A stretch of 64,000 nt of DNA. Source: Perlucidibaca sp. GTDB lineage: Bacteria > Pseudomonadota > Gammaproteobacteria > Pseudomonadales > Moraxellaceae. Both the position numbers and the translations under genes were made by a program. Below are positions 1-64,000 of the stretch, one piece after another. The DNA lies in assembly GCA_023265995.1 (NCBI GenBank), contig JAHFSA010000003.1, forward strand, positions 62,001 through 126,000, given 5' to 3'. The notes beneath the pieces are model-generated. The model worked only from the letters and a program-made list of their open reading frames with translations, was not told where the DNA came from and ran no database searches. The stretch's first letter is position 1, and each line of letters opens with the position of its first letter.

Positions 1-1109
1 ACGTCGATCTGATGAACGATCTCGGTGACCTGGCCGGAGGTGAAGCTGGTGCCGAGCTTGAAGTCATAGGTCTTGCCCAGCTTCAGCGGCTGCTCATGCA
101 TCCACACCACGTGGGCGAGGAAGGCATGGCCCATGGTCAGGTCGTCGTTGGCGGCCACGATCATGTCGCCGCGCGAAATATCGATCTCGTCGTTGAGCGT
201 GAGCGTGATGGCCTGGCCCGGATGCGCTTCCGGCAGTTCGCCTTCCCACACCACGATGGACTTGATGGTCGAGGTCTTGCCCGAGGGCAGGGCCTTGATC
301 GCCATGCCCGGCTTCACGGTGCCGGCGGCCAGCGTGCCGCAGAAGCCGCGGAAGTCGAGGTTGGGGCGGTTGACGTACTGCACCGGCAGACGCAGCTTGT
401 CGAGCGCCTCATCGCGCTGGATGGCCATGGTGTCCATCAGCTCCAGCAGCGGTGTGCCGGTGTACCAGGGCATCTTCTCGCTCTGGTGCACGACGTTCTC
501 GCCCTTGAGCGCGGACATCGGCACGTAGTGGATGTCCGGCACATTGAGGCCGGCGGCGAAGGCGGCGTATTCGGCCTTGATCTCGTTGTAGCGGGCTTCG
601 CTGAACTCGACCAGATCCATCTTGTTGATGGCGATGACGAAGTGGCGAATGCCCAGCAGCGAGCAGATGAAGCTGTGGCGACGGGTCTGCACCTGCACGC
701 CGTAGCGGGCATCGATGAGCAGCACGGCGACATGGGCGGTGGAGGCACCGGTGGCCATGTTGCGCGTGTACTGCTCATGGCCGGGCGTGTCGGCAATGAT
801 GTACTTGCGGCGATCGGTGGCGAAGAAGCGGTAGGCCACGTCGATCGTGATGCCTTGTTCGCGCTCCGACTGCAGGCCGTCGACGAGCAGGGCGAGATCG
901 ACTTCTTCGCCGGTGGTGCCGTGCTTGACGCTGTCGCGGGTGATGGCGGCGAGCTGGTCCTCGAAGATCATCTTCGAGTCGTGCAGCAGACGGCCGATCA
1001 GGGTCGACTTGCCGTCATCCACGCTGCCGCAGGTGATGAAGCGCAGCATGTCCTTGTGTTCATGCTGGTGCAGGTAGTCTTCGATGTTGTCGATGTGTTC
1101 AATGATCAT
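1..1109 (-). CDS. cysN: Sulfate adenylyltransferase subunit 1 (CysN), C-terminus truncated by window edge
   Basis: Minus-strand translation from ATG at 1109 gives [42 protein letters not shown] (GTPase P-loop) and [12 protein letters not shown]; directly follows cysD with overlapping stop/start. Confidence 0.93.
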
Positions 1110-2023
1110 TAGAAATAGCCTTCGCGTTTCTTCTTTTCCATCGAGCCCGACTCATCGTGGTCGATGGCGCGGCCGGAGCGCTCGGAGGTGCGGGTGACCA
1201 GCATCTCCTGGATGATTTCCGGCAGGGTGGCGGCGTCGGATTCGACTGCGCCCGTCAGCGGGTAGCAGCCGAGCGTGCGGAAGCGCACGTTCTTCATCAT
1301 CGGCACTTCGCCCGGGCGCAGCGGCAGGCGTTCATCATCGACCATGATCAGCATGCCGTCACGTTCGACCACCGGGCGCACGGCCGAGAAGTACAGCGGC
1401 ACGATCTCGATCTTTTCGAGATAGATGTACTGCCAGATATCCAGCTCGGTCCAGTTCGACAGCGGGAAGACACGGATCGACTCGCCCTTGTTGATGCGGC
1501 CGTTGTACAGGTTCCACAGTTCCGGGCGCTGTACCTTCGGGTCCCAGCGATGGTTCTTGTCGCGGAAGGAGTAGACGCGCTCCTTGGCGCGCGACTTTTC
1601 CTCGTCGCGGCGGGCGCCACCGAAGGCGGCGTCGAAGCCGTACTTGTCCAGGGCCTGCTTGAGGGCCTGGGTCTTCATGATGTCGGTGTACTTGGAGCTG
1701 CCGTGGTCGAACGGGTTGATGTTCGCCGCCAGCCCGTCCGGGTTGGTGTGCGACAGCAGTTCCATGCCGGTGACCTTGGCCATGTGGTCGCGGAAACTGA
1801 TCATTTCCTTGAACTTCCACGTGGTGTTGACGTGCATCAGCGGGAACGGCGGCTTGCCGGGGGCGAAAGCCTTGCGCGCCAGATGCAGCATCACCGAGGA
1901 GTCCTTGCCGATCGAATAGAGCATGACCGGGTTGTCGAACTCGGCGGCAACCTCGCGGATGATGTGGATGGACTCTGCCTCAAGTGCCTTGAGGTGAGTC
2001 ATGCGGTGTTCGGGGAGCGACAT
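1109..2023 (-). CDS. cysD: Sulfate adenylyltransferase subunit 2 (CysD)
   Basis: 304 aa; [47 protein letters not shown]-loop signature. Confidence 0.96.
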
Positions 2024-2058
2024 GCGCGCGTGTCCTCTGTGAAAGCCCGTGAACGGGA

Positions 2059-2883
2059 TCAGTCCGCGATGCGGAGCAGTTCGTTGATGCTGGTCTTGCT
2101 GCGGGTCTGGGCGTCGACCTTCTTGACGATGACGGCGCAGGTCAGGCTGTAACGACCATTGTCGCGCGGCAGCGAGCCGGCAACAACGACCGAGCCGGCC
2201 GGCACGCGGCCGTAGCTGATTTCGCCGGTTTCACGATCGTAGATCGGGGTCGACTGGCCGATGAACACACCCATGGACAGCACCGAGCCCTCGCCGATGA
2301 TGACGCCTTCGACCACTTCCGAGCGGGCGCCGATGAAGCAGTTGTCTTCGATGATGGTCGGGTTGGCCTGCAGCGGTTCGAGCACGCCGCCAATGCCGAC
2401 GCCACCGGACAGGTGCACGTTCTTGCCGATCTGGGCGCAGGAACCGACGGTGGCCCAGGTGTCGACCATGGAGCCTTCATCGACATAGGCGCCGATGTTT
2501 ACGTAGGAGGGCATGAGCACGGTGTTGCGGGCGATGAAGCTGCCGCGACGGGCCACGGCCGGCGGCACCACGCGAATGCCGCTGGCGGCGAACTGCTCGG
2601 CAGTCCAGCCGGCGAACTTGGTCGGCACCTTGTCGTAGAACTGCATGCCGCCACCGGCCGGGATCGGCTCGTTGTCATTGAGGCGGAAGGACAGCAGCAC
2701 GGCCTTCTTGAGCCACTGGTTGACCTGCCATTCGCCAGCGACCTTTTCGGCCACGCGGGCGGCGCCGCTGTCGAGCAGGGCGAGGGCTTCGTTGACGGCA
2801 TCGCGGACATCCTGCGGGGCCGACTTCGGCGAGAACTCGGCGCGGCGCTCGAAGGCGTCTTCAATGAATGTGGCGAGGCTCAT
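2059..2883 (-). CDS. dapD: 2,3,4,5-tetrahydropyridine-2,6-dicarboxylate N-succinyltransferase
   Basis: Left-handed beta-helix hexapeptide protein; [56 protein letters not shown]. Start likely MSLATF (2883), alternative 2895. Confidence 0.96.
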
Positions 2884-2928
2884 GATGTTCTCCATTAAAA
2901 CAATCTTTTATAAAGCAGTAACTTGTGA

Positions 2929-4134
2929 TCACTTCGCAAGAAATGATCGAATTCTTGTCGCGGCATCCACGCACTCGTCCACGGCGGCAACCAGGGCCAT
3001 GCGGACATGGTTCTCGCCCGGGTTCAGACCATCGCTGCCGGGGCGTGCCAGGTAGCGGCCGGGCAGCACGGTGACGGCCTGGCTGGCATGCAGCTCGCGC
3101 GCGAAGTCTTCGTCCGAGCCCGGGGTGGCGGCCCAGAAGTAGAAGCCGGCATCCGGCATGCGCAGCGGCAGCACCGGGTTCAGGATCTCGGACACGCGGG
3201 CGAACTTCTCGCGGTAAAGGGCGCGATTGTCCCTCACATGGGCCTCGTCTTGCCAGACCTCCGTGGAGGCGAGCTGATGCTGCACCGGCATGGCCGAGCC
3301 GTGGTAGGTGCGGTATTTCAGGTAGGGCGCGAGCAGGGCGGCGTCGCCGGCGACGAAACCGGAGCGCAGGCCGGGCAGGTTGGAGCGCTTCGACAGCGAG
3401 TGGAAGACCACGCAGTTGCGGTAGTCATCGCGGCCGAGTTCGGCGCAGGCCTGGAGCAGGCCGACCGGCGGACGGGCTTCGTCGAAGTAGATTTCCGAGT
3501 AGCACTCGTCGGAGGCGATGACGAAGCCGAAGCGGTCGCTGAGCGCGATCAGCTGCTTCAGGGTGTCCATGGCGAGCACGGCGCCGGTGGGGTTGCCCGG
3601 CGTGCAGATGAACAGCAGCTGTGTGCGCGCCCAGACCTCGTCGGGCACGGCGGCGAAATCCGGCTGCAGGCCGGTAGCGGCGGTGCAGGGCAGGAAGTAC
3701 GGCTCGGCACCGGCGAGCAGGGCGGCGCCTTCGTAGATCTGATAGAACGGATTGGGCATGAGCACCAGCGGCTTGCCGGCCGGGCTGCTGCGGTTGCGAT
3801 CGACGACTGCCTGGGTAAAGGAGAACAGGGCTTCGCGGGTGCCATTGACCGGCAGCACCTGCTTGCCGGGATCGACGGCGCGCAGGCCGAAGCGTCGGCA
3901 CAGCCAGGCGGCGATGGCCTCGCGCAGGGCCGGCAGGCCGAGCGTGGTCGGATAGGTCGAGAGCCCGCCGATGTGACGGGCAATGGCCTCGGCCACGAAG
4001 GCCGGCGCGGCGTGCTTGGGCTCGCCTATGGACAGCGCGACCGGCTTCAGGCCGGCCGGCAGCGTGTTGTGCTTGAACAGGGTGGCCAGCTTTTCGAACG
4101 GATACGGGTGCAGCAGGGAAAGCTCAGGATTCAT
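2929..4134 (-). CDS. dapC: Succinyldiaminopimelate transaminase (DapC), PLP fold-type I aminotransferase
   Basis: MNPELSLLHPYPFEKLATLFK...HSLSKRSNLPGLRSGFVAGD (PLP lysine motif); next to dapD. ATG 4134 overlaps the glnD stop. Confidence 0.9.
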   Translation of the reverse strand: MNPELSLLHPYPFEKLATLFKHNTLPAGLKPVALSIGEPKHAAPAFVAEAIARHIGGLSTYPTTLGLPALREAIAAWLCRRFGLRAVDPGKQVLPVNGTREALFSFTQAVVDRNRSSPAGKPLVLMPNPFYQIYEGAALLAGAEPYFLPCTAATGLQPDFAAVPDEVWARTQLLFICTPGNPTGAVLAMDTLKQLIALSDRFGFVIASDECYSEIYFDEARPPVGLLQACAELGRDDYRNCVVFHSLSKRSNLPGLRSGFVAGDAALLAPYLKYRTYHGSAMPVQHQLASTEVWQDEAHVRDNRALYREKFARVSEILNPVLPLRMPDAGFYFWAATPGSDEDFARELHASQAVTVLPGRYLARPGSDGLNPGENHVRMALVAAVDECVDAATRIRSFLAK

Positions 4135-6767
4135 GCCCATCTCAAGGTAAAGTTTCCGTCCAGCTGGGTGCGCAGGGCATTGCACAGGCGCTCGCACAGC
4201 TCCGGGTCGGACAGCGGCTGCTGATTGCTGTCGGTCAGGAAGAAGACGTCCTCGGCGCGCTCGCCGAGCGTGGCGATGCGGGCGTTCTGCAAGCTCACGC
4301 CATGCTCCATGAAGATGCGTCCTATGCGTGCCAGCAGGCCCGGGCGGTCGAGCGTGATGACCTCCACCACCGTGCGCTGATGCGCCAGGTCGTTGCTCAG
4401 ATTGACCTCGGTGCGCACATCGAAATGCTTGAGCTGGCGCGGCATGCGGCGCTCGACGATGGCCGGGAACTGGTCCGGGTTGGCCAGGCTCTGGCGCAGC
4501 TTGTCACCTATGCTGGCCAGACGCTGGCTGTCGGCAATGCGTTCGCCGTTCTCGTCGAGCACGATGTAGGTGTCGAGCGAAAAGTGGCTGGTCGAGGTGA
4601 TGATGCGGGCATCCATGACCGTCAGGTGCAGCTGGTCGAGCTCGGCCACGGTGGCGGCGAACAGGTTCGCCATGTCGTGCGTGTAGACGAAGATCTGCGT
4701 GGCGCCTTCGTATTGCTCGCTGTGGTTCTCGCGCACCAGCACCAGCGGCCCCGATTCCGGGTTGTGACGCAGGATGGCGGCGGTGTGCCAGGCGATGTCC
4801 TTGGCGCTTTCACGCAGGAAATAGTCGTCGCCGAGGTTGTCCCAGACGCGATCGGCATCGGTGGTGTTGATGCCCTCGACCTCCAGCAGCTCCAGCGCCG
4901 AGGCGCGGTTCTCGATGATCCATTCCTGCTTGTCGATGGGGTTCACCAGGCCGCGGCGCAGCGCGCGCTTGGTCTGCTGATAGAGCTGCCGCAGCAGCGA
5001 GGCGCGCCAGGAGTTCCACAGTGTCGGGTTGGTCGCGCAAATGTCGGCCACGGTCAGGGCGAAGAGATAGTCCAGATGAACAATGTCGCCGACCTTGCGG
5101 GCAAATTCGTTGATCACGTCGGGATCTGACACATCTTTCTTCTGTGCCGTCATGGACATGATGAGGTGGTTCTGGGTCAGCCAGGCCACCAGATTGGCGT
5201 CCCAGACGCCGAGGCCATGCGACAGGCAGAAGTCGCGGGCATCGACCGCGCCCAGCTCGGAGTGGTCGCCGCCACGGCCCTTGGCGATGTCATGGAAGAG
5301 GCCGGCGAGGTAGAGCAGCTCGACCTTGGGCAGGCGCTGGGCGACTTCCGAGGTCACCGGGAAGCGCTCGGCCGATTCCGGGTAGCGGAAGCGGCGCATG
5401 TTCTTCAGCACCAGCAGGGTGTGCGCGTCGACCGTGTAGATGTGGAACAGGTCGTACTGCATCTTGCCGATGATGGCGCCGAAGGCCGGGATGTAGCGGC
5501 CGAGGATGCCGTAGCGCTTCATGCGGCGCAGCGACGAGAACAGGGCGGTGCGGCAGCGCAGCAGCTCCATGAACAGCGACTTGTTGCGGATGTCGCTGCG
5601 GAACTTGTCGTCGATCAGGGGCGCGTTCTGCATGAGCAGGCGGATGGTGCTGGCGCGCACGCTGAGGACATCCGGGTGGTCGCCCAGGTAGACGAAGATT
5701 TCCAGCAGCGCCGAGGGGTTGCGCTTGAAGACGTCCGGCGAGGTCACCTCGATGGCGCCGTTGTGCAGCTGGAAGCGGCTGTTGAGCGGCTCGATGCGGG
5801 CCGGCTCGTCGTTGCCGAGAATGGTTTCCTCGAAGTACTGCAGCAGCATCTCGTTGAGCATGGAGATGCGCATGGCGGCGCGGTAGTAGTCCTGCATGAG
5901 CTGTTCGACGCCGCGGTTGGCGCGGGTGTCGCTGTAGCCGAACAGCTCCGAGATGCGGCGCTGGTAGTCGAACAGGACGCGCGTCTCGTTGCGGCCGCTG
6001 ACCTGGTTGAGCGCGAAACGGATGCGCCAGAGCACGCACTGGCAGGCATCCAGTTCCTCGAACTCGGCTTCGGTGAGGAAGCCGTGGCTGACCAGGTCGC
6101 GCAGGGTGTCGGCGCCGAAGTGGCGCTTCGCCACCCAGCCTATGGTCTGGATGTCGCGCAGGCCGCCGGGGGCGTTCTTGAGGTCGGGCTCGAGGTTGTA
6201 TTCGGTGTTGTTGTGCTTGGCGTGGCGGGCGATCTGCTCGTCGCGCTTGGCGATGAAGAAGGCGCGGCCCGGCCACAGGCGGTCGGCGCCGGTGAGCTGC
6301 TGCATTTCGGCGCGCAGGCTGTCGTCGCCGACCAGGGTGCGCGACTCCATCAGGTTGGTGGCCACGGTGATGTCGTCGGTGGCCAGGCGCACGCAGTCGT
6401 TCAGCGAACGCACGCTGGAGCCGACGTCGAGGCCGAGGTCCCAGAGATGGGTGATGAAGGCGCTGACGCGGGCTTCGGTGTCGGCGGCCAGGCTGTCATG
6501 GCGGTGCAGCACCAGCACGTCGACATCGGAGCAGGGGTGCAGCTCGGCGCGGCCGTAGCCGCCGACGGCGATCAGCGCGAGGTCGCCGGTCGTGCCCAGG
6601 CCCTGATCGGTCCAGGCCTGGCGCAGCACGCCATCGACGGCATCGGCCCATTCGCGCACCAGCAGGCGCACATCGCGGCCACCGGCGAAGCGCTCGTAGA
6701 GCTGAGCCTGCGCCGCTTTCAGCGTAGCCTTGTCATTTGCAGCCGAAAGCGGGGCAGGGGTGTTCAT
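4131..6767 (-). CDS. glnD: [Protein-PII] uridylyltransferase / bifunctional GlnD
   Basis: 878 aa with GGYGRAELHPCSDVDVLVL nucleotidyltransferase, HD domain (LFHDIAKGRGGDHSELG) and C-terminal ACT repeats (DRPGLLARIGRIFMEHGVSLQNARIATLGERAEDVFFLTD). Confidence 0.96.
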   Translation of the reverse strand: MNTPAPLSAANDKATLKAAQAQLYERFAGGRDVRLLVREWADAVDGVLRQAWTDQGLGTTGDLALIAVGGYGRAELHPCSDVDVLVLHRHDSLAADTEARVSAFITHLWDLGLDVGSSVRSLNDCVRLATDDITVATNLMESRTLVGDDSLRAEMQQLTGADRLWPGRAFFIAKRDEQIARHAKHNNTEYNLEPDLKNAPGGLRDIQTIGWVAKRHFGADTLRDLVSHGFLTEAEFEELDACQCVLWRIRFALNQVSGRNETRVLFDYQRRISELFGYSDTRANRGVEQLMQDYYRAAMRISMLNEMLLQYFEETILGNDEPARIEPLNSRFQLHNGAIEVTSPDVFKRNPSALLEIFVYLGDHPDVLSVRASTIRLLMQNAPLIDDKFRSDIRNKSLFMELLRCRTALFSSLRRMKRYGILGRYIPAFGAIIGKMQYDLFHIYTVDAHTLLVLKNMRRFRYPESAERFPVTSEVAQRLPKVELLYLAGLFHDIAKGRGGDHSELGAVDARDFCLSHGLGVWDANLVAWLTQNHLIMSMTAQKKDVSDPDVINEFARKVGDIVHLDYLFALTVADICATNPTLWNSWRASLLRQLYQQTKRALRRGLVNPIDKQEWIIENRASALELLEVEGINTTDADRVWDNLGDDYFLRESAKDIAWHTAAILRHNPESGPLVLVRENHSEQYEGATQIFVYTHDMANLFAATVAELDQLHLTVMDARIITSTSHFSLDTYIVLDENGERIADSQRLASIGDKLRQSLANPDQFPAIVERRMPRQLKHFDVRTEVNLSNDLAHQRTVVEVITLDRPGLLARIGRIFMEHGVSLQNARIATLGERAEDVFFLTDSNQQPLSDPELCERLCNALRTQLDGNFTLRWA

Positions 6768-7558
6768 GCGGCGCGTTCTCCGAGGAAGCTGAGGTCTTCA
6801 TCGGGGCGTGCGGTCAGCACCTCGATGCCGGTGTCGGTGACCAGGATGGTGTGTTCCCACTGCGCCGACAGCTTGTGGTCCTTGGTGACCACGGTCCAGG
6901 CGTCAGGCAGCAGCTTGGTGTGATGCGTGCCGGCGTTGATCATGGGCTCGATGGTGAAGATCATGCCGGCTTCCAGCTTCATGCCGGTGCCGGGCTTGCC
7001 GTAGTGCAGCACCTGCGGCTCCTCGTGGAAGACCTTGCCGATGCCGTGGCCGCAGTATTCGCGCACCACCGAGAAGCGGTTGGCCTGGGCATGCTGCTGA
7101 ATGACGTGGCCGATGTCGCCCAGGGTGCAGCCCGGACGGACGATGGCGAGCGCCTTGTACAGGCACTCCTGGGTGACCTTGACCAGGCGCTGGGAGAGAA
7201 TGGAGGCCTGACCGACGAAGAACATCTTGCTGGTGTCGCCGTGGTAGCCGTCCTTGATCACGGTGACATCGATATTGATGATGTCGCCGTCCTTGAGGAT
7301 CTTCTTCTCGCTCGGAATGCCGTGGCAGATGACCTGGTTGACCGAGGTGCAGATGCTCTTCGGGAAGCCGCGATAGTTCAGCGGCGCCGGAATGGCCTCC
7401 TGCACGTTGACGATGTAGTCGTGGCAGATGCGGTTGAGCTCTTCGGTGCTGACACCGGCCTTCACGTGCGGGCCTATCATGTCCAGAACGTCGGCGGCGA
7501 GGCGGCCGGCCACGCGCATCTTGGCGATATCGTCAGGGGTCTTGATCAGTGTGCTCAT
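6764..7558 (-). CDS. map: Type I methionine aminopeptidase
   Basis: MSTLIKTPDDIAKMRVAGRLAADVLDMIGPHVKAGVSTEELNRICHDYI...GHGIGKVFHEEPQVLHYGKPGTG; divergent from rpsB. Confidence 0.95.
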   Translation of the reverse strand: MSTLIKTPDDIAKMRVAGRLAADVLDMIGPHVKAGVSTEELNRICHDYIVNVQEAIPAPLNYRGFPKSICTSVNQVICHGIPSEKKILKDGDIINIDVTVIKDGYHGDTSKMFFVGQASILSQRLVKVTQECLYKALAIVRPGCTLGDIGHVIQQHAQANRFSVVREYCGHGIGKVFHEEPQVLHYGKPGTGMKLEAGMIFTIEPMINAGTHHTKLLPDAWTVVTKDHKLSAQWEHTILVTDTGIEVLTARPDEDLSFLGERAA

Positions 7559-7600
7559 TCGGCATCCCGTGCGGGCCGGGCCGGGAAACGGCGCCGGCGG

Positions 7601-7630
7601 TTGAGGTAGGCAAGGAGTGTATGGTATAAA
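7601..7630 (+). promoter_or_regulatory. Putative sigma70 promoter of rpsB
   Basis: TTGAGG (7601-7606), 18-bp spacer, TATAAA (7625-7630) in the map/rpsB divergent region. Confidence 0.5.
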
Positions 7631-7728
7631 GCGCGCCGCATTTCGGCAAACCGACTTCTTCTCTTCAATGAAGGGGAAAGATCGATCCGGATGCGTGCAG
7701 TCATCAAATCCGAACATCCGCCGTCACA

Positions 7729-7765
7729 GGTACCGGGTGCCCGCCGAGAAAAGCGGGTTGGTACT
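7729..7765 (+). ncRNA. Putative rpsB 5' leader structure (S2 autoregulatory leader candidate)
   Basis: Nested inverted repeats: GTACC 7730-7734 with GGTAC 7760-7764, and CCCGC 7740-7744 with GCGGG 7753-7757, just upstream of rpsB. Confidence 0.45.
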
Positions 7766-7804
7766 TGGGGCTGATGGAAGGTCAAACCCAATTGGAGAAC
7801 TCTC

Positions 7805-8551
<747 letters not shown>

Positions 8552-8611
8552 CACTCGCCGGGCAGGGTAGAACTACCCGACCAGACGCCGAGCCTCCGGG
8601 CCGGCGTCGAC

Positions 8612-8636
8612 AAAAGGGGCCTAGGCCCCTTTTTTC
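8612..8636 (+). terminator. Intrinsic terminator/attenuator in rpsB-tsf gap
   Basis: AAAAGGGGCCTAGGCCCCTTTTTT: self-complementary stem plus T-run. Confidence 0.8.
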
Positions 8637-8670
8637 CTGAATTCGTGAGCATTTTTAGAGGATACAGAAC

Positions 8671-9549
8671 ATGGCAGAAGTTACCGCCTCCCTCGTCAAG
8701 GAACTCCGTGAACGCACCGGCCTCGGCATGATGGAATGCAAGAAGGCCCTGGTTGAAGCTGGCGCCGACATCGAGCTCGCCATCGACAACCTGCGCAAGT
8801 CCGGTCAGGCCAAGGCCGCCAAGAAGGCCGGCAACATCGCCGCCGATGGCGCCATCATCCTCGCCAGCGCAGGCGGCACCGCCATCGCTCTGGAAGTGAA
8901 CTGCCAGACCGACTTCGTGGCTCGTGACTCGAATTTCTCGGCTTTCGCCAACAAGGTCGCCGGCATTGCCCTGGCTGCCCGCGAGACCGACGTCGCCAAG
9001 ATCGGCGCGCTGGCCTATGACGACATCACCGTCGAGGAAGCCCGCGTTCTGCTGGTGCAGAAGATCGGCGAAAACATCCAGGTCCGTCGTGCCATGCTGG
9101 TCGAAGGCGCCAACCTGGCCACCTACGTCCACGGTCTCAAGATCGGTGTCGTCGTCGCCCTCGAAGGCGGCAACGAAGAAGTCGGCAAGCAGATCGCCAT
9201 GCACGTGGCTGCCGCCAACCCGCTGGTCGTGACCTCGGAAGAGATCGCTGCCGACGTGCTGGCCAAGGAAAAGGAAATCGCCGAAGCCAAGGCCGCCGAG
9301 TCCGGCAAGCCGGCCAACATCATCGAGAAGATGGTTGAAGGCACGCTGAAGAAGTTCAAGAGCGAAGTGTCGCTGGTCGAGCAGGCTTTCGTCGTCAACC
9401 CGGATCAGAAGGTTGCTGACGTGCTCAAGGCCGCCGGTGCCAGTGTCACCCGTTTTGTGCGTCTGGAAGTGGGCGAAGGCATCGAGAAGAAGGAAGTCGA
9501 CTTCGCTGCCGAAGTGGCTGCCACCCAGGCTGCTGCCGCTGCTCAGTAA
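8671..9549 (+). CDS. tsf: Elongation factor Ts
   Basis: [45 protein letters not shown]. Confidence 0.99.
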
Positions 9550-9579
9550 GTACGCTGTCAGTCATTACCGACTGTCTGC

Positions 9580-9605
9580 AAAAGGCCCCTTCATGGGGCC
9601 TTTTT
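9580..9605 (+). terminator. Intrinsic terminator after tsf
   Basis: AAAAGGCCCCTTCATGGGGCCTTTTT. Confidence 0.85.
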
Positions 9606-9665
9606 ATTGTAGACTCGCGACCACTGATTTTCCTTGAAAGCACCCCCAGAGAAGAGGCCCGGCCC

Positions 9666-10388
9666 ATGACTGACCACCGTCTCGCGCACAAGCGCATTCT
9701 GCTGAAGCTGTCCGGGGAAGCGCTTGCTGGCGATGCCGAAGTCGGTATCGATCCCAAGGTGCTCAAGCGCATGGCGCTGGAGATCGGGCAGCTGGTCGGC
9801 ATCGGTGTCCAGGTCGGCATCGTGGTCGGCGGCGGCAACCTGTTCCGTGGCGCCGCGCTGCAGCAGGCCGGGCTCGATCGCGTTGCCGGCGACCACATGG
9901 GCATGCTGGCCACGGTCATGAACGGCATCGCCATGCGTGACGCGCTCGAGCGCAACAACATCAAGACCCGTCTCATGTCCGCCATTCCCATGAGTGGCGT
10001 GGTCGATCACTACGACCGTCGCGCCGCCGTGCGCTGGCTGCAGGGTGGCGATGTCTGCATCTTCGTCGCCGGCACCGGCAACCCGTTCTTCACCACCGAC
10101 ACGGCAGCCTGCCTGCGCGGCATCGAGATCAACGCCGATATCGTCATCAAGGCCACCAAGGTCGACGGCATCTACAATGCCGATCCGGTCAAGGATCCGA
10201 CCGCGGTGCGTTATGAAACCCTGACCTTCGATGAAGTGCTGGCGAAGCAGCTCGGTGTCATGGACCTCACCGCCATGTGCCTGTGCCGCGATCACAACAT
10301 GCCGCTGCGCGTGTTCAACATGAACAAGCCGGGTGCCTTGCTCAACCTCGTCGTGGGTGAGCCGGAAGGCACCCTGGTGACCCGCTGA
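9666..10388 (+). CDS. pyrH: Uridylate kinase
   Basis: [55 protein letters not shown]. Confidence 0.98.
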
Positions 10389-10415
10389 TTCCAGTTTCTG
10401 CAGCCCGGAGCTTCC

Positions 10416-10970
10416 ATGCTGAACGATCTCAAGAAGGACTGCGAAGTCCGCATGACGAAGACCATCGATGCGCTGGAGCAGGCCTTCAGCCGCGTGCGCA
10501 CTGGTCGCGCCCATCCGTCCATGCTCAAGGATGTCATGGTGCCGTACTACGGCACTGACACGCCGCTGATGCAGGTCGCCAACGTCAACGTCGACGATGC
10601 CCGCACCCTCATCGTGCAGCCCTACGAGCGCAACATGGTGGGCGCCATCGACAAGGCCATCCGCAATGCCGACCTGGGCCTCAACCCGGTCACCGCCGAT
10701 GTCATTCGCGTGCCGCTGCCGGCGCTGACCGAGCAGACCCGTCGCGACATGCAGAAGATGGCGCGCAACGAGACCGAAGGCGCCCGTGTCGCGCTGCGCA
10801 ACATCCGCCGCGATGTGCTCGCCGACATCAAGGAACTGCTCAAGGAAAAGGAAATTTCCGAGGATGACGAGCGTCGCGCCAGCGATGACGTGCAGAAGAT
10901 CACCGACCGCTTCGTGGCCGAGGCAGACAAGATGCTCGCCGCCAAGGAAGCCGAGCTGATGCAGGTCTGA
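10416..10970 (+). CDS. frr: Ribosome recycling factor
   Basis: [46 protein letters not shown]. Confidence 0.98.
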
Positions 10971-10973
10971 ACC

Positions 10974-11753
10974 ATGACGACCCCGGATGCACCGGCCAGT
11001 TCGGCACCTGATGCCAGCGCCGATGCCGGCCTGTTGCCGCGCCACGTCGCCGTCATCATGGATGGCAACAACCGCTGGGCCAAGCAGCGCGGCCTGCCGG
11101 GCACCGACGGCCATGCCGCCGGCGAAAAGGCCTTGCGTGACATCGTCGAGGTCGCCGCGCGCGCGCAGATCGAAGTCCTGACCGTGTTCGCCTTTTCCAG
11201 CGAGAACTGGCGTCGGCCGCCGCACGAGGTGGCCGCGCTCATGCAGCTCTTCCTCATGGCGCTGCAGGTGCGTGTGCTGGAGCTGAACAAGGCGCGCATC
11301 CGCCTGCGTTTCATCGGCGACCGCTCGGCCTTCTCTCCCGAACTGCAGGCTGGCATGCTGGCGGCAGAAGCGGAGACCGCCGGTCATGAGCGCATGACCC
11401 TGGTCATCGCCGTCAACTATGGTGGCCAGTGGGATGTCGCCCAGGCCGCGCGCCGGCTCGCCGAGGAAGTGGCGGCGGGGCGCCTGGCAGCGGCCGACAT
11501 CGACGCCGAGCGTCTCGGTGGCCAGGTCGAGATGGCGGACCTGCCGCCGGTCGATCTGCTCATCCGTACCGGAGGCGAGTTGCGCATCAGCAATTTCGTG
11601 CTCTGGCAGTCCGCTTATGCGGAGTACTATTTCAGTGACGTCTTGTGGCCGGACTTCGGCCACGCCCAGCTGCATGCCGCGCTGACTGACTTTGCTCAGC
11701 GGCAGCGACGTTTTGGCCGCACATCAGAACAAATAGAGGCCCTACATGCTTAA
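10974..11753 (+). CDS. uppS: Di-trans,poly-cis-decaprenylcistransferase (UPP synthase)
   Basis: HVAVIMDGNNRWAKQRGLPGTDGHAAGEKALRDIV...DLLIRTGGELRISNFVLWQSAYAEYYFSDVLWPDF. Confidence 0.97.
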   Translation: MTTPDAPASSAPDASADAGLLPRHVAVIMDGNNRWAKQRGLPGTDGHAAGEKALRDIVEVAARAQIEVLTVFAFSSENWRRPPHEVAALMQLFLMALQVRVLELNKARIRLRFIGDRSAFSPELQAGMLAAEAETAGHERMTLVIAVNYGGQWDVAQAARRLAEEVAAGRLAAADIDAERLGGQVEMADLPPVDLLIRTGGELRISNFVLWQSAYAEYYFSDVLWPDFGHAQLHAALTDFAQRQRRFGRTSEQIEALHA

Positions 11754-12552
11754 GGAACGCGTGCTGACCGCCCTGGTCCTGCTCCCGCTGGTTTTCTGGA
11801 CGGTTTTCGGTGGCGTCGCCCTGGCTTTCCCCCTGTTCGCCGCGACCATCGTGCTGATCGCCGCCTGGGAGTGGACCGCCATGATGCGCTGGCCGTCGCC
11901 GCTGGCGCGTGCCGGCTTCGTGGCCGTCACCGCCGCGCTGCTCTGGCACCAGAACGGGCAGACCCTGGCCACGCTCGGCCCCATGCTGGCCGCCGCCTCG
12001 GTGTTCTGGCTGCTGGCCCTGCTCTGGGTCAGCCGCTATCCGGAAGGTGCCGAGCGCTGGGATCGTCCGTGGATGATGGCGCCGGTCGGCCTGCTCCTGC
12101 TGGTGCCGACCTGGGCTGGCCTGGTGCTGCTGCACGCACAGTCGCCGTGGTGGCTGATCTATCTCCTGCTGCTGGTCTGGGGTGCCGACACCGGCGCCTA
12201 CTTCGCCGGCCGCAGCTTCGGCAAGACCAAGCTGGCTCCGGCAGTCAGCCCGGCCAAGACCCGCGAAGGCCTCTATGGCGGCCTCGCCACCACCATGGCG
12301 GTGATGGTCGCCGTGGCCTGCTATCTGGGCATGCCCATGGCCAAGGCGCTGCCCTTCGCCGTGGTGTCGCTGATCACCGTGCTGGCCTCGGTGCTGGGCG
12401 ACCTGCTCGAATCCATGGTCAAGCGCCGTGCCGGCATCAAGGATTCCGGCAACATCTTCCCGGGACATGGCGGTGCGCTCGATCGCATCGATTCCATCAC
12501 CGCGGCCGCGCCGGTGTTCCTGACCGGCTGGTGGCTGGCCGGCGGCTTCTGA
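11746..12552 (+). CDS. cdsA: Phosphatidate cytidylyltransferase
   Basis: Multi-TM protein with [35 protein letters not shown] signature. Confidence 0.95.
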
Positions 12553-12559
12553 TTCCACA

Positions 12560-13741
12560 ATGACCTCAGCGCAGTCCCTCGTCATTCTCGGAGCCACCGG
12601 CTCCATCGGTCTCAGCACGCTGGATGTGGTGGCGCGTCACCCTGACCGCTACCGCGTGCATGCGCTCACCGCGCACCACCGTGTCGACGAGCTGGCCGCG
12701 CTTTGCCGCCGCTTCCATCCGCGCTATGCCGTGGTCGCCGGCGAAGCCGACGGCGAGCGCCTGCGCACGTTGCTGGCGGGCGAGGGCACCGAGGTGCTGA
12801 CTGGTGCCGAGGCGCTGCTGCAGGTGGCGGCCGATCCGGCGGTGGATGCCGTCATGGCCGCCATCGTCGGCGCCGCCGGCCTGCTGCCGACACTGGCGGC
12901 GGTGCGTGCCGGCAAGCGCGTGCTGCTCGCCAACAAGGAAGCCCTGGTCATGTCCGGCGCCTTGTTCATGCAGGCCGTGCGCGATCATGGCGCGACCCTG
13001 CTGCCCATCGACTCCGAGCACAACGCCATTTTCCAGTGCCTGCCGCGTGATCACGAGCGCGGCCTGCATCCGGTCGGTGTCGAGAAGCTCATCCTGACCG
13101 CATCCGGCGGCCCGTTCCGCGAGTGGACGGCCGAGCAGCTGCAGACGGTGACGCCGGCGCAGGCGGTCAAGCATCCGAACTGGTCCATGGGCCGCAAGAT
13201 CTCGGTCGACTCCGCCACCCTCATGAACAAGGGCCTGGAGTTCATCGAGGCCTGCTGGCTGTTCAATGCCCGCCCCGAGCAGGTCGAGGTGCTGGTGCAT
13301 CCGCAGAGCGTCATCCATTCCATGGTGCGCTACAGCGATGGTTCGGTGCTGGCGCAGCTCGGCAACCCCGACATGCGCACGCCGATTGCCCATGCCATGG
13401 CCTGGCCCGCGCGCATCGCCGCCGGGGTCGATGCGCTCGATCTCGCCGCCATGGGTCCGCTGGCCTTCGAGAAGCCCGATTTCGCGCGTTTCCCCTGCCT
13501 GCGTCTGGCACAGGAGGCCATGCAGGCCGGCGGTACCTGCCCGGCGGTGCTCAATGCCGCCAACGAAGTGGCAGTGGAGGCCTTCCTGGCCGGTCAATTG
13601 TCATTTATTGCCATCCCGACCTTGATCTCCCGCGTCATCTCGGAAATGCCCGTGTCAGCAGCTGATGAATTGGCTACTATTCTTGCAGCCGACCAGGAAG
13701 CTCGCGAACGCGCCCGGCGCATCCTGGCGTCGCTGACATGA
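12560..13741 (+). CDS. dxr: 1-deoxy-D-xylulose-5-phosphate reductoisomerase
   Basis: [34 protein letters not shown]...[11 protein letters not shown]...SGGPFRE. Confidence 0.97.
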
Positions 13742-13762
13742 TCCTGCGCGGGGGGCGATGAC

Positions 13763-15127
13763 ATGCAGTTCTTACAGATCGTTCTCGCCGGCATCCTGAT
13801 CCTCGGTCCGCTCATCGCCATCCATGAATATGGTCATTTCTGGATGGCGCGCCGCTGCGGCGTGCGCGTGCTGACCTTCTCCATCGGCTTCGGTCCTGCG
13901 GTCTGGCAATACACCGGTCGTGACGGCACCGAATACCGTCTGGCCGCTATTCCGCTTGGCGGCTTCGTGCGCATGCTCGACGAGCGCGAAGGCGAGGTGC
14001 CGGATTCGCTCAAGCCCTATGCCTTCAATCGCCAGCCGCTGTCGGCGCGCATGGCCATCGTCGCCGCCGGCCCGCTGATCAATCTGCTGGTGGCCGTGCT
14101 GCTCTACTGGCTGCTCTTCCTGCAAGGTGGCGAAAGCCTGCGTCCTGTCGTCGGCCGCGTGCTGCCGAGTTCGGCCGCCGCCAGTGCCGGTGTGCTGCCC
14201 GGCGACGAGCTGCTGGCCATAGACGGCCGTGATGTCCTCGACTGGGAGGCGGTCAGCTATTCACTCATGGATCGCCTCGGCGAATCCGGTCCGGTGGTGT
14301 TCAGCGTGCGCCCGCGCGGCGTCGAGCACAGCGTCAACCGCACCCTGACCATCAAGAACTACCTGGCGAAAAGCAACAGCGATCCTTTCCGCGAACTCGG
14401 CCTGATTCCCTGGGCGCCGGCCATGCCGCCGGTGATCGGCACGGTCAGCACGAGCAGCGCCGCCGACCTCGCCGGCCTGCAGGCACGCGATGTCGTGCTT
14501 GAAATCAACGGTCATGTCATCAAGGAATGGTCCCAGGTCGTTGAGGAGATCGTGGCCAGTCCGGAGAAGGCCATGACCTGGCGCATCGACCGTGGCGGCG
14601 AGCGTTTCTACATGACGGTCACCCCCGGCATGGAACGCGACGGCCTCAGCGACCAGTGGCGTGGTCGGTTGGGTATTGCGGTTGCCGAGGCGAATGTCCA
14701 TATTCCGGACGAGTACAAGCGCAGCAACGGTCTCGGACCGGTGACGGCGCTGGTCGCGGCGGTCGGCAAGACCTGGCAGATCATGAGCCTGTCGCTGACC
14801 TCGTTGTGGAAAATGCTGACCGGGCTGATCGGGGTCGACAACTTGAGCGGCCCCATCACCATTGTTAAAGTCGCCGGCCAGAGTGCCAGCATGGGCTGGC
14901 AGGCCTTTGTCGGTTTCATGGCCCTGCTCAGTGTCAGTCTGGGCGTGTTGAACCTGCTGCCGATCCCTGTACTGGACGGTGGCCACCTGTTGTATTACGC
15001 GATCGAGGCGATCTGGCGTAGACCCCTTCCGGAGTCCGTGCAGTTGCTGGGTTTGCGAGTAGGGGTCGCTCTCATGGGCAGCGTCATGTTGCTGGCCATA
15101 TTGAACGACATTCGTCGCTTGTTCTGA
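13763..15127 (+). CDS. rseP: RIP metalloprotease RseP (site-2 protease, PDZ domains)
   Basis: ILGPLIAIHEYGHFWMARRCGVRVLTFSIGFGP (HExxH) and NLLPIPVLDGGHLLYY. Confidence 0.97.
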   Translation: MQFLQIVLAGILILGPLIAIHEYGHFWMARRCGVRVLTFSIGFGPAVWQYTGRDGTEYRLAAIPLGGFVRMLDEREGEVPDSLKPYAFNRQPLSARMAIVAAGPLINLLVAVLLYWLLFLQGGESLRPVVGRVLPSSAAASAGVLPGDELLAIDGRDVLDWEAVSYSLMDRLGESGPVVFSVRPRGVEHSVNRTLTIKNYLAKSNSDPFRELGLIPWAPAMPPVIGTVSTSSAADLAGLQARDVVLEINGHVIKEWSQVVEEIVASPEKAMTWRIDRGGERFYMTVTPGMERDGLSDQWRGRLGIAVAEANVHIPDEYKRSNGLGPVTALVAAVGKTWQIMSLSLTSLWKMLTGLIGVDNLSGPITIVKVAGQSASMGWQAFVGFMALLSVSLGVLNLLPIPVLDGGHLLYYAIEAIWRRPLPESVQLLGLRVGVALMGSVMLLAILNDIRRLF

Positions 15128-15146
15128 ATCTGGAATTGCAGAGTAG

Positions 15147-17504
15147 ATGATCCGAATCCGGCCGCATTGGCCCACAATCTCGATGTTGTCGCTGGCTGTT
15201 GCTCTCGCCAGTTCGCCGGCCCAGGCCGACACCTTTGTCGTCAAGGACATCCGTCTCGAAGGCCTCGGCCGTCTCTCGGCCTCCAGCGTCTATGCCCTGC
15301 TGCCAGTCTCCGCCGGTGATGCCGTCGGCGACGAGCGCACCGCCGACATCGTCAAGGCCCTGTTCGCCTCCGGCCAGTTCGAGGATGTCCAGGTACTGCG
15401 CGATGGCGATGCCCTGGTGGTGCGCGTGGTCGAGCGCCCGAGCATTTCCAGCATCGAACTCACCGGCAACCAGTCCATCAACAAGGACGACCTGCTCAAG
15501 GGCCTGAAGTCCATCGGCCTGGCCGAGGGCGAGGTCTTCAAGCGCGCCGCGCTCGATCAGGTCAAGCTCGAACTGCAACGCCAGTACGCCTCCCAGGGCC
15601 GCTACGGCGCCAGCGTCACGGCTGTCGCCAAGCCGCTGCCGCGCAACCGCGTCGCCCTCAGCATCACCATCAAGGAAGGCGAGACGGCGCGTATCAAGCG
15701 CATCAGCATCAACGGCAACAACGTCTTCAGCGATGCCACCCTGCTCAAGCAGCTGCAGCTGCAGTCCAGCCATCTGCTGTCGTTCATCTACAGCGATGAC
15801 AAGTACTCGCGCGAGAAGCTGACCGCCGACCTCGAAACCCTGCGTTCCTACTACCTGGATCGCGGCTATCTGCGCTTCAACGTCGACTCCACCCAGGTCA
15901 GCCTGTCGCCGGACAAGGACCAGGTCTACATCGACGTCAACGTCAGCGAAGGCGAGCCCTACAAGATCTCCGACGTGCGTCTGGCCGGCGAGTTCCCGGT
16001 GCCCGAGAGCGAGCTGCGCGGCCTGCTGCTGACCCAGCCGGGCCAGATCTATTCGCAGAAGATCGTGACCCTGACCGATGAAGTCATCAGCCGTCGTCTC
16101 GGCCGTGACGGCTATCTGCTCGCCGATGTCCAGGGCGTGCCCGAACTCGACGACAGCACCAAGACCGCCAAGCTGGTCTACTACGTCAACCCGAACCGCG
16201 TCATGTCGGTGCGCCGCATCAACTTCAGCGGCAACCTGAAGACCGATGACTCGGTGCTGCGTCGCGAAATGCGCCAGTTCGAGGGTGCCCAGGCATCCGG
16301 CGAGAAGATCGACCTGTCCAAGCTGCGTCTGCAGCGCCTCGGCTTCTTCAGCGACGTCAAGGTCGAGAATGCCCGCGTGCCGGGCACCACCGACCAGGTC
16401 GACGTCAATGTCGCCGTCACCGAGCAGCCGTCGGGCTCGATCAGCGCCAGCCTCGGCTACTCGCAGAACGCCGGTCTGGTGTTCGGCGCCAACGTCAGCC
16501 AGACCAACTTCCTCGGCACCGGCAACAAGGTCACGCTCGGTCTCAACCGTTCGGACATCCGCGACTCCTACAACTTCTCCTACGTGAATCCGTATTTCAC
16601 GCCGGAAGGCATCAGCCGCGGCTACAACCTGTACGTGCGCCAGACCAAGTTCGACAACCTCAACATCAGCAACTACGCCACCGATTCCATGGGTGGCAAC
16701 GTCAGCTTCAGCTACCCGATCGACGAAACCGAGACCATCAGCTTCGCGCTCGGCTATGACCAGACCAAGATCAAGCTCGGCACGCTGCCGTCGGAAGTGG
16801 TCTACGACTTCGTCCAGAAGAATGGCGACAGCCTGGCGACGGTCACCGGCACCACGTCCTGGCAGCGCAACACGCTCAACCGCGGCGTCTTCCCGACGGC
16901 CGGCGGCTATCAGTCCGTGGCCCTGGAAATGGGTCTGCCGGGCAGCGATGTCGGCTTCTACAAGCTGACCTTCAACGGCCAGCGCTACTTCCCGCTGCGC
17001 AGCAACTGGGTCGGTCGCAGCTATGCCCGTCTCGGTTATGCCGACGGCTTCAGCGGCGGCGACAGCCTGCCGTTCTACCGCAACTTCTTCGGCGGTGGCT
17101 TCGGCTCCGTGCGCGGCTTCCGTGACAACTCCATGGGCCCGCACAGCGGTCTGGTCGATCGCAGCACCGGCCTGTCGGCGCTCGGCAAGCCGGAAGCGGT
17201 GGGCGGCAACGTCCAGGTCGAAGGCGGCCTCGAGCTGATCTTCCCGGCACCGTTCATCGAGGACAACAGCAAGGTCCGCACGCTCGCCTTCATCGATGCC
17301 GGCAACGTCTTCGACACCAAGGTGAACGGCCCGAACGGCGAGGACTACAGCCCCGATATCGGCCAGCTGCGCTACTCGGTCGGCGTCGGCCTGTCCTGGA
17401 TCACGCCCATCGGCCCGCTCACCTTCGCCATCGCCAAGCCGCTCAACACGCAGGATGGCGACGACACGCAGGTCTTCCAGTTTTCTCTCGGACAAGGGTT
17501 CTGA
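15147..17504 (+). CDS. bamA: Outer membrane protein assembly factor BamA
   Basis: 785 aa, signal peptide, POTRA repeats, C-terminal beta-barrel ending in FQFSLGQGF; follows rseP and precedes skp. Confidence 0.97.
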   Translation: MIRIRPHWPTISMLSLAVALASSPAQADTFVVKDIRLEGLGRLSASSVYALLPVSAGDAVGDERTADIVKALFASGQFEDVQVLRDGDALVVRVVERPSISSIELTGNQSINKDDLLKGLKSIGLAEGEVFKRAALDQVKLELQRQYASQGRYGASVTAVAKPLPRNRVALSITIKEGETARIKRISINGNNVFSDATLLKQLQLQSSHLLSFIYSDDKYSREKLTADLETLRSYYLDRGYLRFNVDSTQVSLSPDKDQVYIDVNVSEGEPYKISDVRLAGEFPVPESELRGLLLTQPGQIYSQKIVTLTDEVISRRLGRDGYLLADVQGVPELDDSTKTAKLVYYVNPNRVMSVRRINFSGNLKTDDSVLRREMRQFEGAQASGEKIDLSKLRLQRLGFFSDVKVENARVPGTTDQVDVNVAVTEQPSGSISASLGYSQNAGLVFGANVSQTNFLGTGNKVTLGLNRSDIRDSYNFSYVNPYFTPEGISRGYNLYVRQTKFDNLNISNYATDSMGGNVSFSYPIDETETISFALGYDQTKIKLGTLPSEVVYDFVQKNGDSLATVTGTTSWQRNTLNRGVFPTAGGYQSVALEMGLPGSDVGFYKLTFNGQRYFPLRSNWVGRSYARLGYADGFSGGDSLPFYRNFFGGGFGSVRGFRDNSMGPHSGLVDRSTGLSALGKPEAVGGNVQVEGGLELIFPAPFIEDNSKVRTLAFIDAGNVFDTKVNGPNGEDYSPDIGQLRYSVGVGLSWITPIGPLTFAIAKPLNTQDGDDTQVFQFSLGQGF

Positions 17505-17509
17505 TCTTC

Positions 17510-18037
17510 ATGAAAAAGCAGTGGATGAGTGTGGTACTGGCCGGCCTCGTGGCCGTTGGCGGCAGCAGCCTGGCCCTGGCGGCTCCGGCTCAGGGTGGCA
17601 TGCGCATTGCCGTTCTCGACATGCAGGCCGCGTTGCTCGACACCGACGTCGCCAAGTCGGCGAAGACCAGGCTGCAGGCTGAACTGAAGCCGCAGTACGA
17701 CAAGGCCGATCTGCTCCGTCGCGACATCAAGGCGCTGGACGACAAGTTCCAGAAAGATGGCGCGACCATGAGCGAGAAGGACAAGAAGGCCCTGCGCAGC
17801 CAGCAGGCCGCCAAGGTCGCCGAGTTCAACAATCTGCTGCAGCAGGCCCAGAAGCGTTCGCAGGATGCCGAGCAGGAAGTGCTCAACAAGCTGCTGCCCA
17901 GCTTCAAGACCGCTGTCGAGGATCTGCGCAAGACCGGCGAATATGATCTCGTGCTCGATCGTCGTTCGGCCATCTACGTGGTGCCGGAAGCCGATCTGAC
18001 CAAGCGTGTCACCGAACGTCTGAATGTCGTCAAGTAA
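17510..18037 (+). CDS. skp: OmpH/Skp family periplasmic chaperone
   Basis: Signal peptide then MRIAVLDMQAALLDTDVAKSAKTRLQAELKPQYDK...; position between bamA and lpxD. Confidence 0.9.
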   Translation: MKKQWMSVVLAGLVAVGGSSLALAAPAQGGMRIAVLDMQAALLDTDVAKSAKTRLQAELKPQYDKADLLRRDIKALDDKFQKDGATMSEKDKKALRSQQAAKVAEFNNLLQQAQKRSQDAEQEVLNKLLPSFKTAVEDLRKTGEYDLVLDRRSAIYVVPEADLTKRVTERLNVVK

Positions 18038-18073
18038 GAGCGACCAGGGCAGGGCGAGGCAAGGAGAGGTCGC

Positions 18074-19096
18074 ATGCAGGGCATGACGCTGGGAGAGCTG
18101 GCCGCCGAGTTTTCCGGCGAGCTGCGCGGAGATCCGGACTATCGTGTCAGTGGCCTGGCCACCCTGCAGTCGGCCGGTCCCGGCCAGCTGGCCTTCCTGG
18201 CCAACCCGCGCTACCGCCCGCAGTTGCAGGACACCCGAGCCGGTGCCGTGCTGCTGCGCCCGGAAGATGCCGAAGGCTACGCCGGGCAGGCGCTGCTGGT
18301 GGCCAATCCCTATCTCGTCTTCGCCCATCTCACGCATCGCTTCGACCGCACGCCGCGCCCGGCCACGGGCGTGCATCCGTCGGCCGTCGTCGCCGCCTCG
18401 GCGGTGGTGCCGGCCTCGGCCTGCATCGGCCCGCTGGCGGTCATCGGCGAGCATGTGGTGCTTGGCGAACGGGTGATCATCGAGTCAGGCGCGGTCATTC
18501 AGGATCGTGTCACCATCGCGGACGATAGTCGTATTCGCAGCCGCGTCGTGATCTATCACGATTGCCAGCTCGGCGCGCGCGTCAACGTGCATGCCGGCGC
18601 GGTCATCGGCGGTGACGGCTTCGGCTTCGCCAACGAACGCGGCAAGTGGCGCAAGATCGCCCAGATCGGGCGCGTGGTGATTCACGACGATGTCGACATC
18701 GGCGCCAACACCACCATTGATCGCGGCGCCCTTGAGGATACGGTGATTCACACCGGTGCCATCATCGACAACCAGGTGCAGATCGCCCACAACGTGGTGA
18801 TCGGCGCGCATACCGCCATCGCGGCCTGCTGCGGCATTGCCGGCAGTACCCGCATTGGCGCCTATTGCGTCCTGGCTGGCGGGGTGGGCGTGGTCGGTCA
18901 TGTCGAGATCTGCGATCGCGTGCAGATCACCGGCATGACCATGATCACCAAGTCGATCAGCCAGCCCGGCTCCTATTCGTCGGGAACGGCTTTCGACAGC
19001 ACCGACAATTGGAAGAAAATGGCGGTGCGCCTGCGCCGCCTGGATGAACTGGCCCAGCGAGTGCGAGCACTCGAGGACGCCACCGACAAGTCATAA
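18074..19096 (+). CDS. lpxD: UDP-3-O-(3-hydroxymyristoyl)glucosamine N-acyltransferase
   Basis: [44 protein letters not shown] plus hexapeptide repeats. Confidence 0.97.
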
Positions 19097-19149
19097 CCGT
19101 CGACCGGCATGTGCAACCCTGCCAGGCCGAGGTGCAGCGGAGATTTCTC

Positions 19150-19587
19150 ATGATGGATATCCAGCAGGTCATGCAGTACCTGCCGCAACGCTACCCGTTT
19201 CTCATGGTGGACCGTGTGCTCGAGATCGAGAAGGGCAAGAAGATCACCGGCTACAAGAACCTCACCATGAATGAAGAGTTCTTCCAGGGTCATTTCCCTG
19301 GCAAGCCAATCATGCCCGGCGTCATGATGATCGAGGCCATGGCCCAGATCGCCGGCGTGCTCGGTTTCGTGACCCATGACAAGAGCCCGCAGAGCGGCCA
19401 TCTCTATGTCTTCGCCGGCGCCGACAACATCCGCTTCAAGCGTCAGGTGGTGCCGGGCGACCGTCTCACCCTGGAGGCCGTGCCGACCGGTTCGCGCCGC
19501 CACATCCACAAGTTCTCCTGTCGCGCCCTGGTCGATGGCGAACTCGCCGCCAGTGCCGACATCCTGATTGCGGAGCAGGTCATATGA
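19150..19587 (+). CDS. fabZ: 3-hydroxyacyl-[acyl-carrier-protein] dehydratase FabZ
   Basis: [65 protein letters not shown]. Confidence 0.97.
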
Positions 19588-20360
19588 CACGCATCCACGC
19601 CACTGCCATTGTCGATCCGCGCGCCGAGCTGGCCGCTGACGTCGAGGTCGGTCCTTACAGCGTCATCGGTCCGGATGTCCGCATCGGCGCCGGCACCTGG
19701 ATAGGGCCGCATGTGGTGGTCAGCGGTCCGACCGTGATCGGCGAGCGCAATCGCATCTACCAGTTCGCCTCGGTCGGTGCCGATTGCCAGGACAAGAAGT
19801 ACCACGGCGAGCCCACGCGTCTGGAAATCGGTGATGACAACATCATCCGCGAGGCCTGCTCGCTGCATCGCGGCACGGTCCAGGACGAGAGCCTGACGCG
19901 CATCGGTCATCGCAACCTGCTCATGGTCAACAGCCATCTGGCGCATGACGTCATGATCGGCAACGACAACACCATCGCCAACAATGCCGGCATCGCCGGG
20001 CATGTGAAAATCGGCGACTTCGTCATCATCGGCGGCAACTCCGGCATCCACCAGTTCTGCCAGATCGGTTCCTACGCCATGCTCGGCGGCGGCACCACGC
20101 TGTTCAAGGACATCCCGGCCTTCGTCATGGCCAGCGGCAATCCGGCCGAGGCGCGCGGCATGAACTTCGAGGGCATGAAGCGCAAGGGCTGGTCGTCGCA
20201 GACCATCAACGACCTGCGTCGCGCCTACAAGATCGTGTTCCGTGACGGCCTGACCCTGGATGCGGCCTATCCGCTGCTCGAGGAACTCGCCGGAACCACG
20301 CCGGAAGTCCAGGTCTTCATCGATTCGCTGCGCTCCTCCACGCGCGGCATCGCCCGCTGA
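19584..20360 (+). CDS. lpxA: UDP-N-acetylglucosamine O-acyltransferase
   Basis: [47 protein letters not shown] overlap with fabZ. Confidence 0.97.
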
Positions 20361-20371
20361 GCGGGGCGCAG

Positions 20372-21613
20372 ATGACAGCGACCGGTCCGGTCTTCGGTAT
20401 TGTGGCCGGCGAGGTATCGGGCGATACCCTCGGTGCCGGCCTCATTCGCGCCTTGCGCGAACGCTATCCGACGGCGCGCTTCATAGGCATTGCCGGCCCG
20501 CAGATGCTGGCCGAGGGCGCCGAAACGCTGGTGCCCATGGAGCGTCTGTCGGTCATGGGCCTGGTCGAGGTGCTGGGGCGCATCCGCGAGCTGTTCCAGG
20601 TGCGCGACCAGCTCATCGCCCGTCTCCAGGAAGAGAAGATCGACGCCTACATCGGCATCGACGCCCCCGATTTCAATCTGCGCATCGCCGCCGCGCTCAA
20701 GCTCGCCGGCATTCCCACCATCCACTACGTCAGCCCCTCGGTCTGGGCCTGGCGTCAGGGGCGGGTCAAGGGCATACGCGCCAGCATAGACCTCATGCTT
20801 TGCCTGCTGCCGTTCGAGAAGGCCTTCTACGACAAGCACGACGTGCGCGCCGTCTTCGTCGGTCATCCGCTCGCCGACAGCCTGCCGCTGCAGCCGGAAG
20901 TGGCGCAGGCGAGGGCGCTGCTCGGCCTGCTGCCCGAAGACCGCTGCGTGGCGCTGCTGCCGGGCAGCCGGCGCGGCGAGGTGGCGAGCCTGCTGCCGCT
21001 GCTGCTGGAGACCGCCGAGCGTCTGTCGGCGCAGCGCCCTGATCTGACCTTCCTGATCCCGGCCATCAACCAGGACCGGCGCCACGAGATCGAGGCCCTG
21101 CTGGCCGCGCACGAGGCCGCTCATGCCGGCGAGTCCGGGCGGCGAGCGCTGCCGGTCCGTCTGCACGATGACAGCCTGGGCAGCGGCGTCGGTCGTCTGG
21201 TCATGGCCGCCGCCGATGTCGTCGTGCTCGCCTCCGGCACCGCCACGCTGGAAGCCATGCTGCTGAAGAAGCCCATGGTGGTGTCGTACCGCCTGCACTG
21301 GCTGACCTGGCTGATCGCCCGTCTGCTCGTGCGCATTCCCTTCGTCAGCCTGCCCAATCTGCTCGCCGGTCGCCTGGTCGTGCCCGAGCTGCTGCAGCAT
21401 CAGGCCACCGCCGACAACCTGGCGCGCGAGACCCTGGCCTGGCTGGAGCAGCCGCAGCGCGTGCAGGATACCCGCCGCCTGTTCGACGACCTGCACATGC
21501 AGCTGCGCCAGGATGCCAGCGCCACCGGAGCCGCCGCCATCGCCGCTCTCATGGCCGATCTCGCGGCCGGCCGGGTGATCGCCCCCGGCGATGCCAGCGA
21601 GCCGCCGGCATGA
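20372..21613 (+). CDS. lpxB: Lipid-A-disaccharide synthase
   Basis: [37 protein letters not shown]...[16 protein letters not shown]. Confidence 0.96.
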
Positions 21614-22224
21614 AGCGCAGCGCCACCATCGACCTGTTCGCGCCCGATCCGCAGGCGCCGCTGCTGGCCGGTGTCGACGAGGTCGGCCGCGGCCCGCTGG
21701 TCGGCGCCGTGGTCACCGCCGCTGTCATTCTCGATCCGGCGCGTCCCATTGCCGGCCTCAACGACTCCAAGAAGCTCAGCGAGCGCCGCCGCGAGGAGCT
21801 CGCCGTGGAAATCCGCGACAAGGCCCTGGCCTGGTCGCTGGGCCGCGCCGAGCCGGAAGAGATCGATGAACTGAACATCCTGCACGCGACCATGCTGGCC
21901 ATGCAGCGCGCCGTCGCCGGCCTCGCCATCACGCCCAGCGAGGTGCTGATCGACGGCAACCGCTGCCCGCCGCTGCCCATGCCGGCGCAGGCCGTGGTCA
22001 AGGGCGATGCCACGGTGCCGGCCATCAGCGCCGCCAGCATCATCGCCAAGGTCGCCCGTGACCGCGAGATGGCCGAGCTGCATGCCCGCCATCCTGGCTA
22101 CGGATTCGACAGACACAAGGGATATCCTACCGCCGACCACCTTGAGGCCTTGCAGCGCCTGGGGCCTTTGCCGGAACATCGTCGTTCCTTCGCGCCTGTT
22201 CGGGCGCTGCTGCTTCCGGCCTGA
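21610..22224 (+). CDS. rnhB: Ribonuclease HII
   Basis: [47 protein letters not shown]. Confidence 0.97.
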
Positions 22225-22255
22225 GCCGGCGATCCGACAAGAGCCCGAGAGAGCC

Positions 22256-25200
22256 ATGACCGCCTTTGTGCATTTGCGCGTCCATTCCGAGTTTTCCCTG
22301 CTCGACTCCATCGTCCGTATCGACGATGCCGTCAAGGCTTGTGCCGCGCAGGGCATGCCGGCGCTGGCCATCACCGATCTCGGCAACCTCTACGGTCTGG
22401 TCAAGTTCTACAAGTCGGCGCAGGGCAAGGGTATCAAGCCGGTGTTCGGTGCCGACCTGGCCGTGCGCGATGGCGACAATCTCAGCCAGATCACCGCGCT
22501 GGTGATGAATGACACCGGCTACAAGAACCTCATCGCGCTGATCTCGCGCGCCTTCGTCGAAGGCCTGGAGCAGGGCCGTCCCATCGTCCAGCGCAGCTGG
22601 ATCGCGCAGTCGCATGACGGTCTCATCTTCCTGCTCGGCCGCGTCAGCGATGTCGGTCAGGCCCTGCTCGGCAGCGACCCGTCGCAGGCCGACCGCCTGC
22701 TGGTGGGCTGGATGGCGCAGAGCCCGACGCGGGTCTATCTCGAACTGCTGCGCACCAGCCGCGATGGCGACGAGGAGCATCTGCACGCCGCCGTCGCGCT
22801 CGCCGAGCGCCAGCAGTGCGCGGTCGTCGCCAGCAATGACGTGCGCTTCCTCAAGCCCGAGGAGTTCGAGGCGCACGAGGTGCGTGTCTGCATCGCGCAG
22901 AGCTATGTGCTCGGCGATCCACGGCGTCCGCGCGAGTACAGCGCCGAGCAGTACCTGAAAAGCCCGGAGCAGATGATCGAGCTCTTCGCCGACATCCCCG
23001 AGGCCGTTGCCAACACGGTCGAGATCGCCAGGCGCTGCAGCCTCGGCCTGACCCTGGGCAAGAACTATCTGCCCGACTTCCCGGTGCCGGCCGGCCTGAC
23101 CATGGCCGAGTACTTCGCCCAGCTCTCGCACGAAGGCCTGCAGAAGCGTCTCGACAAGCTCTTCGACCGCAACCGGCCGGACATGATCGACATCGAGAAG
23201 CAGTACATCGCGCGTCTCGAATTCGAGCTCAACATCATCAATCAGATGGGCTTCGCCGGTTACTTCCTGATCGTCATGGACTTCATCGCCTGGGCCAAGA
23301 ACAACGGCGTGCCGGTGGGGCCGGGTCGTGGTTCCGGCGCCGGCTCGCTGGTGGCCTATTCGCTGTTCATCACCGATCTCGACCCGATCAAGTACGACCT
23401 GCTGTTCGAGCGCTTCCTCAACCCCGAACGCGTGTCCATGCCCGACTTCGACATCGACTTCTGCATGGAAGGCCGTGACCGCGTCATCGAGTATGTGGCC
23501 GGCCACTACGGCCGCCAGGCGGTGTCGCAGATCATCACCTTCGGCACCATGGCGGCCAAGGCCGTGGTGCGCGACGTCGCGCGTGTGCTCGGCAAGGCCT
23601 ACGGTCTCGCCGACCGCATCTCCAAGCTGATTCCGTTCACGCCCGGCATTTCCCTGCTGGAGGCACGCGAGCAGGAGCCGCTGCTGGAGGAACTGCTCAC
23701 CGACAGCGGCCTGTCCGACCATGAGGACGCGCTGGAAATCTGGGACATGGCGATCAAGCTCGAAGGCCTGACCCGTGGCGTCGGCAAGCATGCCGGCGGC
23801 GTGCTCATCGCGCCCGGCAAGCTCACCGACTTCACCGCCGTGTTCTGCGACGAAGAGGGCAAGTGGGTCAGCCAGTACGACAAGGATGACGTCGAGGCCG
23901 TCGGCCTGGTCAAGTTCGACTTCCTCGGTCTGCGCACGCTGACCATCATCGACTGGGCCCTCAAGGACATCAACGCCAAGCGCGCCCGCCGCGGCGAGGC
24001 GGCCATCGACATCGAGCGCATCCCGCTTGATGACCCGCGCCCCTACCAGCTCATGTCCGAGGGCAAGACCACCGCTGTCTTCCAGCTTGAATCGCGCGGC
24101 ATGAAGGAGCTCATCAAGAAGCTCAAGCCCTCGCGCTTCGAAGACGTGGTGGCACTTGTGGCCTTGTACCGACCGGGTCCGCTCGAATCCGGCATGGTCG
24201 ACGACTTCATCAACCGCAAGCACGGCCGCGCCGACGTCGCCTATCCGCACCCGGACCTGGAGCCGGTGCTGGAAAACACCTACGGCGTCATCCTCTATCA
24301 GGAACAGGTGATGCAGATCGCCCAGGTGCTGGCCGGCTACTCGCTCGGCGGCGCCGACATGCTGCGTCGCGCCATGGGCAAGAAGAAGCCCGAGGAGATG
24401 GCCAAGGAACGCGTCAAGTTCATGGAAGGTTCGGGCGAGCGTGGCGTCGATCCGAACCAGGCCGGCGGCATCTTCGACCTCATGGAAAAATTCGCCGGCT
24501 ACGGCTTCAACAAGTCGCACTCGGCCGCCTACGCGCTGGTGTCCTACCAGACCGCCTGGCTCAAGGTGAACTATCCGGCCGAGTTCATGGCCGCCGTGCT
24601 GTCGTCGGAAATGGCCAACACCGACAAGATCGTCACCTTCATCGAAGAGTGCCGCGCCATGGGTCTGAAGATCCTGCCGCCGGCGGTGAACCATTCCAGC
24701 TACCGCTTCCTCGCCAACGACAAGGGCGAGGTGGTCTACGGTCTCGGCGCCATCAAGGGTGTCGGCGAGGGCCCGGTGGAGTCGCTGCTGCAGGCGCGCA
24801 CCAGCGACGGCCTGTTCCCCGACCTGTTCGACTTCTGCCGCCGCGTCGATCTGCGCAAGCTCAACAAGCGCGCCCTGGAAGCGCTGATCCGCGCCGGCGC
24901 GCTCGATGAACAGGGCGAGCATCGCGCCGTGCTCATGGCCTCCATCGAGGCCGCTGTTGCCGCCGCCGAACAGCAGGCGCGCAATGCGGACATCGGCATG
25001 GTCGATCTCTTCGGCGATGTCCACGAGGCCGGTCCGGCCGGGGAGTGGGCCGAGGCGCTGCCGTGGGGCGAGGACGAACGTCTGCAGGCCGAGAAGGAAA
25101 CCCTCGGCCTGTACCTGACCGGGCATCCGATCGACCAGTACGAGGGCGAGCTCGGCCGCTTCGTGCAGGCCCGCCTGGCCGACCTGCAGCCGACCCGGCG

Positions 25201-25717
25201 CGGCCAGAACACCACGGTCGCCGGCCTGCTGCTCGGTCACCGCATCGTCAAGGGCATGCGCGGCAGCCGCGCCTTCCTCACCCTCGACGACCGCACCGGC
25301 CGCGTCGAAGTCACCGTCTTCGGCGACCTGCTCGAACAGATCCGCCCGCTGCTGCAGCACGAGGGCGTGCTGGTCATCGAGGGCGAGGTCTCCATGGATG
25401 AATACGCCGGCGCTCTCAAGGTCGTCGCCCGCCAGGTCATGCCGCTGGCCGCCGCCCGCACCCAGTACAGCAAGGGTCTGGAGCTGGCGCTGCCGGTCAG
25501 CCTCGGCCTGCGTGGCGTGCACGAGCTGACGGAGTGGCTGCAGGCGCATCGCGCCGCCAGCGACACGCCCGGCGCCGGCCTGCGTTTCCGCGTCCGCCAT
25601 CCGGCCGCGCAAGCCGTGCTGCAGGGCGGGCAGGGCTGGCGCCTGAGCCTCACCGATCAGCTTCTGCGCGGTCTGCGCCAGCGTCTCGGGCACGAAGGCG
25701 TCACGGTACTTTATTGA
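22256..25717 (+). CDS. dnaE: DNA polymerase III subunit alpha
   Basis: Start MTAFVHLRVHSEFSLLDSIVRIDDAVK (PHP domain); VGPGRGSGAGSLVAYSL; PDFDIDFCMEGRDRVIEYV. The ORF-track start at 22007 overlaps rnhB and is not used. Confidence 0.98.
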   Translation: MTAFVHLRVHSEFSLLDSIVRIDDAVKACAAQGMPALAITDLGNLYGLVKFYKSAQGKGIKPVFGADLAVRDGDNLSQITALVMNDTGYKNLIALISRAFVEGLEQGRPIVQRSWIAQSHDGLIFLLGRVSDVGQALLGSDPSQADRLLVGWMAQSPTRVYLELLRTSRDGDEEHLHAAVALAERQQCAVVASNDVRFLKPEEFEAHEVRVCIAQSYVLGDPRRPREYSAEQYLKSPEQMIELFADIPEAVANTVEIARRCSLGLTLGKNYLPDFPVPAGLTMAEYFAQLSHEGLQKRLDKLFDRNRPDMIDIEKQYIARLEFELNIINQMGFAGYFLIVMDFIAWAKNNGVPVGPGRGSGAGSLVAYSLFITDLDPIKYDLLFERFLNPERVSMPDFDIDFCMEGRDRVIEYVAGHYGRQAVSQIITFGTMAAKAVVRDVARVLGKAYGLADRISKLIPFTPGISLLEAREQEPLLEELLTDSGLSDHEDALEIWDMAIKLEGLTRGVGKHAGGVLIAPGKLTDFTAVFCDEEGKWVSQYDKDDVEAVGLVKFDFLGLRTLTIIDWALKDINAKRARRGEAAIDIERIPLDDPRPYQLMSEGKTTAVFQLESRGMKELIKKLKPSRFEDVVALVALYRPGPLESGMVDDFINRKHGRADVAYPHPDLEPVLENTYGVILYQEQVMQIAQVLAGYSLGGADMLRRAMGKKKPEEMAKERVKFMEGSGERGVDPNQAGGIFDLMEKFAGYGFNKSHSAAYALVSYQTAWLKVNYPAEFMAAVLSSEMANTDKIVTFIEECRAMGLKILPPAVNHSSYRFLANDKGEVVYGLGAIKGVGEGPVESLLQARTSDGLFPDLFDFCRRVDLRKLNKRALEALIRAGALDEQGEHRAVLMASIEAAVAAAEQQARNADIGMVDLFGDVHEAGPAGEWAEALPWGEDERLQAEKETLGLYLTGHPIDQYEGELGRFVQARLADLQPTRRGQNTTVAGLLLGHRIVKGMRGSRAFLTLDDRTGRVEVTVFGDLLEQIRPLLQHEGVLVIEGEVSMDEYAGALKVVARQVMPLAAARTQYSKGLELALPVSLGLRGVHELTEWLQAHRAASDTPGAGLRFRVRHPAAQAVLQGGQGWRLSLTDQLLRGLRQRLGHEGVTVLY

Positions 25718-25804
25718 CGCCTGACATGACATCGACCAGCGTCGTGGTTTATTGCGACATGTCTTGCCGCTACACTCGGGCCAGTACCCTGGGGTAAAGA
25801 ACAC

Positions 25805-26763
<959 letters not shown>

Positions 26764-26767
<4 letters not shown>

Positions 26768-28176
26768 GCGCCCGTGACCGTCAGCATCCGCTAGGCGCGC
26801 TGCAGAACTTCCTGCAGGCGCGCGAGCAGGATGCGCCGACGGTCACCGGCCTTGTCGTCGCGCTCAGCGGCGGCCCCGACTCCCTGACGCTTCTTCTCGC
26901 TGCCGCGCAGATCGCACCGGCGGCGGGTCTTCGCCTGCGCGCCCTGCATGTGCACCACGGCCTGCATGCCGATGCCGATGCCTGGGCGGCCCAAGCCATG
27001 GCCCAGGCCGCGGCGACGGGCGTGCCCTGTGCGGTATTGCCGGTGGTCGTGGCGGCCGTCGCCAGCGTTGAAGGTGCCGCCCGCGCCGCCCGCTATCAGG
27101 CGCTGGCCTCCGCCACGGCGGCGGATGAAGCCCTGCTGCTCGCGCACCATCAGGATGACCAGGCCGAGACCCTGCTGCTGCGCCTCATGCGTGGCGCCGG
27201 CCTGCAAGGTCTGGCGGCCATGCGCCCGGTCAGCGCCTGGCGTCTGCCGGACGGCCGCGAAGTCGCGCGCTGGCGGCCCTGGCTGGAACTGCCGCGCAGC
27301 GCGCTGGAGCGCTGGCTGCCGCGCGCTGTCGCCTGCGTGCGCAGCCATGATCCGCCCGTGCCTGCTGACGCCCTGACGCCGGTGATCGACCCCGCCAACA
27401 GCGATGCCCGCTTTGACCGCACGCTGCTGCGCCATGAATTGCTGCCCTTGCTTTCCCGGCGCTGGCCGGAGGCCGCCGCGCAGCTCGCGCGCAGTGCCGC
27501 TCAGCTGGCCGGGCAGGCGGATGCGCTGGCTGCCCTGGCGGATGACGTGCTGGCGCGCGCTGCGCTGCCCGCTGTGGGGCCCTCCGGCGCCCTGGCGCTG
27601 CCAGTGCTTGCTGCTCTCGATGATGCCGCCCTGCAAGCCGTGCTGGCGCGCTGGCTGGCCAGCCGTGGCGCGCCCTCGCTGCCGGTGCGCTACTGGCAGC
27701 GCGTGCGCCGTGAGCTGCTGCAGGCGAGGGCGGATGCCACGCCCTGCCTGGAGTGGTCCGGCTGGTCGCTGCGGCGCTATCGCGAGGCGCTGTATCTGCT
27801 CACTGACCATGCCCTGACGCCGCTACCCGCAGCGGCGACCTGGGCCGATCCGCGCCTGCCGCTGCTCTGGGCCGGGCGCGAATGGCGCGTCCAGGGCCTG
27901 GCCGCCGACGACCCTCTGCTGGCACTGCCCTGGCGCCTGGCCCCGCGTGCCGGCGGCGAGCGCTGGCGACCGGCCGGGCGGACGCATTCGGTGTCGGTGA
28001 AACACTGGTGCCAGGAGCAGGGAATTCCGCCCTGGGAGCGCGAGCGGCTGGTATGCCTGTGGGCGGGGGATGAGGTGGTGGCGCTTGTGGGCGCGACAGA
28101 CCGGCCGCCATGGCCTGGCGGATCTGATCGAATTTGGGTCGGGATGCGAAGTGCATTGAGGATTGATGTGCTATAG
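26764..28176 (+). CDS. tilS: tRNA(Ile)-lysidine synthetase
   Basis: [19 protein letters not shown] (SGGxDS PP-loop), [20 protein letters not shown] start overlapping accA stop. Confidence 0.93.
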
Positions 28177-28180
28177 ACAT

Positions 28181-28208
28181 AAAAAACCCGCCTTGCGGCG
28201 GGTCTTTT
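28181..28208 (+). terminator. Intrinsic terminator after tilS
   Basis: AAAAAACCCGCCTTGCGGCGGGTCTTTT. Confidence 0.8.
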
Positions 28209-28274
28209 ATAAAACGGTCATCTGTCCCAAGGGGGAGGCTTGCGCCAACAAGTCCTCGGGCTAGTGGATTCATT

Positions 28275-28949
28275 GTGTGTACAACAGGGAGTGTTGTCAA
28301 TCGCATGAACGAGCTGCAAGTTGTCAGGGCGTTATCCGTTCCCCGCATGAGCACCTATCAGGCCTCTGTGTCAGGGGCTGATCTGTCATCCGCGCTTGCG
28401 CTTTATGGCTGGAATGCACAGGTATCCGCCGCGTTGCTGTTGCCGTTGCATGTCTGTGAGGTTGTATTGCGCAATGCCATTGCAGATGCGCTGGAGGCGG
28501 TTTATGGCGCGCAATGGCCATGGTCGCCAGGCTTCGAGCAAAGCCTTCCGAATCCTGTGTCCGGATTCAATCCCCGGAGAGAGTTGCAGCGTTCGCGTGA
28601 CGGACAGCCAGCCGCCGGAAAGGTCATAGCCGAGCTGAAGTTTGCGTTCTGGCAGTGCCTGCTGACCAAGCGTCATGATCAGCGTATCTGGCGTGCTCAT
28701 CTGGTCAGGGTGCTGCCCAATCTAGATCAGTCATTGACACTGGCCGAGCAACGGAAAGATTTGCATGATGCTCTGGAGAGTATCCGTGGGCTGCGCAACA
28801 GGATTGCGCACCATGAGCCCATCTTCATGCGCCAGCTTGCGCAGGAGTTCATCATAATTACCGGATTGATTGAGAAGAGGTGCCTGCATACAGCGGTCTG
28901 GATGCAGGCCCATGAGCAGGTGAGACAGCTGATTGGAGCGAGGCCGTGA
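28275..28949 (+). CDS. Abi-like protein with HEPN-type RNxxxH motif (candidate abortive-infection factor)
   Basis: LYGWNAQVSAALLLPLHVCEVVLRNAIADALEAVYGAQWPW...GKVIAELKFAFWQCLLTKRHDQRIW...LRNRIAHHEPIF. True start uncertain (28275 or a downstream ATG). Confidence 0.75.
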   Translation: MCTTGSVVNRMNELQVVRALSVPRMSTYQASVSGADLSSALALYGWNAQVSAALLLPLHVCEVVLRNAIADALEAVYGAQWPWSPGFEQSLPNPVSGFNPRRELQRSRDGQPAAGKVIAELKFAFWQCLLTKRHDQRIWRAHLVRVLPNLDQSLTLAEQRKDLHDALESIRGLRNRIAHHEPIFMRQLAQEFIIITGLIEKRCLHTAVWMQAHEQVRQLIGARP

Positions 28950-28963
28950 TGCTGGATGCGTGC

Positions 28964-29280
28964 TCATGAATCGCCTCGAACGCCTGTATCGCATTCATGA
29001 ACTGTTGCGTCAGGTACCTGTGCCCGCTGCGCGGCCCGCGTGGCGTAAAGCTGGATCTCGGCGCTGGTGATCGGATCGCCCGAGACAAAGAGCCGGAAGT
29101 AGATCGGGTTGCAGACATCCTCCAACGCCAGCCGGGTGTCCGTGCCTGCGTGCAGCTTGCCCCGTGCGATGGCGCGTTCTATGACGATGCCGCTGCGCTT
29201 GAAGCGCTCATTGAAAAAGGCGGTGCGCGCCGCCTGCGCCTGCACGTCGAAGCTGCCGCGTATGGAGTCGATTCGTAGGC
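28964..29280 (-). pseudogene. C-terminal fragment of a TetR-family regulator (DNA-binding domain absent)
   Basis: In-frame minus translation LRIDSIRGSFDVQAQAARTAFFNERFKRSGIVIERAIARGKLHAGTDTRLALEDVCNPIYFRLFVSGDPITSAEIQ resembles the TetR C-terminal ligand domain; homology-like sequence stops at ~29280 and no HTH region follows. Confidence 0.65.
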
Positions 29281-29407
29281 AACAACATGCTGTAGTAAAA
29301 GTGGAAGTTACGGATGCAGTGCATATGATGTACTGAGTGAGAAACTAGTAGTGCAGAATACTTTGACATCTGCCTTAAGGTGCAATTGAGATGCTTCTAA
29401 CTAAGGT

Positions 29408-32400
29408 ATGACGGACTCTCCCGTTCCTGAGCCTTTGCCGCGCACGCCTGAACGTGAGGCGCTTGGCGCCATGGGTGGGTATGACTACCAAATTTGGCGA
29501 TCCATTGAGGCTTGGCTGACGCTAGAGGATGACGAGGTTATTTTCCTCGAAGGCGCGGAGGATATTGATCGTGTCAATTTCACCGCAACCACCACTATTC
29601 AGGTCAAGCGCACGCAAGAAGCGGTTTCTCTGAACACCCAGCGTGCGCGGGATGCTATTCGAAACTTCTGGGCAACCTCTGAGCGCTCCCCGGAGCGATA
29701 CATCAGGTATGTGTACCTGACTACTTCAGGTATCTCTCTAGAGCGGGACGCCCGCTTTGGAGGGCTGTCGGGCATCCAGGTGTGGGCCAGTGCTGCCTTT
29801 GACACGGAGCTCGCTGACGCAGTCAGAGAGCAACTGCTCGCAAGCATCGAGTCAGATCAGCCGGTACGCGAATTCTTAGGTACGGCAACAGTCAAAGATC
29901 TACAAGAGCGGTTGTTGCAACGGTTTACTTGGCTCATGGAGCAGTCAAATGTGGACGTTGTGGAGCAGAGTGTTCTCGATCGTATTTCTGATGAGCTAGC
30001 AAAGCTAGGTCAACCAAGGAGTGCTGCGCACGCTGTGAAAAGTGCCTTGTTTGAGTACTGCTGGAAGCAGGTACTCAAAGAGAGGCCCGAGGAGCGCCAA
30101 TTAGACGTAGTGGCACTTAGACGGCAAATCGAGGTTGCAACCACCATCACACTTGAGTTGCCCTTGCATACAGCTACAGGCTTTGTGATGGCTACGGCCC
30201 AGCTTTCGTCGCTTCAGGCCGCCACTGCACAACTTGTGCTGCTTCAAGACCACCCGCCACCCCCGCCAAAGGCACTTTTGCGTCGCCCGAGTCTTGTTGA
30301 GAGTGTTTCCCGCCTTGTAGTGCAGCGTAGAGCAGTGCTCCTCGCTGGCTCGGTATTCATGGGAAAAACAACTATTGCTCAGGTTGTCGCGCGCGATCTG
30401 GGCTTTACGGTTTCCTGGACAGAGCTCTCACAGCGAGATCCTGCTGCCATTGCACAAATATTCAAGTTGCTGGCTCTGACACTGGACCGTCCAGATGGGC
30501 CCTCATTACTGATTTTCGATGACCTCGATACTTCGCCACGAGCTCGTCGTACCTACGAGATGAGTTTGCGCCAACTAGTCCACCGCGCCGAAGTTGCAGG
30601 TAAGTCTCTACTCTTTACGGCGCAGGGGCATACTGAGGCTCTTGGACGTGAAGTGGCAAATTCATGGGGGCTGGAGGTAGTTCAGGTTCCCCAGCTCTCT
30701 CAAGAAGAGATTGTAATTCAATGCGCTGACTTTGGTTGTGTCCCTGCGACGCGCGCGGATACATGGAGTCGAATCATCACAGCACAGACGGGCGGACATC
30801 CGGCCTTGGTCAATGTGCGACTTCTCGAGCTTAGAGCAGATGGCTGGCCTGCTGTTAACTTGGAGACCTTTACTACACCGTCTCTAGCGACCCTTACGGC
30901 GAGGCAACTTGCTCGTGATCTTTTGGCGTCATCGGTTAGTGCGGCAGAAGCAGAGTTTGTGCTTGAGGCCGGTGAGTTCATATTGCCGCCAACTCGAGTA
31001 ATGCTCCTAAACCTTGCTGGGCTTCCCCCGCCTCTGGTCGGTGCATCGGCTGTGTTGGCAAATCTGACTGGTCGTTGGATAGAAGAACTTGGTGCTGACA
31101 AGTTTCGAGTAACTCAAGTTCTGAGAGGGGAGGTGGGCGTCACGTGGACCTCTGACCAGCGCCGTGCTATTCACGCGAAACTTCACGACGCTATCCTTGC
31201 GAGTGAGCCCCTTACGCCTGCAGACGCAAGCTCCTTGCTCTTTCATGCTCTTATTGCAGCAGATGCTGGTCGCTTTAAGTATTCCGTTGGTGTTGTGCTG
31301 ACCGCCAAGAGCGAGGTTCAGAGACAAATCCTTAAGCGCTGCAATTGGATACTTCCGATTGAAATGGAGCCAGGCTCAGGGCTTGCGTCGCTGAGCAGCA
31401 CATTGCCATCGCTAAGACATCTTCAGTTCCTCGTTGCAGAAATAGAAGACCCCAGTCGACTGGAGGACGTGGCAAAGGCATGGCGCCGTGCTATCGGACC
31501 TCGGCAAGCGGATACCAGTTGGATGGCGGACCGCATGCTGTACGACCTGACGATGTTGTCGAAGCGGGTCACGATCTCAATGGAAGTCGTGCTCGATGCG
31601 ATTTCTAGCGCAATTGAAGTTGAGGATCCCTTCAAGACGATACTGATTGGAGGTTTAGCGAACGTTAAGGCGTCGATGGTGGGTGAAAGCTTTGCGCTTC
31701 CGGAGAGTGCGACGCTCTTCCAGACGCTGTTTTCGTTACGTGCTGGCGACGTAAGGACTCGCGAGGATTTATGTCAGATCATCGAGTGGCTTGGCAGACC
31801 AGAGAGCCAAGAGCTGGCCCTTGAGTTTGATCAAATGCTCGACTGGCCGTCTGTGATTGAGCTGGGGGGGTTTATTCATTCGGCTTGGGTGGCAGAAGCA
31901 AATCAGGACAGCCCTGAGTGGGGGTCTTGGCTCGAGCACTTTGATAGGGCTTTGGAGGCATGCTCGTCAGCTTCACTTCGTCGATATGGTGCACAAATTG
32001 CGCGAGCCAAGTCGATTGTGTTGAGTGAGTATCTAGGAGACATGCGGGGTGGGCACGCTGTATTGGATGAGGCGGTGAGTGTATTTGGTCCTAGTGCTGT
32101 GATTGAGGAGCAGCGTGTCAACTTGCTGGGGCAGTCGGAAGACCATGTAGAGGCGCTGAGTGTATGGGACAGGATGATGGAGCGCTTTGGACCCCATGCT
32201 GTTTCTGACCCGTTTGCATACCGGCGCGTTGCCATTTCAGCGGGGAGACTCAAACAATTTAATCGAGCATCTCAGCTGTTTAAGGCTGGCGCTGAGTTAC
32301 TCAAGGAGGGCATGTATAAAACAAGGGTGGGGCTTCTCGTTGATGCCTCCTACTGCTCTTTGCTGGCAGGAAATCGGCGTCGTTGTAGCACGCTGTTAGC

Positions 32401-33421
32401 ACATGCAGTCCTCTTGCTACCGAGCCAAGCATCAGCAGAAGGGAGTAAGAGCTGGGAAGCGATAATCCAAGTGGCGAATGCGGTTGGGCGTCTTTCGTCG
32501 AATCCAGGAATTTTGCGGCCAGATGGGGCTCCGGTGGAAATTGCGATTGGTCGTGCGAGTGAGCCTGGTATTTCGACAGATACCGCTACGGAGGGCCAGG
32601 CGCTACGTGTTGGAATGCTGCAAGCTCAGGCCGCCTACTTAGAGGCGGCATGGCCTGATGCATCTCTCGCCGTGCTCGAGAAAGCACAGGCTCTCTCTGG
32701 CTCAGATAGTCCTATGCTGCGACTCAATGCTTACCAGTCCCTCATTATGAGAGATGCAACGCAGGGAGCTTTGCCTGCGTACTTAGGAAGTGTCATGGGT
32801 CTGGCTCAGGCAATGATTGAGATGGTGGGTCATCGGCACAATCAAGATAGGGATGCTCCCGTGATGCCTGAGAAAGCGGAGGAGATGGTGTCAGGGCTAC
32901 TCACGCTTGGGATTCTCCTCGCCCGCAACGATCCTTTGGAGCTGCTTGAGAGCTGGATGGGGCAGGCTGATGACGTCTCCGGTATTCCGCTGAGTAGCGT
33001 ACTGGATCGCCTCCAAAGAGGGATGTTGATGGCGCCAAATGAGGCTGTATACGAGGCGGCAGAGCTTAGGAGTGGTGACATTGTCATTAGCTGGGGGGCT
33101 GCGCTTCGTATCTGTCATACGGATAATGTGGGGGCTAAGGAGCTTGTGCTTGCGGCGCTACGTATTACGAGTGCACTGAAGTCTGGTCTTGCGTTGTTTT
33201 TCGGGGCAAATCTCAACCCAGCTGTAGCGCGAATGTTTGCAGAGAGAATGGGGGGGCAGTTGCTGAGGCCGGATCAGTTTTCGATTCCATCCTTGGCGAT
33301 TCCTGCGGTTATGCAAACTATCAGGCAAGTTCTCGCTGGAGAAGCGGGCATTAGAGAGCTCTTGGGTGTTGGTTGCCTGGTCACGAGCACTAATGCAGGC
33401 GATGCTCTTCGGCAGTTTTGA
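29408..33421 (+). CDS. Candidate Avs-like defence protein: N-terminal PD-(D/E)xK (Cap4/DUF4297-like) nuclease, central P-loop STAND-type NTPase, C-terminal helical/TPR-like sensor
   Basis: N-term GGYDYQIWRSIEAWL...EVIFLEGAEDIDRVNFTATTTIQVKRTQ; Walker A GSVFMGKTT (30347-30373); Walker B-like SLLIFDDLD (~30503-30529); long alpha-helical repeat-like C-terminus; low-GC relative to surroundings. Confidence 0.7.
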   Translation: MTDSPVPEPLPRTPEREALGAMGGYDYQIWRSIEAWLTLEDDEVIFLEGAEDIDRVNFTATTTIQVKRTQEAVSLNTQRARDAIRNFWATSERSPERYIRYVYLTTSGISLERDARFGGLSGIQVWASAAFDTELADAVREQLLASIESDQPVREFLGTATVKDLQERLLQRFTWLMEQSNVDVVEQSVLDRISDELAKLGQPRSAAHAVKSALFEYCWKQVLKERPEERQLDVVALRRQIEVATTITLELPLHTATGFVMATAQLSSLQAATAQLVLLQDHPPPPPKALLRRPSLVESVSRLVVQRRAVLLAGSVFMGKTTIAQVVARDLGFTVSWTELSQRDPAAIAQIFKLLALTLDRPDGPSLLIFDDLDTSPRARRTYEMSLRQLVHRAEVAGKSLLFTAQGHTEALGREVANSWGLEVVQVPQLSQEEIVIQCADFGCVPATRADTWSRIITAQTGGHPALVNVRLLELRADGWPAVNLETFTTPSLATLTARQLARDLLASSVSAAEAEFVLEAGEFILPPTRVMLLNLAGLPPPLVGASAVLANLTGRWIEELGADKFRVTQVLRGEVGVTWTSDQRRAIHAKLHDAILASEPLTPADASSLLFHALIAADAGRFKYSVGVVLTAKSEVQRQILKRCNWILPIEMEPGSGLASLSSTLPSLRHLQFLVAEIEDPSRLEDVAKAWRRAIGPRQADTSWMADRMLYDLTMLSKRVTISMEVVLDAISSAIEVEDPFKTILIGGLANVKASMVGESFALPESATLFQTLFSLRAGDVRTREDLCQIIEWLGRPESQELALEFDQMLDWPSVIELGGFIHSAWVAEANQDSPEWGSWLEHFDRALEACSSASLRRYGAQIARAKSIVLSEYLGDMRGGHAVLDEAVSVFGPSAVIEEQRVNLLGQSEDHVEALSVWDRMMERFGPHAVSDPFAYRRVAISAGRLKQFNRASQLFKAGAELLKEGMYKTRVGLLVDASYCSLLAGNRRRCSTLLAHAVLLLPSQASAEGSKSWEAIIQVANAVGRLSSNPGILRPDGAPVEIAIGRASEPGISTDTATEGQALRVGMLQAQAAYLEAAWPDASLAVLEKAQALSGSDSPMLRLNAYQSLIMRDATQGALPAYLGSVMGLAQAMIEMVGHRHNQDRDAPVMPEKAEEMVSGLLTLGILLARNDPLELLESWMGQADDVSGIPLSSVLDRLQRGMLMAPNEAVYEAAELRSGDIVISWGAALRICHTDNVGAKELVLAALRITSALKSGLALFFGANLNPAVARMFAERMGGQLLRPDQFSIPSLAIPAVMQTIRQVLAGEAGIRELLGVGCLVTSTNAGDALRQF

Positions 33422-33678
33422 AAGTTGTTGTTGGAGGCCGAGCTATCTGCTGCCCTAATGGCAGTTATTTCCGTTGCCAATCGTCGAGGCTTTGCATCGG
33501 ACGGTTCTGGTTGAAACCGACAAGGGGGAGGTTCTTGATCACAAAGTCGGACTCTCCTGCGAAGAGATTGCTCTGGGTCAGCTCCCGTCATTCATGCCGA
33601 CGCTTTTAGGTCTCGTCATGATGGGGTCTACACAAACCACCCCCCCGTAACCCTCGCCGCAAAATCCAGGACCCCCAC

Positions 33679-33987
33679 ATGCCCCCCACCTGGCACAGCA
33701 AGAACCTCGGCGACGCTCTCCTGGCCAGCGCGGAGCTGGCCCGCATTCAGGCGCTCTTTCTCGCCATCTGCCCGAACGCAGACTCCTCCGCCGACCTCGC
33801 CATTTTCATCCGCCACGAGTCCGAGGGTCGGCTTCATTGCGAGGCCGTCCTCTATTTCCCGCCGGCAGCGGCGGTCATGGCAAGGGCCGTGAACGCCACG
33901 CTCTGCGGCCAGCCATCGCCCCATGACCTCGGCGTGCTCGCCGGTTCCCGCGAGGCGCTGGCTGCGCTCTTTCCACCCGCCTTATGA
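33679..33987 (+). CDS. Conserved hypothetical protein (102 aa)
   Basis: MPPTWHSKNLGDALLASAELARIQALFLAICPNADSSADLAIFIRHESEGRLHCEAVLYFPPAAAVMA; coherent coding ORF with native GC. Confidence 0.6.
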   Translation: MPPTWHSKNLGDALLASAELARIQALFLAICPNADSSADLAIFIRHESEGRLHCEAVLYFPPAAAVMARAVNATLCGQPSPHDLGVLAGSREALAALFPPAL

Positions 33988-34596
33988 GAACCGGCCCAGC
34001 CTGCGTTCGCTGTACCACCACAGGCCGGCGCTGCCGAGGATGGTAGTGCCGCCTAGCAGCAGCCAGCCATGGGCGCCCAGCGGCAGAAGTCCGCAGGCGT
34101 TGGCGGCGACAAGCGCGGCCATGATCAGGAAGAAGGGGCCGGTGTAGCGGCAGTGCGTGCGTCCGCAGCCACGGGCATTGATGATGCAGGCCAGACCCAT
34201 GCAGATCAGCATGGCGACCCAGATCACGGCGCGTGGTGTTTCGGGCAGCCAGCTCGCGGCCAGCATGGCGATGCCGGGCAGGCCCCAGAGCGCGAACAGT
34301 GTGCGCCAGCTGCCGGCCAGATCCTGTTTGTCGGTCATGTTGCAGCTCTGGCCCTGATCCCCGGTGGACGGACTGCAGCAGGATGCCTTGCCGCTGCTTC
34401 TGGCTGCCTGGATGGGCGGGCAGGGCACGTCGCCATAGGAGCAGTACACGCAGCAGTCGCCCGGCTTGGGTTTGAGCACCTGTGCGCACTGCGGGCACTG
34501 GTGGAAGAACTGGCAGGCGTCGGTGGGCATGGTTTCCCGGCTGCTGTGGCCGCAGTGCGGGCAGGTCAGTACGGACTCAAGAAGGATCTGGCTCAT
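33982..34596 (-). CDS. GDCCVxC-motif protein fused to a multi-TM domain, MerR-controlled
   Basis: MSQILLESVLTCPHCGHSSRETMPTDACQFFHQCPQCAQVLKPKPGDCCVYCSYGDVPCPPIQ followed by ~4 hydrophobic segments; divergent from merR-like gene. Confidence 0.75.
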   Translation of the reverse strand: MSQILLESVLTCPHCGHSSRETMPTDACQFFHQCPQCAQVLKPKPGDCCVYCSYGDVPCPPIQAARSSGKASCCSPSTGDQGQSCNMTDKQDLAGSWRTLFALWGLPGIAMLAASWLPETPRAVIWVAMLICMGLACIINARGCGRTHCRYTGPFFLIMAALVAANACGLLPLGAHGWLLLGGTTILGSAGLWWYSERRLGRFS

Positions 34597-34623
34597 GGTG
34601 GCCTCGGGGTTTGCTGTCAGGCT

Positions 34624-34655
34624 ACTATAAATTCCGTACTGCACTACGGTATCAA
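34624..34655 (-). promoter_or_regulatory. Mer-type promoter/operator between GDCC-TM gene and merR-like gene
   Basis: On minus strand: TTGATA (-35), 20-bp spacer, TATAGT (-10); spacer contains CCGTAC-TGCA-CTACGG (34634-34649, plus orientation), an imperfect MerR dyad. Confidence 0.75.
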
Positions 34656-34665
34656 GGGAAATGTG

Positions 34666-35064
34666 ATGGCAGGAAAACTGACCATAGGCCGGCTGGCGGA
34701 TGCCGCCGGTGTCAATGTCGAAACCATTCGCTATTACCAGCGTCGTGGTCTGGTGGACGAGCCGGCCAAACCGTTGGGTGGCCACCGGCATTACCCTGCC
34801 GCGACCGTGAAGCGCCTGCACTTCATCAAGCGCGCCCAGACGCTCGGCTTCACCCTGTCCGAGGTCGCCGGGCTGCTGGCGCTGAGCGAGGTGTCGGCCT
34901 GCGTCGAGACGCGCGAGCTGGCGGCGCAGAAGCTGGCCCTGATCGGGCAGAAGATTGCCGATCTGGCGGAGATGCAGCAGGCCTTGTCCACACTGGTGCA
35001 GCAATGTGGCGCGGATGCCGGCGGGGCGTCTTGCCCCATCATCGATGCGCTGGCGCGGGACTGA
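34666..35064 (+). CDS. merR: MerR-family regulator, mercury-type cysteines retained
   Basis: KLTIGRLADAAGVNVETIRYYQRRGLVDEPAKPLGGHRHYPAATVKRLHFIKRAQTLGFTLSEVAGLL...ACVETR...LVQQCGADAGGASCPII. Confidence 0.85.
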   Translation: MAGKLTIGRLADAAGVNVETIRYYQRRGLVDEPAKPLGGHRHYPAATVKRLHFIKRAQTLGFTLSEVAGLLALSEVSACVETRELAAQKLALIGQKIADLAEMQQALSTLVQQCGADAGGASCPIIDALARD

Positions 35065-35069
35065 CCGCC

Positions 35070-35279
35070 ATGCTGCAGCCCATCATCGGCTTTCATCTCG
35101 ACGAAGAGTCGCACTGGGTCGCCGATCTCGCCTGCGGCCATGGCCAGCATGTGCGTCACAACCCGCCGTGGACCAACCGGCCCTGGGTGGTGACCGAGAC
35201 GGGCAGGGCGGCCATGCTCGGCCACCTGTTGCAGTGCAAGCGCTGCGACGAGGAGCCGGCATTACCGGCTGGCGAATAA
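35070..35279 (+). CDS. DUF3565 family protein
   Basis: IIGFHLDEESHWVADLACGHGQHVRHNPPWTNRPWVVTETGRAAMLGHLLQCKRCDEE. Confidence 0.8.
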   Translation: MLQPIIGFHLDEESHWVADLACGHGQHVRHNPPWTNRPWVVTETGRAAMLGHLLQCKRCDEEPALPAGE

Positions 35280-35386
35280 ATCAGACTTTTGTCGGTTTAA
35301 CATGTGACCTCTGCGTCACAAGCTGAGCTAAGATCGCCGGCAAGCTGTCCTCCAGCAGGCATGACAAGAACAACCGGGAGCGCACC

Positions 35387-36979
35387 ATGCAGAGAACCGT
35401 GGATTACGTGATTGTGGGCGGCGGCTCCAGCGGCTGCGCCCTGGCCGGTCGTCTCAGCGAGGACGCCAATGCCCAGGTGCTGCTGCTTGAAGCCGGTGGC
35501 AAGGGTGACAACTGGCTCATCAACACGCCCGCGGCCGTGGTGCTCATGGTGCCCAAGAAGATCAACAACTGGGCCTTCGAGACCGTGCCGCAGCCCGGCC
35601 TGAACGGGCGCAAGGGCTTCCAGCCGCGCGGCAAGGTGCTCGGCGGTTCGTCGTCCATCAATGCCATGGCCTACATCCGTGGCCATCGCAGCGATTACGA
35701 TCACTGGGCGGCGCTGGGCAACAGCGGCTGGTCCTTCGACGAGGTGCTGCCTTACTTCAAGCGCGCCGAGGACAACCGCCGCATCAGGAACGAGTGGCAC
35801 GGGCAGGGCGGGCCGCTGGTGGTCAGTGACCTGCAGACCGACAATCCGTTCCAGGATCATTTCCTCGAAGCCGGTCGCCAGGTCGGCTATCCGGTCAGCC
35901 AGGACTTCAACGGTCCCGAGCAGGAAGGCGTGGGCCTGTATCAGGTCACTCAGGAGAATGGCGAGCGCTGGTCGTCGTATCGCGGCTATGTGAAGCCGCA
36001 TCTGGGTGTGCGCAGTAATCTGCAGGTCGAGACCGGCGCGCAGACGCAGCGCGTCCTGTTCGAGGGCAAGCGCGCTGTCGGTGTCGAGTACCGCCAGGGC
36101 GGCAGCATTCAGACCGTGATGGCGCGCAAGGAAGTCATTCTTTCCGCCGGCGCCTTCCAGTCGCCGCAGCTGCTCATGCTGTCCGGCATCGGCGATGCCG
36201 CCGAGCTGCAGAAGCACGGCATCCCGGTGGTGCATCACCTGCCCGGTGTCGGCAAGAACCTCAAGGATCACCCGGACTTCATCTTTGGCTACAAGTCCGA
36301 CGACATCAACCTGCTCGGCATTTCGCTCAAGGGCGGCCTGCATCTGCTCAAGCAGATCGGGCGCTACCGTCGCGAGCGTCGTGGTCTGATCAGCTCCAAC
36401 TTCGCCGAGGGCGGCGCCTTCCTGAAGACCAGCCCGGAGCTGCCGGCACCGAACATCCAGCTGCACTTCGTCATCGCCCTGGTGGATGACCACGCGCGCA
36501 CGCTGCACACCGGTCACGGTCTGTCCTGCCACGTCTGTCTGCTACGTCCGCGCAGCACCGGCACGGTCACGCTGCGCGACAGCAATCCGGACAGCCCGCC
36601 GGTGATCGACCCGCAGTTCCTCTCGGATCCGGCGGATGTCGAGGAGCTGGTCGCCGGCTACAAGATGACCGAGAAGCTGATGAAGGCGCCGGCGCTGGCG
36701 AAGTTCGTCACCGCCGACCCGTTCACCGCCGACGTGAAGACTGACGACGACATCCGCGCCATCCTGCGCAAGCGCACGGACACCGTGTACCACCCGGTGG
36801 GCACCTGCAAGATGGGCAGCGATGACATGGCGGTGGTCGATGCTTCGCTGCGCGTGCATGGCGTCGAGGGTCTGCGCGTGGTCGATGCCTCGATCATGCC
36901 GACCATCATTGGCGGCAACACCAACGCGCCGGCCATCATGATCGCGGAGAAGGCGGCGGATCTGATCCGCCAGGGCTGA
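35387..36979 (+). CDS. GMC-family oxidoreductase (choline/alcohol dehydrogenase, AlkJ/BetA-like)
   Basis: [36 protein letters not shown] motif; [21 protein letters not shown]-terminal HPVGTCKMG...[17 protein letters not shown]. Confidence 0.9.
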
Positions 36980-37009
36980 GCAGGCTGCCGGCCACGGATT
37001 CCGCCCAAG

Positions 37010-37038
37010 AAAAAGCCCCGGATAAACCGGGGCTTTTT
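37010..37038. terminator. Bidirectional intrinsic terminator between convergent GMC and AlmA-like genes
   Basis: AAAAAGCCCCGGATAAACCGGGGCTTTTT. Confidence 0.85.
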
Positions 37039-37093
37039 CGTTTCCGCCGCGCGTCACTCCCGGCCTCTCAGCCAGGGGCGGCGCGTGCCGCGA

Positions 37094-38656
37094 TCAGGCG
37101 CGACCGAGCGCGCCCTTGAGCGGTGCGGTGACCAGATCGGCGAGCTTGGTGGCGGCGCCCAGCGCATGCTTTTCCATACGCGAGGGCTTCTTGCCGACCT
37201 TGCCGTCGAACTCCAGGATGTCGTCTTCCAGCGTGCTGTAACGCAGTACCGGAATGTCGGACATGTAGTCCTGGGTGACGCGCCACGGCGCATCCTTGCC
37301 CTGACGCGGCAGCTCCTTGGCGGCGCGGCTGACATAGCCCGATGCGAGGCCGCCGAAGACGGTGTCCTGGGTGTGCTGGCTGCTGTCGCCACGGACCTTG
37401 AAGGTCTTGTAGCCCTTCTTGTCCATGTGCTTGATGATGCGGCAGAAGTATTCCGAGGCGATGTCGGCCTTCAGCGTCCAGGAGGCATTGGTGTAGCCGA
37501 AGATCATGGCGGCGTTGGGGATGCCTTCGAGCAGCACACCCTTGTAGGTCAGTCTCTCGCCGGCGTTGGCGGGCGTGCCATCGACAGTCACGGCCACGCC
37601 GCCCAGGATCTGGATGTTCAGGCCGGTGGCGGTGACGATGATGTCGGCCTTCAGTTCCTTGCCCGACTTGAGCAGGATGCCGTCTTCGGTGAAGCGTTCA
37701 ATGTGGTCGGTCTCGATCGAGGCCTTGCCCTGGCGCAGCACCTTGAACAGGTCGCCGTTGGGCACCACGCACAGACGCTGGTCCCAGGGCGCGTAGCTCG
37801 GGCTGAAGTGGCTGATGTCGACGTTGCTGCCCTTGAGCTGGCGCCTGGCCATGGCCAGGATGAAGCGGCGCACGACGTCCGGCTTGGCGCGCGCGGTCTG
37901 GAACAGGATGCGCTGGATGCCGATGTTGCGGGCACGGTTCATCTTGTAGGCGACCGAGGCGGGCAGGGTGGCTTGCAGGGCACGGCTGAGCGGATCGACC
38001 GCCGGCACCGACAGGATGTAGGTCGGCGAGCGCTGCAGCATGGTCACATGCGCGGCCTTGTCGGTCATGTTCGGCACCAGCGTGATGGCGGTGGCGCCGG
38101 AGCCGATGATGACGACGCGCTTGCCGGCGTAGTCCAGGTTTTCCGGCCAGAACTGCGGATGGATGATCTGGCCCTTGAAGTCCTTCTCGCCCGGGAAGTC
38201 GGGGCGGAAGCCCTTGTCGTAGTTGTAGTAGCCGGAGCAGCCCATGACGAAGCGGGCGGTCCAGGTTTCGAGGTTGCCGCCCTGTTCATCGCTGCTGGTC
38301 ACGGTCCAGAGCTGGGTCTGCGAGGACCAGTCGGCCTTGATGACCTTGCGGCCGAAGTGGATGTCCTTGTCGACGCCATATTCCTTGGCGGCATCGGCGA
38401 CGTATTTCTTGATCGAGTTGCCATCGGCAAGCACGCGCGGCGACAGCCAGGGCTTGAAGTTGAAGCCGAAGGTGTACATGTCGGAGTCGGAGCGGATGCC
38501 GGGGTAGCGGAACAGATCCCAGGTGCCGCCCACTGCGTGGCGGCGCTCAAGGACGGCGATGCTCTTGTCCGGGCACTTGCGCTTGAGGTGGCAGGCTGCA
38601 CCGATGCCGGAGAGGCCGGCGCCGAGAATGAGAACGTCTTGATGCTGAGTGGTCAT
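37094..38656 (-). CDS. Flavin-containing monooxygenase (AlmA-like long-chain alkane / Baeyer-Villiger type)
   Basis: QDVLILGAGLSGIGAACHLKRKCPDKSIAVLERRHAVGGTWDLFRYPGIRSDSDMYTFGFNFKPW; second GxGxxG IIGSGATAITLVPNM. Confidence 0.85.
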   Translation of the reverse strand: MTTQHQDVLILGAGLSGIGAACHLKRKCPDKSIAVLERRHAVGGTWDLFRYPGIRSDSDMYTFGFNFKPWLSPRVLADGNSIKKYVADAAKEYGVDKDIHFGRKVIKADWSSQTQLWTVTSSDEQGGNLETWTARFVMGCSGYYNYDKGFRPDFPGEKDFKGQIIHPQFWPENLDYAGKRVVIIGSGATAITLVPNMTDKAAHVTMLQRSPTYILSVPAVDPLSRALQATLPASVAYKMNRARNIGIQRILFQTARAKPDVVRRFILAMARRQLKGSNVDISHFSPSYAPWDQRLCVVPNGDLFKVLRQGKASIETDHIERFTEDGILLKSGKELKADIIVTATGLNIQILGGVAVTVDGTPANAGERLTYKGVLLEGIPNAAMIFGYTNASWTLKADIASEYFCRIIKHMDKKGYKTFKVRGDSSQHTQDTVFGGLASGYVSRAAKELPRQGKDAPWRVTQDYMSDIPVLRYSTLEDDILEFDGKVGKKPSRMEKHALGAATKLADLVTAPLKGALGRA

Positions 38657-38721
38657 GTAATGTGGTCTCGCACATGAGTGGCGAGACACACCCTACGGGA
38701 AGGTGTGGTCTTGGTCAATAT

Positions 38722-38741
38722 GTGACAACGCTTGTTGTAAC
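38722..38741. promoter_or_regulatory. Candidate operator upstream of AlmA-like gene
   Basis: GTGACAAC-GCTT-GTTGTAAC, 7 of 8 symmetric pairs. Confidence 0.4.
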
Positions 38742-38818
38742 AATTCTGACGGGCGTCAATTTTGTCCAACAAGCCGCCGGATCCGGTGACCGGCCCCGGC
38801 GAACCGGGGCCGGGCGGC

Positions 38819-40033
38819 TCAGACCTTGCGCAGCACCAGCGTGGCGTTGGTGCCGCCGAAGCCGAAGCTGTTCGACATCACCGTCTTCAGGCCGGCGTTG
38901 TCGATGCGCTGGCGCACGATGGGCAGTTCGGCGGCTTCCGGGTCGAGATTCTCGATGTTGGCCGAGGCGGCGATGAAGTCGTTCTGCAGCATGAGCAGGC
39001 AGTAGATGGCTTCGTGCACGCCGGCGGCGCCGAGGGCGTGGCCGGACAGCGACTTGGTCGAGCTGATCGGCGGTGCCTTGTCGCCGAAGACGGCGCGCAG
39101 GGCCTTGAGTTCGGCAACGTCGCCGACCGGAGTCGAGGTGCCGTGGGTGTTGATGTAGTCGACCGGCGTGTCGACCGTGGCCAGGGCCTGCTGCATGCAG
39201 CGCTGGGCGCCTTCGCCGCTGGGCGCGACCATGTCGTAGCCGTCCGAGCTGGCGCCGTAGCCGACCACTTCGGCGAGGATGGTGGCGCCGCGTGCGACGG
39301 CGTGTTCGTAGGCCTCGACCACGACGATGCCGCCGCCGCCGGCGATGACGAAGCCGTCGCGGTCGGCGTCATAGGCGCGCGAGGCGAGGGCGGGGGTGGC
39401 GTTGCGCTTGGTCGACATGGCGCCCATGGCGTCGAACATGCACGACTCCTGCCAGCTCTCCTCTTCACCGCCGCCGGCGAAGACGACGTCCTGCTTGCCG
39501 AGCTGGATCTGCTCGACGGCATTGCCGATGCAGTGCGCGCTGGTGGCGCAGGCGGAGGCGATGGAGTAGTTCACGCCCTTGATCTGGAAGGCCGTGGCCA
39601 GGCAGGCCGAGACCGTGCTGGCCATGGTGCGCGGCACCATGTACGGGCCGACGCGCTTGACGCCCTTTTCACGGGCGATGTCGCAGGCGTCGGACTGGTT
39701 GGCGCTGGAGGCGCCGCCGGAGCCGGCGATGAGGCCGGTGCGCGGGTTCACCACCTGCTCGGGCGTGAGGCCGGACATTTCGATGGCGCGCTGCATGGCG
39801 ATGTAGGCGAAGGCGGCGGCGTCGCCCATGAAGCGGCGCTGCTTGCGGTCGATCAGGGCATCGAGATCGAGGTCGGTGATGCTGCCGCTGACCTGGCTGC
39901 GGAAGCCGAGCTCGGCATACTTCGGATTGAAGCGGATGCCGGAGCGACCGTGGAACAGGCTGTCCCGCACTGTGGCGGCATCATGGCCGAGACAGGAGAC
40001 GATGCCGAAACCGGTAATGACAACGCGACGCAT
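38819..40033 (-). CDS. fabB: Beta-ketoacyl-ACP synthase I
   Basis: [35 protein letters not shown]...[16 protein letters not shown]...[11 protein letters not shown]; downstream of fabA. Confidence 0.96.
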
Positions 40034-40056
40034 GTTAACTCTCCTCGAAAGCAGTC

Positions 40057-40581
40057 TCAGAAGCTGTCGGTGCTGGTGAACAGGCCGACACGCAAATCCT
40101 GTGCAGTATAAATCTCCCGGTCATCAACGAGCACGCGACCATCGGCGATGCCCATGACCAGCTTGCGTTCGATCACGCGCTTGATCTGCAGTTCGTAGCG
40201 CACCTTGCTGTGGCTGGGCAGGATCTGGCCGAAGAACTTGATCTCGCCGGAGCCCAGCGCGCGACCGCGACCGGGATTGCCGCGCCAGCCCAGATAGAAG
40301 CCGAGCAGCTGCCAGAGGGCATCGACGCCGAGGCAGCCGGGCATGACCGGGTCATTCTCGAAGTGACACTTGAAGAACCAGAGGTCGGGGTTGATGTCGA
40401 ACTCGGCCTTGACCTCGCCCTTGTCGAACAGGCCGCCCTCGCGGGAGAGCAGACTGACGCGATCCATCATGAGCATGTCCGGCAGCGGCAGACGGGCATT
40501 GCCCTCGCCGAAAAGCTGACCGTGACCGCAGGCGATGAGCTCGTCACGGGTGTAGCTGGTTTGCCGCAGGGGATCGGTCAT
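40057..40581 (-). CDS. fabA: 3-hydroxydecanoyl-ACP dehydratase/isomerase
   Basis: [33 protein letters not shown]...[32 protein letters not shown]. Confidence 0.96.
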
Positions 40582-40871
40582 TGGGTTCCTGATCTGGGTG
40601 ATGGGCATGGGCAGGGTAGCGCGTGTCCGGGCAATAACCTGACATATTGGCCGGGGAGTTGTTTCCAAATATGTTCCCGTTTCATGACAGTCGTGTTGCT
40701 GTGGCGGGCAGGGGAGGTTCCTGCCGACCCTTGTCAAATGCCTGGAAGCAGCCTGCGCAGCAGCCTGGCGGGGGTTTGCGCAGTGTCCTTAGCTGTAACT
40801 GGACATGGCTGGCGGGGTGCGTATGATGGCGCCTCCCCGGTGCCGGTTTAAGTCCGATTAGAGGTGTTGCC

Positions 40872-42809
40872 ATGTGGGTCGAGCTTGGTCAGTTTGCCTT
40901 GGTCCTGGCCTTTGTTGTGGCCATTTTCCAGGGTAGCGTGCCCTGGATCGGCGTTGCCCGTGGTGATGCCCGCGTCCAGGCCATCGCCCGTTCCGCCGCC
41001 TATGCCCAGGCCATGCTGCTGGTCATGTCCTTCGGTCTGCTCACGCTGGCCTTCCTGCGCAACGACTTCAGCGTCGACTACGTGGCGCGCCAGTCCAACA
41101 CGCTGCTGCCGGTCTGGTACAAGATTTCCGCGGTCTGGGGCGGCCATGAGGGCTCGCTGCTGCTCTGGGCGCTCGTGCTGTCGCTGTGGACGGCCGCTGT
41201 CGCGCGCTTCTCGCGCGGTCTGCCGCTGGCCATGACGGCGCGTGTGCTGGCCGTGCTCGGTCTGGTCAGCGTCGCCATCATCAGCTTCATCCTGTTCACC
41301 TCCAATCCCTTCAACCGCCTGCTGCCGGATTTCCCCATAGAGGGCAACGACCTCAATCCGCTGCTGCAGGATCCCGGCCTGATCTTCCATCCGCCCATGC
41401 TCTACATGGGCTATGTCGGCTTCGCCGTGCCCTTCGCCTTCGCCATGGCCGGCCTCATGGGCGGCCGCCTCGATTCGGCCTGGGCGCGCTGGTCGCGACC
41501 GTGGACCATCGCCGCCTGGTCGTTCCTCAGCTGCGGCATCGCGCTCGGCTCCTGGTGGGCCTATTACGAGCTGGGCTGGGGCGGCTGGTGGTTCTGGGAC
41601 CCGGTCGAGAACGCCTCCTTCATGCCCTGGCTGGCCGGCACCGCGCTGCTGCATTCGCTGGCGGTGACCGAGAAGCGCGGCGTGTTCAAGGCCTGGACGG
41701 TGCTGCTCGCCATCATCGCCTTCGCGCTCAGCTTGCTCGGCACCTTCCTGGTCCGCTCCGGCGTGCTGACCTCGGTGCATGCCTTCGCCGCGGATCCCTC
41801 GCGCGGCCTCTTCGTGCTCGGCATTCTCATCGCCGTGGTCGGCGGTTCGCTCGGTCTCTTCGCCTGGCGCGGCAGCAGCCTGCACAACGAAAGCCGTCAC
41901 GGGCTGGCCTCGCGTGAAATGTTCCTGCTCGCCAACAACCTGTTCCTGCTGGTGGCGACCGTGATCGTGCTGCTCGGCACGCTGTTCCCGCTCATCGCCG
42001 ATGCCCTCGACCTCGGCAAGATCTCGGTCGGCCCGCCGTACTTCAATCTGCTCTTCGTGCCGCTGGTCATGCTGCTGCTGGTCTTCCTCGGCGTCGGCCC
42101 GCAGACCAACTGGAAGCGCCAGTCCATGGACGTGGTGCTGCTGCCCATGGGCAAGGTGGTGCTGGCGGCGCTGGTCATCGGCATCGCCGTGCCGCTGCTG
42201 ATCTACGGCCACATGCCCTGGTATGTCGGTCTCGCCATCGGCCTCTGCGCCTGGGTCTTCGGTGGCCAGCTCGTCGACATCGCGCGCAAGACCCGCAATG
42301 CCTCCAGCCTCGGCGAGGGCCTGCGCAAGCTGCCGCGCAGCTACTGGGGCATGCAGCTGGCGCATCTCGGCCTGCTCATGACCGTGCTCGGCGTGGCGCT
42401 GACCTCGGCCTACAGCGTCGAGAAGGATGTCCGTCTGGCTCCCGGCCAGGAGCTGGCGGTCGGTGACTACCGCTTCCAGTTCGAGGGCGTGACCGATCAC
42501 CAGGGTCCGAACTATGTCGCCCAGCGCGGCACCCTGACCGTCAGCCACGGCGGCTGGAGCCAGGTCCTGCATCCGGAGAAGCGTGTCTATCGCGTGCAGC
42601 AGAACCCCATGACCGAGGCGGCCATCTCCGGCAACCTCTGGCGTGACCTCTATGTCGCGCTCGGCGAGCCGCTCGACCAGGGTGCCTGGGCCGTGCGCGT
42701 GTATCACAAGCCCATGGTGCGCTGGATGTGGTTCGGTGCCCTGTTCATGGCCCTCGGCGGTGTGCTGTCCATGCTCGACAAGCGCTATCGCCTGCGTCAG
42801 ACCCGCTGA
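40872..42809 (+). CDS. ccmF: Cytochrome c maturation heme lyase subunit CcmF
   Basis: VWGGHEGSLLLWALVLSLW; WWAYYELGWGGWWFWDPVENASFMPWL. Confidence 0.97.
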   Translation: MWVELGQFALVLAFVVAIFQGSVPWIGVARGDARVQAIARSAAYAQAMLLVMSFGLLTLAFLRNDFSVDYVARQSNTLLPVWYKISAVWGGHEGSLLLWALVLSLWTAAVARFSRGLPLAMTARVLAVLGLVSVAIISFILFTSNPFNRLLPDFPIEGNDLNPLLQDPGLIFHPPMLYMGYVGFAVPFAFAMAGLMGGRLDSAWARWSRPWTIAAWSFLSCGIALGSWWAYYELGWGGWWFWDPVENASFMPWLAGTALLHSLAVTEKRGVFKAWTVLLAIIAFALSLLGTFLVRSGVLTSVHAFAADPSRGLFVLGILIAVVGGSLGLFAWRGSSLHNESRHGLASREMFLLANNLFLLVATVIVLLGTLFPLIADALDLGKISVGPPYFNLLFVPLVMLLLVFLGVGPQTNWKRQSMDVVLLPMGKVVLAALVIGIAVPLLIYGHMPWYVGLAIGLCAWVFGGQLVDIARKTRNASSLGEGLRKLPRSYWGMQLAHLGLLMTVLGVALTSAYSVEKDVRLAPGQELAVGDYRFQFEGVTDHQGPNYVAQRGTLTVSHGGWSQVLHPEKRVYRVQQNPMTEAAISGNLWRDLYVALGEPLDQGAWAVRVYHKPMVRWMWFGALFMALGGVLSMLDKRYRLRQTR

Positions 42810-42820
42810 GGAGTTTTGTC

Positions 42821-43387
42821 ATGACCCGTCAGACCCGCGTTCTCGTCTTCCTGCTGCCGCTGGCGCTGTTCGCCATCCTCGCCGTGCTGCTGTTCAGCCG
42901 CAACGGCAGCGACCCCAGCTTCCTGCCCTCGGCCCGTCTCGGCCAGCCGGTGCCGGCCTTCCAGCTGAGCTCGCTGACCGAGCCGGATGTCACGCTCAGC
43001 GCCGACATCCTCAAGGGTGATGTCACCCTGCTCAATGTCTGGGCCACCTGGTGCGTGTCCTGCCTGGTCGAACACCCGGTGCTGATGCGTCTGGCCGATG
43101 CCGGCGTGCACATCGTCGGCGTCAACTACAAGGACAACCGCGAGGCCGCGCTGGCCTGGCTGCAGAACAACGGCAATCCCTATCGCAACATCGCCTTCGA
43201 CGAGAAGGGCAGCCTCGGCCTCGACCTCGGCGTCTACGGCGCCCCGGAAACCTATCTGATCGATCGCGCAGGGCATATCCGCTACCGCGCCGTCGGTGTG
43301 CTCGATGACCGTGCCTGGGCGGAAGAGCTGAAGCCGCGCTATGACGCGCTGCTGGCCGACAAGCCGCTGCCGGGGGAGGGCTCCTGA
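42821..43387 (+). CDS. ccmG: Thiol:disulfide interchange protein CcmG/DsbE
   Basis: N-terminal TM anchor and NVWATWCVSCLVEHPVLMRL thioredoxin-like CxxC. Confidence 0.92.
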   Translation: MTRQTRVLVFLLPLALFAILAVLLFSRNGSDPSFLPSARLGQPVPAFQLSSLTEPDVTLSADILKGDVTLLNVWATWCVSCLVEHPVLMRLADAGVHIVGVNYKDNREAALAWLQNNGNPYRNIAFDEKGSLGLDLGVYGAPETYLIDRAGHIRYRAVGVLDDRAWAEELKPRYDALLADKPLPGEGS

Positions 43388-43865
43388 TGCGCCTGTCATT
43401 CGATCTGCGACTGCCGCTGGCCGCGCTGCTGCTGGCCGCCGGACTGGCGCACGCCAGCATTGATGTGCACGAGTTCCGCGACCAGGCCGAGGAGGCCCGC
43501 TATCGCGCCCTCATCGAGGAGCTGCGCTGCCCCAAGTGCCAGAACACCAATCTCGCCGGTTCCGATGCCGAGCTGGCCTCCGACCTCAAGGAACGTGTCT
43601 ACGAACAGGTGCGTGAGGGTCGCAGCGATGCCGAGATTCGCAAGTATCTGGTCGACCGCTATGGCGACTTCATCACCTACAAGCCGCCTCTGCGCGCCGG
43701 CACCTTCCTGCTCTGGTGGGGGCCGTTCCTGTTGCTGGCCGGCGCCGGTCTGGCGCTGATCGCGCGTGCCCGCCGCAAGCCCGTGCGCGGCAAGCCGCTG
43801 AGCCCGGCAGAGCATGCCCGCCTGCAGCGCCTGCTGTCCGGTCAGTCCGATGTGGAGCCCAAGTC

Positions 43866-43869
<4 letters not shown>
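43387..43869 (+). CDS. ccmH: Cytochrome c maturation protein CcmH
   Basis: LRCPKCQNTNLAGSDAELASDLKERVYEQVREGRSDAEIRKYLVDRYGDFITYKPP. Confidence 0.95.
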
Positions 43870-45882
<2,013 letters not shown>

Positions 45883-45900
45883 GCGCCGAATGCTGTCCGG

Positions 45901-45926
45901 AAACGCCGCGCCTGTCGCGGCGTTTT
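45901..45926 (+). terminator. Intrinsic terminator after adk
   Basis: AAACGCCGCGCCTGTCGCGGCGTTTTC. Confidence 0.75.
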
Positions 45927-45977
45927 CATTTGCGGCATCATCACGCTTCGCACCACGCTCCCGACGAGAACCTGCCC

Positions 45978-46985
45978 ATGTCCGCTGTACCCCGTCCCCG
46001 CATAGGCGTCATCCTGGCCAATCTGGGCACGCCCGATGCGCCAACCGCGCCGGCGGTGCGCGCCTATCTGCGCGAGTTCCTCAGCGACGGTCGCGTCATC
46101 GAAGTGCCGAGGCTGATCTGGTTCTTCATTCTGCGCCTGTTCATCCTGCCGTTCCGCCCCAAGCGCGTGGCGCATGCCTATGCCAGCATCTGGGGCGATG
46201 ACTCGCCCATGCGCACGACGCTGCTGGCCCAGGTCGAGGGCACCCGCGAGCGCCTGGCGCAGGCCTTTCCGGCGCTCGACCTGCGTGTGCTGCCGGCCAT
46301 GAGCTACGGCCGTCCGGCCCTGCGCGCCGCGCTGGCCGAGCTGGCCGATTGCGACGAGCTGGTGGTGCTGCCGCTGTTCCCGCAGTTCTCGGCGACCTCG
46401 ACGGCGCCGGTGTTCGACCAGGTCACGCAGTGGCTGGCCGGCCAGCGCTGCCTGCCCGGTGTGCAGCTGGTGCGCGACTACCATGTCCATCCCGGCTACA
46501 TCGAGGCGCTGGCGCTGCGCATAGAGCGGCACTGGGCCGAGCATGGCCGCGCCGACAAGCTGCTGTTCTCCTACCACGGCATTCCCCAGCCCTATGCCGA
46601 GAAGGGCGACCCGTATCCGCAGCAGTGCCGTGCCACCACGGCGGCGGTCGTGCGCCGTCTCGGTCTCGCCGACGATGCCTGGGCCATGAGCTTCCAGTCG
46701 CGCTTCGGCCTGCAGGAATGGATCAAGCCCTATACCGACAAGCTGCTGGCCGAGTGGGGCGCTGGCGGCGTGGCGTCGGTGCAGGTGGTGTGCCCGGCGT
46801 TCTCGGCCGACTGCCTGGAGACGCTGGAGGAAATCGCCGTGGAAAACCGCGAGGTATTCCGGCAGGCTGGTGGTCAGCGTTATGAGTATGTGCCGGCGCT
46901 GAATGCGGAGCCGGCGCATCTGGACATGATGGCGGCCATCCTGCGCGAGCGCATTGCCGCCACCCTGAGCGCGCACCCGGGCTGA
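45978..46985 (+). CDS. hemH: Ferrochelatase
   Basis: PRIGVILANLGTPDAPTAPAVRAYLREFLSDGRVIEVPRLIW...FSYHGIPQPYAEKGDPYPQQC. Confidence 0.96.
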   Translation: MSAVPRPRIGVILANLGTPDAPTAPAVRAYLREFLSDGRVIEVPRLIWFFILRLFILPFRPKRVAHAYASIWGDDSPMRTTLLAQVEGTRERLAQAFPALDLRVLPAMSYGRPALRAALAELADCDELVVLPLFPQFSATSTAPVFDQVTQWLAGQRCLPGVQLVRDYHVHPGYIEALALRIERHWAEHGRADKLLFSYHGIPQPYAEKGDPYPQQCRATTAAVVRRLGLADDAWAMSFQSRFGLQEWIKPYTDKLLAEWGAGGVASVQVVCPAFSADCLETLEEIAVENREVFRQAGGQRYEYVPALNAEPAHLDMMAAILRERIAATLSAHPG

Positions 46986-47052
46986 AGCCGCAGGCGGCCC
47001 GTGCCGGCGACCCCGTTGTCGCCCTTCACCGAACCATCCGGGATGTCATGGC

Positions 47053-49680
47053 ATGAGCGAGGAAGCCCGGCAGGAACCGTCATCACCACCCGCGCCGCGC
47101 CGCAGCGGACGCAGGCTCTGGCCGCTTTGGCTGGCGTTGCTGCCGCTGTTGCTGAGCGCGCTCGCGGTGCTGGCGGCTCATGTCGCCGGCCTGCGCGTGC
47201 AGGGCGCGGGCTGGAACCACGGTCCGACGCTGGCGCTCTGGCAGCTCTACAAGAGCGACTGCCTGTCCTTGCAGGGCGAGGGCATGAGCCTGTCGGCCTT
47301 GCGTTCGCTGCGCATCGATCTCGATCATCTCGATCTGCATGGCTGTGAAGCCGCGCCCAGCGAGCTCAAGCCGCCGCCCTGGACGCCGGCCTTCGATCTT
47401 CATGTCTCCCGTTTCGTGACCGCCGGCCTGCCGCCGCTGACTCTCGATGTGCGTCAGCGCGAGCAGCGCTGGCATGTCGTGGCCGCGCATGCGGAAAGCC
47501 GGCTCACGGCCGACTACGATCGTCAGGATGGTCTCTGGCAGCTGGCCGGCACGGTACAGGCCCGGCATCTGCAGCCGGAGCTGCTGGGGCAGTTGGTGCT
47601 GACCGGCGCCGGGCATTGGCGCGCGGACCGGCTCGATGGCAAGGCCCGGGTGCAGGGTACGGCGCTGGGCGCTGCCGGCCGGCCGCAGCGCGCCGATGCC
47701 TGGCTGGATGCCGGCCTGAGCGGAAGGGCCTGGACGCTGGATGCCGGTCTGAGCGCGCCGCTGGCGCTGCCGGCCGGCTGGCAGCTGAGCAGCGACAAGG
47801 CTGTGCATGCCAGTGGCGACTTCGAGGCGCTGACGGGGCTGCAGGCCGACCTGCGGGCGCAGGGTCCGCAAGGGCAGGCACGCCTGCTGCTCAGCGGTGA
47901 TCAGGGCCTGGCCGGTGGTCAGGGCCGGCTCAGCCTGTCCGGGCGGGAGCTCGCCGGCACGCTGCCGCTGCGCTGGCAGGGCCGGACGCTGACCCTGGCG
48001 CCAGCCGGGCTGATGCTGCCGCAGGCGTTGCAGCTGACCTTGCCCACGGCCGTTGTGATTCCTCTCGCGGCATCCGGCCATGTCTCGCTGCCACTGCTCC
48101 TGCACTATCAGGGCCTCAAGCTCTCCAGCACCGACAGTGTGCTGGCCTGGGGTGAGGGCGACTGGTCCTGGCAGGGGGCGCTGGCGCTCAGCGGCCAGCA
48201 CTCCGGTCTGCTTTTGGATGCGCGCTGGCAGGGTCGGGCGGGGCCGCAGGGCCTGTCCGGACCGCCCCTGCGTCTGCGCGCCGATGGCCGTGGCCTGGCG
48301 CTGACGGCGGAGCTGCCGGTGAACGGCATCCGCGCGCCGGGCTGGCCTCTGCTGGCGACCTTCAGGGGGCGTTATGGCGATTATCCGTTGCAGGGCAGCC
48401 TGAGCGCGCGGCGCCAGGGCGGGCTCTGGCTCGGCGAGCTGCAGGCGCTGTCGCGTCTGGCGCTCTATGACAAGGGCGGGGCGCTCGATCTGCGGCTGCC
48501 CTGGCAGTTGCGCGATGCCGTCTGGCAGGCCAGCCCGGGAGCGCGGCTGAATGTCGCCGAGGGTCTCAAGGGCACGCTGCTGGTCAAGCCGCTGAGCATC
48601 ACCGCCCGCACGCCGCTACAGCCGGCGCAGGGCGGCCTGCGCGGCGAGCTGAATCTGGCCGCCGGTGGTCTGGTAGCGGCGCGTGCCGGGGTGCCGGCGC
48701 TGACCGGCACGGTGACGCTGGCTGGGCGCGAGGGCCGGGCGCAGTTGCTGGTTGGCGACTGGCAAAGCCGTATCGGCCTCGTTGCCAGCGCCGATGACAA
48801 GGGCGCGCACGGCAGCGCGACAGTGGATACGCCGCTGCTCGAGGCCATGAGCAAGGGCCTCGGTTTCACGCTCAAACAGGGCCAGATCAATGCCGCCGCC
48901 GACTGGACATGGCGCGACGCGCTGGCGCTCGACGGCAGCGCCACGATTGCCGGTCTGGCGCTGGACTGGGGCGGCATCAAGGCCTCCGGCGGGCAGGGCC
49001 GTCTGCGCCTGGGCCTGCGCGGCAGCCAGGTCACGCTGGCCAGCGAGGGGCCGCTGACCGTGGCGGAGCTGGATGTCGGCACGGCGGTGACGCAGATCAG
49101 CCTGGGCCTCAATGGTGATCTCTCCAGCTGGCAGTTCTCCGATGTTTCCGCGCATGTGCTCGGTGGTCTGGTCAGCGCACCGGCCCTGCACTGGCCGGCG
49201 GCCGACTATCAGACGATTTCCCTGGCCGGCATTGATCTCGCCCGTGTCGTCGCCCTGCAAGGCCAGGACAGCCCGCCGGTGCAGCTCGACGGCACGGTGG
49301 CCGGCGAATTGCCGGTGCAGCTGGGCAAGACCAGCCTGTCGCTGCGCAACGGCAGCGTGCACAACGAGGTGCCGCTGACGCTGCGCATCACGCCGTCGGC
49401 GGGGGTGACCGCCATGAGCCAGTCCAACCGCGCCGTGCAGCTGGCCCTGGACACGCTGAGCCACATGCTGGTGAGCGATTTCCATGCCCGCCTCGACATG
49501 GCGGCCGATGGCTGGCTGGATGCCGCGGTGACGATCAAGGGCGACAGCGTTCAACCAAATCGTCAGCCGGTCGTTTTGAACTACACACACCGTGAAAATG
49601 TGCTAGAGCTATTGCGCAGCCTGCGCATGAGCGACGAAATCTCGCAACAGTTCATGGACCGGCAGAAGCTCAAGCCATGA
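47053..49680 (+). CDS. ydbH: YdbH-family AsmA-like protein
   Basis: 875 aa, N-terminal TM, beta-rich body, C-terminal QSNRAVQLALDTLSHMLVSDFHARLDMAADGWLDAAVTIKGDSVQPNRQPVVLNYTHRENVLELLRSLRMSDEI; followed by ynbE and ydbL. Confidence 0.88.
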   Translation: MSEEARQEPSSPPAPRRSGRRLWPLWLALLPLLLSALAVLAAHVAGLRVQGAGWNHGPTLALWQLYKSDCLSLQGEGMSLSALRSLRIDLDHLDLHGCEAAPSELKPPPWTPAFDLHVSRFVTAGLPPLTLDVRQREQRWHVVAAHAESRLTADYDRQDGLWQLAGTVQARHLQPELLGQLVLTGAGHWRADRLDGKARVQGTALGAAGRPQRADAWLDAGLSGRAWTLDAGLSAPLALPAGWQLSSDKAVHASGDFEALTGLQADLRAQGPQGQARLLLSGDQGLAGGQGRLSLSGRELAGTLPLRWQGRTLTLAPAGLMLPQALQLTLPTAVVIPLAASGHVSLPLLLHYQGLKLSSTDSVLAWGEGDWSWQGALALSGQHSGLLLDARWQGRAGPQGLSGPPLRLRADGRGLALTAELPVNGIRAPGWPLLATFRGRYGDYPLQGSLSARRQGGLWLGELQALSRLALYDKGGALDLRLPWQLRDAVWQASPGARLNVAEGLKGTLLVKPLSITARTPLQPAQGGLRGELNLAAGGLVAARAGVPALTGTVTLAGREGRAQLLVGDWQSRIGLVASADDKGAHGSATVDTPLLEAMSKGLGFTLKQGQINAAADWTWRDALALDGSATIAGLALDWGGIKASGGQGRLRLGLRGSQVTLASEGPLTVAELDVGTAVTQISLGLNGDLSSWQFSDVSAHVLGGLVSAPALHWPAADYQTISLAGIDLARVVALQGQDSPPVQLDGTVAGELPVQLGKTSLSLRNGSVHNEVPLTLRITPSAGVTAMSQSNRAVQLALDTLSHMLVSDFHARLDMAADGWLDAAVTIKGDSVQPNRQPVVLNYTHRENVLELLRSLRMSDEISQQFMDRQKLKP

Positions 49681-49729
49681 CAGCGCAGACCACAATCACG
49701 GCGAACCTGAAACGGAAGGGGGCAATATC

Positions 49730-49918
49730 ATGAGACTCCTGTGGCTGGCGGCCTTGCTGCCGTTTGCGGCATGCATGTCGGCCTGCACGCCGAGAATCGC
49801 GCTCGAGGCGCCGAAAGAGCCGATCACCATCAACATGAACGTCAAGATCGATCACGAGATCCGCCTGCGGGTGGAGAAGGACATCGACAAGCTGACGACC
49901 GACAGTTCCCTTTTCTGA
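49730..49918 (+). CDS. ynbE: YnbE-family lipoprotein
   Basis: MRLLWLAALLPFAACMSACTPRIALEAPKEPITINMNVKIDHEIRLRVEKDIDKL. Confidence 0.92.
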   Translation: MRLLWLAALLPFAACMSACTPRIALEAPKEPITINMNVKIDHEIRLRVEKDIDKLTTDSSLF

Positions 49919-49927
49919 GGAGGTCCC

Positions 49928-50251
49928 ATGAAAAAGACGACCGGTTTTCTCGCCGTGCTGCTGCTCACCATCAGCCCCCTGGTCATGGCACTGGAGCTCG
50001 ATGCCGCCAAGGCCCAGGGCCTGGTGGGCGAACAGCTTGACGGCTATCTCGGTGTGGTCGAGGCCACTCCGGATGCGGTGGCGCTGGCCGCCGACATCAA
50101 CAGCAAGCGCAAGGCCGCCTACGAGAGCATCGCCAGGCAGAATGGCGCCACTCTGGCTCAGGTGGGAGCACTGACCGGCCAGAAGGTCATCGCCAAGGCC
50201 GCGCCGGGCACCTACGTGAAGGCGCCGGATGGCAAGTGGGTGAAGAAGTAG
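49928..50251 (+). CDS. ydbL: YdbL-family (DUF1318) periplasmic protein
   Basis: Signal peptide; LDAAKAQGLVGEQLDGYLGVVEATPDAVALAADINSKRKAAYESIARQNG. Confidence 0.92.
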   Translation: MKKTTGFLAVLLLTISPLVMALELDAAKAQGLVGEQLDGYLGVVEATPDAVALAADINSKRKAAYESIARQNGATLAQVGALTGQKVIAKAAPGTYVKAPDGKWVKK

Positions 50252-50255
50252 CGCC

Positions 50256-50639
50256 TCAGGCCTGTGTTTCAGGCTCTGCCAGCGGGTCCGGCCCGTGGCG
50301 ATTGTCGCCGCGAGTGCCGGGCAGGGCGGCCAGGACCAGCAGGATCGCGCTGCCGAGCAGGGGAATCAGGCCCAGCAGCATGAACCAGGCGCTGAGGTCG
50401 CGGTCATGCAGACGCCTGATCGAGACCGCCAGTGACGGCAGCAGCATGGACAGCGTGAACAGCCAGCCGAGCAGGCCGGCCTTGCTGCCGGGGCTGACCA
50501 TGAGGCCGAGCACGCGATCGGCCACGGCCAGCGCCATGGTGATCAGCAGATAGACCAGCATGAACTGCCAGTATTCGCGGCGCGTCGAGCGCCCGCGGAA
50601 ACGGGCGTATTTGCGCAGGGCGGTGAAAAATCCGTTCAT
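50256..50639 (-). CDS. DUF805 family membrane protein
   Basis: MNGFFTALRKYARFRGRSTRREYWQFMLVYLLI...SLAVSIRRLHDRDLSAWFMLLGLIPLLG. Confidence 0.9.
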   Translation of the reverse strand: MNGFFTALRKYARFRGRSTRREYWQFMLVYLLITMALAVADRVLGLMVSPGSKAGLLGWLFTLSMLLPSLAVSIRRLHDRDLSAWFMLLGLIPLLGSAILLVLAALPGTRGDNRHGPDPLAEPETQA

Positions 50640-51277
50640 GCCGCTCCGCCTTGCTGGAAGTCTATCCAGCGATTGAAGTTGGCGAATGCCGCCTCGTCGT
50701 GGCTCAGGTCCACGATCACGGCGCCGCGCTCGCGGCACCAGACATGCACGCGGTGCTCGCCGCCTTCGAGACTGGTGCGCAGATCGGCCACCAGCGACTT
50801 GTGCATGAGCAGATGCAGCCAGTGCGTCTGTTCGCTGCTCCAGGCCACGGCCAGGCGCGCGTCGGTGCCGGCGAGCTGCAGGCCCTGCCAGAGATGCAGA
50901 CCCAGTTGCGGCGGCAGGCAGGGCGTGTCGACCGGAGTCACCAGTATCCAGTCCCGTTGCGGCGTGGCGTCGCGCAGTCGCGGCAGCGCCGAGGCCAGTC
51001 CGGCGAGCGGGCCGGGTGTGCCGGGCCAGTCATCCGGCACCACGGCGGCAATGCGGCCGCTGTCCAGCCAGGGCTGGTAGCGTTCGAGATGGCGGTTGGC
51101 ACTGACCCAGACTTCGGCGACCTGGGGTGTCAGCCGTTCCAGCACATGCTCGAACAGCGGTCGTTCCTGCCAGGGCAGCCAGGCCTTGTCCTCGCCATCG
51201 ACGCGCTGGCCGGCACCGCCGGCGAGAATGAGCCCGGTCAGTGGCGGGCAGGGTGGGAATTCATGGTTCGTGGCCAT
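50636..51277 (-). CDS. mobA: Molybdenum cofactor guanylyltransferase
   Basis: LTGLILAGGAGQRVDGEDKAWLPWQERPLFEHVLERL...VTPVDTPCLPPQL. Confidence 0.88.
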   Translation of the reverse strand: MATNHEFPPCPPLTGLILAGGAGQRVDGEDKAWLPWQERPLFEHVLERLTPQVAEVWVSANRHLERYQPWLDSGRIAAVVPDDWPGTPGPLAGLASALPRLRDATPQRDWILVTPVDTPCLPPQLGLHLWQGLQLAGTDARLAVAWSSEQTHWLHLLMHKSLVADLRTSLEGGEHRVHVWCRERGAVIVDLSHDEAAFANFNRWIDFQQGGAA

Positions 51278-51331
51278 CTTGAGGTCGGCTCCTTTGCTAC
51301 ACTCCCTATGCTAACCCTTTGAGCCCGCCGC

Positions 51332-53370
<2,039 letters not shown>

Positions 53371-53374
<4 letters not shown>

Positions 53375-54114
53375 ATCTGCTGGCCCTGGAAACCGCCACC
53401 GAGCATTGCTCGGTCGCGCTCTTGCGCATCACGGCCGATGGCGGCCATGAGGTGCTTGCCCGTCGTCTGCACGCGCCGCGCCAGCAGACCGAGCTCATCC
53501 TGCCCATGGTCGACGAAGTCCTGGCCGAGGCCGGGCTGGCGCTGACCGCGCTGACCGCGCTGGCCTATTCCTGTGGTCCCGGCGCCTTCACCGGCGTGCG
53601 CATTGCCGCCGCCGTGGCGCAGGGGCTGGCGCTGGGCGCCGACCTGCCGGTGCTGCCGGTGTCCAGTCTGCAGACCCTGGCCCAGGGCGCGCATCGCGTG
53701 CATGGCGCGCGTGCGGTGCTGGCCAGCTTCGACGCACGCATGCAGGAAATCTATGCCGGTGCCTATCTGCTCGATGCCCACGGTCTGATGCAGCCGCAGA
53801 TCGCCGAGGTGGCGACCCGCCCCGGCGATCTGCCCGAGGCCCTGTGTCTGGCCTGGGCGACCCTGGTGGATGCCGCGCTCTCGCCCGAGCAGGCTGCCGC
53901 CTCGGTTGGCGCCGGTTCCGGCTGGGGCACCTATGCCGATGTCCTGCGCCCGCAGCTGCCGGTGGCCGCGGTCAATGCCGATCTGCCGCCGGATGCCGAG
54001 GATGTCGCCATCCTGGCCCGCCCGCAGGTGCTGGCCGGACGTGCGCTGGCACCGGAACTGGCCCTGCCGGTCTATCTGCGTGACGATGTCTGGAAGAAGC
54101 TGCCGGGACGCTGA
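53371..54114 (+). CDS. tsaB: tRNA threonylcarbamoyladenosine biosynthesis protein TsaB
   Basis: MNLLALETATEHCSVALL...YSCGPGAFTGVRIAAAVAQGLALG. Confidence 0.95.
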
Positions 54115-54122
54115 CAGGAAGC

Positions 54123-54590
54123 ATGAGCATGAGCACAACGCTGAACTGGGACCATCCGAACCCGCACACCCTCGAGGTGGGCGTCGAGGACTGCCATATC
54201 GATGTCATGCGCCACACCAACAATGTGGTGTACCTGCAATGGCTGGAGGCGGTGGCCTGGTCACATTCGCAGTCGCTGGGTCTGGGCCCGGCCGAATACG
54301 AAGCGCTGGGGCATGGCATGGTGGTGCGTCAGCACGAGCTCAACTACCTGCAGGCCACCCGTCTCGGCGAGCGCCTCATGCTGGCGACCTGGCTGACCCG
54401 GGTCGACAAGCTCTCGACCTGGCGCAGCTACCAGTTCATTCGTCTCGATGACGGCCAGACGGTATTCCGCGGCAGCACCCACTTCGTTTGTGTCGACATC
54501 GCCGAAGGCCGCATCCGGCGCATGCCGGCCGAGTTCCACAAGGCCTATGCCGCTGCCGCGCTGCCGGCCGATCCGGCGGCGGCGCAATAA
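54123..54590 (+). CDS. Acyl-CoA thioesterase (4HBT hotdog, YbgC/FadM-like)
   Basis: VGVEDCHIDVMRHTNNVVYLQWLEAVAWSHSQSLGL. Confidence 0.88.
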   Translation: MSMSTTLNWDHPNPHTLEVGVEDCHIDVMRHTNNVVYLQWLEAVAWSHSQSLGLGPAEYEALGHGMVVRQHELNYLQATRLGERLMLATWLTRVDKLSTWRSYQFIRLDDGQTVFRGSTHFVCVDIAEGRIRRMPAEFHKAYAAAALPADPAAAQ

Positions 54591-54616
54591 TCTTTTTCCA
54601 TACGAGGAGTTAGCTG

Positions 54617-55429
54617 ATGGATGTCACCCTGGCCTGGCAGGCCCTGATCATGGGTCTGGTCGAGGGCATTACCGAGTTCCTGCCGATCTCGAGCACGGGG
54701 CATCTCATCCTGACGGCGGCCTGGCTGGACTTCTGGACCGAGGACAAGCGTGCGGTTTTCGAAGTCGCCATCCAGCTCGGTGCCATTCTCTCGGTCTGCT
54801 ACGAATACCGCCTGCGCCTCTGGGGCGTGGCCAGCCAGCTCAACCAGCCACGTTCGCAGCGCTTCGTCGTCAATGTCATGGTGGCCTTCCTGCCGGCGGC
54901 CATCCTCGGCTTCCTCTTCCTGAAGGCGATCAAGGCACACTTCTTCAACCCGACTTCGGTGGCCATAGCGCTCATCGTCGGCGGTCTGGTCATTCTCTGG
55001 GCCGAACGCCGGCAGCACACGGTGCGCGTGCACAGCGTCGATGACATGGACTGGAGTGATGCCCTCAAGATCGGTCTGGCGCAGTGCCTGGCGCTGATCC
55101 CGGGCACCTCGCGCAGCGGCGCCACCATCATCGGCGGTCTGCTCTTCGGCATGTCGCGCACGGTCGCCGCCGAGTTCTCGTTCTTCCTCGCCATCCCGAC
55201 CATGTTCGCCGCCACGCTCTACGACAGCTACAAGCACCGCGACCTTTTCGCCTGGGCCGACATGCCGGTCATCGCCGTCGGCTTCGTGGTTTCCTTCGTG
55301 GTGGCGCTGCTGGTCATACGCGCGCTCATGCGCTTCATCACCCGCCACGATTTCACCGTGTTCGCCTGGTATCGCATCGCCTTTGGTGCCGCCATCCTGC
55401 TCGGCCTCGGCGGCAGCGCGTGGGCCTGA
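54617..55429 (+). CDS. uppP: Undecaprenyl-diphosphatase
   Basis: [55 protein letters not shown]. Confidence 0.97.
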
Positions 55430-56238
55430 GCCGGCTCTGCCATCTCGCGGGGGACCTGTCGCTGGCGGCGCGCGCCGCCGAGCTGGCCGTCCGCCTGGGT
55501 CTGACGGCAGTGGCCCTGCCCGAGCGCAAGGCCTTGCTGCCGGGTCGTCACGATGCCGTCGAGTCGCTGCAGCCGGTGCTCTGGCTGGATGCCGCCGGCC
55601 TGGCCCTGCAAGCCATCGAGAAGCCGCTGCCGGCGCCGATCCGTGTCGATTTCTCTTCCGATGCCATGGGCTGGCGCACGCGTGGCGGTGGCGGCGGGGA
55701 GGCCGTGGTCAGGGCCTGCGGCGTCAAGGCCGGCAACGCCATCCGCGTGCTCGATGCCACTGCCGGTCTGGGTCGTGATGCCTGGCTGCTTGCCCATGTC
55801 GGTGCCGATGTCGTCTGCTGCGAGCGTTCGCCGATCATCCAGGCGCTGCTGCAGGATGGTCTGCGTCGTGCCGCCCTCGACCCCGCCTGTGCCGCCATTT
55901 CGGCTCGCCTGCATCTGCACACGGGATCATCGCTGGAGCTGCTGCGCGACATGGCCGCGCTGCCGGTGGCGGAGCGCCCGGAGACGGTCTATCTCGACCC
56001 CATGTTCCCGCATCGCGAGAAGTCGGCACTGGTGAAGATAGACATGCGTCTGTTTCGTGATGTCGTCGGTGAAGATCCCGATGCCGATGCCCTGCTGGCC
56101 GCGGCGCGCGCCGTGGCGACGCGAAGGGTGGTGGTGAAGCGGCCGAAGCATGCGCCGGATCTGGGCGGTGTCGAACCGCATCAGCGCATGCTGGGGCAGA
56201 GCAGCCGGTTCGATCTGTACGCGCCAGTGACCGGCTGA
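55420..56238 (+). CDS. rsmJ: 16S rRNA (guanine(1516)-N(2))-methyltransferase RsmJ
   Basis: GTG start; [52 protein letters not shown]...[36 protein letters not shown]. Confidence 0.93.
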
Positions 56239-56245
56239 GCCGGCT

Positions 56246-56644
56246 TCAGGGCATCTCTTCCTCGTACAGCTCGGCCGCGCCCTCAAGCGTCAGCCAGGCC
56301 TGCTTGTGCCTGACCCAGGAGTGCCGGCTCGGGACCAGACCCGGATCGCCTTCCAGTGTGCCGACCGGGATCACCACGATGCCCGGTGCCTTCTCCAGTT
56401 CGCTGAACACGGGTGAGCCGCAATCGCCGCAGAAGTGTCGCGTCACGCTCCGGCCGGACTCACCGATGGTGCTGTGACTCCTCGGCGTGCCGGTCAGATG
56501 GAACTTCTCGCGCTTCATCAGCGTGAAGTAGCTGAAGGCGCTGCCGGTCTGTCGCTGACAATCCCTGCAATGGCAGGCGAAGGTCATCCTCGGCGCCGTG
56601 TCGAGAACGTAGCGGATGTTTCCGCAGAGGCAGCGACCTTGCAT
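56246..56644 (-). CDS. GFA/CENP-V family protein
   Basis: GRCLCGNIRYVLDTAPRMTFACHCRDCQRQTGSAFSYFTLMKR...RHFCGDCGSPVFSE. Confidence 0.92.
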   Translation of the reverse strand: MQGRCLCGNIRYVLDTAPRMTFACHCRDCQRQTGSAFSYFTLMKREKFHLTGTPRSHSTIGESGRSVTRHFCGDCGSPVFSELEKAPGIVVIPVGTLEGDPGLVPSRHSWVRHKQAWLTLEGAAELYEEEMP

Positions 56645-56665
56645 GCAGGGCTCCCGGGCGGCCTG

Positions 56666-59203
56666 TCAGGCCGCCTTGCTCTTCTTGCTGGCCTTCTTCG
56701 CCGCTGCCTGCTCCAGGGCCTGCAGCGCGCTGGCGACTTCCTCGTCGGTGATCAGCGTCACCTGCAGCACGGCCTGGCGGATACCGCTGGGCAGTACTTC
56801 CAGTGCTTCCTCGGCGAGCGTGGTGAGACGCTTGTCGAACACCAGCTGGCCCTGCGGCGTGGCGCTGAGGAAGCCCAGGCTCTTCAGGGTGTCGAGGAAG
56901 TTGCGGAACAGGGCCTTGTCGAAGAACTCCGGCGCGCTGAACTCGCGCACGAAGGACAGGCGCTGGGCCAGCAGGTGGCAGAGCTCTTCCAGCTGCTGCT
57001 GGGTGAGCTTGCCGGAGCCGCGCTGGCTGAGGATGGTGATGGTCATGTGGTAGCGCACCAGCGTCTGCCGCAGGGCACGGCTGAGGATGTGCAGGCGCGC
57101 ATGCTCGAGGCTGCTGGCCGCCGGTGCGATGTAGGCGCCGTTGGGCTTGCGCTGGATCAGACCCTGGGCTTCGAGGGCGGCGAGATAGGCATTCACCACG
57201 CCTTCCAGCTCGGCATCGCTCCAGACCATGAACAGTTCGGAACGCAGGAACGGATAGACCGAGCGCACCATGTGCAGGGCCTGCGCCGGCGTGGTCTCGC
57301 GCCGCTGCAGCAGGACCACGGCAAGCAGCGAGGGCAGGGCGAACAGGTGCAGCGTGTTGTTGCGGAAGTAGGTCATCAGCACGCCTTCTTCCTCCTGCAG
57401 ATAGAGCAGGTCGCCGAGCGGATGCTTGCGGCGCTGCAGAATCTTCAGCTCTTCGCCATAGGCCACCATGGCCGGGCCGTCGAGGTCGGTGATGGTGACG
57501 CGGCTGCTGTAGGGCACGGCCTGGAGCAGAGCCTTGCTGAGCGTCACCTGTTCGGCCAGCTGCTCTTCGTCGATGGCGTGCTTGGGCGTCGACAGCAGCA
57601 CCAGGCTGAGCAGGTTGATCGGGTTCACGTCGGCGCTGGCGTTGATGTGCGTGGTGATGGCCTGGCCCAGGTACTGCGAGGTCTTGATGAACTCGGGACG
57701 CTCGGCGGCATCGGTATCGACGCGCCAGCCCGGCATCTGCTGGTCGAGCACATCGTTGAGATAGATCGGCTCGCCGAAGCTGAGATGGACCTTGCCGAAG
57801 ACCTTCTGCAGCTTGCGCACCGACATGGCCAGCGCGAACAGGTTTTCCTTTTCCTTGGGCTTGCCCAGCAGCTCGCCGATATAGGTCGAGCCTTCCATCA
57901 GCTTTTCGTAGCCGATGTAGGCCGGGATGAACACCAGCGGGCGGTTGTGGTCGCGCAGATAGCTGCGCAGCGTCATGTTGACCATGCCGAGCTTGGCCGA
58001 GAGCAGACGGCCGGTGCGGCTGCGGCCACCTTCCACGAAGTATTCGATCGGGAAGCCGCCGCTCATGATCTGGTGCAGGTATTCGTGGAAGACGGCACCG
58101 TAGAGGAAGTTGTCCTTGAAGGTGCGACGCAGGAAGAAGGCTCCGGCGCGCCGCAGGATGCTGCCCACCACCGGCATGTTGAGGTTGGCGCCGGCGGCGA
58201 TGTGCGGCGTCATGTAGCCGCGCGTGAAGATCACGTAGGACAGCAGCAGGTAGTCGATGTGGCTGCGATGGCAGGGCACATAGATGACCTCGTGGTCGGT
58301 GGCGTGCTTCTCGACGGTCTCGAAGTGATGCACGGTGACGCCGTTGTAGAGGCGCGTCCAGAGCCAGGTCAGGAAGGTCTTGAGCGCGTTCACCACCGGA
58401 TACGAATAGTCCGAGGCGATCTCGTTGGCGTAGAGGCGGGCACGTGCTTCGGCGACTTCACGGGTGACGCCGCGCTCCTGCATTTCACGGGCGATGCTGG
58501 CCTGCACCGGCTCGGCGCGGATGATCTCGTTGAGCAGGGTGCGGCGGTGCGACATGTCGGGGCCGATGGCGGCGGTGCGTTCGCGGCGGAAATGCACGCG
58601 CAGCACGCGTCCGACCTTGCGCACGGCGAGCTCGGGCGTGGTGTCGCTGGTGCAGAACTGGCGCAGCGACAGCGGCGCATTGATCTTCACCATGGTGTTG
58701 CGGCCGTGCAGCAGGATGATGATGATCTGCTTGAGCACGGTGGGCGTGGCCCAGGAATCGGCGAAGAGGGCGCGGAACCAGGAGCTTTCCTTGTCCGGCG
58801 AGCGGCCCCAGAGAATGCTGACCGGCACCAGCTGCACATCCAGGGTCGGGTCGGTGTAGACGGCATTGACCAGTGCTTCCAGGCGCGGCGAGTGCTGGTG
58901 GCGCGGACGCGTCAGCGGGCCGGGCTGTTCGCCGCGGGTCAGGCACAGCAGCGAGTGCTTCTCGCGCAGGCCGAAGCCGCGCATGGAGCGCAGCGGGCGA
59001 TGCAGGTTGAGCTTGGTGGCTTCGGTTTCGAGCACCAGCACATTGGACAGCAGGCGGTTCTGCAGCACGTAGCAGATGGGCTTTTCGGGGTCGATGCCAA
59101 GCAGCTTGAGGTCATTCGGCAGCACCTGGGTGCGCACCCAGAGGTACATCACTTTTCGAGTCAACAGCCGGAAAAGTCGATCGAGTCCGAACCAGCTAAG
59201 CAT
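56666..59203 (-). CDS. plsB: Glycerol-3-phosphate 1-O-acyltransferase
   Basis: VIYVPCHRSHIDYLLLSYVIFTRGYMTPHIAAGANLNMPVVGSILRRAGAFFLRRTFKDN...IEYFVEGGRSRTGRLL. Start likely MLSWFG. Confidence 0.96.
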   Translation of the reverse strand: MLSWFGLDRLFRLLTRKVMYLWVRTQVLPNDLKLLGIDPEKPICYVLQNRLLSNVLVLETEATKLNLHRPLRSMRGFGLREKHSLLCLTRGEQPGPLTRPRHQHSPRLEALVNAVYTDPTLDVQLVPVSILWGRSPDKESSWFRALFADSWATPTVLKQIIIILLHGRNTMVKINAPLSLRQFCTSDTTPELAVRKVGRVLRVHFRRERTAAIGPDMSHRRTLLNEIIRAEPVQASIAREMQERGVTREVAEARARLYANEIASDYSYPVVNALKTFLTWLWTRLYNGVTVHHFETVEKHATDHEVIYVPCHRSHIDYLLLSYVIFTRGYMTPHIAAGANLNMPVVGSILRRAGAFFLRRTFKDNFLYGAVFHEYLHQIMSGGFPIEYFVEGGRSRTGRLLSAKLGMVNMTLRSYLRDHNRPLVFIPAYIGYEKLMEGSTYIGELLGKPKEKENLFALAMSVRKLQKVFGKVHLSFGEPIYLNDVLDQQMPGWRVDTDAAERPEFIKTSQYLGQAITTHINASADVNPINLLSLVLLSTPKHAIDEEQLAEQVTLSKALLQAVPYSSRVTITDLDGPAMVAYGEELKILQRRKHPLGDLLYLQEEEGVLMTYFRNNTLHLFALPSLLAVVLLQRRETTPAQALHMVRSVYPFLRSELFMVWSDAELEGVVNAYLAALEAQGLIQRKPNGAYIAPAASSLEHARLHILSRALRQTLVRYHMTITILSQRGSGKLTQQQLEELCHLLAQRLSFVREFSAPEFFDKALFRNFLDTLKSLGFLSATPQGQLVFDKRLTTLAEEALEVLPSGIRQAVLQVTLITDEEVASALQALEQAAAKKASKKSKAA

Positions 59204-59376
59204 AAATGTCCCTGCCCGGTGAAAGTGGCGTCCTGCGGTCGTGGGGCGTGTCATGCTGCGCCCTCTCTATGTTGCCGCAGGCACGAGAGTTGTCGGCAGT
59301 GTAACAAAACCGGGACAATTGCAGCCTGTCTTCCATCGGCTGCTGTTGGCGCTTTGCCCAGAAATCAGGAGTTTCC

Positions 59377-60258
59377 ATGTCGAATGTCATGCACGAGCTG
59401 CTCAGCCTGCTGGATCTTGAAGCGCTGGAGATCAATCTCTTTCGCGGCCAGAGCCACAACTACTTCGGCAAGAATGCCTTTGGCGGCCAGGTCCTCGGCC
59501 AGGCCCTGGTGGCAGCCGGCCGCACCGTGGACAACGGCCATCTCGCGCACTCGCTGCATGCCTATTTCCTGCGCCCTGGCGATGCTGCCGCGCCCATCGT
59601 CTATTCGGTCGAGCGCGTGCGTGACGGCAAGAGCTTCACCACGCGCACGGTCAAGGCCATCCAGCATGGCGAGATCATCTTCACCATGATGGCGTCGTTC
59701 GCGATCGCCGAGGACGGCTTCGATCACCAGTTCCCCATGCCCGATGCACCGGCGCCGGAAACGCTGAAGAGCGAGCTCGAGCTGCGCCGGCTGGTGGCGC
59801 CGTTCCTGCCCGAGAAGCAGCGCTTCTTCATGGAGCAGGAACGTCCCATCGAGCTGCGCCCCATCGACCCGGTCAACCCGTTCGCGCTGGAAGCGCGCGA
59901 GCCCAGGCGCGCGCACTGGATGAAGGCGCAGATGGCGTTGCCGGATGATCCCTTCCTGCATCAGTGCATCCTGGCGTTCTCGTCCGACTTCGCGCTCATG
60001 GGCACGGCCATGCTGCCGCATGCCGCCCACTTCATGCAGCCGGAAATGCAATGCGCCAGCATCGACCACGCCATGTGGTTCCACCGGCCCTTCCGCATGG
60101 ATGAGTGGCTGCTCTACAGCATGGATTCGCCGTCGGCCTCATCGGCCAAGGGCATCAATCGCGGTCTGATTCACACGCGTGATGGCGTGCTGGTGGCGTC
60201 GACGGCGCAGGAAGGCCTGATTCGCCGTCATGCCAAGGCGGCGCCGGCCCAGGGCTGA
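59377..60258 (+). CDS. tesB: Acyl-CoA thioesterase II
   Basis: MHELLSLLDLEALEINLFRGQSHNYFGKNAFGGQVLGQALVAAGRTV...SIDHAMWFHRPFRMDEWLLYSMDSPSA. Confidence 0.95.
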   Translation: MSNVMHELLSLLDLEALEINLFRGQSHNYFGKNAFGGQVLGQALVAAGRTVDNGHLAHSLHAYFLRPGDAAAPIVYSVERVRDGKSFTTRTVKAIQHGEIIFTMMASFAIAEDGFDHQFPMPDAPAPETLKSELELRRLVAPFLPEKQRFFMEQERPIELRPIDPVNPFALEAREPRRAHWMKAQMALPDDPFLHQCILAFSSDFALMGTAMLPHAAHFMQPEMQCASIDHAMWFHRPFRMDEWLLYSMDSPSASSAKGINRGLIHTRDGVLVASTAQEGLIRRHAKAAPAQG

Positions 60259-60269
60259 GCCGGCTTTTT
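60243..60269 (+). terminator. Putative terminator overlapping the tesB stop
   Basis: GCCGGC-N10-GCCGGC followed by TTTTT. Confidence 0.45.
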
Positions 60270-60307
60270 CAACCGGGGTTTTCAGCGAGTTTTCCAGCCG
60301 GCCTGTT

Positions 60308-61510
60308 TCAGCCGGCCTGGTCGGTCTTGCGGAAGGCGACGACGTTGCTGCGCGGAGCCAGGTCGGGGCGCAGGAATTCGCGCAGCTCGACTTCGCGCTC
60401 GCGGGCTTCGTTGTAGCCCAGATCCATCAGCGCCTGGGTGTAGGGCGCCTCGAACAGCAGATAGCTGAGCAGGTTGGACCCGCTGCGCCTGTACATGCCC
60501 GAACCGCGCACGAAGTAGCCTATGGAGCGCGGCAGGGTGTGGGCATAGCGTGCTGCCAGTTCTTCTATGCGTGCCAGCTGCGGCGTCAGCACCATGTACT
60601 GCACCGGCTTCAGCGCCGTCGTTTCCGCGGCCTCGGGCGAGAGCAGGCCGAGGGTCTGGTTGATGCGGTGCATGCGCTCGAGGTCCATCTCCAGTGTGTC
60701 CACGAAGGAACTGGTCATGATGTGACCGATGATCTGCGCCAGACTGGGGTAGGAGCTGGCCATGCGCCGGGTATGGTCGCCGCTGGTGCTGCCGGCGCCG
60801 ATCACCAGGATGCGGCGCGCGCCCAGATGCAGGGCGGGGCTCACCGGGGCGAGTTGACGCAGGGCCCCGTCGCCATAGTATTCATCGTCGATGGAGACCG
60901 CCGGGAACAGCAGCGGAATTGCGCTCGATGCCATGAGGTGATCCATGCTGAGCTCGCAGCGCTGGCCGCGACGGCGGGCGCGAGCCCAGTCGGACAGGTC
61001 TTCGGCTCCCTGGAAGAAACTCACCGAGTCGCCGCGCGAGTAGCTGCACACGGTCAGGCAGAGTGCGCGCAGATGTCCGGCCTGGATGGATGAGGACAGG
61101 CGGCGCAGGTCGACGTTGTCGCCGAGCAGCTGACGCAGCGGCGAATTGTCCAGCAGCGACACCGGAGCCTTCTTGTTGAACATGCCGAAGGCCAGGTTGC
61201 TGAGCCAGCGCAGGGCTGCGCCAACCACGCCGGGCCAGTCGGTGCGATAGACCTGGGAGCAGTCGAAACCGGACCAGACATCACGCAGGTGATTCACACC
61301 CTCGCTGAAGCAGGCGGCATGCACGGCCAGGTTGGCGGCATTGATGGCGCCGGCGGAAGTGCCGCAGATGATGGGGAAGGGATTGCCGCAGGATTCCGGC
61401 ATCATTTCCGAGATGGCTTGCAGTACGCCCACCTGGTAGGCGGCGCGGGCACCGCCACCGGACAGCACCAGCGCTGTCGGTCCCGGCAGGGGTGAAGCAT
61501 CTGTTTCCAT
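60308..61510 (-). CDS. Patatin-like phospholipase
   Basis: ALVLSGGGARAAYQVGVLQAISEM; ICGTSAGAINAANLA; YGDGALRQLAPVSPAL. Confidence 0.93.
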   Translation of the reverse strand: METDASPLPGPTALVLSGGGARAAYQVGVLQAISEMMPESCGNPFPIICGTSAGAINAANLAVHAACFSEGVNHLRDVWSGFDCSQVYRTDWPGVVGAALRWLSNLAFGMFNKKAPVSLLDNSPLRQLLGDNVDLRRLSSSIQAGHLRALCLTVCSYSRGDSVSFFQGAEDLSDWARARRRGQRCELSMDHLMASSAIPLLFPAVSIDDEYYGDGALRQLAPVSPALHLGARRILVIGAGSTSGDHTRRMASSYPSLAQIIGHIMTSSFVDTLEMDLERMHRINQTLGLLSPEAAETTALKPVQYMVLTPQLARIEELAARYAHTLPRSIGYFVRGSGMYRRSGSNLLSYLLFEAPYTQALMDLGYNEAREREVELREFLRPDLAPRSNVVAFRKTDQAG

Positions 61511-61709
61511 GACTCGGCCCTCGCATCAGCCAGCCGGCCAGGTCTGCTCCGGCTTTACAGTTCCGACTCTGTTCCGCTTTCCCGGGCCTGACAAGTAAGC
61601 ATCGACGAAAGGTGTGTCGGCTTTTTGTCGCACGTGTAAACGTCCGGAGGGCTGTAGACCCTGCCTTGTGAGGCCCCTATGCTGTAGGAATCGTCCCCGG
61701 AATTTCCTC

Positions 61710-62663
61710 ATGTCTGCTGTTTCGACGCGTACTCCGCTGTCCCTGACCCTGCTCATGACGGTCATGGCCATCGTGCTCCTGGCCTGGGCCTTGCGCGGCA
61801 ATCTGCCGGCCGGTCCCCAGGCCGCCGACATCCTCTGGCAACTGCGACTGCCGCGCGTGCTGCTGGCTCTGGCTGCAGGTTCTTCGCTGGCGCTGGCGGG
61901 GCTCTGGCTGCAGACGCTGTTCCGTCATGCCCTGGTCGAGCCGGGTCTGCTGGGCGTCACTTCCGGTGCCGGCCTGATGGCCGTGCTCAGCCTGCTGGTC
62001 TGGCAGGGCGCGGTCTGGCTCATGCCGCTGGGTGCCTTCGCTGGTGCCGGTCTGGCCTTGCTCACGGTGCTGGCGCTGGCGCGGCGCTATCAGCTCCAGG
62101 CCGAATCGCTGCTGCTGGTTGGCATAGCCCTCAACGCCTTGCTGGCGGCGGCCACCCAGCTGCTGCTCTTCCTCAGTCCCGACGAGACCCTGCGTGCCGG
62201 CAGCTTCTGGCTCATGGGCAGCTTCGCCTATGCCGAGTGGCACTGGCTGCTGCCATCACTGCTGCTGCTGACGCTGGCGCTGATCTGGGGCTGGCGGCGT
62301 GCGCCGGCATTCGATCTCTGGCTGCTCGGCGAGCGCGAGGCCGGCTACCTCGGCCTGCCGGTCGCGCGTTTCCGCCGCCAGGTCATCTGGGCCAGTGCCG
62401 CGCTGGTGGCGGCCGCGGTTTCCCAGGCCGGCAGCGTGGCCTTCATCGGACTCATGGCCCCTCATATCGCCAGTCGCTGGGTCGGTTGCCATCATGCCCG
62501 CCTGGTGCCGGCCTCGGCGCTGATCGGCGGTCTGCTCGCGGTCTTTGCCGACACCCTGGCGCGCACGCTGCTGGCGCCGCTGGAACTGCCGGTGGGCATC
62601 ATGACAGCCCTGCTCGGCGCGCCGTTCTTCCTGGCCGTGCTGCATCTGAGGTGGCAGCGATGA
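61710..62663 (+). CDS. FecCD/BtuC-type ABC transporter permease
   Basis: Multi-TM; LRLPRVLLALAAGSSLALAGLWLQTLFRHALVEPGLLGVTSGAGL; GSVAFIGLMAPHIASRWVGCHHARLVPASALIGGLLAVFADTLAR. Confidence 0.92.
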   Translation: MSAVSTRTPLSLTLLMTVMAIVLLAWALRGNLPAGPQAADILWQLRLPRVLLALAAGSSLALAGLWLQTLFRHALVEPGLLGVTSGAGLMAVLSLLVWQGAVWLMPLGAFAGAGLALLTVLALARRYQLQAESLLLVGIALNALLAAATQLLLFLSPDETLRAGSFWLMGSFAYAEWHWLLPSLLLLTLALIWGWRRAPAFDLWLLGEREAGYLGLPVARFRRQVIWASAALVAAAVSQAGSVAFIGLMAPHIASRWVGCHHARLVPASALIGGLLAVFADTLARTLLAPLELPVGIMTALLGAPFFLAVLHLRWQR

Positions 62664-63442
62664 TGCAGATCGCTTCCCAGCCGCTGCTGGCGGCCTCCGG
62701 ACAAGCCTTGCTGAGCTTGCCCGAGCTTGAGCTGCGTGGTGGACAGTGCTGGGCGTTGCTCGGGCCCAATGGCTCCGGCAAGAGCACCTTCCTGCGCTTC
62801 TGTGCCGGCCGCGAGGCCGGTCAGGCAGTGGCCGGGCGGCGCTGGCAGGGACAGCCGCTGCCGCTCTGGAGCGATGCCGGCTGGGCACGCACGCGCAGCT
62901 TCCTGCCGCAGCAGCATCACCTCACGGCCGCCTTGTCGGTGCAGGCGCTGGTGCGCATGGCGGCCTACCCCTGGGGCGGCGGCCACGGCCGTCTCGAGCA
63001 GGAGCTGGCGGCGGTGGTGGCGACCTGGGATCTGCAGCATCTGCTGACGCGGCGCTGGCACGAGCTTTCCGGGGGCGAGCAGCAGCGCGTGCAGCTGGCG
63101 CGCAGCGCCTTGCAGCTGGCCCTGGCCGAACCTGGCCAGGCGCGTCTCTGGCTGCTCGACGAGCCGCTGGCCGCGCTCGACTGGCCGCATCAGCAAGCCG
63201 CGCTGTCGGCTTGCCGGCAGGCCGCCGATGACGGAGCCCTGGTCATTGCCAGCGTGCATGACATGAATGCCGCGCTGGCCATGGCGACGCATGTGCTGGT
63301 GCTGGGGCAGGGCAGGGTGCTGATGCACGGGGAACTGGAGCGGGAGCAGGTGCGCGAGGCACTGGAGGCGGCATTCTCGGCCCGCCTGGGCTGGGCCAGC
63401 CATCCGCAGGATGGCCGGCCCTGGCTGGTGCCGCTGCGCTGA
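62660..63442 (+). CDS. BtuD/FecE-type ABC transporter ATP-binding protein
   Basis: CWALLGPNGSGKSTFLRFCAG; ELSGGEQQRVQLARSAL; LWLLDEPLAALD. Confidence 0.93.
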   Translation: MMQIASQPLLAASGQALLSLPELELRGGQCWALLGPNGSGKSTFLRFCAGREAGQAVAGRRWQGQPLPLWSDAGWARTRSFLPQQHHLTAALSVQALVRMAAYPWGGGHGRLEQELAAVVATWDLQHLLTRRWHELSGGEQQRVQLARSALQLALAEPGQARLWLLDEPLAALDWPHQQAALSACRQAADDGALVIASVHDMNAALAMATHVLVLGQGRVLMHGELEREQVREALEAAFSARLGWASHPQDGRPWLVPLR

Positions 63443-63497
63443 GGCGAGCGGCACCAGCAGTCGCCGCCGACAGGCGTCGGCGGCATTGCGGCAGGGC

Positions 63498-64000
63498 TTA
63501 CAGGGCGGTGACGACGCCGGACACGTGCGGCTTGCCCTTGCGCGCGTCATTGACGCCGAAGCGGAAGCCGTCGGCAGTCGGTTCGGAGCTGAACGCGACC
63601 TTGGCCGGCAGCAGCACCGGCAGCTTGAACTGCACATCGACACTGTAGGCGGCCGGCAGACGGCTTTCGATGGCGGCCAGGCAGGCGGCCTTGGTCCACA
63701 TGCCATGCGCGATGGCCTGCGGGAAGCCGAGCAGCTTGGCGGTGGCGGCATAGAGATGGATGGGGTTGCGGTCGCCGGAGACGGCACCGTAGCGGCGACC
63801 GATGTCGGCCGGCACGGTCCAGTAGGCGCTGGCGGCCGGCTTCTCGCTGGCAGCGGGCTTGGCGGCAGCAGCCGGCTTGGCGGGCTTGTCACCGGCAGCC
63901 TTCTTCTCCACCGGCTGGCGGCGCAGATAGGTGGTGTAGTCGACCCAGACCTTCTCGTTGCCGACATAGGCTTCGCTGATCAGATCGAAGGTGATGCCCT
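63498..64000 (-). CDS. MaoC-like dehydratase domain protein, N-terminus beyond window
   Basis: YGAVSGDRNPIHLYAATAKLLGFPQAIAHGMWTKAACLAAIESRLPAAYSVDVQFKLPVLLPAKVAFSSE; frame open to window end. Confidence 0.8.
   Translation of the reverse strand, partial: GITFDLISEAYVGNEKVWVDYTTYLRRQPVEKKAAGDKPAKPAAAAKPAASEKPAASAYWTVPADIGRRYGAVSGDRNPIHLYAATAKLLGFPQAIAHGMWTKAACLAAIESRLPAAYSVDVQFKLPVLLPAKVAFSSEPTADGFRFGVNDARKGKPHVSGVVTAL

Follow-up and report, generated by a model that had tools for sequence, protein, structure and literature searches.

The window, the 64,000-nucleotide stretch of Perlucidibaca DNA analyzed here, carries at positions 29408-33421 (+ strand) a gene for a predicted single-protein STAND nuclease of 1337 amino acids. 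The reading frame is intact, as the original prediction had it, and the window protein aligns with its homologs over the full length (about 33%) without stops; because this alignment is joined by invariant residues in 46 sequences, the signal of the frame lies far beyond chance. Some 45 full-length homologs share a similar length and domain order. The drop in base composition noticed earlier is also real: GC content is 0.54-0.59 across approximately 28-34 kb, against 0.60-0.75 in the rest of the window.

The gene lies in a variable segment (28177-37093) between tilS and an FMO gene. Three sister species have convergent FMO and FabB genes directly after tilS; the window has 8.9 kb in between, partly of low GC content, and the protein is absent from all six congeners examined. 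Just upstream of the nuclease gene, at 28275-28949 (+), stands a HEPN/Abi_2-type, PD-T4-5-like gene (PADLOC PD-T4-5, E 1.1e-19, and AbiD, E 4e-6; Pfam Abi_2, E 7e-6) that bears an R-x4-H motif (RNRIAHHE), and judging by these matches it is probably a separate, second defense gene in the segment. The segment also contains a MerR-family regulator (~34.6-35.06 kb) and a GMC oxidoreductase (35387-36979). Two congeners have other genes after tilS, a sensor histidine kinase among them.

Nuclease head and STAND switch

The N-terminus holds a DUF4297/LmuA-type PD-(D/E)xK nuclease core (residues 16-105; 29453-29722, +), on which PADLOC, profile matches to solved structures and AF2 fold order agree, in line with the Cap4/DUF4297-like nuclease that had been predicted. 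PADLOC matched LmuA over residues 16-196 (E 8e-8) and DUF4297 over residues 15-68 (E 1e-6), and across the family the DUF4297 model matched 36/38 members and the LmuA model 33/38. An N-terminal profile of 33 homologs found the solved DUF4297 of HerA-DUF4297 (8xav, E 7.7e-9; 8ziq, 1e-6; 9c1m, 7.7e-6), with the G..YQ, ED.D and Q.K motifs aligned between them. In an AF2 model of residues 1-720, built from 38 sequences (mean pLDDT 87.7; homolog rows from plasmid records were left out of the structure-prediction alignments), helix 23-37, strands 44-47, 52-56 and 60-67, helix 78-93 and strand 98-105 follow the alpha-beta-beta-beta-alpha-beta order of PD-(D/E)xK nucleases. Core topology and the acidic...QxK residues place the domain in the DUF4297/Cap4 type: judged by sequence and model, the window protein carries a DUF4297/LmuA-type nuclease, with cleavage of dsDNA as its predicted activity.

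The motif first read as an acidic residue followed by a QxK variant, EGAEDIDR...QVKR, is indeed at 29549-29611 (residues 48-68) and contains the candidate active-site residues E48/E51/D52...Q65-x-K67 (29549-29608). Two residues named earlier as central to the nuclease fare less evenly. D54, put forward as a key acid, is conserved in 43/46 sequences but is not invariant, unlike E51, D52 and Q65 (46/46), and residue 67, the candidate catalytic lysine, is Lys in the window gene and in 42/46 sequences overall but Arg in 4/46 (e.g. L003, L006 and L022). This arginine, together with the presence of the maltose-system regulator structure 8bob among the fold matches, would suit a MalT/AfsR-like transcriptional regulator of the STAND class, or some other signaling ATPase outside defense, whose N-terminus binds DNA rather than cutting it; we find this reading scarcely credible, as the PD-(D/E)xK residues are kept in nearly all members and the neighbors of the homologs include many defense systems, differing by locus. 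Invariant in the 46 sequences, besides E48, E51, D52 and Q65, are R16, A18, G24, Q28, W36, A50, E112, W126, W175, R293, G319, K320, T404, H464, R670 and Q673.

A mostly helical linker follows in the AF2 model (residues 122-285; 29771-30262, +). The same linker occurs in two other nuclease proteins (L009:9977-11821 and L052:8926-11433), which have the nuclease and linker module in common (approximately residues 9-237 or 8-264) and end in a different C-terminus without Pfam matches.

The switch begins with a STAND/AAA+ NTPase core (residues 290-426; 30275-30685, +), recognized by Pfam AAA (E 4.8e-5), by conserved residues and by a RecA-like strand order that spans residues 294-426 in the AF2 model. 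Both nucleotide-binding motifs are where they had been reported: the Walker A sequence GSVFMGKTT occupies residues 314-322 (30347-30373) and the Walker B sequence LLIFDDLD residues 367-374 (30506-30529). The Walker A lysine, previously numbered K319, is K320. G319 and K320 are invariant and D371 and D372 near-invariant in the 46-sequence alignment. Between the NTPase core and the winged helix lies G463-H464-P465 (30794-30802, +; G in 45/46, H in 46/46 and P in 44/46 sequences), which from its position we take to be the GxP motif of STAND proteins. The winged-helix segment itself (residues 512-570; 30941-31117, +) consists of helices and then a beta hairpin in both AF2 models, the hairpin falling at 558-568 in the model of residues 1-720, and has fold matches in Apaf-1, CED-4 and Avs3. 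With its P-loop, Walker A and B motifs, GxP-type motif and winged helix, the protein belongs, on the strength of its sequence and model, to the STAND NTPases, and would be expected to oligomerize when triggered. Structure prediction, proposed at the outset as a check, thus returned both the PD-(D/E)xK fold at the N-terminus and the NTPase core, and Pfam AAA, the invariant Walker residues and the fold matches bear out the STAND assignment.

Putative sensor and homolog family

The remaining ~690 residues (646-1337; 31343-33418, +) form a putative sensor. As predicted, it is a helical repeat: an AF2 model of residues 490-1337 (mean pLDDT 87.5, pTM 0.78) places an all-helical, TPR-like superhelix after the winged helix, and a profile built from the last 848 residues has TPR structures among its matches over approximately residues 872-1006. 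Foldseek of the sensor model returned general TPR/HEAT-type matches only (APC/C subunits, OGT and IFIT), so that the target of the sensor cannot be guessed from them. Conservation in the 46-sequence alignment peaks in the nuclease and is lowest in the sensor, as expected if the sensor follows phage targets.

The family is widespread. A scan of one genome per species found 50 loci, for which a seven-sequence alignment had proved too diverse as a seed, and the members come from Pseudomonadota, Nitrospirota, Thermodesulfobacteriota, Myxococcota, Poribacteria, Verrucomicrobia and Daviesbacteria. The full-length members are mostly 1330-1450 amino acids long and keep the architecture. In addition, tblastn found relatives in 13 plasmid records, and a search of viral contigs and phage records found none. 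In the tree, the window protein groups with a homolog from a Janthinobacterium plasmid (SH-aLRT 95), and the clade that holds the two mixes three phyla, a pattern that fits horizontal spread without proving it. A Rhizobium plasmid (L007:9983-14022) encodes the receptor as two genes with a 4-base overlap, one for the nuclease and NTPase and one for the TPR part; this natural separation of switch and sensor would help to tell the two functions apart.

The family has no name in the defense catalogs searched (PADLOC and NCBIfam), and an earlier mention in the literature may exist. The best explanation of the locus is a STAND clade that we did not find described: the passages found on STAND or DUF4297 systems do not describe the fusion, within a coverage that does not extend to the original Avs papers of 2020-2022.

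Genomic neighborhood and proposed mode of action

Members of the family often stand beside other anti-virus genes. The neighbors of individual homologs include DSR2 (L022), Zorya ZorD (L028), BREX PglZ and BrxL (L036), Mokosh (L039), a type IIG restriction-modification system (L038), type III Mod and Res (L025), a Lamassu-like LmuB (L037) and Qat (L008); many other homologs have neighbors without a defense match. The background for this tally is a PADLOC control on 34 other genes of the window, among which only a DinG helicase and a phospholipase were matched. The homologs thus adjoin known defense systems and not conserved housekeeping genes, the setting that would have spoken against the original prediction. 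At two loci, in Paucibacter (L016:8315-8953) and in a Burkholderiales MAG (L020:8238-8948), a poly-gamma-glutamate hydrolase family gene lies directly upstream of the receptor.

Among the homolog loci, no neighbor recurs in more than three, and the protein therefore appears to work alone. The HEPN/Abi gene is nonetheless close enough in the window, on the same strand, 458 bp away and within the common low-GC segment, to suggest a two-gene system with the nuclease. We regard such a pairing as very unlikely, given that no partner gene recurs among the homologs and that the only other HEPN gene, of the LA2681 type, is found downstream of the receptor at L008.

We consider it highly probable that the gene encodes a stand-alone anti-phage immune receptor, an Avs-like dsDNA nuclease that oligomerizes when triggered by phage. 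In the resting state, the nuclease heads at the N-termini would be kept separate by the STAND domain. During infection, the phage would produce a conserved protein that binds the C-terminal TPR-like superhelix, and this binding would lift autoinhibition and allow nucleotide exchange and the formation of an oligomer through the STAND domain. This oligomer would pair the DUF4297-type nuclease heads, and the paired heads would cut dsDNA, probably that of the host as well as that of the phage, to abort the infection. We infer this phage-protein-triggered pairing by analogy with Avs3, with HerA-DUF4297 and with the Avs layout: the DUF4297 nuclease of HerA-DUF4297 cuts dsDNA on dimerizing, its arrangement resembling the one in SeAvs3 (PMC11291478), and Avs proteins are organized as effector, switch and sensor (PMC12931631).

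A different trigger can be imagined for the same architecture. The nearest relatives of the nuclease are LmuA and DUF4297, and several homologs are plasmid-borne, both of which would agree with a STAND nuclease that responds to foreign DNA, plasmid entry or host damage by a logic nearer to that of Lamassu or HerA-DUF4297. We judge this to be unlikely, since neither an SMC nor a HerA gene is a recurrent neighbor and the TPR-like C-terminus points to protein binding. For the phage-triggered receptor, we further give even chances to the proposal that the family is an as yet undescribed class in its own right among the NLR-like receptors of bacteria, one that combines a DUF4297/LmuA-type nuclease with a TPR-like sensor of its own and recognizes some conserved phage protein that is neither terminase nor portal. 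The bacterial NLR-like receptors gain a broad family, with about 45 members at full length in several bacterial phyla, for which an alignment, a model and a residue list are at hand. Through its variable sensor, the number of phage proteins open to recognition by such receptors can be tested directly.

Relation to known systems

Searched against the PDB with Foldseek, the model of residues 1-720 had as its top match the Avs3-terminase complex (8dgc, E 3.5e-10), followed in order by Apaf-1, CED-4, plant RPP1, Cap4, LmuA, HerA-DUF4297, Avs5 and Avs4. The TM-score to Avs3, 0.29 by query length, is low, which is no surprise when the hinge angles of a multi-domain model are free, and because the TM-scores are low the match rests on local fold similarity. 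The general Avs layout, with effector, STAND domain and repeat sensor in a single chain, is present. The NCBIfam models for Avs2 (NF041813), Avs3a (NF041816), Avs4 (NF041815) and Avs5 (NF041814) had no match in the window's genome at E<=0.001, and PADLOC and NCBIfam scans of the window protein matched no Avs model, which for Avs1 is the result at hand; one homolog weakly matches the Avs4 model (E 0.008). Family profiles compared by hhalign with three Avs2 and one Avs3 gave probabilities below 2% for nuclease and sensor and, for the NTPase, a weak match to a single Avs2 (probability 22%, E 1e-3); each comparison used one sequence for the Avs partner, so that distant homology may remain hidden. 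At the sequence level, membership of Avs2, Avs3a, Avs4 and Avs5 was thus rejected by the NCBIfam models, and that of Avs2 and Avs3 by hhalign as well. NF041812 is class_D_Cupria, an unrelated family irrelevant to Avs membership. The proposal of an Avs-type or related protein holds as a resemblance, with Avs3 as the top Foldseek match, and not as membership of these four families: for the window protein, an Avs-like mode of action is well supported, and its sequence does not support placing it among Avs2-5, because family models and hhalign gave nothing solid.

With Avs3 (AVAST type 3; 8dgc), the window protein shares the order of nuclease, STAND NTPase and helical repeat sensor in a single chain, but Avs3a is much longer, at ~2080 amino acids versus 1337, and neither a significant sequence-profile match nor an Avs3a model match in the window's genome links the two. 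Avs2 and Avs4 are likewise single-gene STAND nucleases with a large C-terminal sensor, yet neither family model was matched in that genome. HerA-DUF4297 (8xav, 8ziq and 9c1m) has a homologous nuclease core, including the G..YQ, ED.D and QxK motifs; its assembly is driven by a separate HerA hexamer, whereas the window gene fuses a STAND domain in cis. LmuA of Lamassu shares the nuclease and part of the next helical region (residues 16-196; structural match 9nxx), but the window family generally occurs without an SMC-like LmuB partner and has its own NTPase and sensor. Lamassu membership is not indicated, with no recurrent neighbor, no large LmuB-like frame beside the window gene and LmuB models matching 3/127 neighbor proteins. 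Apaf-1, CED-4 and plant NLRs, finally, have in common with the window protein the NTPase and winged-helix switch fold, but where they carry a CARD or TIR domain as effector, it has a nuclease. As modeled, the protein combines a nuclease head, an ATP-driven switch and a repeat sensor, the plan seen in bacterial relatives of the immune sensors of animals and plants.
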